From Sipunculus nudus (Eukaryota; Annelida; Sipuncula; Golfingiida; Sipunculidae), in assembly GCA_026874595.1 (NCBI GenBank), contig CM049307.1, positions 48,581,678 to 48,645,677 on the forward strand: a stretch of DNA of 64,000 bases, written 5' to 3'. The notes under the pieces were generated by a model. The model saw nothing but the letters and a program-made list of their open reading frames with translations. It was not told where the DNA came from and did not search any database. Position numbers and translations under genes: made by a program. Each line of letters opens with the position of its first letter. Within the stretch, counting starts at the first letter, position 1. Shown piece by piece: positions 1-64,000 of this stretch.

Positions 1-208
1 ACCTATCTGACCTTTATAAGCTAAAGGTAATCCCTCGAAGCTCTTATAAAAATAGACCAGAAAACGTTGATATAACTGCACACAGGCTGCTTGTTATGTT
101 TTTATCAACGTGTTTATAATTTATGGTGGCCCATTAAAATAATCAATACAAATTCAACAAGGGCATCTTGAAGCAAGTCAGATAAGCCACAGCTTTGTAA
201 ATGGTGTT

Positions 209-332
209 TTGCAACAAGTGACCCTTCTACCTCCGTATATATTCAACATACCACATTAGGTTACATGTTTTCACATTTTGTCAACATTGCTGTGTTTACA
301 AACATGTTGTTGATAAACAAGTTCACACATCC
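209..332 (+). repeat. Dispersed repeat R1, copy 1
   Basis: This segment matches the reverse complement of about 25970-26060 over roughly 110 bp, with shared blocks such as TTAGGTTAC and TTTGTCAACATTGCTGTG. The other part of that second copy (26050-26175) in turn matches 33722-33850, so all three belong to one interspersed family, probably a fragmentary DNA transposon. Confidence 0.6.
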
Positions 333-515
333 CTTGTGAAGGCCTTATAAGAACATTTCACAACCAAACTCACCCTTAGATCATTCATATATATACACAG
401 ACGAAGCCAGAAATCACATAAATTCTTTTTCAAAGGGTAGGTGATTGGGCACCTTTAAGGATATTTCTCCTTTAGTTCATAGACTAGCTTTAAGTCTTTA
501 TATCACAACACCTAC

Positions 516-683
516 CTTTAATCCCTTTGATTTTGACACAGAATCTCGCCCGATACCGGAAGTAGCCGACTCTGCACTTGCGCACGAGGAATGGTTTGGT
601 TTCGTTGTTCTCATAAAACTTATCTTCACACGCCCTGTTACTTCCGTCGACTGACTGGCACGAGAAACAGTCAATGGAGAGCA
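516..683 (-). CDS. QVR/sleepless-type Ly6 protein, second coding exon
   Basis: This is an internal exon of a secreted or GPI-linked three-finger (Ly6/uPAR) protein. On the minus strand it starts after an ATATTTCAG acceptor and ends AAAG before GTAGGTG. It is 168 nt long with phase 1 at both ends. The translation contains IDCFSCQS, then a spaced Cys, CEDKF, RKC and RFCVKIKG. The CxxC start followed by C-[ED]-x-x-F is the signature of the quiver/sleepless subfamily; in insects this protein modulates Shaker potassium channels and nicotinic receptors. The first base of its first codon must come from the preceding exon, and the signal-peptide exon at 23885-23948 supplies a matching G. The disulfide pattern is incomplete here, so a third exon with the C-terminal cysteines and any GPI signal should lie left of position 1. 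Family call is firm; orthology to one particular quiver paralogue is not. Confidence 0.78.
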
Positions 684-3600
684 CTGAAATATGGCAAAAA
701 TAAATGGTATTGAAAAGCAGGGTTTTAAAGAATAAAATATTAGAAATATATACAGTCATGCAGATAAAATATGAAATTTGTTGGGTTTTTTTTCTTTGAC
801 GACAATATCTCTTTCATTTGAAGGAAGGTAAACATGTATATAATGTGTCCTTATTAAGTCCTCTGTAATGCTAGCTTTTGATACACGGGGCTAGGAATAA
901 TAAATGGATCATGACCAGCCGCTAAGACTCTGGAAATAATGTCGCTGGTTCTAGCGAAGATTCACTGTTTGGCCTTTGAGGCGATGGCAGATACTGAAGC
1001 CCTTCCGGTCCAAAGTGCTACGCCAGGCAACGTTCAGCACCGTAAACCACCCGTTTAAAATAACTTTTCCTTTAATTTATAAGAACTTCTTCATATATTT
1101 TTTTTTTCAAACCAATATGCAGTGATAATTACGGACGAGATTATATTGTCGTCACAGAACGTTAAATAGGAAAACAGACTGATAACTTAACTGATATAAT
1201 GAAATAATTATACTGATAATAATGATTTGATTTTATCTGCATGGTTCAGTGGCTTTCAAATGGAATAAGCACAATGATCATATAAATGGATTGTGAGAAA
1301 GTGCAACTTAATTAACTGTTTTTCTATTCTTCCTTACATGACTTTTCAAAAAGCTCATTATTCATCCGTGCCTTTTATTTTATTTATATTGAAGGAAGAA
1401 GTATTTTGTCCTGAAAGAAATAATCAGTTAATATACATAATATCCAGATAACATTAAAGTATTATTTGATGTAACAGAATACCTTTTTATTCTCCTATTC
1501 TGTCTGCTATATCCAAATAAAATAGAACTTAATAAGACAACTCAGTACGCAGTCATAGCAGAAATTAATGATTATTTAGTATATGTATAGAATGTGATGA
1601 TAGATATAAAAAAAACATGATGTTTAATTTATTCAGCCCATATAAATATATGATACAGGTCACTGATGGACTCTTACAGCATGATAAAAAAACAATAAAA
1701 GCGATAAAACCGAATGGTTTATGACAGCGTGATTTAAAATATATAACTAGACTAGATCTTTTAATATTTAAAAGGGTAAACTGTTACAAAGTAAAAGTAT
1801 GAGAGAAAGAGAGAGAGATGTGATCTGACTGAAAACGTTAATGCAAGTAATATTCAGAGCGGCAACCTGAGTCTGATTAAGAATGGTCAAAAACATCGGA
1901 TTGTAGAAGACAGTTACAATAAAATTAAACAGGACAAACAAATAACATCTGTAGAAACCATGATCCATGGCGGGAACATAATGATCACACACTTGGCTCA
2001 AAACAGTACAGAAAAGGGCCATTATTCACGGACCACGGACATTAACGTGTCAGCCCGAGATTTTCAGGCCTGTATTGTGATTGCTAAATCAGCTTCACCG
2101 TTTACAATGCTTCTTGTTATTTATTTGTCAGCTATGCCTAATCACTGATCTGATGAACAGCTCTATTGGGCTCTTGGAGCTAATATGCTGTCCCTTGGTC
2201 TCTTTTTGTTATTGTTGTAATAGCAATTAAGGGACGTTTAATTAAATAACACAAACTCTCACCGGCGTCTTATAGCGCTTGGCATAAAGCTGCTCTACCC
2301 GCAAGGATAACAAGCCATATTGGCACAGATGGTCCATATAGTTCTTTTGATTTCATAGAATACCAGTCCAAACTATACGAAATAAACGTGAGGATCCAGC
2401 TGTGCATTTCCATATCTTCTTTGTTTATATACCTTTGTTTATATTTCTTTTAGATTTAAACATTATTTATCACAAAGACAAAGGGGAAAAAGTCTGACAA
2501 TTCTGTGGAAAGTCAGCTTTACTTACGTAAGAAACCACATATTTATAATAGAATTTTTTTTATAAAGGATACTTGAATTTAAGACAACAACCGTGTAGTT
2601 CGGACTTGGTTGATCCATATTCGTCCTTCCCTTTTCGCCTGAAGCATACCACATAATTCATCGATTTGATAGAGTACAAGCACGTGTGCCTTATCGAGGC
2701 CAAGAATAAATATTACCAAATACTCTGAGGACAAAAAGATAATAAAGCTCAAATACGTATGCAAAACAGGTAATTTGTGTGATGATGGAAGCATGAGCTT
2801 TATAAAAGCGTCAACTTCTTAAGCGATTGCTTCATGGATATTTTTATTTTTAGACTAATGTTTCATGCATATCAACGTTTCATTGTAAAAAAAAGTGTTC
2901 TAATGTATTAGTACTATTACACTTTTGGACCAGAGGAAATCAATTTCAATGAAATCCAGTGACTTAGACAGATTATTGTCTGATTAATAATGGATAAAGA
3001 AGCAAATTCCATTTAGATCGGCGCAAGTAGTTCAGCAAAAAATCAGGTAAGAGGGAAAATTTGGGAGACTATCTAAATGCGCTCGTAGCGAGCATACTTA
3101 TGCACTTGTAGCATAAAATACAAAGGTAATTCTACATGACTAAACTGAAGTATCAATATCATGTAATTTTCGAGAGTTGGTCGCCCAAATGCTGCAGCCT
3201 TTAGGGTCCACGGATGGATACATCGCCCGTCGAGACGGTCAACGTATTGATAATTCGAAGGAGGGCACGTGTTGCCGTCAATAGACCGGGGGTATTTCTC
3301 CGGCTAATTCATCTATATTCCTTTTCATAACGGCCACGGGCCGTAAAAGAATGCCTTTTCCATGGTTACAGGTACTACATTGATAAAAGCCGACAGAAAC
3401 TCACGGCGTTATGTAGGAAGTATTCAATAATAAAAAAGCTACTTGTCTCACCGAGGAGTGGAGGGCGCGAACGGCCGCCCCACACTCAACAGACCAGTTA
3501 CGTTTGTTCTCTTTCTGGTGCTCACTTCTACATCACTCACTCTGGCTGGCTATATGAAACAACGTCACTCCTCTCCCTCATATTTTTAACCAGACCGAGA

Positions 3601-3950
3601 AGGGTCTGTCATCAAGGTTTATGCAAAGAACTTCAGTTCACTCGATCACTCCAGTTCCAGATGTTAAAGCGGTATTTAGCTATATCACACATAGTTGCTG
3701 CATATCTAACATTAGTTACCTGAGTGGTAAATGGTCCAAATTAACAAAATTAAATAAATGAACGTTTATCACATGTGAACTAAATTCTTTTAGGATCCTG
3801 CCGGTGGTCATGTTTTCCTAACCGTGATATCATAACATTTAATTATTTTAAATAGAGGTTAGTAAAGCTTAGCCAACATAATCACCTGACGTCAATCAGG
3901 TCATAAATGTATTTTAATGTAATTTAGAGTTTTCACCTGATCTTCTGGAT
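684..3950. other. Intronic/unassigned, no gene seen
   Basis: AT-rich sequence within the inferred intron of the QVR-like gene. Short open frames here have no domain, signal or splice support. The stretch 3170-3480 is conspicuously GC-richer, with a CACGTG E-box near 3265 and an inverted GGCCACGGGCC near 3331. It could be a regulatory element, but nothing in this sequence alone proves it. Confidence 0.4.
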
Positions 3951-3953
3951 GAT

Positions 3954-4463
3954 GCCTATTAAAAACATAACATTTATGTTCGAAACTAGACAGCATACAA
4001 AGGTTCGAAGAACATGGATGACAGAACATTTTCTAATACTCTCGCCCGTGTTTGACGTTCAAGGAAACACAGTTGTTATTCGTATACAAGGAATTTGCCA
4101 ACATTTGACTACATGATTTTACATTCACTGCCAAGAGATATTATTTGAAAAATAACCAATTAACACCTGTCTGCTCGAACCACAGCAGCCGGATGTAAAC
4201 AATGGAAGCCTATTAAATAACATAACATTTATGTTCGAAACTAGAGAGCATACAAAGGTTCGAAGAACCTGGATAACGGATCATTTCCTAATACTCATGC
4301 CCGTCTTGGATGTTCAAGGAAACATAGTTGTCATTCATATACATAGAACTTGCCAACCATAAGGCTACATGAATTCACATTCACTGCCAAGAGATATAAT
4401 TTGAAAAAAAAAACATTTAATGCCTGTCTGCTCTAACCACAGCAGCCGGATGAAAACAATGGA
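3954..4463. repeat. Tandem duplication of a ~254-bp unit
   Basis: Two direct copies start at GCCTATTAAA (3954 and 4208). They share long blocks such as ACATAACATTTATGTTCG, GCATACAAAGGTTCGAAGAA, CACTGCCAAGAGATA and CAGCAGCCGGATG. They differ at scattered positions, by my eye roughly one in ten. Each copy contains the palindromic ACATAACATTTATGTTCG motif. No coding potential is apparent. Confidence 0.9.
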
Positions 4464-6714
4464 ACAGCAGACGTGAACGAGGACTCCAACAGTGGTTGGG
4501 CCTGTTTTTTTCTACGCATGCGTGATCTATTCTGTCCATAAGTTCCACTGTGTGTAAATGCACAGACAATTTCAATTTCATCGCCAGTTATTATAATCTT
4601 TTACATCAGGAAGAAACACCACTTCATTAACGGTTCTGTTATAAATGACTAAAAAAACTTAAAGGAGATCCTTTTTTGCCGAAAGTGATGTTTCACTGTC
4701 AAGATCTTCAGCCATACCTCAGACGATTATTCGGGGGTTTTATCACTCTAGAGATAAATTTATATCACCTTGCACATACGTTCACCCTAAGAATATACTG
4801 TGCGCACAAAATAATTATGAAAAAAGAAAGGATTCTTTTTCATTGAAACAGGTCCAAAAGTATCAAAACAGCATAAAAACTCAAGGGTATATTGCTTTCA
4901 ACGGGCTGTATGACTATACCAGCAGCTGTCAGGTCGCTGCACCAATCAGACCATTTCTTCCACAGCCCGAGGCCAAGGAAACCATCTGATAAGAGCAAAG
5001 TGGGCACTAGAATACCAACACGGTGGTGATGGAGGGCTTTCTAGACAGAGATTATTCAGAGGTAAAAGAACGATTTTATACCATGCCCATGACACCAGAG
5101 AGCGCTTTTTTGGTCAAGTAAGCTTATCTTGTTGCGGGCAAAATAAAACACACAGTGCACTGTGCTTAACATCGACCCCACAGTGAGTAAACAATTGATC
5201 TGAACCTGCCAGATTTCCCTTATCCTCTGCAGTTAAATTTTTATGCTTATATTTATCTGTTTTAGATAGAAAAAAATACTTCACCTATTCTTTAAGAGCC
5301 TTTAGCGAGACCCCGCTATAGCCACTAGCTGTTTTTATCCGGTCACAAGTAATTATATGAACAAACAAAAAATCCAGAGAACTGGTAATACGTAAAAATA
5401 AAGATCAGAGTGATTGTCACAAAGACAAATACGTTTCTCATACAGTTATCAGTAAAAAATTGTTTTAGCTCTGGCATTCTACTTTGTAACAGCTCAGAAT
5501 ACAGTAAAGGAAAAAAATATATTATTGTACAATATTCTCATGTTTGCAAGATAATCATAACGTAAATATATAAAGTATAAGTCTAATGAACGATAATTAA
5601 ACTTAATCACTTTTAAATCAATTTAAATTAAATAAACTGACAGAAGAGGTCAAGGACCCAACCCTTGAATATATTTTAAGAAACCTTTATAACCGCATAA
5701 AATTGTGATCACGGTTTCGCGGTAAGCAAATAACAATGGGTGCTTCTAGGGCCCAGCTGAAAAGTAACTGAAGGCCGTGGGACCAGGTTCATCAAAGCAC
5801 GTCTTTTCAATTTTAATGTTGAACCATTACCAGTTTTATCGAGTTTGTGGCGACATTTTTTAATAAAAGAAAGCATCTATAATATGAATATCATCCATGA
5901 GTCCACAAGTTAAAACACTGGATGTCGGGCATAAAAGAGGGGAGGTATTGAGCAAAACACTTAATTGTACAACTGCACAAATCTGTAATTTCAGCAGCAC
6001 ATTTTGATTTAGCAGCTGCACAAAGATGGGTCAGTTACACGTTAAAATATACCATGGATCAGTATATGATCTCCCTGAAGGAGACATGTAAAGAATGTTC
6101 CCTTCACCAATATAAGCACCATCAGACCAACTCGAGCTCACTTCGGTTTTTTTTCAGATCAATATCAGAGGTTAAAAAGTGGCCTGGTCGGTAAGGTTTA
6201 TTGCATTGATTGATCCTCGTCAGACCTGTCTTGGATCTTATCCACTTTATATCGATCCAGGTCAAATCTTTCTTGCTCCCCCGGTGTAACAGCCATGCGA
6301 TGTATTCTTGGTCGATTCTTATTAACTGGCAGTAAAAGTATGGTACACCCGATCCTAAATAGCGTTATTATATACTTAAGCAAGGAATCCTCAATAAGTG
6401 AATTTGTTGTGTATTAATTGCCGTTAATCTGGTTAAAGTAACTTCATTTTGATACTGATAACAATCTTACTCATTAAATAACATTCGTCTATTGCAGTGC
6501 TAGCTATCATATGTATTTCTGAAAGAACTTAAAGGTTTCTTATAATATATATTCTCCTAGGTGCACCTTTTATTCATATATTTCACGAAAAAAATAGAAT
6601 CAAGATGATGGGAAGGATGCTAAAACATAACGACGATTGACAGGTTGCCAAAAAATCATGTATTTTTAAACAAATATTTAGTTTACCGCAAATGCACTGT
6701 TGTAGAGTTATACG
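4464..6714. other. Intronic/unassigned, no gene seen
   Basis: AT-rich with no supported exon, RNA gene or recognisable transposon. Open frames do not exceed about 60 codons. Confidence 0.4.
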
Positions 6715-7028
6715 ATATCCAAGTTTGTATTTTGAAGATACTGTTACTCTGTAAATACATCATCGGCTACACTCTGATTACTTTGTTTGTATTTAGAATA
6801 TAATGATACTCTGTAAATACATCATCGGCTATACTCTGAAAACCTTATGTGTATTTTGAAGATACTGTTACTCTGTTAATACATCATCGGCTACACTCGG
6901 ACCACTCTGTTTATATTTTGAAGATACTGTTACTCTGTAAATACATCATTGGCTAAACTCTGACAACTCTGTTTGTATTTTGAAGATATTGTTACTCTGT
7001 AAATACATCATCGGCTACACTCTGATTA
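6715..7028. repeat. 62-bp tandem repeat, five units
   Basis: The block CTCTGTAAATACATCATCGG recurs with exactly 62-bp spacing (GTAAATACAT at 6751, 6813, 6875, 6937 and 6999). Units are imperfect: unit 2 carries several changes, unit 3 has GTTAATACAT, and unit 4 has ATTGGCTAAAC. There is no spacer/repeat alternation, so it is an ordinary minisatellite rather than a CRISPR-like array. Confidence 0.93.
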
Positions 7029-7766
7029 TTACCCGCGAGAATCTGAAACAACAGCCAACCATATATATGAAAATTATAAACTCAAAATTATTTTCCAAAA
7101 AGAAAAGCAAACTAAGAAATTGTATGTATCTCATTTGGCAAACTACCGAATCACACTTAATATTTTGAGCCCTACTGCACAAAACAAGTAATTATTGCCA
7201 AAGCGAAATTATCGTCTGCTGACACCATTGTATGACCATCACCGGATTACTTGAACATGGTTATTTTTTTAATTCACGAAGAACTGGAATAAGGTTCTTA
7301 ATAAACTAAAATATAATTATGATCTGTTGTTAAAAATATGCGATTTTGCGGACAACTTTGGTTGCGAAAAACAAAATAAGTTAAAAAATATATATATACA
7401 TGTATTTCGTACAAAATGCATGACGATATCTTTAAGTATTCAGTACTTTAGATTCTTCTCATGATGGAAATGGACTTTTTAGTCCATGTACAAGCTGATT
7501 TGTATGGCAGCCGATTTCGATCATGCAGAACCATGATATTTTTTTCATCCTAATACTCACTTGGTGGTATAAATTAAGAGCTATCCTGGGCAGCTAGCTG
7601 GACAACGCTTCCTGCACTACTCGGTAGGACCTGGTGTTATTATTTAGCTGGTGTAACGATATATTTAATAATTTTCAGAATTGGTAGACACCGCTCGCAA
7701 ACTTTTCCTATCAAATGATTGACTAAAATATATAACAAATCCCGAGCAAATACCTTTCGATATGAT

Positions 7767-8310
7767 TTAAAGGGGCCTAATCGCCAATAAAGCATTTTAA
7801 TTAATACGAAAAATAGTTTCGTCCCTTTAAAATGAATTTGTATACGCTAAAATATTGCCCTGACACCGTTTGCATACTACTGTAAACGAGTGTTAAAAAG
7901 AGTGGACCGGGCGCGATCACAGGTGTAAACATAAACACAGCGTGTGCGTCGCCCGGGCCACAACAATTGTCAATCAGGAGATTCCCTGACTGACTTGGTC
8001 CAAAAAAAAAATAATAATTATTAATGCTGGCTGAAATATCGCATATATTTATATTGCGGCTCACAATCGTACCCCCGGTCACGCGGCCTTGTTATGGTAA
8101 ACATTCAAACGTAGGATGTGTTTACCAACACGCAGAGCCATAACAAAGTGTTAAACGACCATATGCGAGGTACTGGGACTGTGTGCTTGGATGGCTTTGC
8201 TGGGAATCTTGTGTATAAAGCAAAACTGAACTGATAGTGTGAAAGAATAGGCGTAATATTGCTCCTGGTTATATCCCTTTAATGAAAGCTCTTTAAATTC
8301 TTTAAAAGTA
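7767..8310 (+). mobile_element. Non-autonomous transposon family R2, copy 1
   Basis: Starts TTAAAGGGGCCTA and is alignable with 34026-34761 through blocks such as GGACCGGGCGCG, CCTGACTGACTTGG, ACGCGGCCTTGTTATGGTAA and AAGCAAAACTG. The better-preserved second copy ends TAGGCCCCTTTAA, the inverse of this start, so the family has short terminal inverted repeats. No transposase is encoded. Confidence 0.75.
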
Positions 8311-8319
8311 AGCAAAATA

Positions 8320-11300
8320 TGCAGCATCACGAAAGGATGTTGATAATTATCAATATACAAAATTTAAGTTATGCTTTTTCGCGGACCAGCTGCTGCTTAA
8401 AGCATTATTTTGTGACAAGAAGCACAAGCCGCAGGTGTTATTGCAATGTGATATTTCTGTCCTTTTTTATCAATGGAGATCTAGATCGATCTAATAATGC
8501 CCCTGCTACTTCAACCAGCCATTAGAGTGACTACTAGAAACTCTCCCGTCCTTGTCTGACTTGACAGGTCCTGCCGACCAAAGTAATTAAAGACAAAAAA
8601 TTCTTCCTGATGCAACAGTTATTCTTTGTGGGAAGTACTAATGTTCAATAAAGGGACCCAAGCTAGATGGTTCAAGATGTTTTCTGAACTATGGTAATTG
8701 TGTATCCGTTTATGTCTTCTCCCTAGCGGCTTTGTAACCCAGTGTGTATTTGTAATAGATATAAACTAGCTTAAAATAGTAAACTGGTACAAATACTAGA
8801 ATCAGATATTTATAATGTTATGGACAAACTATCCAAAAAGACGCCATACCATTTGATTGACAGTCCCGAAGAGGCATCCCTTAGATTACACTCAAAATTT
8901 ATCTATCTTAATGATACAAGTAATGTATGGTTCCATTTAGGAGGTTATGATCTGACTATATTGACGTTGTTTGTCTCCTGTGACTTGCAGTAGCTTTTAG
9001 CTCTCTGATATCAGGTCGCATCATAATAATCTACCACTGACTTAAATATAACATTGTCCCTTCGATGACTGCGAAAAAACCCTAAATGGTCCCCATTAAC
9101 ATATCCAGCGTAAGGAGGACACAGTTTGGTCAGGTCTTTGCCAAACGGCATTCTCGGAGAAGAAAACAATTGACTAACCAGAATTCGAAATCTTTCACTC
9201 CATGTTTGTTCTTTCATCATGTGGTCTCCCATACCAGATCCATACTAAACGTTTATATATTGGTATAGCTTTGTCTGCCTTTTAATTGAACGCATTTCAA
9301 CCTCTCTATAGTGAGGTGTATGGTGAATATGGTGAATCCTTAAAATTTGCTTAACATTTCATCACTAAGGGTAAATCCTGAAATAAATTGGAATTTGGGC
9401 CTGAACTGTGATTGAAAAGACAATTGTAAGAATTGGAACAGATCTGACAGATATAATATTAAATGACTAAGAATTTTGAAGCCTACGGGCTGAGATGCGA
9501 TAAGTTGTAATAATGTGCAACTGATTTAACCCTAATCATCCACAGAACTGAATGCTCATTAGAAGTTACTGTGCAAAAGTTCACTCCGCAGATCAGTTAG
9601 GATATATCTATGTTTTAATGTGAAGTTGAGCTAAGTGTGGATATGCTAGTTTGCAAAAATTAGATATGCTGCCTTATCTCGCATAAATTTTGTGAATTAG
9701 AACACTTGTCTGGAAATGCTTTTCCATTATAGACTTCCAATCTTTTTAAATGTGTTAATGGAATTTTTATGTATAAAGCCTAGCTGTGCTGTTTTCCCCT
9801 AAACAGATTGCACAGAATAAGAAATCGAGTTTCTTCAAAATTAGTGGAGTGGAGCTGAATTGGAAATGCAAAATCTGAATTGCCTCCCATGTCTGACTGT
9901 TACGTCACCTTTATTTTATTACTATTTCTACTGAAACCGGTGGAGAACGGATAACGCAAGCTGTAAACTCAGATAAATCCCCCCCCCCCCCAATAAAATA
10001 TTCGTGTCCCCGGGAAATACTCGGTTCTATGGCCATCCTCGATTAAATTCACATTCGTGTTATTAAAACCAACGCCATCAGCGAATGACAACCATAACTG
10101 CTTCTTAGTCCGATTAAGATCATAGGGCAACATCTCGTCCATATCTCATTCTTATCTATCACACAGAGACCAAAACAAGGTAGTACTGATACAAAGTTTT
10201 CATGGACAATGAACGTTGAAGATCTGGTGCACCTTTAGGCATGGGTATTTGAAAGGCCTCATGTTTTGTGCACTTGTAGTATGTTCTACTCTGATGAATT
10301 TTCAAATTTAATATGTAGAAAGTGTGAATAAACTTTAAATAAGAATAATATATCACTGGTAAAGTCAAGTGGCGCAACCTAAGCAAGATCAAGACCGACA
10401 TTCACCATAATCCTCCCCTGTAGGTCGAGGATTTCATGCCAGCAAGCCTCTGAGAAACACCAAAACCAGATGGTAATAGCACACCAAGGCTGGAGAGACG
10501 GCATCAGGGACAAGGAAAAATACACCTGTTACCGATACACTGGTCCCAATTAGAGTCGGTCAAATCAGGTAGCCTTTTTCCAATTTCATTAAGCGGTGTT
10601 GTCCTTGGCAATGGTAGAGAAAATCAAGGTTTTCTTGCAAAACAACGAACTGCCTCTGATTTTAACATTTTATTCCTAAAATACATTAAGGGGGTAAATT
10701 GTCTTGGTTTCCTTCCAGTTAAGCCCTTCTAATATTATTTGAAAAGCATGGGGCAATATCGTTTCTTCTAACAAATGTGCCGTTCACTGCTATAAACTGT
10801 TATGAAAGAATGTTGACCTGTGGGATATCAGTACAAATGGTTGCTTACTGATCCCTGTCTAATTTCATTGATTTGATTTGAAAAAAAAGTCGAGCACTTT
10901 TACTAAATGGGAATTCCTCTATTGGTGGAATACCTCACCCTCACCACTACGCTTAGACTTTAAAAAAGTAGACTGATTTAGAAAACATGTGTTTCATAAT
11001 TCCATTTGGGATTCTTGGGAGTCGTCCATTCATGGAAGTTCGGGCACGTGACATAAATAATTTCTTCTTAGGGTCATGGGTCAGCAGATAATGGAGACTA
11101 GTTCTCATCTCATTTTTATACAAGGGGGTAAATTACTTTATGGCTAGGCTCTGCGGGACCAAATTGGAGTGGGGAACAAGTCCATACATTAAATGGCAGC
11201 CTTGAATTTGCTTCTTCGACATTACATAAAGTGATCTTAATCCTGACACAAGAAACCTTTCAGTCCCCAGACTGTCACGGTCGAGCACGGAACATGGATT

Positions 11301-13305
11301 AATGGACGTACAGGCGGCCATCTTCCTAATAGCGTCCGGTTTGAATTTAATCTAATGACCGCCACTAATGGAGGTTACTTAGCCCTAGTCGTCTGCGTAC
11401 AAGCCCCGTCTCGTAGTCAACATTTCTTACCGGATTTAACGGATGTAGTACGCAAAATCTCGTTTCCTGGAAATCAGGTCTTATATCACAGAGGCCAATT
11501 ATACTTAATTTCAAAGATGTTACACCTGCCTCAGAAATCCCGCGAGACTCTGTGCGAGATTAATAAGCATTAGGGCCACATGGCCCATCTTGCCTAATAA
11601 GGAAATTGAGTTAAGTTATTGTTTGAATGGTCAAAATGGACCAACCATGGTCATAAATTAATCATTGAAATTCTGAACCTAAAATCAAAGCAGTAACTCA
11701 TTGATATAAACCTAGATGACCTCTTAACTGAGGCGTTTCAAGGACTGGTTTTGAATACTGGGTGGAGTGAACAAGTCTTCTTTTGATCCCGAAGCAGAAT
11801 TACTACGGACCAATTCTTTATCCGGTTAATTCCTTTCTCGTTGGAGTTATAATACTTCAGGTGCCGCGGGATCACTTTTACTCTCATGAATTCACAGAAA
11901 ATCGATCCAGCCCTTTATTTCCTGTGTATGGCTGCTGTTTGTGTCCTCCACATCAGCAGAATGACGGCGCCTCCAGTCCTTGTTTCACAGTCCCTTGTCT
12001 ACAGGTAACTCATATCAGGTGAAGTATATATAAGGTGAGGGACCTTATCTGACTTATTTTAAATGTGTTCATATATATATAGACTCATTGACTTATTTGA
12101 CACGGGTGGTCGTTTCTACTTAAAATCAAAACCTCTCCCAGTTAGACACTGTGGGACCCCAAGGTTTGCTTGTCTAAACTTTAAAATAAAAATTTGTCAC
12201 ATTTCAAGGAGACATCTCTTTGCATTTCATATGCGAATGCTTACAATATATTACTTATTCAGTGAAAGCCTTACCACGAAAACACCCATGTTTATGTAAT
12301 TTGCCTTGCAACAATTTTTGTCGGTGTGATATGTGACACATATCATACACATATCACATATAGATCACACATATATGACAAATGTGTTACTGGATCACAT
12401 TACCCTCTTCACTTCAATTATACAACCGCCGCTGATGGACATAGAAGCCCGGCGTATATATTGTGGGTGACAGATTTTGACCTCCACAAACCCTTACCAG
12501 CAGAGTCTTACTTTTGTGAGTCCGATTCTGCGCGGTGTGTTGCTTGTATATTTATTGTATATAAACAATGGCAACAGGATTGCACTGAAAACCAGAATAC
12601 AGCTGAATGGATAAATAAATGTTAAGTGAATAAAATTTAGCATAAACGCCCTGATATATTTAATTATTGTGTCTGCATAAATATCTCATAATCCTTATCA
12701 TAATACATTTTTATTTAACAATACTGGTATGTTCCTTTCTTGTAATGCATGTGAACCTTGCTGACCAAGTTTGGCCAAATGGTACAAATTTAAAAACAGA
12801 TGGGTTCATTGCTAAAGGTGACCTGCAATTGAAAAAAATGAACTAGACGGAGTACAAAACCATAAATTATTAATTACCTGAAACCTTTCAAGAATGATCA
12901 GCCTAATTATAATGATACAGTAATTTGATGATTAAAATGTTAATGGAGTATTAAACGTTAATGGATTTGCCCGTGTACAAGCTAAATATTTTTTTTTTGG
13001 TGTTACAACCTGTATTTGAGGCAAAATGTAGTCCTATCCATAAGAGTGAATGGCGTTTGTCATAAAATTATTGACTATTGAGCTATTAGGTGTTCCACAA
13101 TTTGATCATGGCTAGGTTTGCAAGGATATAACTATCGAATGGTTATATTACTTATTTTTTTTGGTGGGGTGGGTGGGGTGTTTAATAAAACAAGTGACCC
13201 ATGGGTCATGACGCTCAGCTTTCTGGGAAGAGATTCGCAAAAGGAAATTTTATCATCTGAATGGTAGTATATACCCATTCAACTGAAGCATCAAACAGAT
13301 TAACC
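8320..13305. other. Intronic/unassigned, no gene seen
   Basis: Contains a poly-C tract near 9980 and no supported exon. The segment 11270-11580 is richer in G+C, with several TAAT-core sites in a short space (for example CTAATGACC, ACTAATGG, GATTAATAAGCATTAG). It is a candidate regulatory element inside the long intron. Confidence 0.35.
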
Positions 13306-13309
13306 AACA

Positions 13310-14765
13310 GGCCAAGATTGTGTCTGTATTTATATATCTCAAAAATAGAGGGAAAATGCGTAAACTTAAAAAAAATACAGGTGGCGCCACCAGTCTGCAG
13401 AAACTAATAAAAACACTTAATGGTCAATATCCATGCAAAGAATCATGGTGATCTGTGCATTAGTTGTTCAGATACTTCAGCTTTTGTATCTAATTGTCAA
13501 TTATTCTGAGGGATACTTCGGAGTCCTATAGCTTGAAGGATATGGGAAACAGAGACCTAATTTCAGGTATCCACAGACACTTTTCATGGGCCTCCTTGCT
13601 ATCAAGAATGAAGATTCTAGGTCCAGTTGTTACAATTTGTGCCACGTTAACAGATGAAGGCAACCATAAAGGTGTAAAAATAGAGAAAAATATCCGAAAA
13701 ATTGAATAAAATATAGGTGGCACCACCAGTCTGCAGAAACGGATGAAACACTCCATAATCAATATCCATGCAAAGAATCATGGTGATCTCTGCATTAGTT
13801 GTTCAGATACTTCAGCTTTTGTATCAAATTGTCCATTATTCTGAGGGATACTTCGGAGTCCTACAGCTTGAAGGATATGGGAAACAGAGACCTAATTTCA
13901 GGTTTCCACAGACACTTTTCATGGGCCTCCTTGCATGACAAGAATGAAGATTCTAGGTCCAGTTGTCACGATTAGTACCCTGTTAACAGATGACCACATC
14001 TTTAAATTTCTCAAAAATAGAGAAAAAAAATTGTAAAAATTAAAAAAAATATACAGATGGCGCCACCAGTCTGTAGAAACTGATGAAACATCTCATGATC
14101 AATATGTATGCCAAAAATCATAACCATCAGTGATGAAGTTATCGAGATATTGAAGTTTTTGTATGAAATTTTTTACTATTCTGGGGGGTATTTTGGGGCC
14201 CCATAGCTCGAAGGATATGGGTAACAGAGACCTAATTTCTGGTTTCCATGGAGACTTTTTATAGGTCTCTCAGTGTTTTAAGAATGAAGATTCTAGGTCC
14301 AGTTGTCACGATTAGTACCCTGTTAACAGATGACCACATCTTTAAATTTCTCAAAAATAGAGAAAAAAAATTGTAAAAATTAAAAAAAATATACAGATGG
14401 CGCCACCAGTCTGCAGGAACTGATGGAACATCTCATGATCAATATGTATGTTAAAAATCATGACCATCAGTGATGTAGTTAATGAGATATTGAAGTTCTT
14501 GTATGAAATTTTTTACTATTCACGGGGGTACTTTGGGGCCCCATAGCTTGAAGGATATGGGTAACAGAGACCTAATTTCTGGTTTCCAAGGAGATTTTTC
14601 ATAGACCTCTCAGAATGTCAAGTTACAAGATTCTAGGTCCAGCGGTTACGATGTGTGCCTGGTTAACGGACAGATGGTCGGACGGACAGACAGACAGACG
14701 GAGAGACGGACGGACGGACGACGGACAAAGAGTGATCACAGATGACTTACATCAGCTGAGCTGAA
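13310..14765 (+). mobile_element. Tandem-core element (pearl/Helitron-like) with ACGG microsatellite tail
   Basis: About four units of 336-340 bp, each opening with a palindrome GGTGGCGCCACC or a one-base variant followed by AGTCTG (13380, 13716, 14056, 14396). Units 3 and 4 share a stretch of more than 100 nearly identical bases, so amplification was recent. The array ends in a GACGG/ACGG microsatellite (about 14672-14725), then a short hairpin TCAGCTGAGCTGA (about 14751-14763). A tandem core, tetranucleotide microsatellite and terminal hairpin are the layout of the bivalve pearl family and of Helitron/Helentron-derived non-autonomous elements. No protein is encoded. Confidence 0.75.
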
Positions 14766-14916
14766 AATATGTGACATTAGACATAACGATATAACTAGGG
14801 AATATCTCTGCCGAGTTGGTCTCGTCGCTTAAAATACAGTTTAAATCATTCAAGGGCACTCGGAGAAAGGTTCATATTTAGGTTTCCAGGATGCTATGCA
14901 AGGGAATGCTAACTGA

Positions 14917-15444
14917 CAGTGACGTAGGAGTCAAGTCCGGACTGGAAAGCGATTCCAGATTTGAGTCCTCTTTTTCAGGAGGGTTCTGGACTCAGACTTG
15001 TGCTCCGATACGTTGGTAAGGGCTCAAGGTGAATCCATATCGAGCCCAGTAGAATAAAAGCTCTGTCAAAAAATAGAGACATATATGTGAGAACTTCTCA
15101 CAGAATATTACTATAATATAATAATAAATTATATAAAAAATATAATAAATCACTAAAATAATAAGGCTAGCTAAGGATAGATGAGCTAAATGGGAGCTAA
15201 ATGAACGAAAATATTCAAATAAAAGCATGGGTAAACGTACTTTAAAAATAGCCACGATAATCTCAGATTTCCGTATCGAATTTCTTTTAAAAAGACGTTT
15301 TTGCATTAGACTCAGAATAAGAAATGGACTCGGGTTCCAAATGACTCGAAGAAGGTGGACATTGACTCGAAACTCGAGGACTCGAGTGGCCTGGACTCGG
15401 ACTTGCACTGGGACTCGGATAGTGTGGACTCGGCTACATCACTG
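14917..15444 (+). mobile_element. hAT-like MITE with 11-bp TIRs
   Basis: Ends are CAGTGACGTAG and, inverted, CAGTGATGTAG (CTACATCACTG at 15434-15444). The flanking octamers CTAACTGA (14909-14916) and CTATTTGA (15445-15452) match at 6 of 8 positions, consistent with an aged 8-bp hAT duplication. Subterminal regions are rich in GACTCG/GAGTCC motifs on both sides. The 138-codon minus-strand frame inside is low-complexity and not a gene. Confidence 0.75.
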
Positions 15445-15452
15445 CTATTTGA

Positions 15453-16599
15453 TCTGAGCTTGCATACCGGAACAAACATTCAAATCCATTAAAAATCACT
15501 ATCCATACATTGATCACGAGCTATTATTATCTATAGCCAAGCCATTTGCTCACAGCAATGTAGCATTACCGCCATGATCAAACTCTGCTGCTCATCAAAT
15601 ATTTAGGATGATTATGCCTGAGCTCCGCTCATAGTTTCAGGCCATAGTTCATAAAAAAGGTCTTTATTAGTACTTAGTCCATCGATATCTATACAGGCGC
15701 CATTTTCATAATCAAATTAACAAATGCAGGCAATATTAAGCACAGTTGCTTCCATATAGGAGGTTTGTAATGTACGCATTTTCTAAATTTCACGTCCGTT
15801 TTACTCTTGTTGCTGCTCCGATGCAGAGGGGCCAGAAAGTACTTCTCTGATGCAGAAGTATAACATTCATGTAAATATAAAAAGTGGTCATGTAGTTAAC
15901 AGATAATAAACGTAATTAGTAATGGTGAAAAACGAGATAATACAAAGAATAGTCACGCATGGGTTAATGCGTTGACTGCTTTCTGTTTGTCTCTTTAATT
16001 CAAAAGACTACACCCATTTTCCCAACCGGTATACAATGACCGTGTTATTTATTAAATGTTTGACAGCAAATAGAATTTTGTAACCTCCATAATATAGAGG
16101 TAAAAAGAGTAGTGGGTGGTATACGAAAGTTTACGACATTTTCCTTCTTCCTAAGACGTGGTGGCATGGCTTAACAGATGCGTGGCATTTGTTAAATATA
16201 GTTATCATGGTTTTCAGAAAATAAGCTAAAGCCAGCGCCTATGGTATGTTGTGACTGGCTTATAGACCGCTAATAAGTGTGAAAATAAAATCATTCTCCG
16301 ATATTAAATGTAATAATTACATACATAAAAACTTAAAGAATAGTATTTTGTGGCAAATTAAAGCCATTTTATGCTTGCAATATTAGGCATTGGTCCAAAA
16401 GAAGAAGAAAAGAACTAACGTTCACATTGTTCTCAAATAAAAAATAGCTCATTGCTATAATAGTTAAAGCCGAAAATCACCTGCTCCTTTCCTACAGAAA
16501 AGTGTGTGAGAGAGAAAATACCAGAGAGCATTTAGTATTATTGTCATCAAAATTTCACCTGCTTTATCTTATATATTTTTCCGTCCTATTCCAGAAAAG

Positions 16600-16656
<57 letters not shown>

Positions 16657-17605
16657 TGCTTTAATACAGCAAGGGAAATTAATAATAGGCATGCACTGGA
16701 AGCAGCTAAGTGTTGCAGAGGGCACTCAATCAAGTCTGCCAGATCCTGCGGATCGATGTTTGCTTTTCGGGGAACGAGGCAAATATCGAACAGGCGGGTT
16801 GGGGTTAAGAATACTAACTGCAATCCCACGCCGCCGTGTGTCTGTGACGGTTTCCACAGAGAGCGGGCCGGCGGGGTTGTGTTTATTCATGCGAGCCTCC
16901 ATCTAAATCATGCGTGAACGAATAATGTTCGGATGAAATCCTGCATTTATTTACCATGACCTGAACAAAGACTGCAAGGTCAGGCACAATACACATGTAT
17001 ATGGGTGCAATGGACATACCCATAGATTTATTAAATGACCATAGATTAAATTATTCATTATGGTTCAGGAACTGGCCCTTGGTGTATCAAATTTCTTAAT
17101 GTTCGAAAGACTTCGAGCTTCATGCCATGCCAAATTAATTTAATGAGGATAAGATTTCTGTATGTATACTATTAAAAATTCCAATAAAAACGGGAATCAT
17201 GGGGTAATAAACAGCTATGGTTTAAATCTCATCTGATATTTATTTTACGAAAACTTAATCTAAATCTGATAATACAATAAAATGTCTTAACATAATACCA
17301 AAGACATTATTGAGAGTCGTGCAGGCTTCTTCTGGTATCCATAACAACTATCAAACAACTAAAAAAGGTTTTACCTGTTCTAATATTCAGTATCTGAAAG
17401 ATAATTATGAAAAATAATATTTACATAAAAATCATATAAGAAATAGACTTATGAGAACTGTTTGTATCGACGAAGACAAGAGTATTGTTTACAATCTCAA
17501 AGATCGGTATTCTAATGTATTTGTATATTTATAATATCTAATAAAAATAAATATGTTATTTGAACATCAAACTAACCGCTGCTAACTTGGACAAGGTTAT
17601 AACAG
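15453..17605. other. Intronic/unassigned, (GA)n tract and a GC-rich stretch
   Basis: A pure (GA)n microsatellite occupies about 16602-16653. The following 16670-16910 is GC-richer with several CpGs but no splice-bounded coding frame. Frames that run through the GA tract are translation artefacts of the repeat. Confidence 0.4.
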
Positions 17606-17611
17606 TATTAA

Positions 17612-17817
17612 CAGGGGCGGATCTAAGATTTAGGAAAAAGGGGGGTCCAACCCAGGAGGATAAATGAAAACCTTAAAAAATTAGTCTTCAGGTCTGAAAA
17701 GGGGGGAGGGGTCCAGGCGGCAAAATTTTGTCTGAAGCCATTAAAAAAAGATGTTTCTGATGAAAAAGGGGGGGTCCGGACCCACTGGACCCCCCCCCCC
17801 CCCTTGATCCGCTTCTG
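17612..17817 (+). mobile_element. Short foldback MITE with poly-G/poly-C arms, copy 1
   Basis: A 206-bp element bounded by CAGGGGCGGATC and, inverted, CAGAAGCGGATC, flanked by the direct repeat ATTAA (17607-17611 and 17818-17822). Inside, GGGGGGTCC motifs on the left pair with GGACCCCC on the right. A second, degraded copy begins at 52217 with GGGGCGGATCCAG. Confidence 0.8.
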
Positions 17818-17822
17818 ATTAA

Positions 17823-20800
17823 ATACCAAGCTGCCCCCGGTCTGCTCCTTATGGAGTATTCCAAGCAATAAATCAAAACAAGAAATAAAAAAATAATAAT
17901 AGAATTGAAAGATAAAAAATAGAATCGAAAAGTTATTGTACATGTACTAACGAAAAATATGGACACCATTTATTTTCGATTAATGTATGCCAGTTAGAAC
18001 AATAGACAAGAGGAGAATAATAGAATATTTATACAGTAAAAAATGTACATTAGACAACTCTCGAACATTTGCTACCTTTCTGCTGTTGAAGATACTGGTA
18101 CTTTTGAAGTTTGCAAATATTTTCTCAAAACTGTTTATGTTTTCGGAACTCCTCAACAATTCTTATTGTTTACGCCTGAGCGGGTGTTATTTTTTGGATG
18201 AAAGGAACAGTCCGATCTCAGGGGTAAACTATCTATTTTGCCGAGAACTGCCAGACAATTTGGCAGACGACCGAAACAATATACCTTACCATTAACCATT
18301 TTGAGACAAGAGCTACATTTCTTTGTCTGTCTGTAGATCTATATGGCCTGTTATTTATTTAATGAAGGAAACTATTTTCTCTCTCTTCCTGGGAGGGAGC
18401 CTTCAGAGCAGTATCATTCTAAACTGTTAACTTTATATATCCGTAGAAAGTTGGGTAACAGAATTAAAAAAGATAAAGGCGTTTCTTATTTTCCAACTGT
18501 TCATCTGCCTTTTCTATCTGTCGTCTATCCGTCTCTCTCTCTCTTATTGCCCCAAAGATTCTCTACATAAAATATTTTAAATTGTACAAAAGTTCTTGAA
18601 ATTATATTTTTATGTCATGTAATATTTTATATGTACTAGACTTGTTCATTGGTCGGTCTTTTAAGCTCAATCCGCATTGCAATTGCTCACAGACTCACCG
18701 TTACTACTGACGATATATTTATTCTCCAAACGGTTCCAATTTTCCTTTCTTAAAGCAATGAGATAAACCATTACTTCTTGTACCGAACACACGTGGAAGA
18801 AAGCAAATATAAGAAGAGCTTTACGTGATCATTCGAATGTATACAAGCGTGTATACATATACCAAACAAAAACACGCCAAGTTTTGATATCTTTCTCAAA
18901 TTTATACTGCCAGTGACAAATGAATATAAAAATAACATTGTTGAAACAGTGAAACCTTTCTCGAAATCTTCCCTGAGCTAACTAAATCGGTCAGTTACGG
19001 TGTATGTCCTGAATTTAAATATTGTTAAATTAGATTTAATTCATATGCACATCATAAATAAATAACACCAACACACGAAAGGTTCAAAGAATATATTTCA
19101 TACAAGTTGTACCTATAAATATTCCTTTACACAGGGAGAAAATTGCTCATTTATCAAATCCATAATTAATCTGAATCCATAATTCCTTCATATATAAGTA
19201 GCATCAACATATTAACAGTTCAAAGAATACTAATATATTTTATATACAATAGAGATTAGCCTTTTTATAATTGTTTTCACACAGAGCACAAAACAGCTCA
19301 TTTATAATATTGTATAAATCCTTTTGTTTAACACCATAGTGTTTTTAATGAACGCTGTTGTATCGGAGACCAAAAAACAACAAAACTGATCTGACTAATG
19401 CGGAGGCTTAGTTCTTGCTATTCAAACCACACTTCAGCCATCCATCTCCATTAATTCTCGCAACAAAAGTGCTGTAAAGAAGAGCCCAAATAAATGCCCA
19501 ATACCTGAATCAACGTGGGAGCAAAGCATGAAGTTGCCGGCACATCAAAAGCACATCGTAATAAAACCTGTACCTGCGACGATGAATCAGCCAGATTAAT
19601 AATTAATGTAATCATATTTTGAACCCTGTCTACTGGAGTATGCAGATTAACTACCAGTGTGGATGGCGGCTCGATGAATCAGAGGTTTTGGGGTTGCCGC
19701 AGTGCCCCGTAAAAAAGCATCACTTCTGTCAGAGATTAAAATCAACTCCGTTTTACGCCCCATATTTCCTGTTTTATGTCCAGGCTCTTTTCTCTCTGTT
19801 ATTTTCGTTCCTCCCACACGTTACACACTTCTATTTTAGCTCTCTTTTAAAACTAAAGTGATTTCTATCAAATAACCTCTTTTTAATTTTAAATTATAAT
19901 AAAGATAGTTCATGCATACACTAATCTGTCCTTTGACAAAATGGATTAATTTGCTAATTAATTAAACAGAAAATGATTTAATTGATTATAAACAGAAGCA
20001 TAATTTAAATTAATTTTTTTAGTTTATTTAATTTTTCTAATTTCAATTCCATCACTCTGGACCAATAGTTTCTGGTACATAAAACTGCCTTTGGTGCACC
20101 GAATATGTTGTATGTAAATCACTAATATTATTATTTAATAACATGAAATAGTCATGTACCTAAATGATATCAGTAAAACGGTGTTGTGGTTTATGTAGTT
20201 TATAAAAATATCAAATTTACATCTCACGAATTTTGGATTTACTTGTCTGTTTATTCTGGACGGTTGTTTGCTTACATACACCTGCTACAACATTTAACAA
20301 TTACTCAAAACGTGATTGGTGCATAAGGCCGAATTTCCTCCGGTTAACACGCGGATGATGTCGACAATTCGTTAAAAACAAACCAACCACATTAGTCAGG
20401 TGTTTATTTAAGGTAAGCACAATCCAGCAACATCCCTATATCTAAAATCAGTCAACAAGTTATTTCAAATTCATATGAGAATACATTATTCTAAACCTAA
20501 CACGATTTTCTCCTTTTGTTTGCCTATATTTGAACTTTAAATTCATATTGACATGTTAATTTAACTTTTTTTTAGAAATTTCAAATTATAAGTCGTACTC
20601 TTTTTTAACACCCATTAACAGAAAGCTACTTTATAATGGACTAATATTAAACTACATGACAATTTCTCAAAGTCCATTTTCTTGTTTTCCTCTCTCAAAT
20701 TACAGGTTTTGGAGTTCTTACATGCTTTCCTTTCCCATTGACATTTCCTATGACTTGTACCTATACCAGAAGCTCCGATGCACTCAGAGGTGGTCGTGAC

Positions 20801-23800
20801 CTATAACCGATAGAACGTATTGGAGTCTGATTTAATCTAATCCTATTGGACAGAGGGGTTGAACATGTGTAAGTTAATTCCATGTTCCACTTGACACTGA
20901 TTTAAGAAGATACAGACGCCCTCTGTTGTGATGAATTGACAATTATTGAAGCAAAAACAAAATTACGTTCAGTAAACATTGCCTTATGTCATTACATAAT
21001 GTCATTAACTGTAACGGGAAAGTCGATTTTACCTTTGTTGATCAATGAAAGTCTTTCATTTTTTAACTAAATCACTGGCAAGATGTAAACAACATGGTAC
21101 GCTTATTAATTAAAATTTCTACTGATTGAGTCCGGTATTTAAGGAAAACACTATACAAATGAGGAGGTTGTTATTAAGAACCCTACATTTTGATTAATGT
21201 ATGTTCTCCTGTATATACAAGAACTGAACACGCACAGCAAATACCGAGTGAGGGTCAGGCACAGGCCTATATATATCAAGCACAGCACCGTCAGTGAGGT
21301 TGTTTTTTATAAACATATAGACAGGCATACGCTTTTTACTGAAACACAGCGGGAGTGGACGAATAAACCCAGGTTAATAACATCTCACATTGTAGCTTGA
21401 TAATTTTTATCTTAATGTTTTAGCGGTTATTGGGTACGAACTCCCGCTTTTTACTGGACCATGACTCAGACCTGTCATCTGTCCTCCAAAATGAATTGTC
21501 CCTACATCCCTGCATTCTCGATTCTTGATTGGAAAAACTTTTTTCCCTTTGTTCTACATCATGGACAGGAGTTTGCAGACAAAAGTACAGCATATCGTTA
21601 TAGGGCGAGGCTGTTTATCACCTTAGTGAATCTGCCCATGCAACGATAACTGCACTGCCTGGCATGTATGGTGATTATGATTATAACATCTCTTGATTGT
21701 CTTCAAGAAGACCATTTTCCCTAAGATAATGTACCAGTCCAACTATCATGTATTTCATCTTTTAGTGCTACGAACCAGCTGTCGTGTGTTCTCGTGGGAT
21801 TCTTTGGATAACCATAACAGTACCATTTCCCATATCGAAAATGGTGATGAAAAGGATGTTTTGTACGTTAGGATACAGTGATTTTGTCTTTTGGCAATAG
21901 AATGTACATAAATGATTGTAGCTGAATTGACTGTACGGGCCATATAACCATAAAAAGGCAAGTGCCAATAGGCATCAAACCTGTATCCGCGAAAAGGAAC
22001 ATACAAAATGTCCGAGAATCGGATCATATCCAGCTTATAGTATGCCCACTCTGATATTTTTATTACCAATATTACATTGACCGGCCAGTACAATAATACT
22101 AGCCAACGTCCTCATAAGATGTGTAATGGTGAAACAGCTTTATCCGAGGAATATTGCATCAGATACGAGGATATTGTAGTATCGTATGGTATGTTAACGA
22201 CACTATGTGCAAAAGCCATATCTCGCGTCTCAAATTCAGTGCACAAATTATTGTCCATTAAAATTAAGGGAAAATATTACATCAAAACCGTGGCGTGTTT
22301 CTACGTTAGAAGAACACTGATTGGTGAAACATAGTTAAAAATTGCAAGCACACATTCAAATATTCTCATCAATATTTCAACATTTATGTTTGGCTGAGCT
22401 CAATGGGTTCAGCAATGACGGAGGGTACCAGTCCATGAGAATGACCTAATCACCAAACGTCACAGAACTCCATGGTTACCGACTTCACAGAACAATTTTA
22501 AGCCTTGACTTTGTTTCTGACAATGATTCAGTTAAATCCCAAGGGAAGATAAGTGATATATCTTCCAGTAATTTTCAGACACATTCAACTTCCCATTGTC
22601 TAAGAATGTAGTCATATTCCTGATATATAAAAAAACAGATGCCAACATGACTAAAATAAGCCCGACTATTGTTTTTTCGGCGGTAGGGTGCCACTGAAAT
22701 TTGACAATATTTCCATAAACTGACAGATTAATTCTAAACGGTATGTTGCAATGAAGCATTGGGGTATAGGCCTAATAAAGTATAATGAAAATAAAGCAAT
22801 ACCCCGAAAAACACTATAAAATATGTAATGCAACAAAAATCAGTATCCGAGTAAACAGTCTCTTTTCGACAACATATCAACTCTGTTTAGAAAAAGGTCA
22901 AGGTCATGGGTCACATGCTCAAGCAACTACACTTAAATGCCCCTGATTGGTTGTTTAGTGTCAAAAATATTCTAAAAAATGTAACTATCAAAGTGAGGTT
23001 GCCAACCCATGACAGACGCCATGTCACTTCGCTACAAGTGTCAGAAGAACCAGAAGCATGTAAAATGTAAATGTTAGTATTTGTTATGAAGTTTTACACC
23101 CCATATTTTGCCGTTGGTCCCTCTTCAGCTTTTATGTCATAGTGTGTGATAATATTTAAGTCTATGATAATCGCCAAATTTCAATGGGCACGTACTGGTG
23201 AAACAGACAATAGTCAATGCCAAAAAGGCGTGGTTCAGGATGAAATTATAGTAAATTATATATCTAGTTGTGTTCGTTGATTAAACAACATTATTCCATG
23301 CTTTGAAAGTCCACTGGGATACATATCCATTACCGTACATGTATCATTCATGTTTTATATCTGGTACATTAGGCACACCCTATGCAAACCGTGAGCCCAA
23401 AGAGCAAGTTCCTTAATTCAGTTTTGTACATGTTCTTTGAACGAGTGCTGCCACATTTTTTTAACAAACGTTAAGTAAGTTGTATTTTATTTGATCGAAA
23501 CACGTTAAATTATTTATATATCTATTATCTACAGGTAATGGCCTCTGTACAGTCATGTGGCAACGGTCCCTGGTGTATTTTTGGTCTTGTATAAGTTAAT
23601 GTATTCGTCAAGAGGCAACGCAATACAACACTAGGCTTGCTTGTGTCAAAGTATTGTGTATTAGTTACAAAACCCCTTATATATGACTGATAATTAGTGG
23701 CCTATAGGTCCGAGTAAAATCATCAACATTGTTGTAACAAGTAAATTTTGCAGCCAGGCAAAGTTGGATTAAATAGTATCTAGATATGGATGTTATGATA

Positions 23801-23880
23801 ATTGTAATCATGGCTCGAATGCAGTCTTTCATAGTTACCGTAATTATAATATTGTTGTTGTAATTAAGATAAAACAGTAC
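17823..23880. other. Intronic/unassigned, no gene seen
   Basis: AT-rich sequence of the inferred long intron of the QVR-like gene. No exon with both splice sites and protein-like composition, no RNA gene and no clearly bounded transposon was found. Confidence 0.4.
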
Positions 23881-23884
23881 TTAC

Positions 23885-23948
23885 CTGAACAAAACAAAGT
23901 GGTCACGAAGAACAACGTAAGAAAGTCGAGTCGCCAACATTCGTCCAT
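23885..23948 (-). CDS. Signal-peptide exon of the QVR/Ly6-like gene (first coding exon)
   Basis: Minus-strand ATG at 23948 opens 21 codons plus one base and ends at a textbook donor (CAG before GTAAGTAC). The peptide starts MDECWRLD and continues into a hydrophobic stretch LTLFFVTTLFCS, a typical secretion signal. An in-frame TAA lies upstream with no ATG in between, which fixes the start. The exon ends in phase 1. Joined to the exon at 516-683 it gives ...LFCS-V-LSIDCFSC, placing the likely cleavage site just before the first Ly6 cysteines, where this family has it. The joint requires an intron of about 23.2 kb (684-23884). The pairing of the two exons is inference from strand, phase and domain logic; each exon is independently plausible. 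Confidence 0.68.
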
Positions 23949-23949
23949 A

Positions 23950-24335
23950 TTCACATGCCGATGACCATTGATGAAATCTTAGGGCTAAATACAAAGGTAT
24001 GTCCGTGAACTCGACATGGCGGCAAACTCAACACCGAACTCCTCTGAAATCCAAACAAATAAGGTCAAAATTGAGAGGGAGAGCTCCGGGCCTATCCCGC
24101 CCTGCACTGCGGAAGCAGACGACACGGGTAGCCTCGATTTGCACGAGGACTGGAGTGTGAGCAGCCCCGCTGGCCGCCGCTGCCAGATCGGTTTGGCGCG
24201 TGTTGGCTCGCTCGCTTCAGCTTGGCAAGAAAGTGATCTCTGCTTAATTTCCAGGCGTCAGACTGTCGGAGCTTTTGTGTCTAGTCGAAGCCCTGTCGAC
24301 TGCGCCATGTGGTATTAAGTGCAACACCGCAGGGT
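23950..24335 (-). promoter_or_regulatory. CpG-rich block: probable promoter/5' UTR of the QVR-like gene
   Basis: This block of about 380 bp is clearly richer in G+C and CpG than the AT-rich surroundings (runs such as GGCGCG, GCCGCCGC, CTCGCTCGC). It lies directly upstream of the minus-strand signal-peptide exon. A minus-strand acceptor (GGATTTCAG, near 24043) and an upstream 33-bp potential exon (24398-24430) could make a spliced 5' leader. The plus-strand open frame of 100 codons here has no recognisable domain and is best read as a by-product of base composition. Confidence 0.45.
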
Positions 24336-24397
24336 TCCTGTGTTTAACCAAAGCTTCTTACTGTGGTTTCATGTCTAAATGTGATGTAATTACTTAC

Positions 24398-24430
24398 CTG
24401 GGATCAGACATGTTGTCGCCCCCGTGTTTT
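24398..24430 (-). other. Possible 33-bp 5' leader micro-exon (minus strand)
   Basis: On the minus strand a strong acceptor (CTTTTACTTCTCAG) is followed by 33 bases and then by a strong donor (CCCAG before GTAAGTAATT). The tract contains ATG TCT GAT CCC, but that frame does not continue sensibly into the signal-peptide exon, so if real it is more likely untranslated leader or belongs to another isoform. Confidence 0.25.
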
Positions 24431-25230
24431 CTGAGAAGTAAAAGGAAGTTATAAGATTCTTGACAGCAAGCAATGGAAGGGTATAGATAATGTATAGTTC
24501 TTGAAGAGCTCTGACTGTCCTGAGAGATTTTCAGCATTTTAATTTCTTATTGAATATTTTAACAATAAGAGACTTTGGTGTCCCCACAAGTATACCTGCA
24601 TTCGACATAATTTAAGGCTGGATGGTCATAGCGAAACATTATAAATACTGTTATATGTTAAGCAGCTCAACTTTACTCATAAACAAAATTTAACAAAATA
24701 TATTTAGAAGGAATTTTATGGGAATTGAAAAATAAAATTTCATTTTTAACCATGAAAGAAACCTGATAGAGGAAAATCAAAAGATATTGTTTTGAGATAT
24801 AGTCATGCATGTAGTTTGATATTAGCCCACTATAAAGTGGTTCGTGAGATTAGTTGCTTATAAAATCGTGTACCATTTAAACATTTAATTTTAAAAAAGG
24901 TAAAATTTCATATGAAAATGAGTACACCATTTAAGAAGATGTATACATCATGGATCTAATATCAATATTAAATGACTTTTGGGCTGATTTTAATTTAAGG
25001 TGATTTTACAAGAGATGCTACCTCAGCACATGCAGGTTACGCATCTTTCTCCTTGCAGGTGTTGACAGTGAATGTCTTCACCACTGAACCACCTCACCAG
25101 ACGGAGCGCATCGCATTCCGTCTTGCTTTCAACTATCGGTAATTTCCTATCTTTTGATAACACTACTTAAAGATAGCTACTTTCCAACCTTTTCATTAAT
25201 AATCTTTGGCATACACTTTGTATATGTTAC

Positions 25231-25886
25231 CACAGGCGCTTGAATCGCTATTTGTGTTGATATTGGCTTAAATCGTGTTCAATTTACCTTAACAACAGTC
25301 CCCTACCGTTTAATGAGCTGTAAACCATGTTATATCGCTTGCCGGTACTTGTTTATATAATAGATACACAAGGCCGGCATCCAAGTCTGCGGACGAGTCT
25401 GTATCCATTAAGCGACGAGCAGACAGATTTAACCCAGATTACTATTTCCATCGTTATCAACCAATCAGGTGTTAGGTTCCAGGGGGGAATCCCTACTGCT
25501 GACCAAGATAAATGGGGATTTCCTCGTTTGGGGTAACAGCTGCTTAATGGATGCAGACTAGTTACAAATAAGAGCTCATTACAAGTGGAACACTGTGTGT
25601 ATTGGAATTGTTAATGCTTTTATAGAAAGAAGAACTGGCCATTTAACGACTGTAAGTTTCTTCCCTCGAAAATCTTTGAAATATTCGAGAATTTGAATTG
25701 ATTTCTTGTATTATCGCCAACCCACCGCAGACTTGGATGCCGGCCTTGTGTATCTATTATATAAACAAGTACCGGCAAGCGATATAACATGGTTTACAGC
25801 TCATTAAACGGTAGGGGACTGTTGTTAAGGTAAATTGAACACGATTTAAGCTAATATCAACACAAATAGCGATTCAAGCGCCTGTG
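25231..25886 (+). mobile_element. Foldback transposon with ~160-bp TIRs and 7-bp TSD
   Basis: A 656-bp element beginning CACAGGCGCTTGAATCGC. The first roughly 160 bases (to about 25393) are repeated almost perfectly, inverted, at about 25727-25886, with essentially one visible difference. The flanks are identical heptamers ATGTTAC (25224-25230, 25887-25893), so the insertion is recent. The inner 330 bp has no transposase. A diverged relative sits at 38730-39222. Superfamily is uncertain. Confidence 0.9.
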
Positions 25887-25964
25887 ATGTTACTTAACTC
25901 TGGGTCACTCTTGCAAAGAAAAGGTTTAGAACGCCGCTCTGATGGATGTATATGAGCTTTCTTA

Positions 25965-26175
25965 TCTACAAGCTGTCAGTAAACACAGCAATGTTGACAA
26001 ACGGTAAAAAGGTAACCTAAGGTGGCTGGTTGTCGAAAGGTCACCGGGTTGCAAGATAGTGTGGGGGCATATGTCACCGAGTAATTTTTCCCTGTAAAAA
26101 GTGGACACCCTACATTTTTGTGATCCTTAGACCTTAAACTTTACAAAAAAATATGGTGCCAATTTTTCTATAGTG
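25965..26175 (-). repeat. Dispersed repeat R1, copy 2 (reverse)
   Basis: Its reverse complement matches 209-332 in one part (CAACATTGCTGTGTTTAC) and 33722-33850 in the other (AAATTGGCACCAT, GGGGGCATATGT). It therefore links the two other partial copies into one family. Confidence 0.6.
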
Positions 26176-26179
26176 GTTT

Positions 26180-27063
26180 TTGTCATTTTTTCAGGTCAAA
26201 TTTGATTTTAGAGCAAAAATTGAGGACCATTATATATAAATATTTCATACAGAGAGATATTTAGCAACAAAACACCTCAAAATGTTTAGTAAGATATATT
26301 ACATCACAATAACTTAGACTAGACACTCAAATACTGCGTTAAAACGTTTATTACAATATTAGAGAGCACCCGTAGAGCGCAAACCTCCGCCATCACATGG
26401 ATCCGCATCAAGATCCATCAGACTAATCATGAAAATTCATCAGCTGTTGTTTGTCCACCAGTATATTGTTCTACAAAATTTCTTTGATGAATTCATTAAA
26501 AAAATTTATATAGGGACAACAAGGTATCCTTGGGTAGTTTGTGAAATGTACATATGGCGGACCACTTGATGATTTCAGGCAACCTATATCGTATACAGTA
26601 TGGCCTTGGTTTTAACCTTTTCCTTGGTTTGAACCAGTGACTTAATATTTGCTTCCTTTATACATAACATATGAAAATGGCCCTGTTATTCTTCCATTTG
26701 ATATGATTTTGTTATTGCGTCATCCTATTGTTTGATTATTACATCACCAACATCACCATCCGCTCGCTGATAGTGAAGGTATAGAAACCCGTCTCTTACG
26801 GTTAGTTCATCCAAAGTATATTTAAAGGTTCCTGAGGAATTCTAGGGAGTATTTTTATGTTTTGGTCATAATCCAAAAAATAATTTGTAAAATTTTAAGG
26901 CGGATGACTAATTTTTTTTACATATTTTGTGAAGAATAAACAACAGAAAAAGGACAGCTTTGACTGGATTTAGTGCCAGATCCTCACTAACCCAACCCAA
27001 AGTTTTAGGAAATTCTACCTAGTCCACCATTCACAGTGAAATGGAGTACATATTAAGAAGCAA

Positions 27064-27096
<33 letters not shown>

Positions 27097-28555
27097 CTCA
27101 GCTCTGTGCGGGCAATAGCATATCAATTGGGAGCAATTATACCTTCTGTGGAGTAGCTATTTTCATCAGTTATTTACAGACATTTACAGTAGAATGAGAC
27201 ATGTAAAGGACAGATGATCAACATTGAATGAAATGCATGTTTTGCTGCAGAATTCATTAAGGAGAGTGTTTTGAAAAACAAAACAAAGGGACCTTAAAAA
27301 TTTAGAATTTTAGAAAAGTCCTGTTGAAGGAAACAAACTTGAAGTTAATATCAAATCATAACAAAAAAAGTGTCATCATTAGTCATAATGTTATCGAACG
27401 TGTTTACAGTTGTTCTTCTATCCCATCTTTAACCCCCCCCCCCCATGGTCTATTTTTTAATCTAATTTGTTTGGTGGGCCAATTTCTTTTATACATTTAT
27501 GGGAATATGAAACCGAGGCATTCAGGTTATACCAGTACAATAACAAAAACGGACAAATCTTAACAGAAACTATGGTAAAACCAATGGTAAAGTTTAAATA
27601 TAACAATGGTAATTATTAAATGCTGGTTATTGTTGAATTTTTGGTCGCTTTTTCGTTATCCTTAAATGACTTGTGATGGCACAGTGGCTACATAGGCTGT
27701 TCCATCCGTCGGAGCAAGATCACTGGTACAACATTCATTTTTTTTATGAAAATGGTAATCTGTAGACAATGAGTAGCACCCAGCTTGTACTATCTATATA
27801 TAATGCGAATTATGAAATAAAGAATAAACAAAAGTCTATTCTTATATTTTATAAAATCTGACCGATTATGTCATTAAATGCAGGGTATGTCGGATGCAAC
27901 GGCGGAATGTACATCTTTGATTGGAGCCCATGTTTTTTTATCATTTTATACCAAATAATTCCAGACAAAACTTAAGCATTTTATACCTGCTTAACTAATG
28001 CTCGTTTTCCCTTAACTCGTGACAAAGAACAAGTTTGATTTTTTACACAAGCTAACAAAATGACACGTGCCTTATACAATACACAAATGCCTTGAATGTA
28101 ATTAAAGGTTTTTGCATTTCTTTTTGGTTATTGTAATTTAAATAAAGGCCATAAAACAATAACAAAATTGTTTTAGTTATAATATAGGGACCGGTATAGA
28201 GGAAGTCAACATTAAGGTTGTTTTAACAGCACATACAAATTCCCTTTTAAGTACATTGAACTTTTCTGAAACGGCACAAGTTCAAGTAATTTTCAAGGAA
28301 CCAAGTCTCAAAGAATCTGAGCTTAGTTTGTGTTTCTTACTGCTGGTTCAATTTACTGCTTAATGATCTCACCTAAATAATAAATTGTTTTAAAAGTAGA
28401 AATAATTAAATCATTATTTGTACTTTCATTTGGCAAATGTTAAAATTAAATATTAAAACCTGTCTTGTAAAACAATATTTTATTTAAAATGATTTTGCAA
28501 GAAAATACAATTGTGTATGAATGCATCACATCTCTCTCTCTTTCTGTCTCTCCCC
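26180..28555. other. Intergenic/unassigned
   Basis: Holds an (AAT)n tract at about 27067-27096 and a poly-C run near 27430. The segment 26360-26460 has a CGCAAACCTCCGCC phrase that looks like a piece of an interspersed repeat. No gene was identified. Confidence 0.4.
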
Positions 28556-28563
28556 TTCTCACC

Positions 28564-28587
28564 CTCTCTCTCTCTCTCTCTCTCTCT

Positions 28588-28649
<62 letters not shown>

Positions 28650-28804
28650 AATTATACAAATAGACGGATCAAATTTTGTCAGACATTTTTACTACTACGT
28701 AGTTTCGTGCAACGTGCTGCACTCATCATTGTCTGATTGATTATATAGCTCTGATGTCATACCATTGAACACTCTAGCAGTTGCTGCTTGCAGTAAACCA
28801 TTAG

Positions 28805-28874
<70 letters not shown>
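28564..28874. repeat. Compound (TC)n-(TA)n-(TG)n and (TA)n microsatellites
   Basis: (TC)n at about 28564-28588 runs straight into (TA)n at 28590-28639 and (TG)n at 28640-28648. A second (TA)n lies at 28809-28874. Translated frames through this block (YIYIYI, SLSLSL) are artefacts. Confidence 0.95.
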
Positions 28875-28877
<3 letters not shown>

Positions 28878-28939
28878 CTAAGTATAATGGTTAGTGGTAT
28901 AGTGGTATATGTTAGTCTGTAGTGGAAGTGTAGGTTTGG

Positions 28940-29053
28940 AGTAAGAGTGATGCCTTTCAGATAGACTAATATCAATAAACATGTTACTATCTAAAAGGCG
29001 TCACTCTTACTCTCTCTCTCTAAACACACACACACACATATGTGTGTGTGTGT
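28940..29053. repeat. 25-bp inverted repeat followed by (CA)n/(TG)n palindrome
   Basis: AGTAAGAGTGATGCCTTTCA (28940 on) pairs with its near-perfect inverse ending at 29011 (two mismatches in 25), leaving a loop of about 22 nt. Directly after, ACACACACAC...TGTGTGTGTG (29024-29053) forms a second palindrome. No transposon boundary is evident. Confidence 0.8.
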
Positions 29054-29589
29054 CTGTCATTCATTTTTACCTGAATGTATAGGAAAATTAAGTGTCTAAG
29101 AAACTACACGGGTGGGAGTTACCTTATGGGATAGCTTAAATGACTAGAGATTACCATTGCTTTTCGAAAAAAATTAACACTTATCCCCTGAAGAAAAAAA
29201 ACTGTCAAGGTACATAAACATTTGCAACAGTATGTAAATTATCTCATGCCATTTGTTCATTAGTTTGGCAAAACCATTCCTGTACACGGACTTACAATTT
29301 CCAATTCACCTGTTTCATTCATTGTTATGGTTCTGTGTGTGAGTAAACACAGTCCACGTGTGTATGTGTACCATTAAAAGACCATAACTAGAGGTCGTCT
29401 GTTCTTGCGCGTGCACAACTCCCAAACAAGAAGAAATGATATGGAAGATTAAAAAAAAAAAGATACACTATTGGGACGCTTGAGAAAATCTTGATTTGTA
29501 AAGAAGCGCGGTTTGGTCGCCAGGTGCCATGCGCGCTATGTTTACATTTGTACCACTGATCTCGCAAACCTAACATCATAGCCCACCTG

Positions 29590-29860
29590 TTAAGTGAAGA
29601 ATTGTGCAAAAATGAAAGAAGCAAGAAACTTGGCATAACAGTTGCCCATACCATACTCAATATTTTCAGATATAGGGCCAAGCGGAATTCACTCTATCTT
29701 GGTCAAAATCCAAGAGGGCGGCCAAGATGGCCGCCGGATTATAAAATATCAATATATCCGGTTATATCTGTCCTAGAATGCATTGCAAGTGCACTGTTTC
29801 TATGTTTTCGGGGTCAAGAAATTCATTTATAAGGGTTTTAGGTATGTATTATGACTCTAT
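29590..29860 (+). repeat. Dispersed repeat R3, copy 1
   Basis: Matches the reverse complement of 32775-33050 over about 260 bp (shared blocks: CCAAGCGGAATTCA, AAGATGGCCGCCG, GCAAGTGCACT, TTTCTATGTTTT, GAAATTCATTTAT). Both copies keep an open frame of about 70 codons containing RYxAKRNSxYLGxNP and ASALFLCF. A third, shorter, degraded relative lies at about 33125-33345 (minus). Confidence 0.75.
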
Positions 29861-30374
29861 GGTTGAATTCTGGTTTTGTTGAGTTTGAAATTATGCTAAA
29901 TTTGCCTTTGTCTAGCACCTCAAACAGCAAACATAATTTGCCTAGTTTTGCTGAGTAGTTGCATACTTTGTGATTCTTCTCAAATGAAACTGTTATTTAT
30001 TGGCTAGATTTGTCTGTCTTGCCTTGCATTTTCATGCTAATTGTAGAACAGATTCGATTGCAATATTTCATATTTCTTCCTTTTAATTTCCCTTTATTTC
30101 CATGCTGATAAATGTAATTGCTTTGAAGAGGTGATTGCGCAAGAAACTTCTGTGTCAAAATCTAAAATAAAATTAAGAACTTGATATGTCCATAAACACT
30201 AATTATTAGGATATTTGAAACCAACATACATGTAATTAGATTCTGCGATCAACGTAACTTTCATGCAAGAAATTTAAGTGCAATTGGATAATATAACATG
30301 CGTTAATAAAACTATGCTTCCATTTGAAATATATATTATTTTAAAGTATTTCAGCCCTATTTCTGTTTCAATGT

Positions 30375-30540
30375 AATGATGTGGACAGTCGAGTGGTGAG
30401 ACGCTCGTCTATCTCAAAAACCCCATGCAGATTTGATCAACATCGTTTCTTTCAGAGTGGGTTGTAGTGGTCCTTCCAAGGACGGTTGTTTTCTCCGTGT
30501 TCTCCGATTTCCTCCATCCCTATATATACTACCGAACGCA
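30375..30540 (+). mobile_element. tRNA-derived SINE, degraded copy
   Basis: Shows the same order of blocks as the intact SINE at 41668-41972: GACAGTCGAGTGGTGAGACG (A-box region), then GTGGGTTGTAGTGG, CCAAGGACGGTTGTT and TCTCCGATTTCCTCC. The B-box region is decayed. A (TA)n tract (about 30603-30642) follows. Confidence 0.6.
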
Positions 30541-30597
30541 ACACTTCGAGCCATGGAGAGGGGCTTGTTTTAATTGTTATAACAAATTGTACAATCC

Positions 30598-30644
<47 letters not shown>

Positions 30645-30645
<1 letters not shown>

Positions 30646-32435
30646 AATAAAATAAACAATCCATATAAAATAACGTTTAGCTAGCTTATAATGCGTGCGT
30701 GGCAGGATAAAGACATATAAGAAGCTCACACTTGTCAGATTCTATATGCCTACTGTGTACGCATTGAAATTTTGCTAAAAGTGTCTTTTTCATTAACACT
30801 TCCAATGTTAAAATCCTGTGAAATTTGTTTAATACTGCATTATCAAATGAAAGTGTTATTTGCTGAGCTATATTTTATTATATTAAATTTTCTGCTTTCT
30901 TCTGTTTGATTTCCCTAGAGGCGATGGATGAAAGAAATTTAGCTATTATGTCTGGTTTCAAATTTGGAAAATTCTACGATCAACTTCACATTCATGTAAA
31001 CCTTTGTTAATGAAGTTTAGAAATATCAAATTGCAGTGCTGAAATTTACAATACACATACTGGTAACATGTATTTGAACACCATGCGTGTTTCCAAGGAA
31101 AATCGTATCCATAAATCATTTAGACTACATGCATGCATGACAGGATACGCACATATGTTGAAGCTCACACGTGTTTGATGTACAGATTCTTTGCTTCTGT
31201 TGCCATAAGGTGATGGCTTTCACACTGTATGCTGGCATGAAGACAGAAACAGCACACTTTTAGAGGAGCATAACATGTTGCTGTATGCTACCTTTGTGCT
31301 ATAGTGATGAATGCATGATATACTCAACTTACATGTAGATACCTTTGCAGATTGCTAATATTGTGATGTTATGATGATGCTCGTACAAAATAATAAACAT
31401 GTATCAGTAAAATATCACTACGTTTTGCTGGGATGCCATTTTCGTGATATAAAAATTTTTCGAATTTAACGAGTTGGAATACAGTTTGCATGGTGTTGGT
31501 GTCAACAAAATACTTTCATTTGCTAGTAGTTCATACATGTATTATTAGAATATTTACCACATGTATCAAACTTTAGGGGTCAGTGCTGCCAGTGTTCAAG
31601 CCAGCTTATCGTTGAAGTTTCAGGGATGTATGATGAGGGAATGAAAAAGCAAGGCGCAAGATGGAATTTCGAATTCACACCACAAGGTTGAAAAATATAA
31701 TAAACCCATAGGTTCCAGACATACATTTTGTCTTCATCACCTAGATTATATCAAAATTCAGTACAAAGTTTGGTTTGAGTTTTCATTGACTTGATTGGTG
31801 AATGTAACGGTTCTGTGCTTTAAGCTGCTGTGCTAAGAATTTTCTCTGCTTTATGCCCATATGCAGAATGTTTGGGAAACTTTCATTTCATACCACATGC
31901 TTCATCAAGTGAACATATATCAATGAGAATAGACTAATTCTGAATATTATTCCTGAACATTATTACTGCTGAAGAGAATAGTTTATTACATAAAATTTTG
32001 TAATATTGCCATCAACTTTTTTTCACTTATGCCTGAATATTTTCTTTTAGATCTAACAGGACAATAATGTTTTCTTCTGGTAAATCACACACAATTCCAA
32101 TTTACTAACTATCGGTTCTGTTTATCTTAGGTGCAAGGCTCAGTGCGATCTACAATTTTGCATCATGTGCACATGGTGATTATTTTTTTTTTCAAATAAA
32201 TGTAGTAAATATTTTTTTGTTATTATATTTATAAATACATGTAAGTAATATAAAATGTGTGCATTATGTAAGCAAATGAAGTATTTTAAGCAGTAACGGT
32301 AAATGCAAAGGCAATGTCAGCTTATTGGTAAGGATAATATTACCATATCACCAAAGTAGCGGGTAAATTACAAACTGCACAAGTATCTGCAAGTTTGCTG
32401 ATTCCACATGCATAATCACCACATTACAAATATAG
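30645..32435. other. Intergenic/unassigned between the inverted R3 copies
   Basis: AT-rich, without a supported gene. It lies between the two oppositely oriented R3 repeats, so it could be the interior of a decayed larger element, but no transposase-like frame survives. Confidence 0.3.
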
Positions 32436-32440
32436 CATAT

Positions 32441-32645
32441 CAAGGGGTAGGACGTCGCCTAGTGGTTAAAGCTTTGGACATCGGAGTTGTAGGTGCACAC
32501 TTCGAACTCCGTTCAGTAGGGACGGCTAGATCAAGGAGAGGAGAACCACTAAAACCCACTCCCATAGCAACACCGATTATAGAACCTTCGTCGCCAGTGG
32601 AGAGAGCCGAGCGTTTTATACAACTCAATAAATTGAATTGACACA
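32441..32645 (+). mobile_element. tRNA-derived SINE, second family
   Basis: Starts with a pol III A-box-like GTCGCCTAGTGGTTAAAGC and, about 35 bp on, a B-box-like ACTTCGAACTCCG. A non-tRNA body follows (CCCACTCCCATAGCAAC), then an AT-rich tail with AATAAATTGAATTG. It lacks an acceptor stem and anticodon arm that pair properly, so it is a SINE, not a tRNA gene. Confidence 0.7.
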
Positions 32646-32774
32646 GTGTTCAAATATTTGAAATGATCATATATTTTAAATTTCAGCACGGGATTCAACA
32701 AAAAGTTTTTCCGTTCCATGTGCATGAAAAAGTCAATTAAGCACAATTATAATACCATATAAAATCAGATTTCA

Positions 32775-33050
32775 TTCACAGAGTCATTATACTGACTTGA
32801 AACCCATATAAATGAATTTCTCGACCCCAAAAACATAGAAATAGTGCACTTGCAATATATTCTAGGACAAATAACACCGCAAATATTGTTATTTCATAAT
32901 TCGGCGGCCATCTTGTCCGCCATCTTGGATTTCGACCAAGATATTCTGAATTCCGCTTGGCCATATATCTTGAAATACTGAGTATGGTCTGGACTACTAT
33001 TATTCCAAGTTTCATTCATCTTTTATCTTTTACACAATTCTTTTATGTAT
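32775..33050 (-). repeat. Dispersed repeat R3, copy 2 (reverse)
   Basis: Inverse partner of 29590-29860. The minus-strand frame reads RYMAKRNSEYLGRNP and later ASALFLCFWG, parallel to copy 1. Whether this reflects a real ancestral peptide or just nucleotide similarity is unresolved. Confidence 0.75.
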
Positions 33051-33124
33051 GCAGCTTAACCGATGGGAATATTACCGAACTCTTGTTATAGAAACAAAAA
33101 ATGAGTACCTGGAGAGGTTTTGAA

Positions 33125-33345
33125 CTTCAAAAATTAAATTTCTTGGCCCAAAAAACATAATAACTTTCTAGCGACATAATAACTCGAGTTATTGACATTT
33201 TTTAATCCGGCGGCCAAGATTTTGGCCAAGATAGTTTATTTTCAGCTTGGCCCTATATCTGAAATTCACCATTAAGCTCCAAAGAGCAGTTTTGGAAACT
33301 TTCATGCTTCTTTCATTTTTTTGCACAATTCCTCCAAATATGGGA
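33125..33345 (-). repeat. Dispersed repeat R3, degraded third copy
   Basis: Retains CCGGCGGCCAAGAT, GGCCAAGATAGT, CAGCTTGGCCCTATATCTGA and TTTCATGCTTCTTTC in the order found in copies 1 and 2, on the minus strand and next to copy 2. Confidence 0.55.
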
Positions 33346-33721
33346 CCTTAACCTCTGGACTATCACTTGTGTACAGGAGTACTCAAATGGTTTACAATGA
33401 AATATTAGCAGATACCATAATATTTTAAGGAGAAAAAAACAAGCTATGTGTATTAAGCATTGAACACTATATGTGTTTATCAAATATACTTGGTATGTGA
33501 ATAGGTACATTTAATATAACCAAAAAAAATTATTTTAGACAATCCCAAACTAGTCAAAGAACTAAGTTTGTGTGTTTAGTATGTAAATACATTCCAAAAA
33601 GAACCTTTCCTATCCTCATGTCCCAGCTTACTTTGTTTATTTTTCGGTCAAAGTTTATTTATTTAACATTTTAAATTCTATTTTAATACAAGCTGAAAGA
33701 CATGTCAAAACTGAATAAAAA

Positions 33722-33850
33722 AAATTGGCACCATGTTTTTAAGGCTTCATAGAAAGGTGAAGAACAAAAATGCATGGGGTGTCACATTTTTACAAACAAA
33801 ATTTACTCAAGACGAATTTGCTACATATGCCCCCACAGTAAAACGTCCTT
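33722..33850 (+). repeat. Dispersed repeat R1, copy 3
   Basis: AAATTGGCACCATGTTTTTA, GGGTGTCACATTTTTACA and CATATGCCCCCACA match the inverse of 26050-26175. Confidence 0.55.
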
Positions 33851-34025
33851 TTCAAAACTCAGCTTCATCTTTGCTTGCCGCCAGATGTATACTTGTTGAC
33901 TGTGTTTTCCATTATTTTAGCCCCCCATCTTTTATAAACACACGGATATGAACAAAACGAACAACCTGTCTGCGCTGGGATCGGGGCTTTCTGCCCTCTT
34001 TTTTAAAAAGGTTTCAAGGGATTAT

Positions 34026-34761
34026 CTAAAGGGCCCAGTCACATATAAAGTATGTTTAATTAACATGAAACATAGCGTGTTCTCTTTTTAAAAAATTGGG
34101 ACCTGTAAAAAATATTGAGACCGTTTGCTTACTCCTGTACATGAGTGTTTAAAACATTGGACCGGGCGCGTTCACAGGCGTCAATAAAAAAGCAGCGGGT
34201 GGGGCTATGTGTACGGCCCGGGCACAACACCGTCTGCAACACCTATATCAATAAGGAGATGCCCTGACTGACTTGGCCAATAAGAACGTAATACATGTTC
34301 TCGCTGGCTAAACATCGCGTCTTTAGGTTTCCCATGGACCGGATGCACGGGCTCACTCTGTTCGTGTCATTTCACCTGAGATTCCTAGGCCTATTGTACA
34401 GATCTGGACCGTAATGTCCATTCAGCAGAGATATATCAGAGGACACGAAGGTCCATGTGTATGTATGGACTAGTTTGAAATAGTCCTTGTATGGGATCTA
34501 TCTCGCATGCGCACAATCGGACCTCCGGTCACGCGGCCTTGTTATGGTAAACAGAGACACGTGGACTGTGTTCACTCTCAACGCAGGGTCAAAACAAGGT
34601 GTTAAACAGCCATGTTGAAGGTGCTAAGACTGTGTGCTGGGATGGTTTTGCTAGGAAACTATTATAAAAAGCAAAACTGGATTAATAATGTGAAAGAATG
34701 ATAATAATGTTCCCAATAAATCCCTTTAATAAACGCAAGATATCGAAATAGGCCCCTTTAA
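34026..34761 (+). mobile_element. Non-autonomous transposon family R2, copy 2
   Basis: A 736-bp element with ends TAAAGGGCCCA and, inverted, TTAAAGGGGCCTA. Homologous to 7767-8310 along its length in the same orientation. It carries no open frame of note. Confidence 0.78.
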
Positions 34762-35352
34762 GCTTTCCATATCTGTGCCAATTTATGAAGAATAAAGAGG
34801 AAAAGGCGCCTAGTACGTTTTTCTTAGTTTGCAGCATTTAGCTTTATTTCTAGTTGAATCTGCCGATAGAAGAAACACGTATTAGAATTTATATGTCACA
34901 CTAGGTGACATAAGTTTGATAATAGGAACGCAAAAGAAAAGAAATTAAATGTGGAGAAGGAAACTGTACGTTACGCTCCCCCCGCTGACATCCTTTCGAG
35001 TAACAAGGGGCGTCAATATAAGGGGGATATTCCCATCCCCCCTAACACACACACTTTTGTAGCAAGCGGGGGGTGGTCAATGTAAACATTCCCCACCCAA
35101 TAATATTTATTATATAATTCAAATAAATATATAAATATATGGGATTATAGAATTTGGTTCCATTTATCAGTTTAATATGAAGTATTATATCTAAACCTGG
35201 TTAGGAATTAACTTATGCTGGAAACATAATACCTTATTTCCTAAACCTTATAGGTATTTGTAATATATTTGAAATGTGATTAAGTATATATAATTGAAAT
35301 GTGTCATACAGGCGCTAATATATTTGACATTTGTCATGCATACATAAATTTG

Positions 35353-35354
35353 TC

Positions 35355-35394
<40 letters not shown>

Positions 35395-37285
35395 CTGCGA
35401 GTCATACCCTACTCCCCACCCTGGAAGATAAATTGACGTCACTGCGTGTAACCGCTGCTTTGTATGGCAAGGTTTTCGGCTGAAACACCAGGGTGCGCAC
35501 AGAATTGTAATCAGAGAGCTGAAAGCATAGTACTGCATTTTGCATCCAACTAAAATTTTTAACATGTGACATTCGTGACCATAGATCCCAGAAAGGGGTT
35601 ATCAGACAAACGGGAGCGAATGTCGCATGTTTAAGATTTGGGCTGGTATTTAACCGTTGCGAGAGAAACTGCACATGGGAACCTACTTAACTTTGCTAGA
35701 AATGCCATTCTGTTGCGCCTCTTGAAGGAGAGGTGTCAAGAAATTCGTATATTATAAAATTAATTCGTTTAAACACCATATTAATTTACTGCTCCGGCTT
35801 GTTTCTCATATTGAACAGAAATATAAAATTCCAAAATCATCACCAGTAACAAATTTATAGGAACATTCGTGGGACAGAATATAGCAAACAGGTGATTTCA
35901 GTCAACCAGCCACAAGTCCATACAATCTCATCTTCTTATTATTGATTACACTATTACAGGTATTTCCGTTGGGACATGTCCTAGCTCATTTGTCCAAGAC
36001 GGGGTTTTCTTTGGCCGGGTTGGTACACGGCCACGTTTTCAATGTCCCGAGCTGGATATACTGGCTAAGTTTCTGATAGATTGCTCTGGGATAGGCACTT
36101 TTCGAAATAATGTAAATTGCTCTGATATTTTTCGGAAATTATGGAAAATATTACTGTTTGGTTTGCCCGGGATTTTAACCGGAGCATTAATCTTTAACCC
36201 TCATCCTAAAAAAGGTAACTTTTTCCTGGAAAATATGTCATTACATTGTATTACATGTTGTCATTGTCACGCGATACTAACACTTGCGCACGCTACATAT
36301 AATATTTTGTGCGTGTGTCCTATACGAGCCACCGCAAAACATATATGTACAATTCTAGTCATTAGAGATTAGTACTGATACTTATCTTTTACACAACCTT
36401 TTAGAGATATATTATAAACAGGTCATAATATAGACAGAAAGCCAGATTTTGAATGAAACTATAACTTTAATAGAATTTCCACTTATAGATTTAGTAATAC
36501 TGTTGGTTTTATCTCGATCATAGATGGTTCCTGATTTTTTAATTATTAATATGTTTTATTATAAAAAAAATAATAAACTGTTAAGCCATTAATACAGATA
36601 CTAACCACAAACGTGTCTTTTTAATTTAATAATTTTAATAATTTTGGCTCGGTGATATTCAGTCCTGGCCAAACCTTCGGACAGTCACAATCGTTCGTCT
36701 TGCAGTACAAGGGCCCATCGGTGGTTATGCATCACCTTATAGCCGCGGCGTTAAATAGGGGCAAGTTTTATATTCCACCGGCCCGTAGCCGGAGCCAGTC
36801 AAGTCAGATGATGTGGTTCAGCGGACTGTGGGGGATTAACAATGAATAACTGTAATTCCACACGCAGGCCAGACCCTTGCACTCATTTTGCGAAGTGAAA
36901 ACCCTGCTCAAAAGTCCTGTCGACACAAGGCTTGAAAGAGAACATGAATTATATATTAACATCATCTGAATTGTAGTCTGGCATTTTCATTTGATTCAAG
37001 CGGCTTGGAAGGCCCGTGACCGTGCACTGGGTTCTGACTAATGCATCGCTGCTATTAAAAGCCATGTACGGCGGTAATTAGCTAACAGTCGCCTCTGGTA
37101 TGACGGGGTATGTACAGGCACGCGTTTATGGTGGTGTTGTTGGTCTGAACGCAGGTATAATTCCAGTGATATCATCTAAGGCATGAGAATCAAAATGCTG
37201 TGTTAATCATAAAAGAACATTGGAGATTATGACATCAATAAGAGTATTATCAATACAATAATTTAGTGATATTAGTAATATAAGT
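35353..37285. other. Intergenic/unassigned, (TA)n/(TG)n tract
   Basis: A short (TA)n then (TG)n tract occupies about 35353-35396. The part 36640-37130 is GC-richer than average. A 65-codon frame there has no splice or domain support. Confidence 0.35.
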
Positions 37286-37288
37286 AGC

Positions 37289-37289
<1 letters not shown>

Positions 37290-37341
<52 letters not shown>

Positions 37342-37860
37342 TAACTAGAATACGGGCAGTCGACAAGCGACTACGTTTGTCCGCCAAACCACAGGAGCAT
37401 GGGTAAAGTAAGGCATTGAATGTTTATGACATAAAAGAGTCCAAATTTGTGGAATCAGTTTTAGCAATTAAACTCCTCATATATGTGCATTTTTTCAACA
37501 AAAACAGATCTACAGATGGATACACCTGTTTATTTGGATACACACAGATTTCAGGCTAATGCGGCAAACCACTCCTGAGGAAAGGGTCATCAATGTATTC
37601 TACGAAAATGGGCAGGTAGGTGGGGCCACCTGTATGATCTACGAGATTACTCTCCAAAATGAATGGACATGCCAAATTTCAGACAAATACATCGAACCAC
37701 TCCTGAGATATGAGCAATTTTCTCCAAAAGCAATCGTACGGATGTATGCCACGCAAAAACAATTGCAGATGGTACCATCAGTATTGAGTACGAGATGGAG
37801 GTAGGTATCAAAGATCTATGGACATGAAAAATTTCAGCCCAATACCTTGAAGCAATACAA
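37290..37860 (+). mobile_element. AAT-bounded tandem-core element, truncated copy
   Basis: An (AAT)n tract (about 37289-37335) leads into AACTAGAATACGG, then the hairpin AGTCGACAAGCGACT and TGTCCGCC, the same left end as the full element starting near 39935. Inside is one unit with GGTGGGGCCACC (about 37618), CGAACCACTCCTGAGATATG and related phrases. The right end is missing; a MITE follows. Confidence 0.65.
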
Positions 37861-37906
37861 TACAATGGATACAATAATGACAATGATGATGATGATAATG
37901 ATAATA

Positions 37907-38083
37907 CAGTAGAACCTGTCTGAAAGAGCACCTGTCTAATCAGACCACTTGTCTATTAAGACCACCCTTCTGTTAACCGAAAACATTCATGTTGGTTATA
38001 ACGGACCTGTCTTATAAGACCATTGTAAATTTAGACCACTTTCGGCCAATTCCAAGGTTGGTTTTATTTTATAGGTTTCACTG
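37907..38083 (+). mobile_element. 177-bp MITE with CAGTAGAACC ends (pogo/Tc-like)
   Basis: Left end TA-CAGTAGAACCTGTCT; right end, inverted, CAGTGAAACC. The body repeats phrases TAAGACCAC and CCTGTCTTATAAGACC typical of Tc/pogo-derived MITEs of marine invertebrates. It sits within an AAT-rich microsatellite. The glutamine/asparagine- or tyrosine-run frames across it are artefacts. Confidence 0.65.
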
Positions 38084-38112
38084 GAATGATAATAATAATA
38101 ATAATAATAATA

Positions 38113-38164
<52 letters not shown>
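38084..38164. repeat. (AAT)n microsatellite
   Basis: About 27 uninterrupted-to-slightly-interrupted AAT/ATA triplets directly adjoining the MITE at 37907-38083. Confidence 0.95.
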
Positions 38165-38729
38165 GGATTAAGAAGTTTCATTGCGATAGTAAAGTATATC
38201 TCCGCCAGGTGGCAATATATTAGTTTGACCGTTTATTAATCACTCGGTTAGTTGGCTTCTCTCTAACTTTATTCAGTAACTTTTTAGTATCAGAATCATG
38301 AACGGATTTTGAAGAAAATTTCAGGTGAGCTAGGGTAATATAATATGAAGAAACCATTGAAGTTTCGAGAAGTTCTGGATCACCATCATATGTCTTAATT
38401 CAAAGGATACTCTGCCATTGTGAAGTAAATCAATTTTTTTTTTGGTTCCCCAATCTGAGTATCGGACGTTAATGCGGTTTCATAACTTTATCAATCTTCA
38501 TTTTGTGAATATTGTCCGGTAAAAATTGTTTGGCAATGTGTAGAAATATTTTGAACATTCGCGTTACGTCATATGTGTGCATAAATATGATCCCTAGAAG
38601 AGGCTATAGTGTCAGAATTAAAGCTCAGTGAGCTGGATACTAGATTTAAAAAGCCTTAGTTCTATCTTAATTGCTGTCATCAAACATTTCGTTTTGGGGT
38701 TTGCCTCCCCCCTCCAAACAAGATTGAAT

Positions 38730-39222
38730 CACAGGCTCTTGAATCCCTGTGGGTGCAAATATTGGCTTAGACAATTTTCAATCAAACATAAAAACAGTTC
38801 CCTACACTTTTCTGGTGGCTGAACCAGTGAATATACATGTTAGTAACTTGTTCACATAAAAAAATACAGGGCCGGCATCTTCATTTGCAACTGCATTGCA
38901 TCCATTAATTTGCAGACCCGCACAGAATGATATGTAATTTTTTGATTAGGCTCTCATAATTATGCGGGATGCCAGCCTATATATATTATATATTTCTTGT
39001 TAAGATAGTCAATCACAAGATGACAAAAAATTCTGTGCCGGAGTACCAATGAATGAATACAATGCAGTTGCATTTGAAGATGCCGGCCTTGTATTTTTTT
39101 TCATGTAAATAAGTTACTTATTCATTTTTAGCGCTTAGAAAAGGGTAGGAGATTGTTTATCCAGTTGATTGAAAAATGCTTTTAAGCCAATATTTGTACC
39201 AATAGGGATTCAAGCGCCTATG
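38730..39222 (+). mobile_element. Foldback transposon, diverged relative of 25231-25886
   Basis: Left end CACAGGCTCTTGAATCCCTG with AAATATTGGCTTA; the right end inverted reads CATAGGCGCTTGAATCCCTA with the same AAATATTGGCTTA. The internal GGCCGGCATCTTCA / GATGCCGGCCTTGTAT pair matches the longer inverted repeats of the 25231 copy. The target duplication is no longer recognisable. A repeated phrase CTCCAAACAAGA occurs on both sides (38712 and 39268). Confidence 0.75.
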
Positions 39223-39649
39223 ACTTAATTTACCTTATAGCTGTAACAAGAATAAATAATAATCCTCCCTCCAAACAAGACTTTATAAAAATGATGACAG
39301 AGCGATCTTTGTTATCTTCATTAGTCAAATTGTGTTGACATTAAAACATTGAAATAGGGCTGTTTTTACTTAACTCTGGTCTGGAAGCGATCGACCGGGA
39401 ACACAAACAGACTGTACCCATATTTGCCGCACGCTTGTATCACTCAAAAAGCACAACGGGGACAATCAAGTAAACATTCTGTGTTTTCTTAACCGTTTCA
39501 TACAACGCTGTATTTTGAAAAGGTAATTAATTACGGTGAAATATGTTTTATTTCCATTTTATTGCACTATGGTTCATGTATCAATGATATCACAATATTT
39601 TTCTGTAGCATTAACGATATCCGTCAGTAATTTGGCATCAAATCAGTTG

Positions 39650-39820
39650 AACTTGTACCTCTTTCACACACAAAACGTTTTCAAACCGGATATCTAGCAC
39701 TAATGCGTGTTGTGTCCATTTTACATGTGGAACAATTTAACAACATGCTTACACAACACAAGCATTTGCGCTTCTGCTGTGACCGAATTGCTGCTGCTTG
39801 AAAAATAGGCCAAACCGGCA
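39650..39820 (+). mobile_element. Partial MITE related to 41571-42239
   Basis: CCTCTTTCACACACAAAACG, TTTACATGTGGAACAATTTA and CAAGCATTTGCGCTT match the MITE into which the SINE at 41668 inserted. It shows that those two halves were once continuous. Confidence 0.6.
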
Positions 39821-39934
39821 ATGAAGGCTGCTCAGTGCGCATCCCGCTGTCGGCCAGCTGTCGAACCTAGATGCAAAAGTCTCAGAGCAGAGAGGGGAAT
39901 CATGATTTACTATTGGTAAAAAGTGTTACAGAAA

Positions 39935-41454
39935 TATAATAATAATAATAATAATAACAACAACAGTAATAATCATAATAATATGATGATATTAATAATA
40001 ATAATAATAATAATAATAACTAGAATACGGGTAGTCGACAAGCGACTACGTGTATCCGCCTAAATCAGAGTGGAACGGGTGAAGTGAGGCATGGATTAAG
40101 TGGCAAGGGGAAATAGAGTGAAGTGTTGCATATTAGCATGGATGTCTGCAGCCAAATTGTGTATGAAGGTTGCCCCCCCCCTACCACAAAATCCAGAAAG
40201 CCGTCCAAGTTGTATACATATGCAAAATTTAAGGCAGATAAGTCAAACCACTACATGTATATGAGTGATTTTAGCCCGTGGCAGACAATCAGATGGAAGC
40301 TGAGCAAAAATGGTTGAAAGAAGTATGTGAGAACAATACACATGCAAAACTTTGGCCCAACCGGTCAAACGGTTCCCGAGATATGAGCTTGGATGTCTGC
40401 TGCATAAACTAGAATGCAGGTGACGCCACCTGTCATAAAATCAAGAGAGCTGTCGGGGATGTTTAAACCTGCAAAATTTTAGCCAGATTTGTCAAACCAC
40501 TGCCGAGATATGAGTGATTTTATCCCATGGCAGACAAACAGACAGGAGCTGTGCAAAAATGGCTGCAGGTGGCGCCACCAGTTTTGCGTATGATAAAGAG
40601 CTATGTGAGATCGATACACATGCAAAATTTAGGCCCAATCGGTCAAACGGTTCCCGAGATATGAGCTTGGATGTCTGCAGCGTAAACGTGAATGTAGGTG
40701 GCGCCACCTGTCATAAAATCAGAAAAGCTATCCAGGATGTATACGCATGCCGAATTTCATGTGAATTAGTCAAGTCACTGCAGAGATATGAGTGATTTTA
40801 ACCCAAGGCAGACAAACAGATGGACACTGTACAAACATGGTTGCAGGTGGCGCCACCATTTTTGTGTATGTTATAAAGCTCTCCAAGGGCTACATTTGTG
40901 CAAAAAAATTTTCCTGATCGGTTAAACGGTTCCCGAGATATGAGCTTGGATGTCTGCAGCGTAAACGTGAATGTAGGTGGCGCCACCTGTCAAAAATCAG
41001 AAAAGCTATATAGGATGTATACGCATACCAAATTTCAGGTGAATTAGTCAAGTCACTGCAGAGATATGAGTGATTTTAACCCAAGGCAGACGAACAGATG
41101 GACACTGTGCAAACATGGTTGCAGGTGGCGCCACCATTTTTTGTGTATGTTATAAAGCTCTCCAAGGGCTACATTTGTGCAAAATAATTTTCCTGATCCG
41201 TCAAACGGTTCCCGAGATATGTGGGTTTATGTGTGGAAACAGACGCACAAACAGACGCAGAATGCAGAGGAAAGGTCAGAGGTCAAAACAAAATCGGGGC
41301 GCAGCAGTTCACATGTGACCCGAACATAATCCCAGGTTTCGTAAAATTCCGCCCAGCGGTTACGGAGGAGTTCTCCGGACACCTACGCGGCGGCGGCGGC
41401 GGCGGCGTGCAGCTGAAAACATAGTATCCGCAAAACTCCGTTTTGGCGGATACA

Positions 41455-41501
<47 letters not shown>

Positions 41502-41530
41502 CATTATTATTATTATTATTATTATTAATC
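39935..41530 (+). mobile_element. AAT/ATT-bounded tandem-core element with terminal hairpins
   Basis: Left: an (AAT)n tract, then AACTAGAATACGG, a perfect 7-bp-stem hairpin GTAGTCGACAAGCGACTAC (40031-40049) and TGTATCCGCC. Right: hairpin TATCCGCAAAAC/GTTTTGGCGGATA (41425-41453), then (ATT)n to about 41527. The core is a dimeric repeat of about 278 bp. GGTGGCGCCACC recurs at 40568, 40697, 40846, 40976 and 41124, spacing alternating about 129 and 149. A (GGC)n tract lies at about 41386-41408. The layout suggests a Helitron/Helentron-derived or pearl-like non-autonomous element; no protein is encoded. Confidence 0.75.
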
Positions 41531-41570
41531 TACCTTTCATGTTGATGTATTGTATTCCATTAATACATTT

Positions 41571-42239
41571 ACCCCTTTCACAGACAAAACTTTTTCAAAC
41601 CAATTTGGGGAAAACGTTCACATCTAGTTCCAATTCTTGAAACATTTCACATGTGGAAAAATGTAACACTGGGGGATTGGACAGCTGAGCGGTAAAACGC
41701 CCGGCCTTTCCGCTGGTGACTCGGGTTCGATCCCAGGTGCTGCCATGACAGTGGGTTGTAGTGGCCCGTCCAAGGTCGGTAGTTCTCTCCGGGCTCTCAG
41801 GCTTCCTCTGCCTCTCTTACTACGATCTTCAACTCTATCAGCGGCTTCTGCTTTGGCCTTCAATATCTTACCGTAAAACCTAATCAATCTGTCAAACTTT
41901 GTCGTTGCTGAGGGAGCTAGTGCGGGTCGGATTTTCCGCCGACTTCACTTTCAGTCAGTCAGTCAGTCAGTCAATGTAACAACATTAACACAAGCATTTG
42001 CACTTGCGCTGTGAGCGAGTTGCAGCTTGAAAATGGGATCTGAAGCGTTCACACGCAAAGCGAAAAAAAAAAAAAAAAACGATTCGCATTCACGGTTTGA
42101 AACCACCTCCTGCACTTGGCAAAAACCGTTTGAAAACGCTTTGGATTGTCTTGTGAAAGCCCTAAAATGCTTTGTGCAAGATCTAAAATGCTTTCAAAAC
42201 AGTTTGATACCGGTTTGCATTTGCCATGTGAAAGGGGTA
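41571..42239 (+). mobile_element. MITE with TACCCCTTTCACA termini, interrupted by a SINE
   Basis: Left end ACCCCTTTCACAGACAAAAC; right end inverted TACCCCTTTCACATGGCAAA. The inner phrases AAACGTTCACAT and CATTTCACATGTGG continue on the other side of the SINE at CATTAACACAAGCATTTGC, as shown by the uninterrupted relative at 39650-39820. Without the SINE the element is about 360 bp. Confidence 0.75.
41668..41972 (+). mobile_element. tRNA-derived SINE, intact, with 8-bp TSD
   Basis: A 305-bp element with a tRNA-like head (A-box region GACAGCTGAGCGGTAAAACG, perfect B-box GGGTTCGATCCC), a body shared with 30375-30540 (GTGGGTTGTAGTGG, CCAAGGTCGGTAGTT) and a 3' tail of AGTC repeats. Flanked by perfect AATGTAAC duplications (41660-41667, 41973-41980). 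It is transcribed by RNA polymerase III if active and depends on a partner LINE for mobility. Confidence 0.88.
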
Positions 42240-42242
42240 TAA

Positions 42243-44460
42243 AGGACATAGAAATCTAACTCACATCCTTATGTTTAAATGTCTGAATAATATTCATCGT
42301 ATATGACCGACCGGTTAACTTCTGTTCGTTATAAGTCCACCAACACGACACACAATACAAAAATTATATGTACCCTAACCTCGACTACTAAAGCAGAGGT
42401 CCTATTTTATCGAACACATTATAGATTCTAAGAGAAATTGTCTTTACAAATTGATCACGTAACAGGGCCGACGGAAGCGGTATATATATATATATTCTGT
42501 TAAATATATTCTGTTTATAAATATTCTGTTTCTAAGAAAGGTCTCAAAGGTTCACCTTCTGACACTTTTTGACATGCTGGTATGCTAGTCACTGGCATGC
42601 TGACACTTGTGTACTGGTCCCTATTACATTGTGCTGTTAGCCAGTCTGTAGAAGCATTTAGGCTAGATATATCTTCAGGTGGCTTCAGGATCCTGAGACA
42701 TTATGCAATATATCTAAGGATGCTACTGTTTATTCCAATTAGTGATATTCATGAATGCAATTTTGAACTGCCAAGATAAGATGGTTTATATGCAAAAGGT
42801 AAAACAGTGCCTCAATCCAGAAAACAATTATAATTTTTACAATTTTAATGTCCCTTGAAATTTAAAAAATGGAATCACAATTGAAGAAATGGAATCACGA
42901 AGTCTCTCAACCACTGCTGTGGGCATGCTTGTGATGACAGTATGAAAACTAGCGAAACAGTGAGAGATGCACTGGACACTACTCATCAAATAACCAAACT
43001 AATTAATTAAGGTAGTCACCAATGAGAGATGCAATGCTGCTACCAGTTTAGAACTCCATGGCATCAAACGATGATGAGAATTTTAAGAAGCAAAAAATCC
43101 GGACAACCAGTCCAACCAGGTCTAATTTTTTCTATACCAACAGTGAGTAAGGCCTTCCTTTAACTGAAACAATAACATTTTTATGAGTTTTTTTAAAGAT
43201 AAAGAGAGACTTGATTCAGGACTTTTTATTTGATACAACTGCGAACAATGACAACAACCAGTTAAATCAACAGGGCATTTCTTATTTCGAACAGTTTGTC
43301 AATATGGTAATTGTATATACGAGCAGATTGCTTTTTTCTGAGTGCACAACCATTCCCCTCCGTTATTGTTAATTTAAGTGTAACAAATATGAACGGGATG
43401 CACGGCCCCGACAAGCGCCATATGCAGTAGCCATGACAACATGACACTCAGGCATCTGAAATAAACTGACGGCCATCGTCTTCAGTTCATTCAAAAATCG
43501 ATTTTTGGGGTGACAGGCTGTCGCTATATGTACAGCAAAAGAAAATATATTTTTTATTTTTTTTGTTGAGTCTTTGCAAGAAAATGTTGTTATATGCTTC
43601 TATTTTTAACCTATATTTTTGAAATAAACGGACAATTTTAAATGCTATCAGATCAAAATGGCCTGTCCAATGTTGACAAGCTTCCGACGGGCCTGCGTAA
43701 GTGGCAAAAACCTCCGTTAAGTCTCGAAACTATTATTTCAGTTTACTTTATATTCTGCTGTATTTCCTAGTTCCCTTGTTCTCATTACGTGTCATAGTTA
43801 TATATTTTCATGTTTAATTTCATATCTTGCTGTATCATATTACCATTGTTCAACGTTCATTATTCTAAATTGTATCAATTGTATTGACGAACATCACACA
43901 TATGACACTTAATAAGTCAATTTAGTCATTATCATTCTCGATCAAGAGAGCCTGCGAAATTACGGATAACCAGTGTGAACACTGCATGCCAGTTTTTTTA
44001 ACATGTTCTTTATTCATTTTTTTTACACAACACTGAAATTAAATGAGAAAAATCAAATAACTTTTAAAACAGGGTATCACTTTGTTCAATGGCTAGGATT
44101 TCCTATCACTTTCCGAAAACCAATGTAAATTTTCGTGCATGGGCCCCTTAAATCCTTGGGGCTCCTTGACAGCGCTCACTGCCATGCCAAAGATCGTAAA
44201 TGATCCTGAGAATTAAGGGCTGCGCGTTCCACATTTTAACTCAAAGACTTGAAATGTAATGCAAGACCATTGGCTAGAATTTTACATAAAATCTCTACAT
44301 TATATAACGTGTCGCATGTTTAATTCAATGTTATTTATCTTTAACACATTTTAATTATGCTTAAAAACAAACAAACAAAAAAAAGTTATAAGATATTATA
44401 TGACTAGAACAGACCTTTGTTTACTTCATATATTTAATTTGCCTATACGCTGCACCAAAC
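42243..44460. other. Intergenic/unassigned, no gene seen
   Basis: AT-rich, no splice-bounded coding exon with convincing composition and no clear transposon ends. A short (TA)n run occurs near 42480. Confidence 0.4.
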
Positions 44461-44462
44461 CA

Positions 44463-44463
<1 letters not shown>

Positions 44464-44516
<53 letters not shown>
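44464..44516. repeat. (TA)n microsatellite
   Basis: About 26 TA units, followed by an imperfect palindrome TATATTAAATATAATATATA. Confidence 0.95.
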
Positions 44517-44519
<3 letters not shown>

Positions 44520-44949
44520 ATATATTAAATATAATATATATTAAATAAATTGACAAATAATGTCATTTCGTATAACATTGTAACAATTTGTATAACAAAC
44601 ATAATGAAAGTGTACTTAAATTGAAATCTTATCACCTCTGCTTTTAGAGAAAATAACGCGGGAAGAATGACATTTAGAAACCCTCCTACACATATCGTGA
44701 GACCGCCATTACTGACACGCAGCAGACGAGACTTAATCTTAAACTATCGACAGAAATTAACGTTATCAGCCGCGACAGAGCAGTACTCGTGTCGTGCCGT
44801 GGCCCAAGTGTATTGACGTGTCAAACCTGTGGACTATCATTTCCTGACAAAAACAGACATAACAAAGATCACGTTCTGGATATTAAACTTCACGGAATGT
44901 ACGGCGTCTGCCTAAACTAATCACCATGGGCGGTGCATTTGTGCAGCTG

Positions 44950-45770
44950 TTCCATTCTTAGTGTTCTCTCTTTTTTTTTTGTTCCATCCCTATTGTTCTA
45001 TTTCTTTTTTTTTTTTTGTGTTGTTCCATCCATTTTGTTCTCTTTATTTTTTCCATGGTGTTGTTCCATCCTTTTTGTTCTCTTTCTTTTTTTCTTTGTG
45101 TTGTTCCATCCTTTTTTTGTTCTCTTTCTTTTTTTTCTTTGTGTTGTTCCATCCTTTTCTTTTTCTTTCTTTTTTCTATGGTGTTGTTTCATCCTTTTTG
45201 TTCTCTTTCTTTTTCCCGCGGTGTTGTTCCATCCTTTTTATTCTCTTTCTTTTATCCATGGTGTTGTTCTATCCTTATTGTTCTCTTTCCTTTTTCATTG
45301 TGTTGTTCCATTTTTATTGTTCTCTTTCTTTTTCATTGTGTTGTTCCATTTTTATTGTTCTCTTTCTTTTTCATTGTGTTGTTCCATCCTTATTGTTCTC
45401 TTTCTTTTTTTCCTTGTGTTTTTTATTGTGTTGTTCCATCTTCATTGTTCCCTTTCTGTTTTCATTGTGTTGTTCTATCCTTATTTTTCCCCTTTTTTTC
45501 ATTGTCTTGTTCCATCCTTAATTTTCTCTTTGTTTTTCATTGTGTTGTTCCAACCTTATTTTTCTCTTTATTTTTTTCACCGTGTTGCTCTTTCCTTAAT
45601 TTTCTCTTTCTTTTATTTTCATTGTGTTGTTTGATCATTATTGTTTTGTTTTTCATTGTATTGTTCCATCCTTATTGTGCTATTTCTTTTTCAGTATGTT
45701 GTTCCATCTTTATTGTTATCATTTTCATCGTATTATTCCATCATAATTCTTCCTTTATTTTCATGTATTT
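44950..45770 (+). repeat. Pyrimidine-rich minisatellite, ~38-43-bp period
   Basis: The phrase TTGTTCCATC recurs at 45021, 45061, 45101, 45144, 45184, 45224, 45264, 45303, 45341, 45379 and onward, alternating with GTTCTCTTTCTTTTT. There are about 19-20 units. The plus strand is almost entirely C/T except for the GTGTTGTTCCAT block. Spacing is not a multiple of three and all three plus frames stay open for long stretches (up to 264 codons of F, S, L, C, V), so these frames are a consequence of the repeat. Confidence 0.93.
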
Positions 45771-47260
45771 TTCGAGGACCTTATACATACTTTTACTCCT
45801 TGCAAACTAATTACATTCCTAGTTGCAGTTAGAAGTAAAACAATTCGGAAGTTATGCATAGACAGGGATTATATAAGGTATATTAAAGAAAAAGACCACG
45901 AGTCTCTGAGAGGTCCCCTGGCATGCTGGACTTCAGTGTGAAGATTTAGACAGATTCATCTGCGCCAACTCCTAGTCAAACAACTGTCAAGTCCAGACAG
46001 TTAACCGTTGGAATCCAACAGGTTCTAAAGGCCTGCCAAATCACCCTTTTTTAAGAATTTTTTTAAGCAGCACTCATTTTCCTTCTTTTTTTACAGTAAA
46101 AGAGTTCCGAGTTAAAATATTCATCTCTTGCTTTTGCAGTCCAGGTACAACAAGAATGGAACACGTCAAAACCTATGTGTGTGCAAGGGCCCAGCATATA
46201 TATCTCATGTTAGCCATATTATTTTCCCAATCATTTTTTTAACAGAAGGCTTATTTTTCCAGATCACATGCTCTTTTTTTGGTGTGGGTGTGTTTGGGGG
46301 GGGGGGGGGGTGATTACCTGCACCGTGTATAAAAATAGGGTGATATATAGCTTATTCCATGTGTCATATGCTTAACCTAATTAAACTATTAATCTGAGTG
46401 GTTCATCCGGAACAAAACACTGGACACGTACGTGATACATTTGAATCGAATAACAATCCTGGTTATACTGAACATTGTTTCCCAGGATTATGTTACATCA
46501 GACAATCTCTTTAAAATATCTGGACCAACAATGTCTGAACACGACTTTCAACAATGGTGACGGCAGAGGGAGGTTTTTGTCGTGTTCCGAGCCCACGAGG
46601 ACCAGCAACGCTGGTTCCCAAACATTTCATTAACACAATGCCTTCTGTCGGGAAAACTATAACACGTGGGCAAATATAATAACCATTGTGGTCGGATTCC
46701 CCAGGGGACCATAACACACATTATACTCATATTCTAAATAATACAGGGCTCGTCACTGGGACAACCATGTAACATAAGTAAATATAGAAATGAATCTAAC
46801 TGATTGACTGGTTATCCAGCGGAAATAATTTAATTGGCATAACGTGTCTTCTGTTTATATGAAAAACATTGACATTTAGATTATTTTCTTAATGGTTGAC
46901 GGCGCTTTCATTGAATAGAAGTCTTAAATATATAATAAGTTCTTATCTATTGATATTTTCAATCTGAGAGGCTACAGGTTTTCTTGGGAATCTTGCTTGA
47001 GCCCTTGACCTTTATACTGACTGGATACTTGTAGCTCAAATAAAAAGTCCCTTACTCCATATTCATCAATGACTGGTAACATGACATGATTCACCCGTTT
47101 CTAGACAGTATGGTATACCCAGCCAAATAACGCTTACATTAAAATTCCTGCATGTTTAACTGATTTGAAATTTAAGGGCAAGGGTTTTTTTCATGTTCGT
47201 TTCTGAAATATACTTTCCCTGTCAGTTATCTTACTATAAATAACGAATTCCATCTATGAT
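45771..47260. other. Intergenic/unassigned
   Basis: Contains a poly-G run near 46292-46309 and a GC-richer patch at 46540-46720 with no recognised coding exon. Confidence 0.35.
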
Positions 47261-47263
47261 CTA

Positions 47264-47590
47264 TGAGACACCTGCTATTTCCCTCTTTGTACTGATCATA
47301 GAGATAAATAATGGTTTATGATGATCCATAGAATTAATGTGAACACCTATTATTCCATCACTCCATATTGAATATAACGGAGTTACACGATACGACAAAT
47401 ACTTGTTTTCCCATAAAAGTGCTATCCCACCTCTACCTCTGCTACAACTGTCTGTCGAATCTAAACTAGCATTAAATTTTGAGTAAGAATAGTGAAGAAT
47501 TTGAATAGTGTCTAAACTAGAAATATGTATTCTAAGGAATGCTAACCTTCGCCATGTGTCTGTGTTAGGGTGGGGTCTCTGTTGAGTTTG
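47264..47590 (-). pseudogene. LINE endonuclease-domain fragment
   Basis: The minus-strand frame of about 110 codons has SRGRGGIALLWENKYLSYRV, then VTPLYS, SDGIIGVHIN and KPLFI. The RG-GG[IV]A-LLW...VTPL...SDRI-G[IV] pattern is the central part of the apurinic-type endonuclease of non-LTR retrotransposons (CR1/Jockey-like groups). The expected N-terminal WN-GL and catalytic E motif, the later SDH motif and the reverse transcriptase are missing on both sides, so this is a truncated fossil. Neighbouring sequence has no further open reading frame of this element. Confidence 0.62.
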
Positions 47591-49356
47591 CATTCTTTTA
47601 TCCGGCCCATATTCACAGGTTCAATTGTGCATATATGACTCTACATTTGTAAATTCCTTGATGACGTTCCTGACTCCTGATCATATGCCCAATCTACACA
47701 AAATTTTAATCGATTCTTCATTGACCCATTCCCGACATGCTCTAAATTTCATGATATCCTGTTCATGATTGCATGAGTTATGTTGTGAACAAACACACAC
47801 GAACGGGGATGAATCCATACTCTACTGACTGACCCGATAATGCTCTATCGGTTTGTGTTATGGCGATATTTATATAACAAAAGGTGATACACCAAAACAT
47901 CATCAGTAGGAGATCCAGCAGAGAAGTCATTTCATTGTTTTACATGTATCTAATCGGCTTATTTATCAATGGATATGTGATAATAGTAATCGCAATGGTT
48001 AACCTAGTCTTATACCCAGTTGTGGCTCTGTAGTTTAGGGGGAGGGCATCTTCCCTCCCATCTATGCCCCTGCAAATCCTAAACCTGTCCCACTTTCCGC
48101 CGTGGCCGGTTTTACTTAAATAGCGTATACCCATATTTTCGATATGAGACCTGTGACATCCGGGTTTGCAGCCCTGTAGCCATGAGCGGTTTCGAGAAGC
48201 AGGGAGAGATAGCCCTCACAAGAGTCGATATCGGCGTGAGGATGCGACACGAAAGATCTCCGATCTGGCAGCGTCGTTGCGAGAATGGTAGGACGTGCAT
48301 CGTGGAAATTGGAATAACGATTTTTTGGACCACGCCCAAATCTTCAAATTTTAGGAAACTTCCTAAGGGCGTTGAATTTCAGATGACAGAATATGTCTGT
48401 GTTCAGGCAGAGTTAAAGATAATTGCCGGTTAATATCTGATCTGGCTGTAATGTGCTTTCAAATTGTGCTGATATTTTGGACTGGAAAATATAGACTTAT
48501 AAAATCTAGAGAAACTCAGAAAGCCTGTTTATTGAAATGTAGTTCAACTCTAAACTTAATATCAAACAGTATGACAAATACGATGTTGCACAACATAATC
48601 TTAATTAAACCTGCAACATATAAAAAAAATTGTCTTCAGCTTCATTTTGGCAGTTTTTTTAATTGTTGATAAAATATTGCAAGTTTATTTTCAACGCAAA
48701 ATTGTCACGAGTGGTACGTTCTTTATCAATCGGTTTTCAGACAAGGACTGTTTTCAAATTAAGATTTGTATGCGTTGGCTTGCATGGCTTATACTGGTGT
48801 TGGTCCCTTGAGTTCGTATTGGGGCGAAATGTTGAACCAGACCGATTTTAAATGAAGAGATTTTAAATAAAGAGCTGATTTATCGTTACTTGGCCTTTTT
48901 TTAATCTTTTACATAATATACAAGACGTGTAAGAATGAAGCAAGACTTGCGTAAGACTTCTCGTGGCATAACTAATGTTTTATACTGAATGGTTTATAAC
49001 TCCAACTCCACCGTCCAAACAAGCTATAATCACACCAGGTTGTTCTGTGGCTATATGGTTTGAAAGGTATTATCGAACGGATGTGTACTGCGTGGCCTCC
49101 CTATATCTAGGGATGAATACCAGACTTGCTGACTCCACAACACGTCTCAGAGGGCTCCTGAGAACATACATGACTGTCCAACATTCAAGACTTATTATAA
49201 GAACCTTTATTACATGCATAAATCAAGACCTCAGTTGATCTCGGCTTCATTAAAACAACTTTTTGTTCAAAACAGCTGAAATGTTTTGCACTGGTATGTC
49301 TTAAACGAGCCCAGGTGGACCTTTTAAATCATGGTATAACCTCGATTCTCTATATA

Positions 49357-49460
49357 CAGTAGAACCTCGAATATCCGAATGCTCTTGGGGGACATATATT
49401 ATGTTCGGATAACTGAAGTAACGGATATGTGAAATAACCCATTTATCACTATGTTTACTG
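49357..49460 (+). mobile_element. pogo/Tigger-like terminal fragment
   Basis: TA-CAGTAGAACCTCGAATATC followed by GTTCGGATAACTGA and CGGATATGTGAAATAACCCA is the usual end sequence of pogo-like elements. A related phrase TCGGATAAGTGAAC occurs at about 49931, on the far side of an inserted SINE. The same first ten bases start the MITE at 37907. Confidence 0.6.
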
Positions 49461-49502
49461 CGGGTACACGTGAACATGTCAAAGTTCCATTATACTGATC
49501 CA

Positions 49503-49850
49503 GTGGAGCGAAGTGGCGTAATTGGTAGGCGCCGGACTTATGACCGCTAGGTTGTGAGTTCGCATCCCGTTCTGACCGCTGTCTGCGCTAAGACTCCTAG
49601 GCAAAGTCTTTACCACAAGGGTGCGCTCTCTCGACCCAGGAGTGAATTGGTTCTGGTCGTGGGAGGGAGGCAAATAACGAATAACCTTCTAGCTCTTGAT
49701 ATGACTGCTTGGGTTGCATGTATGCTCCAAAGGGTGCCCAGGAAAGCTACAAGAATAAACAGGCCTGAAAGACCAGGAAGGCGGTGTAAAGTCGGATGAG
49801 ACTGACATCGTTGGTGATATCAGACTTTACCTTTATAACGTTATCTCTTC
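49503..49850 (+). mobile_element. tRNA-derived SINE, third family
   Basis: The head GCGAAGTGGCGTAATTGGTAG is A-box-like, and GTTGTGAGTTCGCATCCCG is B-box-like with the correct spacing for a tRNA. The body follows (GTGCGCTCTCTCGACCCAGG, GGCGGTGTAAAGTCGGATG). The right boundary is approximate. A (TC)n tract lies just after at about 49901-49932. Confidence 0.65.
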
Positions 49851-49898
49851 AGAAAATTTTAAATTAGACGCTGCTTCTTTGTCTGCATGGGGCATTTT

Positions 49899-49935
<37 letters not shown>

Positions 49936-49939
49936 TAAG

Positions 49940-52210
49940 TGAACATCAATCATCCCTGTATCTTCGGAGCTACTGGTAAACTTGGGAAAATATGTTTTAA
50001 GAAATTTCGTATTCTACCTATATCGTTTAATAGAGGCAGATTTCGGTTCGTTATTTTAGGTCAAGATCAAGATTGACACTTGCTCGCTGCACTGGATTCA
50101 GCTTAATGTTGTTCACTACTTTGTTTTCTTTATTTCTTATATGTCTCTTATAGATTTCCTCCGGATAATATTAATTCTTTAATTGCGCATACACGATCGT
50201 TGTAATCGATTATGCAAAGATGCAACCATTTTAATGATTATGAAAGAAAACGACAATTCATTGATATAATCGGCACACCACTAATATCCACAGTCTGGGT
50301 CGTTTAAAATATTTTTTGTTTGGGACCTGACCGGCGAACAGATCACAGACCTATTGTTACACTTTCCGCAGTGAAGAAAAACATAGCTCTTGTGTTTCAT
50401 GTCATTTAAAGGATAAAGTCAGCGTTGACTTTTACGTAATTTCAGTACATCTATCATTTCAACAAAAACTTGGTGTCAGCAGTGGGATGACAGCCCGTGA
50501 TTCATCTTGTCATCGGAATCAACCGCTCCACCAATGAAATCGCTGTCGGCCATGATGGAGGAGATCCTGCGAACATGTATGAGGCATGTTATTTTCTTAA
50601 AATTGTTGTGCCTCAATGGCTGTCCGAAAAAGGTAACTGAATATGACATGTTTTCTTAGCTTAATTGTAATAAAGCTGCAGTTATATCACCCGGAAATGA
50701 TTTAATAATATTGCAAACAAGCTTTTAGATATAATTTTCTATCTATATCACGGTAAAATTTTGGAACAATTTTGTGTATGTGTGAATGTGTGTTTTAATG
50801 CCAAGAACTATATTAAAAAAATCATGAGACTCTTTTATAAAAAAGGCGATGTTTTATTCATATTTCCTCGACGATAATATAGATATCAATTCCGTCGACA
50901 ATCAGCCAAAATTTTATTGATAACTGGTCACACACCAATTACCGATATTTACATTTCTCTTGGTGGCTATATGTCAGACCTAAATGTTATATACCAGGAC
51001 AATCCAAACATTCTATCTGTACATGGGTTAGAAGATAATTAAATGGAATTTATACTATGTTCCTTTGACCTCGACCCAGAATTGATTCAACGAGCATTAT
51101 TCGAAAGACCAGACGATCAAGGATCAGACGAGATCTGGTAGGATCTGGCACAACCAGACGACAAAATGAGATATCAAGACAGCACACCTGCACGGTCAGG
51201 TGATTAGCCAGCTGGGGAAAAGCCAGCAAATTCCCAGTGCAGCTGTCACGCCTAAGGCGCCTGACGTACCGACCTCTGCCCTACCTCTCAGGCATGCATG
51301 GATCCGGGTGACAGATCTGCTGTATCCACATAAAAACAGAATCAATACAGACCCAATCAATATACTGTGGCAGCCTTTTGTTCGCAAGGTTTTAAATTCA
51401 CCACATCTGCGAAATAGGAATTATCGCGAATATAAAACCTTTGTGAATAAGAATTATTCGTTAATTATTCAGTAAAATTCCGTATTACCCTCTATCTTTT
51501 TTTTTGTGAATAAAGGGATAATATATCATTTTATAATATTTCTTCCTATTATAGATCGATTAAAAATTGTATAACAATGTGTTGTTTAACATTCAGATAG
51601 TCTCCTTGTCAAGGAACAATATAAAAAAATCGTAAATTTCACACCTTTTGCTTAACTCTCTTGATACTTTGTTTTCGTCTCTTATATGATGTTAAGCTAA
51701 ACTTAATATAACATATTCCATGGAAGCCATTTTGTGGATAACGGACAGGTAATGTCCATGTATCGTCGAAGTTTTTTATCGGTTATTATGATAAAGGAAC
51801 GTTGAAGTGTATAGAGGTTTTGATCTGGCAAATTTTTGTTTTGGTTTTTATTCTTATTATGTTTTAAAATTCCTATATAAATTTATATTTCTATATATTA
51901 TTTGTTTTTTTTTATTTTTATCATTTTGATACTGTTTAATGAGTTTTTACATTAATGTAACAAGTGTAAATAAAAAAAAAAACCATTTACTCATCAACAG
52001 GAAACGGTACTCCGATAATTTGGTCGGATTCTCAAACCATCCTCCAAAATAATAATCTGAAGATATTTCACATAAGCAATCCCAGAGTAAATTTGCTAAC
52101 TCGGTGACATCTGGTGGAGATTACATAAACGACTGCAGCCGTTCTCGCGATAGGAAAAGTATTTCGCACTGCACGTGCAACCAAGATCTTATTCGACTCT
52201 CCCTCTGAAC
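49940..52210. other. Intergenic/unassigned, one weak exon candidate
   Basis: Mostly AT-rich and empty. At 50494-50632 (plus) a 46-codon open frame lies between a GACAG acceptor-like site and an AAAAAG/GTAACT donor; it starts PVIHLVIGINRS and ends QWLSEK. Composition is protein-like, but no family is recognised and no partner exon was found. Confidence 0.3.
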
Positions 52211-52216
52211 CCGGCT

Positions 52217-52340
52217 CGGGGCGGATCCAGGACTATGGGAAAAAAAAAGGGGGGGGGGGGGGGTCCAAACCCAGGAAGACTAATAAGAAAACCTGAAAGT
52301 TCCCAATTAAATCAAATCAGACCTGAAATATAACGTTCAG
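52217..52340 (+). mobile_element. Short foldback MITE with poly-G arm, degraded copy 2
   Basis: GGGGCGGATCCAGGACTATG followed by a long G run, GGGTCCAAACCCAGGA and AAACCTGAAAG reproduce the left half of 17612-17817. The right end is not recognisable. Confidence 0.6.
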
Positions 52341-52914
52341 TTTAATCTCTCGATAGCCAAGCAAGACTCTGCAGAATTATAATTTGCAAAGTTTGTCAGT
52401 TTTTTTATGAATATCAATTTTGCCGTTAAATGATTACTTGCAAATTAAAAAAAAGTAGGTCGACATAGTGAACATCTATTTAGACCCTAAATGGCGCAAA
52501 ATTTCAATCTGAAATTCATATAATTAAATACTGTATTGAACCCACCGTGATTCATATACAAATATGTGACTGATAAATAGTATTGGCCAATAACATTTTC
52601 GTGTGAATTGCGTAATTTAGTATTTGACTGATCGTTTGATTTCTTTGTAATAATCGATCGAATAAGGAAAGAAGTATATAATTTAGGCGAAAAGTGATTT
52701 TTATATTTTAAATATATGCACTGGAGATTATTTAACTCTTTAGCTGTGGCATTATTGAACATGGCATGCATATTATGCTTATAGATTTAGTGGTCTAGTC
52801 ATCAATGTATGGGTTTGTTTGAATTCCATTATATTGGAGCGACCATAACATGCATCCTAGTGGACGGGAACCAGTCCACAAAAACAAAAAGGAGAAAGAT
52901 TTCTTTTAAATCTT

Positions 52915-53900
52915 TACGGTACCTGCGACGGTACGGACTAAAACCCGGATGTCGGACGTTAAAAGCCAAGTCAAAGGCCACGTCGGATGCCAGCTAGGCC
53001 GGACGTCTACCTCGAATGCTAAACTCTGTCACAGTAAACACAAGAATCAAAACAAATAGATGGATTTTCAGTGTATAAGTGTGTATAAACATGCTTACAC
53101 ATTTATAAAATTTGATATTATGCGAACCATAAATTGTTCCATATTTACAATGAAAATAAAGTTACGACGTCCAAAAAAATTCATTGTAATCATTATCTGT
53201 GAGATACTCTTGGAATACAATCTTATATATTTATAAGCCGCAGATATTAATTAACATTTTCCATTCTTATTTGTCTCTGATGCAAAATAAAGAGTGCAAA
53301 TGCACGATTATAATGGACTTTCTTATATAATTATTATATTACACAGATATGCACTTAATATAATGATTCCGCTTTAATGTTGGCGTATTGCTTGAAATAT
53401 ACATCTTTGCAGTGTGCATTTAAGAACCGTGAATAATACCGACCAATAAAGGGCATCTCAATTTTGAGAAGCATATGAAATATCGAATGATTTCTTAATT
53501 TATTCTTCGGCTGAGCGAAGAGCATAAACAGTTCAATACCATATGTCCGTTTAATTACAAATAGAAGCAAAATGAACACACACAATTACTCGTTCCTTAA
53601 ACATAATATTAAAAATGCATGATGATTAATAACAAAATATTTCACAGATTTAATAAAAGTGAGCTGCAAGAAATCCTTCCCATCCTCTTCCCTAACTGTG
53701 GGATTTCAATACACATGTATATGTGTGAATCATTTTAAAGTAAATTTGAAAAACCAAATACACACATATATATGTTGATGTTGTTCTGGTTGCTTAATTG
53801 TGTATGAGATATCGAGTTTGACGTCTGGCTTGGCATCCGATTCCGACATCTGACTTTTGGCATCCGGTTTTAGTCCTTACCACCTGCGACAACACTTCGC
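52915..53900. mobile_element. Candidate transposon with inverted subterminal repeats
   Basis: CCTGCGACGGTACGGACTAA with ACCCGGATGTCGGACG and CGTCGGATGCCAGC at 52922-52995 is mirrored, inverted and rearranged, by GGCATCCGATTCCGACATCT, GGCATCCGGTTTTAGTCCTT and CACCTGCGAC at 53831-53890. About 850 bp of AT-rich sequence lies between. Exact ends and target duplication are not visible. Confidence 0.45.
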
Positions 53901-54660
53901 TGAGCTGGATTGTCGGTACGTTGGTCAAATCTGTGGTAAGTATAAATTGTCGGATCTCTGTCACGAATTAGTATTATCCGAACAACAAAAATATAAGGTA
54001 TTCAGTCGAGTGACTTTCCTTTTGATCGCACGGATTGTCAACGGAGATTTAATTCCTACGTCAGATTCCCCTATTATCACCCAACACCAAGGCCAGGGAG
54101 GGTGAAAGCAACGCGTCAGATTCTGATACGATCGGCTGTGGCTCAGTTCTGTGCAAATTTGTTTCAGATGATCTACCCTTTGAATGTCAGCAGTCATACA
54201 GTCTTGTGTATAAAGTAACATAGTTCACCAGAAACCTTCTAAATACCATTTTTAAGGAATCTTCACAACACAGACCCCTGTGCCCGGCTGTGGGTGGGCG
54301 TGGCATATTTTACTCACAGATCTTGATTGACAGGGCGCCTGATTCCAACAAATCCTTCATTCCCTTTCACCATCTGACTTTTTATAACATGCATCAGAAA
54401 GATACTCTTGTTTCTGTCAACTTATTGCAATATTCCATTAAGGAAAGCATCTTGATAATAAGGGAATGTATAGAACGTTCTGGGTCAGTTTCCAACTTGA
54501 GAGCTTTAACACAGTTAATTCAGTATACAATGTAGGCCTAAAAATACTTCTGGCACAGTGAAAAATGCATGTAATAGATAGGTTTCCTTGTGTAAATTTG
54601 ATGTTATAATAAAATCCTCTGCAATGAACAGTTTAGAATATAGATGGTTTCCTTGTAATT
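53901..54660. other. Upstream region of UBE4A, leader exon not identified
   Basis: The first coding exon of UBE4A begins with an acceptor, so a non-coding first exon and promoter should lie upstream. A strong plus-strand donor-like site, CTGTG/GTAAGTAT near 53936, is one candidate but lies next to the repeat at 52915-53900. CpG-containing patches occur at 54100-54140 and 54285-54300. Confidence 0.3.
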
Positions 54661-54671
54661 ATTAAATTAAT

Positions 54672-54766
54672 AATTCAGCTATTCCTTATTATTTATTTAT
54701 TAATAATTAATAAATAAATAATAAGGAATTGCTGAATTCCACTCCCCCAGGGCCCCAGGGGAGTGG
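54672..54766. repeat. Two adjacent hairpins (AT-rich then GC-rich)
   Basis: AATTCAGCTATTCC...TTATTTATTTATTA pairs with its inverse ending at 54738, one mismatch across about 31 bp per arm. Immediately after, CCACTCCCC (54739 on) pairs with GGGGAGTGG ending at 54766 around CAGGGCCCCA. It lies about 100 bp before the first UBE4A coding exon, in the leader intron or promoter. Could be a tiny foldback element. Confidence 0.85.
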
Positions 54767-54871
54767 AAATACAGGGGGAGTGAAAATAAGAGATGCTTAT
54801 GAAAGACTGAGTTTTAGTTTCAGTTAATGTGGTTATGTCTATCAATAAACTTGTGTTATGGTTGGTTTCAG

Positions 54872-54978
54872 GTAGACAGCCATGTCTGGACAAAATCTGG
54901 CTAACAACCCTTTTGTCGCACTCTTTGGGACTGTCAGCCAAGCAGAAGCCTTCAGCAGCAGTTTCAAAGAAGAAAAAG
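54872..54978 (+). CDS. UBE4A: UBE4A, first coding exon
   Basis: Encodes the N-terminus of ubiquitin conjugation factor E4 A, a U-box E3/E4 ligase that elongates polyubiquitin chains on pre-ubiquitinated substrates. Acceptor GGTTTCAG ends at 54871; nine leader bases and GCC precede ATG at 54882; the donor is AAAAAG/GTGAAG. The 32 codons contain NNPFVALFGTVSQAEAFSS, closely matching the NPFAALFGSL-A-A--F start of vertebrate UBE4A. Phase at the end is 1. The presence of an acceptor means the 5' leader is spliced, as in vertebrates. Together with the next three exons it gives 164 in-frame codons of a protein of about 1,060 residues; the Ufd2 core and U-box are outside the window. Confidence 0.9.
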
Positions 54979-55055
54979 GTGAAGTATTTAAAGTTATATT
55001 TTATTCTGACTGCATTCTATTAAATTTGTTAGCTATATTTATATATTGTTACACA

Positions 55056-55114
55056 CATATATATATATATATATATATCCTACTATATATAGTAGGTATA
55101 ATCACAACAGAATC

Positions 55115-55176
<62 letters not shown>
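55056..55176. repeat. (TA)n tracts in UBE4A first coding intron
   Basis: TA tracts at about 55056-55078 and 55120-55176 flank a palindrome CTACTATATATAGTAG (about 55080-55095). Confidence 0.95.
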
Positions 55177-55178
<2 letters not shown>

Positions 55179-55438
55179 TCATAGTTATATATATGATCTT
55201 GTTGTGATTAATCTTACTCAGAGCAGACAGACAGAGCCCTGAATGCAATACTGTACATCAAAGATCAAGTGATAATTTAACATGTTTGCCTAACTAAAAA
55301 CTTATTTTATGTAGAAAATCAAGTATGCATCTTCAGCTAATGCAAGACATTACGTGCGTAATTGGGCGTTATTTTCATTCACCCTGTATATTATCTGTAG
55401 TATTTATCATCTTTCTGTGTATGTTCTTTATATTGCAG

Positions 55439-55564
55439 CTCATGAAATATCACAGACAACTACCACGAAAACTACAGAGCAACAATCTGAGGATGTTGAT
55501 GCTCAGAGGGAGTTGCTTATAAGTAACATAATTGAGCAGATTTTTCTCATCACGTTAGATCCAG
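55439..55564 (+). CDS. UBE4A: UBE4A, second coding exon
   Basis: Acceptor TTATATTGCAG, donor CCAG/GTAAGTG, 126 nt, phase 1 to phase 1. After a polar, Thr/Gln-rich stretch it carries ISNIIEQIFLITLDP, the counterpart of the IN-MIQRIFLITLD block that is among the best conserved N-terminal parts of UBE4A. The first codon is completed by the G left by the previous exon (GCT, Ala). Confidence 0.92.
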
Positions 55565-55849
55565 GTAAGTGCAGTTACAGAATATGCAGCATCAAGCCTT
55601 CAACCACAGTGGTGTTTAAATTAGACAATTTTTTTTTTTAACTTTTTAAAATTCACTTCCTTTGTCAGATTCTCAGTCCCATTGATGCAGTACTGTATAA
55701 ATATTTAATTTTATCTTGATTTCAAAACTGTTTGCAGTTAAAATAAAATAAATATTATGTAATTTGTCTTGGGTGCAGTACAGTTTGCTGTTCACAATCT
55801 AGTCCCTAGATTTCTGCAAAAATAAATATAAAAAGTATGTTTTTTTCAG

Positions 55850-55950
55850 ATCCAGATCCAACTGGCCTCAGACCTGCAAGATGTGTGTTTTTGCAAGAGG
55901 TTCAGGAAGGTCAAGGTCAATCACATCTGGACATGGAATGCTTAGAACAG
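55850..55950 (+). CDS. UBE4A: UBE4A, third coding exon
   Basis: Acceptor TTTTTTCAG, donor ACAG/GTGAGTC, 101 nt, phase 1 to phase 0. Reads DPDPTGLRPARCVFLQEV and then LDMECLEQ, equivalent to the SRCVYLEEM...WLDM-N-EQ region of vertebrate UBE4A. A poly-G run lies 15 bp into the following intron. Confidence 0.92.
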
Positions 55951-57424
55951 GTGAGTCAAAGGGGGGGGGGGGGGAACTTGTGGAGCTCATACCATTTGCA
56001 AAGTCAGTCATCCAGGACACGCCAAAATGAATTTTAAAAAAATTCCTAACCAATCTGCCTCCAATGTGTTTTGACCTTGATCACATTTGTACTTAGTGAA
56101 ACAAGAAACAAGTAGAGTCACTCTCATTCATCATATAGTCCATTTCATCACCTCATGTCCATCTGTTTTTGGCTATGAAAAATTTTATTTGTTAGATTTC
56201 AAGGAAGACCCTGATAGTTTTGGGTTTAAAGCACCTAATTTTCAATAAGGTAAATAAATACCTAACTAATACCTTCTTTAAGAAAGAGAATTATTTAAAA
56301 TTATGAGAAATCAGTCTATATTTTACAACACATCAGACCCACTTGTGGCAGTCAAAGTCATTAGTCACAAGCAAAAATAACCTCAGTTGACAGCTGCTGA
56401 TTGGATGATGTCACGTAAACACTCTAAAAAATAAAACCGGCAAAAAGAAAGGTGGCTACTCATGCTGGGACACATCTGATCTGTTAGATCATCAGGAAGC
56501 AACAAAACAGTTGTGAAATGTAAACTGGAGATTTATTGTAAAATTTTTTATTGCCATATTAGGTTGTCACTTCCATGTGTAGTTTTCTTAGAAATTGTTG
56601 AAAAATATAAACTTTTATGAAAATTATCTCTAAAAAACAGGTGGACACAGGTTGGTGGAACAGACTATAATTGGTTGATAATAGTTAGGGCAATATGGAC
56701 TCTGATAAGAGAGTGAAATTTTTCAACAGCTGTATAATATAATAGTGTCCTAACATAATTTGAGGATTTGGGCACAGTCCAGGGAAAGTGTTATTCCGCT
56801 ATAAACTTTGCTGATACACATCCCTTTGCCACCAAACTAGCTCTAAGATTCTCATCTGGACACTATCCTATAAGTTCTTTGCTGTCACATTCCAGCACTC
56901 TTATCAAACCATGATAGATTTCATTCTGCAGCCAGTTCCTTGAAACTGCTTATGGGAGCTGCAATTTTTTTGTACACAGTAAAAATGGACCTCAAAGGTT
57001 GCATTTTGAAATTATGGGTATACCACTAGTTAAAGTAATTTTCATATTCAGAACTTCAGTGTTCAGATTATCTACAAATAACATTCTCAAATATTGCATG
57101 TTTGACAGACTTTATGTGGCAAGTTTCAAATATGTTCACTTAGGTAAGGTGTCTAAGAGAAAAAAAAGGACAGATGTTTTATAATACATTGCCCAGAGCT
57201 CAAGTTCAGCAGCTTTTATGGCCTAATCACATTATTGAAATATGAATTTTTGTTTTTGGAATGAAAGCTGTGCAAATTGTGAAAATACTTGTTTATCTTT
57301 TGTAAGGATGTTTGTTTATCTGTTGTAAGGATGTTTTTGAATATTTTATCTTTTTTTTATGTTTTAATTCTTTGTGAAAACTTATAAGAAAGTCTTTTCT
57401 AGAGTTATATGTTTATCTTTTTAG
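55951..57424 (+). other. UBE4A intron between third and fourth coding exons
   Basis: AT-rich 1.47-kb intron with a poly-G run at about 55961-55974 and no other feature that can be supported. It ends in TTATCTTTTTAG. Confidence 0.8.
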
Positions 57425-57592
57425 GCTGTATTTGAACGTCTGATGCTTGCTTCTCCTGGGGAGCTTGTTGTTAATACTACTGGAAATAAGAGGCCTAGTC
57501 CAGGACTAGCTAGTCAGGCTGGTGAGTCCAATATACTGACGTACCTGTACCAGAGCTATGTCAGAGCACAAAACATCAAAACAGATAAACAG
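57425..57592 (+). CDS. UBE4A: UBE4A, fourth coding exon
   Basis: Acceptor CTTTTTAG, donor AACAG/GTAGGT, 168 nt, phase 0 to 0. Encodes AVFERLMLASPGELVVN and later ILTYLYQSYVRAQ, matching the ALFARLLLQDPGNHLIN...FCYLYSCFQRA region of vertebrate UBE4A. This is the last UBE4A exon visible. The next lies beyond 64000, after a 4.7-kb transposon that starts 48 bp into the following intron. The exon itself looks intact, so the insertion need not inactivate the gene. Confidence 0.92.
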
Positions 57593-57640
57593 GTAGGTGC
57601 TATGGGTCTTCTTAATCATATGTATTAACACACTTATTAC

Positions 57641-57670
57641 ACAGTGAAGCCCACTTATTGTCATATCAGT
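57641..57670 (+). repeat. Left terminal inverted repeat of the two-gene transposon
   Basis: Starts ACAGTGAAGCCCACTT and ends TGTCATATCAGT. Differs from the inverse of the right repeat at four positions. Confidence 0.85.
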
Positions 57671-58814
57671 GGTGCATGCATAAATTATGATAATAACCGG
57701 GATTTGACATTATCCCGGCTTCAACATCAGTGTACTTTTGAGTCCTAAAAGAGGCGTCATGTCTCGTATGATATTAAATAAATTGTCAATAAACAGGAAA
57801 CAGGAACGTTTATGAATATTGTTATTGCACAACGGCATTTCAAATTACGTTTATGCACACCTGAAATTTATTTCCTGTAAGTTTTATGCCACCTGCCGCA
57901 ATAACTGACAAAAATCCGACTTGCCAAAAGAAAGAGACGTAGCGTCTGGGTCATGAGGTAAAATTTCTGGAAATATGCACAGTTATAACGTAATTTGTAA
58001 CCAACTATTTTACTAAATAATACTTTGCCATACTATTGCGCCTTATTTTCCGGATATCTTATTAATGACTCAAACTTCCATGATCGTTTTTATGACAAGA
58101 CTGTTCAGGGAGTGGACATCGTCATGCCATTGTCAACTTTCTGAAGTTTCTCCGCGATTGAGGTTTTTGACCGGGTATCTCCTCCAGTACTCACAAATCC
58201 TCCAGCTTTCAGTTGACCCTTAAAGGTGATGTCCAATCGCAAGAAACGTTTAGAGCTTGTGCTTTATATCATCTCGGCGAAATGTCACTGAAGTTTAAAC
58301 CGCGGCCTTTCAAAGGCTAGGAGTAAATTATGTATGATATGTGATTGAAAACATCGCCCTTGTTAATGTTCGAAGAAAAGCAATAATCTGGATTACCGTG
58401 GTATCTTAAAGGCCGGGTTTCTGAACCCCTTGGTTCAGACGGTATTCCCCTTTGAAACATAATAGGTCATGTGACTGTGACTGACAGCTTGAGTCTGGGC
58501 TTATCATGTAGACACCAGACTCAGCACGTGGATATCTGGTCTGTGTTTTGGTACTGGTAATGTGTGGGGGGGGGGGGGGGTGAATCATTAATAAAAATTA
58601 AGTGTTCTTCCTGGAAACATGTAAATTTCTATATAATATAAAGATTTGGGGCTCAGGATGGCATGCAGCAGATTAAATGATAAACTCTTCAAAGTTGTAG
58701 ATTTTCATGCATTGAAGTATGTCACACAACAGTACAGTAACAAAAATAAATGCACCATATTTACCTGATTCAATTTTCTAAAAATATTGTGGATAAAATT
58801 AAAAGTCCAGATTC
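57671..58814. other. Transposon left arm, non-coding
   Basis: Between the left repeat and the stop of the ballast-like gene. Holds the CCGGGA/TCCCGG hairpin and a poly-G run at about 58566-58580. No coding frame with family similarity was seen, although its length would allow a lost exon of the minus-strand gene. Confidence 0.5.
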
Positions 58815-59405
58815 TCATTCCCACATATGTCCCATATATGCACTGCCTCCAGGACTGGGCAGCCAGTCTCTCACCAGTTTCAGTACACAGTTCGGCATGA
58901 TATCCCTCCTGTGATATACATACTTCTTCTTTCGTGGATCTCTATTCAGAGCCTGCGACTTCCTCTCCAGATAGGCAGGGTTATTCCATACACCCCAGTG
59001 GTGTAACATCGTCCAGAAAAACCTGTACTTGGCCTTTCTCAGCTGACTGTTTCTGTCATGTGGCAATCTGCGCCCTTGTGGCCACCAGCCCTGCTGATTA
59101 GTGCGGTCAGTGATGCAGGGAGAACAAAGACAATGTGGACATTCAGCTGCCCCGGGCCTGTGCTGTGGGATCACAGGCTCATCTTGCTGGTCATTACTTT
59201 CAGGTCCCTGTGGGATCACAGGCTCATCTTGGGGGTCATTACATTCAGGTGTATGTGAATCCCCATCACCCTGTGCACCTGTGGTTTGTTGTTGTTTACA
59301 CAATTCCTGCAGCTCCTCTACAGTAGCCAGTTTGACATCCCAACCACTATGTCCAAACAGAGCATTGATGGTATCTTGTTGCTCATTTGTCACTCACAAT
59401 GCCAT
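58815..59405 (-). pseudogene. Ballast-domain (P2X7 C-terminus-like) protein of the transposon, one early stop
   Basis: ATG at 59405 is followed by Ala, Leu and an in-frame TGA (59396-59394), then 192 open codons to TGA just after MWE. Counting from the GTG at 59393, residues 1-30 look helical. Residues 50-77 hold two copies of NDxQDEPVIPQ. C85, H87, C88, C90 and C93 form a CPHCLCSPC cluster. Residues 118-145 read RKAKYRFFWTMLHHWGVW.., and 162-191 contain RRDIMPNCVLKLVRD and YMGHMW. The Cys cluster plus [IM]P-C-V---[IV]R-..YP-P-G--Y-G pattern resembles the C-terminal ballast domain of vertebrate P2X7 and invertebrate proteins often labelled P2X7-like. No membrane segment or P2X ectodomain is present. 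Function is unknown; zinc binding is inferred from the cysteines. Confidence 0.68.
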
Positions 59406-59853
59406 TATTTTCATTCCTTCTTCCATGATAATAATTCTAATGTTAGCTATCTCTAGAAACAAGTCTGAGAGTTTCTCTGATCAAATTGAGAATGTAGACC
59501 CTGCCAAACTAGGCTGTATCAGCACTGACTAAACTTGATATAACCCTTATCTACAGCAGGGTCAGTGTGTGTCACCTACCCTCAACATGGTAAATATCCT
59601 GTGTCAGTCTTACTAAGTGCAGGGCCAAAATGTCCCCTTATCTGTCATTATGGTCATGTCTGGTCCCCTAGCATCTCCTCCAGTATCATTAATCAGCATT
59701 CCAGTGTTAATGGGTATTAATGAAGATGTTGAAAGATATATGTAAGGTGCAAGTAGGTCCAATGGAAGGCAGTAAAAACACATGAACACTCAGTCACTTG
59801 TTTGACGCTGATACAACTAGACACAAATTTTAGCTAAACTTTACTATTTGAAT
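59406..59853. promoter_or_regulatory. Divergent spacer between the two transposon genes
   Basis: About 450 bp separates the two starts, so a shared bidirectional promoter is likely. A TGTCCCCTTATC / GTCCCCTAGC pair near 59630-59670 is the only internal repetition noticed. No TATA box can be assigned with confidence. Confidence 0.4.
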
Positions 59854-61470
59854 ATGGCAGCAGAGAGAATGCGAAAGCACAGATCCCTACATGGGAGACA
59901 ACCAAAATTCCAACTGGAGTGTCCAGGTGACAGTACTAGAAAGGAAAACCTACTCCACAAATTAAGACTAATGAAGAAAGAGTTGCCAAACAAATCTGTG
60001 ACAAACACAGACACACTGGAGCTAGCACTTGATTTCTGGCTGGAGCACAACAACAAAATTCAGTCAGATAGGCAGGGTGAAGGCAGTGAAAAAAATGTGC
60101 CCTCATCATATGTACCTGTTTCAGCCAGCGGCGTCAACCAGCCTATGTTTGCCACCACAAAAGACGCTATACAGAAACTGGTGAATCAGATTGGTGCACA
60201 TAAATGTTCGTGTAAAGAAGACCTAGTTTGGAATGACTATTCTTCATTGGGCCACACAGCATTTATCAAATTTACCTGCAGTGCCAAGCACCAGATTTCG
60301 TCGGGAGCATCACCATATTTACCTGATGGCACCAGCCTTGTCAACCTGAGATTTGCCTATGGTTATATGACAAGTGGGATGCTACCTTCACATTATGAAC
60401 GTTTTGCTGAAGCTGCAGATTTTGGACAGATAGGACATACCCGTATGACAGAGATGGTTGCCACCTTTAGTGACTGCGTGAATGAGAAGGTCCAGGATTC
60501 TTGTTATACAGCTCTTCTTGAGGAGATAGGGAGTTATGAGGACCTCACAGAGGGTATAACAATCATAACTGATGCTCGTCATGGGGGTAGAAAAAATGCG
60601 AAAGACACTGATGTTGTTTGCATCGGCTATCAAACTCATAAAGTTCTGAGAAATAAACATATAACAAAATCAGATGAGACTACTACCCAAAAACATGAGA
60701 GAATTGGTACAGAGCGATTATATAAATATTTTGATTAAGAAAATTTAGAGATTGGTGTACATGCCCATGACAACAGCGCAACAATAAATAAATTTATAAG
60801 AGAAGAAAGGAAGTTCACAATAAACCAGAATGACACCTGGCATGCTGCCTGCTCAGTGAAGAAGGCCATGACAAATCTGACAAGAGGGGCAAACTACAAG
60901 CATGGTGTGACTTGGCACTGGCAGCTCAGTGATAAAGCAGGGTCAGTAAGGACACATTTTCATTGGGCCATGAGGAACTGCCAGAATGATCCTGACCAGT
61001 TGCGGAATCAACTTGATAATATTGTTAATCATTATCAAAATGACCATGCTAGATGCAACAAATCTTCACGGTGCAAAACTGACCCTCATTATGAGCCATC
61101 GAAAATTATCCTCACATATTTGAAAGCAGTTGAGCTGATGTCAAAAGTGATAAAACAATCTGCTGTATACAGAATTGCTTTATCGTATGCATTGGCACTA
61201 GATACTTATTATGTTGAAAGTTTTAACAACGTTTTAAACATATTCCATGATAAACGGATAGTGTTTGGAAACACTCAGTATGAGATGCGTACTAACTTGG
61301 CTATTTGTCACTGGAATGAGAATGTTGACAGGCCATGTACCAGCAGGTGGAACCCTGAGCAAGCTGAGGCTCCCAGGAGGTCAGCAGGAAAAAAGAACCT
61401 CAAGCCTGCTACTTATACTTATAGAAATAACATATGGACACGTTGGATCTCTAGATTTTATACATCATAG
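59854..61470 (+). pseudogene. DDE (RNase H-fold) transposase with a single in-frame stop
   Basis: A 538-codon frame from ATG 59854, interrupted only by TAA at 60736-60738; the frame is the same on both sides. Numbering codons from the ATG: a polar, basic N-terminus; a zinc-like CSC (118-120) with C142 and H145; the conserved region GTSLVNLRFAYGYMTSGMLP; the first catalytic Asp candidate D240 in IITDARHGGRKNAKD; the stop at 295; the second Asp D306 in VHAHDN; NQNDTWHA (324-331); and a Glu candidate E455 in YYVESFNN, followed by LAICHWNENVDRP. The spacing fits a transposase with a long insertion between the second Asp and Glu. This family is widespread in cnidarian and mollusc genomes, usually as uncharacterised proteins. 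The stop separates the two Asp residues, so a normal translation product would be inactive. Confidence 0.87.
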
Positions 61471-62346
61471 CATCTGACACTTGCCCAAAATTATATTTAC
61501 ACAGTACAAAACAGGACTGGACTGTTATATTTCTAGTATTTCACCTAATGTTCTTATGGATTGTAATACATGTATGCCTTTTATATATCAAGTTGGACAA
61601 AGTTACATTTCAAAATATTTGGTAAGTTACATTTTTTTATAATCATATGAATAGACTGGAATGAGTGAGAATGTGGACCCATAACAACAGCCATGTGAGT
61701 TTGTTTATAAACAAAGAGGGTGACTCAGGGCTTGCTCCTGATTGGCCAATCATACTGCTTTGCACCTCCCACCCGGCAAATTTGAACTGGGGCTGGCTTG
61801 AGCAGATATATTTAATTGTATTGTATAAACAACATAAGCTATGTCAAAACAGATAATGTTATCAAGTCCTTTGTAGTATTAGGAACATGTCTGCCAAAAT
61901 TCAGCTCAGATAACATCTTCCTTCACAGCTAATATTCAGAATACAGTAAGAGCCCAAGTGAACAGTTGCAGATATTATGTTAAACTCCATGTTGCCCAGT
62001 AACGCCCCCTGGTATTTATAGTGGAACCCGGTCTTTAAGATATTAATTAGCTAAGTGACGAGGAGTGACTCGCATACATCACTGCACTTGCCAGTCCCAC
62101 ACAGGTGGGAGATGCAATCGCTTGATACGCCTTACCGATTACAGGCTCTTGGCCTCTTTGATCGCCGTATCAGTGTTTGATGTGATATTAACTGCGAACT
62201 GGTATCACTGTCAAGGGTTCAAAGCATGACAATAAATGGGATTATGACAATATTCCATGATGTTAAACGGTCAGATTTACCATTGTTTATATAGGAAATG
62301 GTTTGGGATTTCAGATTTATGTGAAAATAAGCGGGATTTTCTATTA
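61471..62346. other. Transposon right arm, non-coding
   Basis: Contains TGATTGGCCAATCA (about 61739-61752), which includes a CCAAT box in both orientations. GTGGAACCCGGTCTTTAAGA (about 62021) resembles the CAGTAGAACCTGTCT end of the MITE at 37907. The subterminal TGACAATAAATGGG lies at 62227. No coding frame was seen. Confidence 0.5.
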
Positions 62347-62376
62347 ACCGATATGACACAAAGTGGGCTTGACTGT
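62347..62376 (-). repeat. Right terminal inverted repeat of the two-gene transposon
   Basis: Ends AAGTGGGCTTGACTGT, the inverse of the left end apart from four substitutions in 30. Confidence 0.85.
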
Positions 62377-63149
62377 ATATACCGACCATGATGCACACTT
62401 CATTTAAGTATGGAATTCCTTTAAATCATAGATCAAGCTAATTTAGAAATTGAAACTTTTTCATTCCAAATACAAACAAACAATGATCCAGCAATACAGA
62501 ATATAGGGTACAAGAACAAACTGATATGAAGACATTTGAATAACAGTCAATCTTAAAGTATTTAGAAGCAAAGGATAATATACATTTCACTAGCATAGTT
62601 CTGATTGATAAATGCTTGACAGGAAGTTCTGATTTATCAAAGGAAAAATTCAGACAAAACAATCCTCATTTAAACTGATAGAGAATGCATTTGTCAATAA
62701 AATTGATACCTTTGCATTTTTTAAATGAAAATATAGAAATTACTCTTTCCTGAGGGTAGCTCTGTCATAGGTTCAATATTTTACGTATGATTCTGGTTAA
62801 GAAAAAAAAGGTTCTCTGTCATGAATGTTTAACATTCAGCTGTCTGGCAGTGTATTTATCAATACTGTGGTTGGCCTTTGGTGAGGGTGACGAAAACATG
62901 ATATTTCCAAAATGGAAATTATCATGAAATAAAAAATGTATAAAATTCCCATCCTACACAGATAAAATAGTCATTCATTTAGTATTACTTTATTTGCATC
63001 TTATCCATTTCTATAGCATTAGAGGAAAAAGACTGATATTTTAAAAGATAACAGATCTTTTTATGTTACCTGTAAATCAAAGATTGGTACATTATAAATA
63101 TGAATCAAATTTTGATTTCCAAAGTAATTAAATAACATGCATATTTTTT
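62377..63149. other. Remainder of the UBE4A intron, no gene seen
   Basis: AT-rich. No segment resembling the next UBE4A exon was found, so the intron continues past this point. Confidence 0.5.
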
Positions 63150-63680
63150 TATATGCCCGTCATACGATGGAGTATTATGGTATACCAACCGTCTGTCCAT
63201 CTGTCCATTAACTTTTAGTGTCACCCAGTAACTTACTGGAGCTTTGATGGATTTTCATGAAACTCACCAATACTACTAACCAACAGATTTTCTCACCTGA
63301 TTTCGATTATGGGCATCAGCCACGCATATTTTAAAAGGTCATGGGTAACTAGGTTACTTTGTGGTGTCACCACGATTACTTAGAAAAAATATGAAAGATT
63401 TTGATAGAATTCATCAGAAATGTTAATCAATGAAATATCTCACCTCAGTTCTATTTCCAGCAAAAACATTGCATATTTAATGAGGTCAGAGGTGAGCACC
63501 CTTTGAAGGCATCTTGGTGACTAACCTAAAGTCCTGTGGATTTTCATGAAACTCCTTATACACATTTACTAATAGTTTCTCACCTGAATTACCTTCTCAT
63601 AAAAAATGTGCGCATATTTAATGAGGTCAGAGGTCACCAGATACATGACAGGCATATTATGCACATTTTAGTGCTCTTGT
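63150..63680 (+). repeat. Interspersed repeat with internal duplications
   Basis: Starts TATGCCCGTCATACGATGG, with GTATTATGGTATACC and CGTCTGTCCATCTGTCC, a phrase typical of mollusc interspersed repeats. TGGATTTTCATGAAACTC occurs twice (about 63247 and 63537) and CATATTTAATGAGGTCAGAGG twice (about 63474 and 63612). Probably non-coding transposon sequence. Confidence 0.55.
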
Positions 63681-64000
63681 TATGTTATCTGTAAATCAGA
63701 GATTGGTATTATAAATAAATAACAGGTCTGTTTTGTTACCTGTAGATCAAAGATTGATATATTTTTAATCATATGAAATCTTTTATATATTATCTGCCAA
63801 CAATGAATAACTATTAGTTCAATGTTCTATATGGTTATTGTCAAATTGTGTGAGCATATTAAATACATCACTTAATAATTGAAATACTATGTATATGTTA
63901 CTTTATAATGAGACAGCAAAAAATGAAATTTGGAGAAACACTTAAAAAGTGAAAATTGAAAAAAAAAATAACTTGTAAATATTCAGCCCATCTGAGTAAA

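Follow-up and report, generated by a model that had tools for sequence, protein, structure and literature searches.

A decayed Kolobok-type transposon with a divergent, probably ballast-related accessory gene, nested in an inverted-repeat element of Sipunculus nudus

Can a stand-alone relative of the P2X7 cytoplasmic ballast be an accessory gene of a transposon, and where would such a transposon begin and end? The question was raised by a stretch of 64,000 nucleotides of Sipunculus nudus (contig CM049307.1; hereafter the window), in which a sequence-only reading had placed a DDE transposase and a ballast-like frame within one pair of 30-bp inverted repeats. For ballast relatives outside P2X7 there are almost no functional data, and only nanor has been named (Rump et al., 2020, PMC7016195). 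Our results are best explained, with high confidence, by a decayed Kolobok transposon with a divergent KolX-like, ballast-related gene, nested in an older and unrelated inverted-repeat element (Table 1).

Boundaries of the transposon and of the enclosing repeat

The enclosing inverted repeat (57638-57670 and 62347-62379) does exist and is imperfect, 33 bp long and 85% complementary. However, its arms are the boundaries of a separate repeat family and not of the gene-bearing transposon. This outer repeat is about 1.1 kb in size and has at least 40 copies in the 1.43-Gb genome. Forty copies were scored out of 925 candidates, and in all 39 other than the window's own the match was lost at query positions 405-411, corresponding to 58404-58410 of the window. 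In 7/7 fetched copies the alignment continued over the junction, demonstrating an empty site; a single TTAA stood there in five of the seven. Neither gene was present at these seven sites of the same genome. The idea that the ballast frame is a host gene at this site was thus not borne out for this genome, because the empty sites examined hold no gene. Among 34 fetched stretches, representing 28 distinct places, the outer repeat flanked the window's own copy only. The transposon sits inside one outer-repeat copy, inserted at TTAA; in the course of events that we propose, a Kolobok transposon would have landed in a nonautonomous inverted-repeat element that is older and unrelated to it.

The element with the two genes ends in 10-bp inverted repeats of its own, with termini AG...CT and TTAA at either side. 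Its left end was found at identical bases at 11 other loci, preceded by TTAA in eight and by ATAA in three, and its right end at five other loci, with TTAA in all five printed. Both ends recurred with different flanks in L010/L046, L011/L047, L013/L048, L019 and L024. A TTAA-anchored inverted 18-mer pair (no more than one mismatch, with the arms in the outer 900 bases at either side of 57900-62300), a pattern chosen post hoc, occurred once in the window and in 0/2000 order-1 Markov sequences. A diverged family likewise begins with AGTGAAAAG directly after TTAA. The reading of one 4.7-kb transposon with the 30-33-bp inverted repeats as its ends has next to no probability left. These repeats are real and enclose both genes, but the empty sites, together with the inner ends that the loci share, refute them as transposon ends, and no other fetched gene-bearing copy is flanked by the outer repeat.

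Table 1. Coordinates of the nested elements and of the two genes in the window
Feature	Position	Strand	Basis
Outer repeat, left part (nonautonomous inverted-repeat element; insertion target of the transposon)	57638..58409	+	Copy ends and empty-site alignments
Left target-site duplication TTAA	58406..58409		Window sequence; single TTAA at 5/7 empty sites
Kolobok-type DNA transposon, 3625 bp	58410..62034		Both ends recur elsewhere with different flanks
Left terminal inverted repeat AGGCCGGGTT (5'-RR)	58410..58419	+	11 other distinct loci with left end here
Ballast-like accessory gene (KolX-like)	58815..59426	-	Start codon (ATG) at 59426; codon 11 is a premature stop, followed by 192 open codons
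Spacer separating the divergent start codons, 427 bp	59427..59853		Coordinates; putative promoter
DDE transposase, 538 codons	59854..61470	+	In-frame TAA at 60736-60738
Right terminal inverted repeat AGACCGGGTT on minus strand (YY-3' on plus)	62025..62034	-	5 right ends elsewhere
Right target-site duplication TTAA	62035..62038		Window sequence and right ends of other loci
Outer repeat, right part, ending in the 33-bp inverted repeat	62039..62379	+	Inverted-repeat search and empty-site alignments

The accessory protein and the P2X7 ballast

The accessory frame carries the motif CxxCxCxxC and, in its C-terminal part, P-x-C-x4-[IV]-R-x3-P-x(5,6)-Y-x-G. Judged from profiles and motifs, the protein, which is poor in cysteines, is probably a distant relative of the cytoplasmic ballast of P2X7. 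Of the ballast identity claimed at the outset, a distant relation was supported, and only with enlarged profiles, to which distant accessory relatives had been added; this profile-profile comparison, the last of four attempts, gave P 1.3e-5 and a probability of 80.5%, was equalled by 0/150 column shuffles and aligned about 55 columns. In other respects the relation is weakly visible in the sequence. The comparison with single P2X7 sequences was marginal: 3/164 shuffles were as good in hhalign, while in hmmsearch the real pair was beaten by at least one shuffle out of 358 scored. The 7-cysteine ballast frames of this genome gave a better comparison than P2X7 alone, but a short one (29 columns, P 4.6e-4). 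The accessory profiles A1 and A3 were built from 33 and 109 of 133 listed relatives, out of 220 found in all; no relative was found when the accessory alignment was compared with viral contigs.

The accessory protein and the P2X7 ballast have in collinear order NxxLRxxxYR and the P-x-C... skeleton. The latter, a form of the cluster 3 of Rump et al. relaxed after inspection, occurred in the window, in 122/133 listed relatives and in 0/26600 shuffled sequences. The core CxCxxC of cluster 1 was likewise present in the window and in 119/133. Clusters 2 and 3 as printed were absent from the window and from all 133 listed relatives (0/133 each), and the CCR cluster was found in 0/133. Within the last 115 residues the window frame has five cysteines; the cysteine reduction is not uniform because 20 of the 133 listed relatives have seven or eight.

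Convergence is unlikely, though its probability is far from negligible; in that case the accessory protein would be a small zinc-type protein of independent origin, not homologous to P2X7, with a C-terminal motif that came to resemble the ballast. This explanation draws on the small number of aligned columns, on the marginal result with P2X7 alone and on several failed searches. The Pfam model P2RX7_C (PF20478) did not match the window frame, nor any of nine further frames (eight diverged, one close copy); it matched 7/110 relatives with a best E of 0.077, and FYVE_2 and two RING models each matched 6/110 with better E-values (0.0002 to 0.0009). P2X7 was not found in a PDB search with profile A1 at E up to 10, no chain was matched by Foldseek with two accessory models (mean pLDDT 80.8 and 86.1), and VIA-align with one accessory model returned no P2X7. 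Against convergence stand the collinear motifs, the frequency of the relaxed skeleton and the enlarged-profile result, and we prefer a distant homology to the ballast.

The 7-cysteine KolX/P2X7 ballast type is also present as repeats in this genome. At the 20 loci that PF20478 matched, no transposase of the present lineage lay within about 1.5 kb. Seven frames neighbouring such loci gave no convincing transposase domain in Pfam, a weak check because the transposase frame of L027 likewise got no match in the same run.

The divergent gene pair and its possible function

The arrangement first read from the window, a minus-strand frame of 192 codons (58815-59393, directly after the premature stop) divergent from a plus-strand transposase, was confirmed. 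In the transposase, D240 (60571), D306 (60769), DxxH at 327-330 (60832) and E455 (61216) are invariant or at least 90% conserved among 28 sequences, and H393, H398, C401 and C407 (from 61030) are invariant. The putative roles of these residues, including the zinc finger, follow from their conservation and from the motif order given by Kojima and Bao (2022, PMC9587614). The alignment (A2) included 27 of 120 listed relatives, 183 having been found in all; it found no relative in viral contigs or in bacterial and archaeal genomes. Searched against Pfam at E up to 10, the two transposase halves gave PF20700 (weak) and a weak OST-HTH, and nothing else. Both frames are broken and the element is decayed, and neither protein can be made whole from the window copy. 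The position of the premature stop in the accessory gene is open in the sibling copies L010-L013, of which L011-L013 carry stops elsewhere.

The layout recurs as part of a transposon family, as had been anticipated. Transposase sequence lay upstream of the accessory frame and on the opposite strand in 6/6 close copies checked, and the divergent layout was found in three of six diverged loci. Among 133 (of 220) accessory and 120 (of 183) transposase proteins listed, ten pairs came from equal-sized contigs of one source, where the mean per length offset was 0.78; there were 13 equal-length pairs, and the three without a common source were left out of the count. Mirror-tree analysis of 11 pairs gave r 0.578 (2/20000 permutations), a signal that leans on two close pairs. 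Our results supported the membership of the small gene in a transposon family, where it is found repeatedly beside the transposase. Accessory dN/dS was 0.12, 0.31 and 0.38 against L018, L025 and L027, respectively, where dS is 1.6-2.6 and the estimates are therefore close to saturation; in the close copies L010-L015 it ranged from 0.31 to 1.06.

In the mechanism that we propose, both genes would be driven from a common promoter in the spacer, and the transposase would cut at the AG...CT ends and join at TTAA. The accessory protein may partner the complex of transposase and DNA in trans, its candidate roles being to bind the ends or the target or to contact a host factor; we give this partnership about an even chance. 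A possible alternative, which we hold to be somewhat less probable, is that the gene has no part in the transposition complex and is either carried along as a passenger or acts as a regulator, for example by repressing its own element or by countering silencing by the host; dN/dS near 1 in two of the six close copies (L010 and L013) would speak for this. It is opposed by the retention of the accessory gene and its co-inheritance with the transposase, in divergent layout, down to about 40% identity, which weighs more against a passenger than against a regulator.

Beyond the in-trans partnership, we suggest, very tentatively, that the cysteine-reduced ballast lineage might be the standing partner of a large invertebrate (e.g. 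bivalve) Kolobok branch, apart from the 7-cysteine KolX/P2X7 type, and that the C-terminal half, and not the zinc cluster, might then be the ancestral functional part common to TTAA-targeting transposons. A lineage that keeps a stripped-down ballast beside its transposase in many diverged copies offers a natural route to the home function of the domain, and also lets one ask which part of the ballast is essential. Because Pfam misses the present branch, ballast-type proteins would also be undercounted, provided that the relation holds.

Comparison with known systems

By its TTAA, its AG...CT ends, its DDE transposase with DxxH and its zinc finger, the element is assigned to the Kolobok type. 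According to Kojima and Bao (2022, PMC9587614), the Kolobok accessory protein KolX has a ballast fold, and P2X7 was argued to have arisen by fusion with KolX. The derivation of the P2X7 ballast from Kolobok KolX is thus not new and was published in 2022; what is new here is the cysteine-reduced accessory variant, the transposon boundaries and the nesting.

According to the same paper, a few piggyBac families carry a KolX-like C-terminal part. A piggyBac assignment was rejected here, no piggyBac model having matched in Pfam at E up to 10 and the ends being AG...CT. KolobokP belongs to the same superfamily as the present element and likewise has its accessory gene on the strand opposite to the transposase; as described there, it differs in that its accessory protein is another one and lies downstream of the transposase. 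It was also rejected, because no long terminal direct repeats were found in 57500-62500, where the longest ungapped direct repeat was 45 nt and intragenic.

The P2X7 ballast, or ZCD (Rump et al., 2020, PMC7016195), has in common with the accessory protein the C-terminal skeleton, the NxxLRxxxYR stretch and the CxCxxC core; unlike it, the accessory frame has no CCR cluster and no P2X channel. Among the systems in PMC9587614, Kol0 with KolX is like the present element in its DDE transposase, which has C/DxxH and a zinc finger, its TTAA duplication, its 5'-RR/YY-3' ends and its second protein of ballast type. Unlike KolX, with its seven conserved cysteines, the accessory protein has CxxCxCxxC and one C-terminal cysteine, and is missed by P2RX7_C.

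Boundaries and nesting of the element

Two pairs of inverted repeats, one inside the other, enclose the transposase gene and the small accessory gene beside it (table). The sequence-only reading had taken the outer pair as the ends of a single gene-bearing transposon, which was not borne out. When window 58000-58600 was searched against the window's own genome (1.43 Gb, 153 contigs), 40 matches were obtained (40 scored of 925 candidates), and all 39 outside the window stopped at query positions 405-411, that is, at the inner boundary, with 89-91% identity. In all seven outer-repeat copies fetched from these 39 (L002 without its left end, L004 without its right end), the alignment spanned the junction of both outer flanks; the empty site was a single TTAA in five copies, and the other two differed in TTAA. 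These results indicated that the outer repeat is an older nonautonomous element of ~1.1 kb, and that the gene-bearing element inserted at TTAA in one of its copies. Among 34 fetched accessory-bearing stretches (28 distinct places), several of which stop short of any element end, the outer-repeat flank was present only at the window's own copy. The outer element (57638-58409 and 62039-62379) has at least 40 copies with ~90% identity, and TA lies beside CAGT at many of its ends. To its left, 57430-57595 looks coding (it reads AVFERLMLASPGELVVNTTGNKRPSPGLASQAG...) and is possibly a host-gene exon.

Features of the nested elements (window positions)
Feature	Position	Strand	Details
Outer inverted repeats	57638-57670 / 62347-62379		33 bp; 85% complementary
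Inner inverted pair	58402-58419 / 62025-62042		TATC-TTAA-AGGCCGGGTT and its counterpart
Accessory frame	58815-59393	minus	192 codons
DDE transposase	59854-61470	plus	divergent from accessory frame

The gene-bearing element is 3625 bp long. An accessory-protein search of the same genome gave 78 matches, the best 30 of which were taken as loci. The left end was found at the identical position in 11 other distinct loci, preceded by TTAA in eight and ATAA in three, and the five right ends in other loci, among those listed, were each followed by TTAA. Flanks differed among the loci sharing these ends. In a sixth copy traced rightward (L015/L049) the alignment ended six bases before the element end. 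L019 and L024 have both ends and lack much of the sequence between them; in the remaining loci, divergence, truncation or short length hid the ends. Immediately inside the left end, at 58420-58439, two 8-bp arms form a perfect inverted repeat around a 4-nt loop (TCTGAACC-CCTT-GGTTCAGA), a possible binding site, which recurred exactly in 6 of the 11 other left ends among the sequence listed.

The divergent gene pair and its recurrence

The divergent arrangement of a DDE transposase and a small frame, proposed from the sequence, was confirmed; both genes are broken in the window copy. The transposase frame is interrupted by an in-frame TAA at 60736-60738, and the accessory gene has an ATG at 59426 followed by a stop as the 11th codon. 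The true accessory start should lie upstream of this stop, because the frames of most aligned relatives begin before that point and the siblings L010-L013 are open there. The L011-L013 frames are open at this point, yet have stops at other positions. The linker of the accessory gene holds two tandem 45-bp units (59163-59252, 89% identical); L015 has additional copies of this stretch, so the linker length is variable.

The layout recurred in other copies. Opposite-strand transposase sequence lay upstream in all six close copies checked (L010-L015), where it was often broken or partial, and in three of six diverged loci checked (L025, L027 and L038); for L031, L035 and L036 no transposase was found within the fetched flank of ~1.5 kb. 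The L025 and L027 accessory frames are 37-38% identical to the window frame, and both loci start TTAA|AGTGAAAAG (one extra A in L025), indicating the same kind of end in a distant family. Protein searches gave 65 accessory relatives among 73 candidates and 183 transposase relatives (120 listed). With a shared contig inferred from equal length and same source, 10 of 13 accessory/transposase pairs on equally long contigs shared their source, against a mean of 0.78 and maximum of 4 (length offsets 1 to 100); for contigs of at least 3300 bases there were 10 pairs against a mean of 0.235 and maximum of 2. Distances of the two proteins were correlated (r 0.578, 2/20000 permutations, 11 pairs, two close pairs contributing). 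Accessory dN/dS, counted with stop codons excluded, was 0.12, 0.31 and 0.38 against L018, L025 and L027 (dS 1.6-2.6), 0.31 to 1.06 in the six close copies and 0.12 to 1.06 across all 18 loci computed. Another repeat family (L039-L044) carries accessory relatives at 25-28% identity, the matched stretch being open in five of six; its element ends and partner gene were not found.

Probable relation of the accessory protein to the P2X7 ballast

Direct tests for the ballast, the C-terminal domain of P2X7 (Pfam P2RX7_C, PF20478), were mostly negative. The window accessory frame had no Pfam match to P2RX7_C. Among its relatives, weak matches were seen for four in a set of 34, with a best E of 0.17, and for seven in a set of 110, with a best E of 0.077. 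FYVE_2, zf-C3HC4 and zf-RING_UBOX each matched 6 of the 110 with better values (E 0.0002, 0.00022 and 0.00092), presumably due to the cysteine cluster. A profile of 33 of the 133 listed relatives found no P2X7 in PDB at E up to 10, and Foldseek matched no chain to two accessory-protein models. Comparison with P2X7 itself was marginal (P 0.044 and 0.016): in hhalign 3 of 164 shuffles scored as high, and in hmmsearch, with 358 shuffles scored, the best of them scored higher.

Clear ballast frames do exist in this genome (30 PF20478 matches, best E 6.5e-37), and their profile finds P2X7 in PDB at 3.6e-29. Several are repeats: the frames L050-L061 recur near-identically at several places, e.g., L050 matches L051 and L052 at 99% over 3.4 kb. 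None of 20 fetched PF20478 loci had a transposase of this lineage within ~1.5 kb. Against nine of these frames, the 110-row accessory profile gave P 4.6e-4 over 29 columns; enlarged with distant relatives and compared with eight frames plus two P2X7, it gave a probability of 80.5% and P 1.3e-5 over 55 columns, a score reached by none of 150 column shuffles (best shuffle 27.2 vs 37.9). What the profiles have in common lies in the C-terminal half, with NxxLRxxxYR followed by P-x-C-x4-[IV]-R-x3-P-x(5,6)-Y-x-G. The relation to the ballast proposed earlier was supported only by the enlarged comparison; Pfam (for the window frame), PDB and Foldseek gave no match to it. CxxCxCxxC occurs in 117 of 133 relatives. 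Within the final 115 residues the window frame has five cysteines; of the 133 relatives, 113 have 4 to 6 and 20 have 7 or 8. From these alignments we read the accessory protein as a probable cysteine-reduced relative of the ballast. Convergence, which would account for the likeness by independent origin, seems the less likely reading; the negative direct tests would suit it, and the shuffle result speaks for relatedness.

Both genes may be transcribed from the 427-bp spacer; the transposase would excise the element at its AG...CT ends, the element would insert at TTAA, and the small protein could have a role in the transposase-DNA complex.

Comparison with known elements

The main idea of the sequence-only reading, a transposon source for the P2X7 C-terminus, is already in print: KolX, the accessory protein of Kolobok elements, is reported to have the ballast fold in the Kol0 lineage, and P2X7 is argued to have arisen via fusion with KolX (Kojima and Bao, 2022; PMC9587614). 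The same paper describes a few piggyBac families encoding a KolX-like C-terminal part without most cysteines. This paper alone joined P2X7, ballast and transposon in the literature searched, and was the only one for 'cytoplasmic ballast' in a broader search, among the matches listed; KolX in the ballast-protein sense also seems confined to it among the matches listed, judged from titles and counts. A search for P2RX7 together with Kolobok gave no paper. None of these searches turned up a Kolobok transposase accompanied by a cysteine-reduced relative of the ballast; Repbase and the PMC9587614 supplements, both possible sources, lay outside them.

In the 28-sequence alignment, transposase residues D240, D306, D327xxH330, H393/H398/C401/C407 and E455 were invariant or at least 90% conserved, and we assign their putative roles by conservation and motif order. 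Pfam gave a weak match to Mutator-like PF20700; named protein relatives come from the bivalves Mytilus, Pinctada, Tegillarca and Mizuhopecten and the annelid Owenia. Kolobok elements have TTAA duplications, 5'-RR/YY-3' ends and a transposase C/DxxH motif, with a zinc finger in almost all lineages (PMC9587614). On its TTAA, its ends and its transposase residues, among them D327xxH330 as the DxxH and H393/H398/C401/C407 as the putative zinc finger, the window element is read as Kolobok-type. The CCR cluster of the P2X7 ballast, as described by Rump et al. (PMC7016195), was found in none of the 133 accessory relatives. The AG...CT ends of the window element fit the 5'-RR/YY-3' rule and TTAA is common to both; TTAA and AG ends are likewise shared with T2-MITEs and Xenopus Kolobok elements (PMC6004289).
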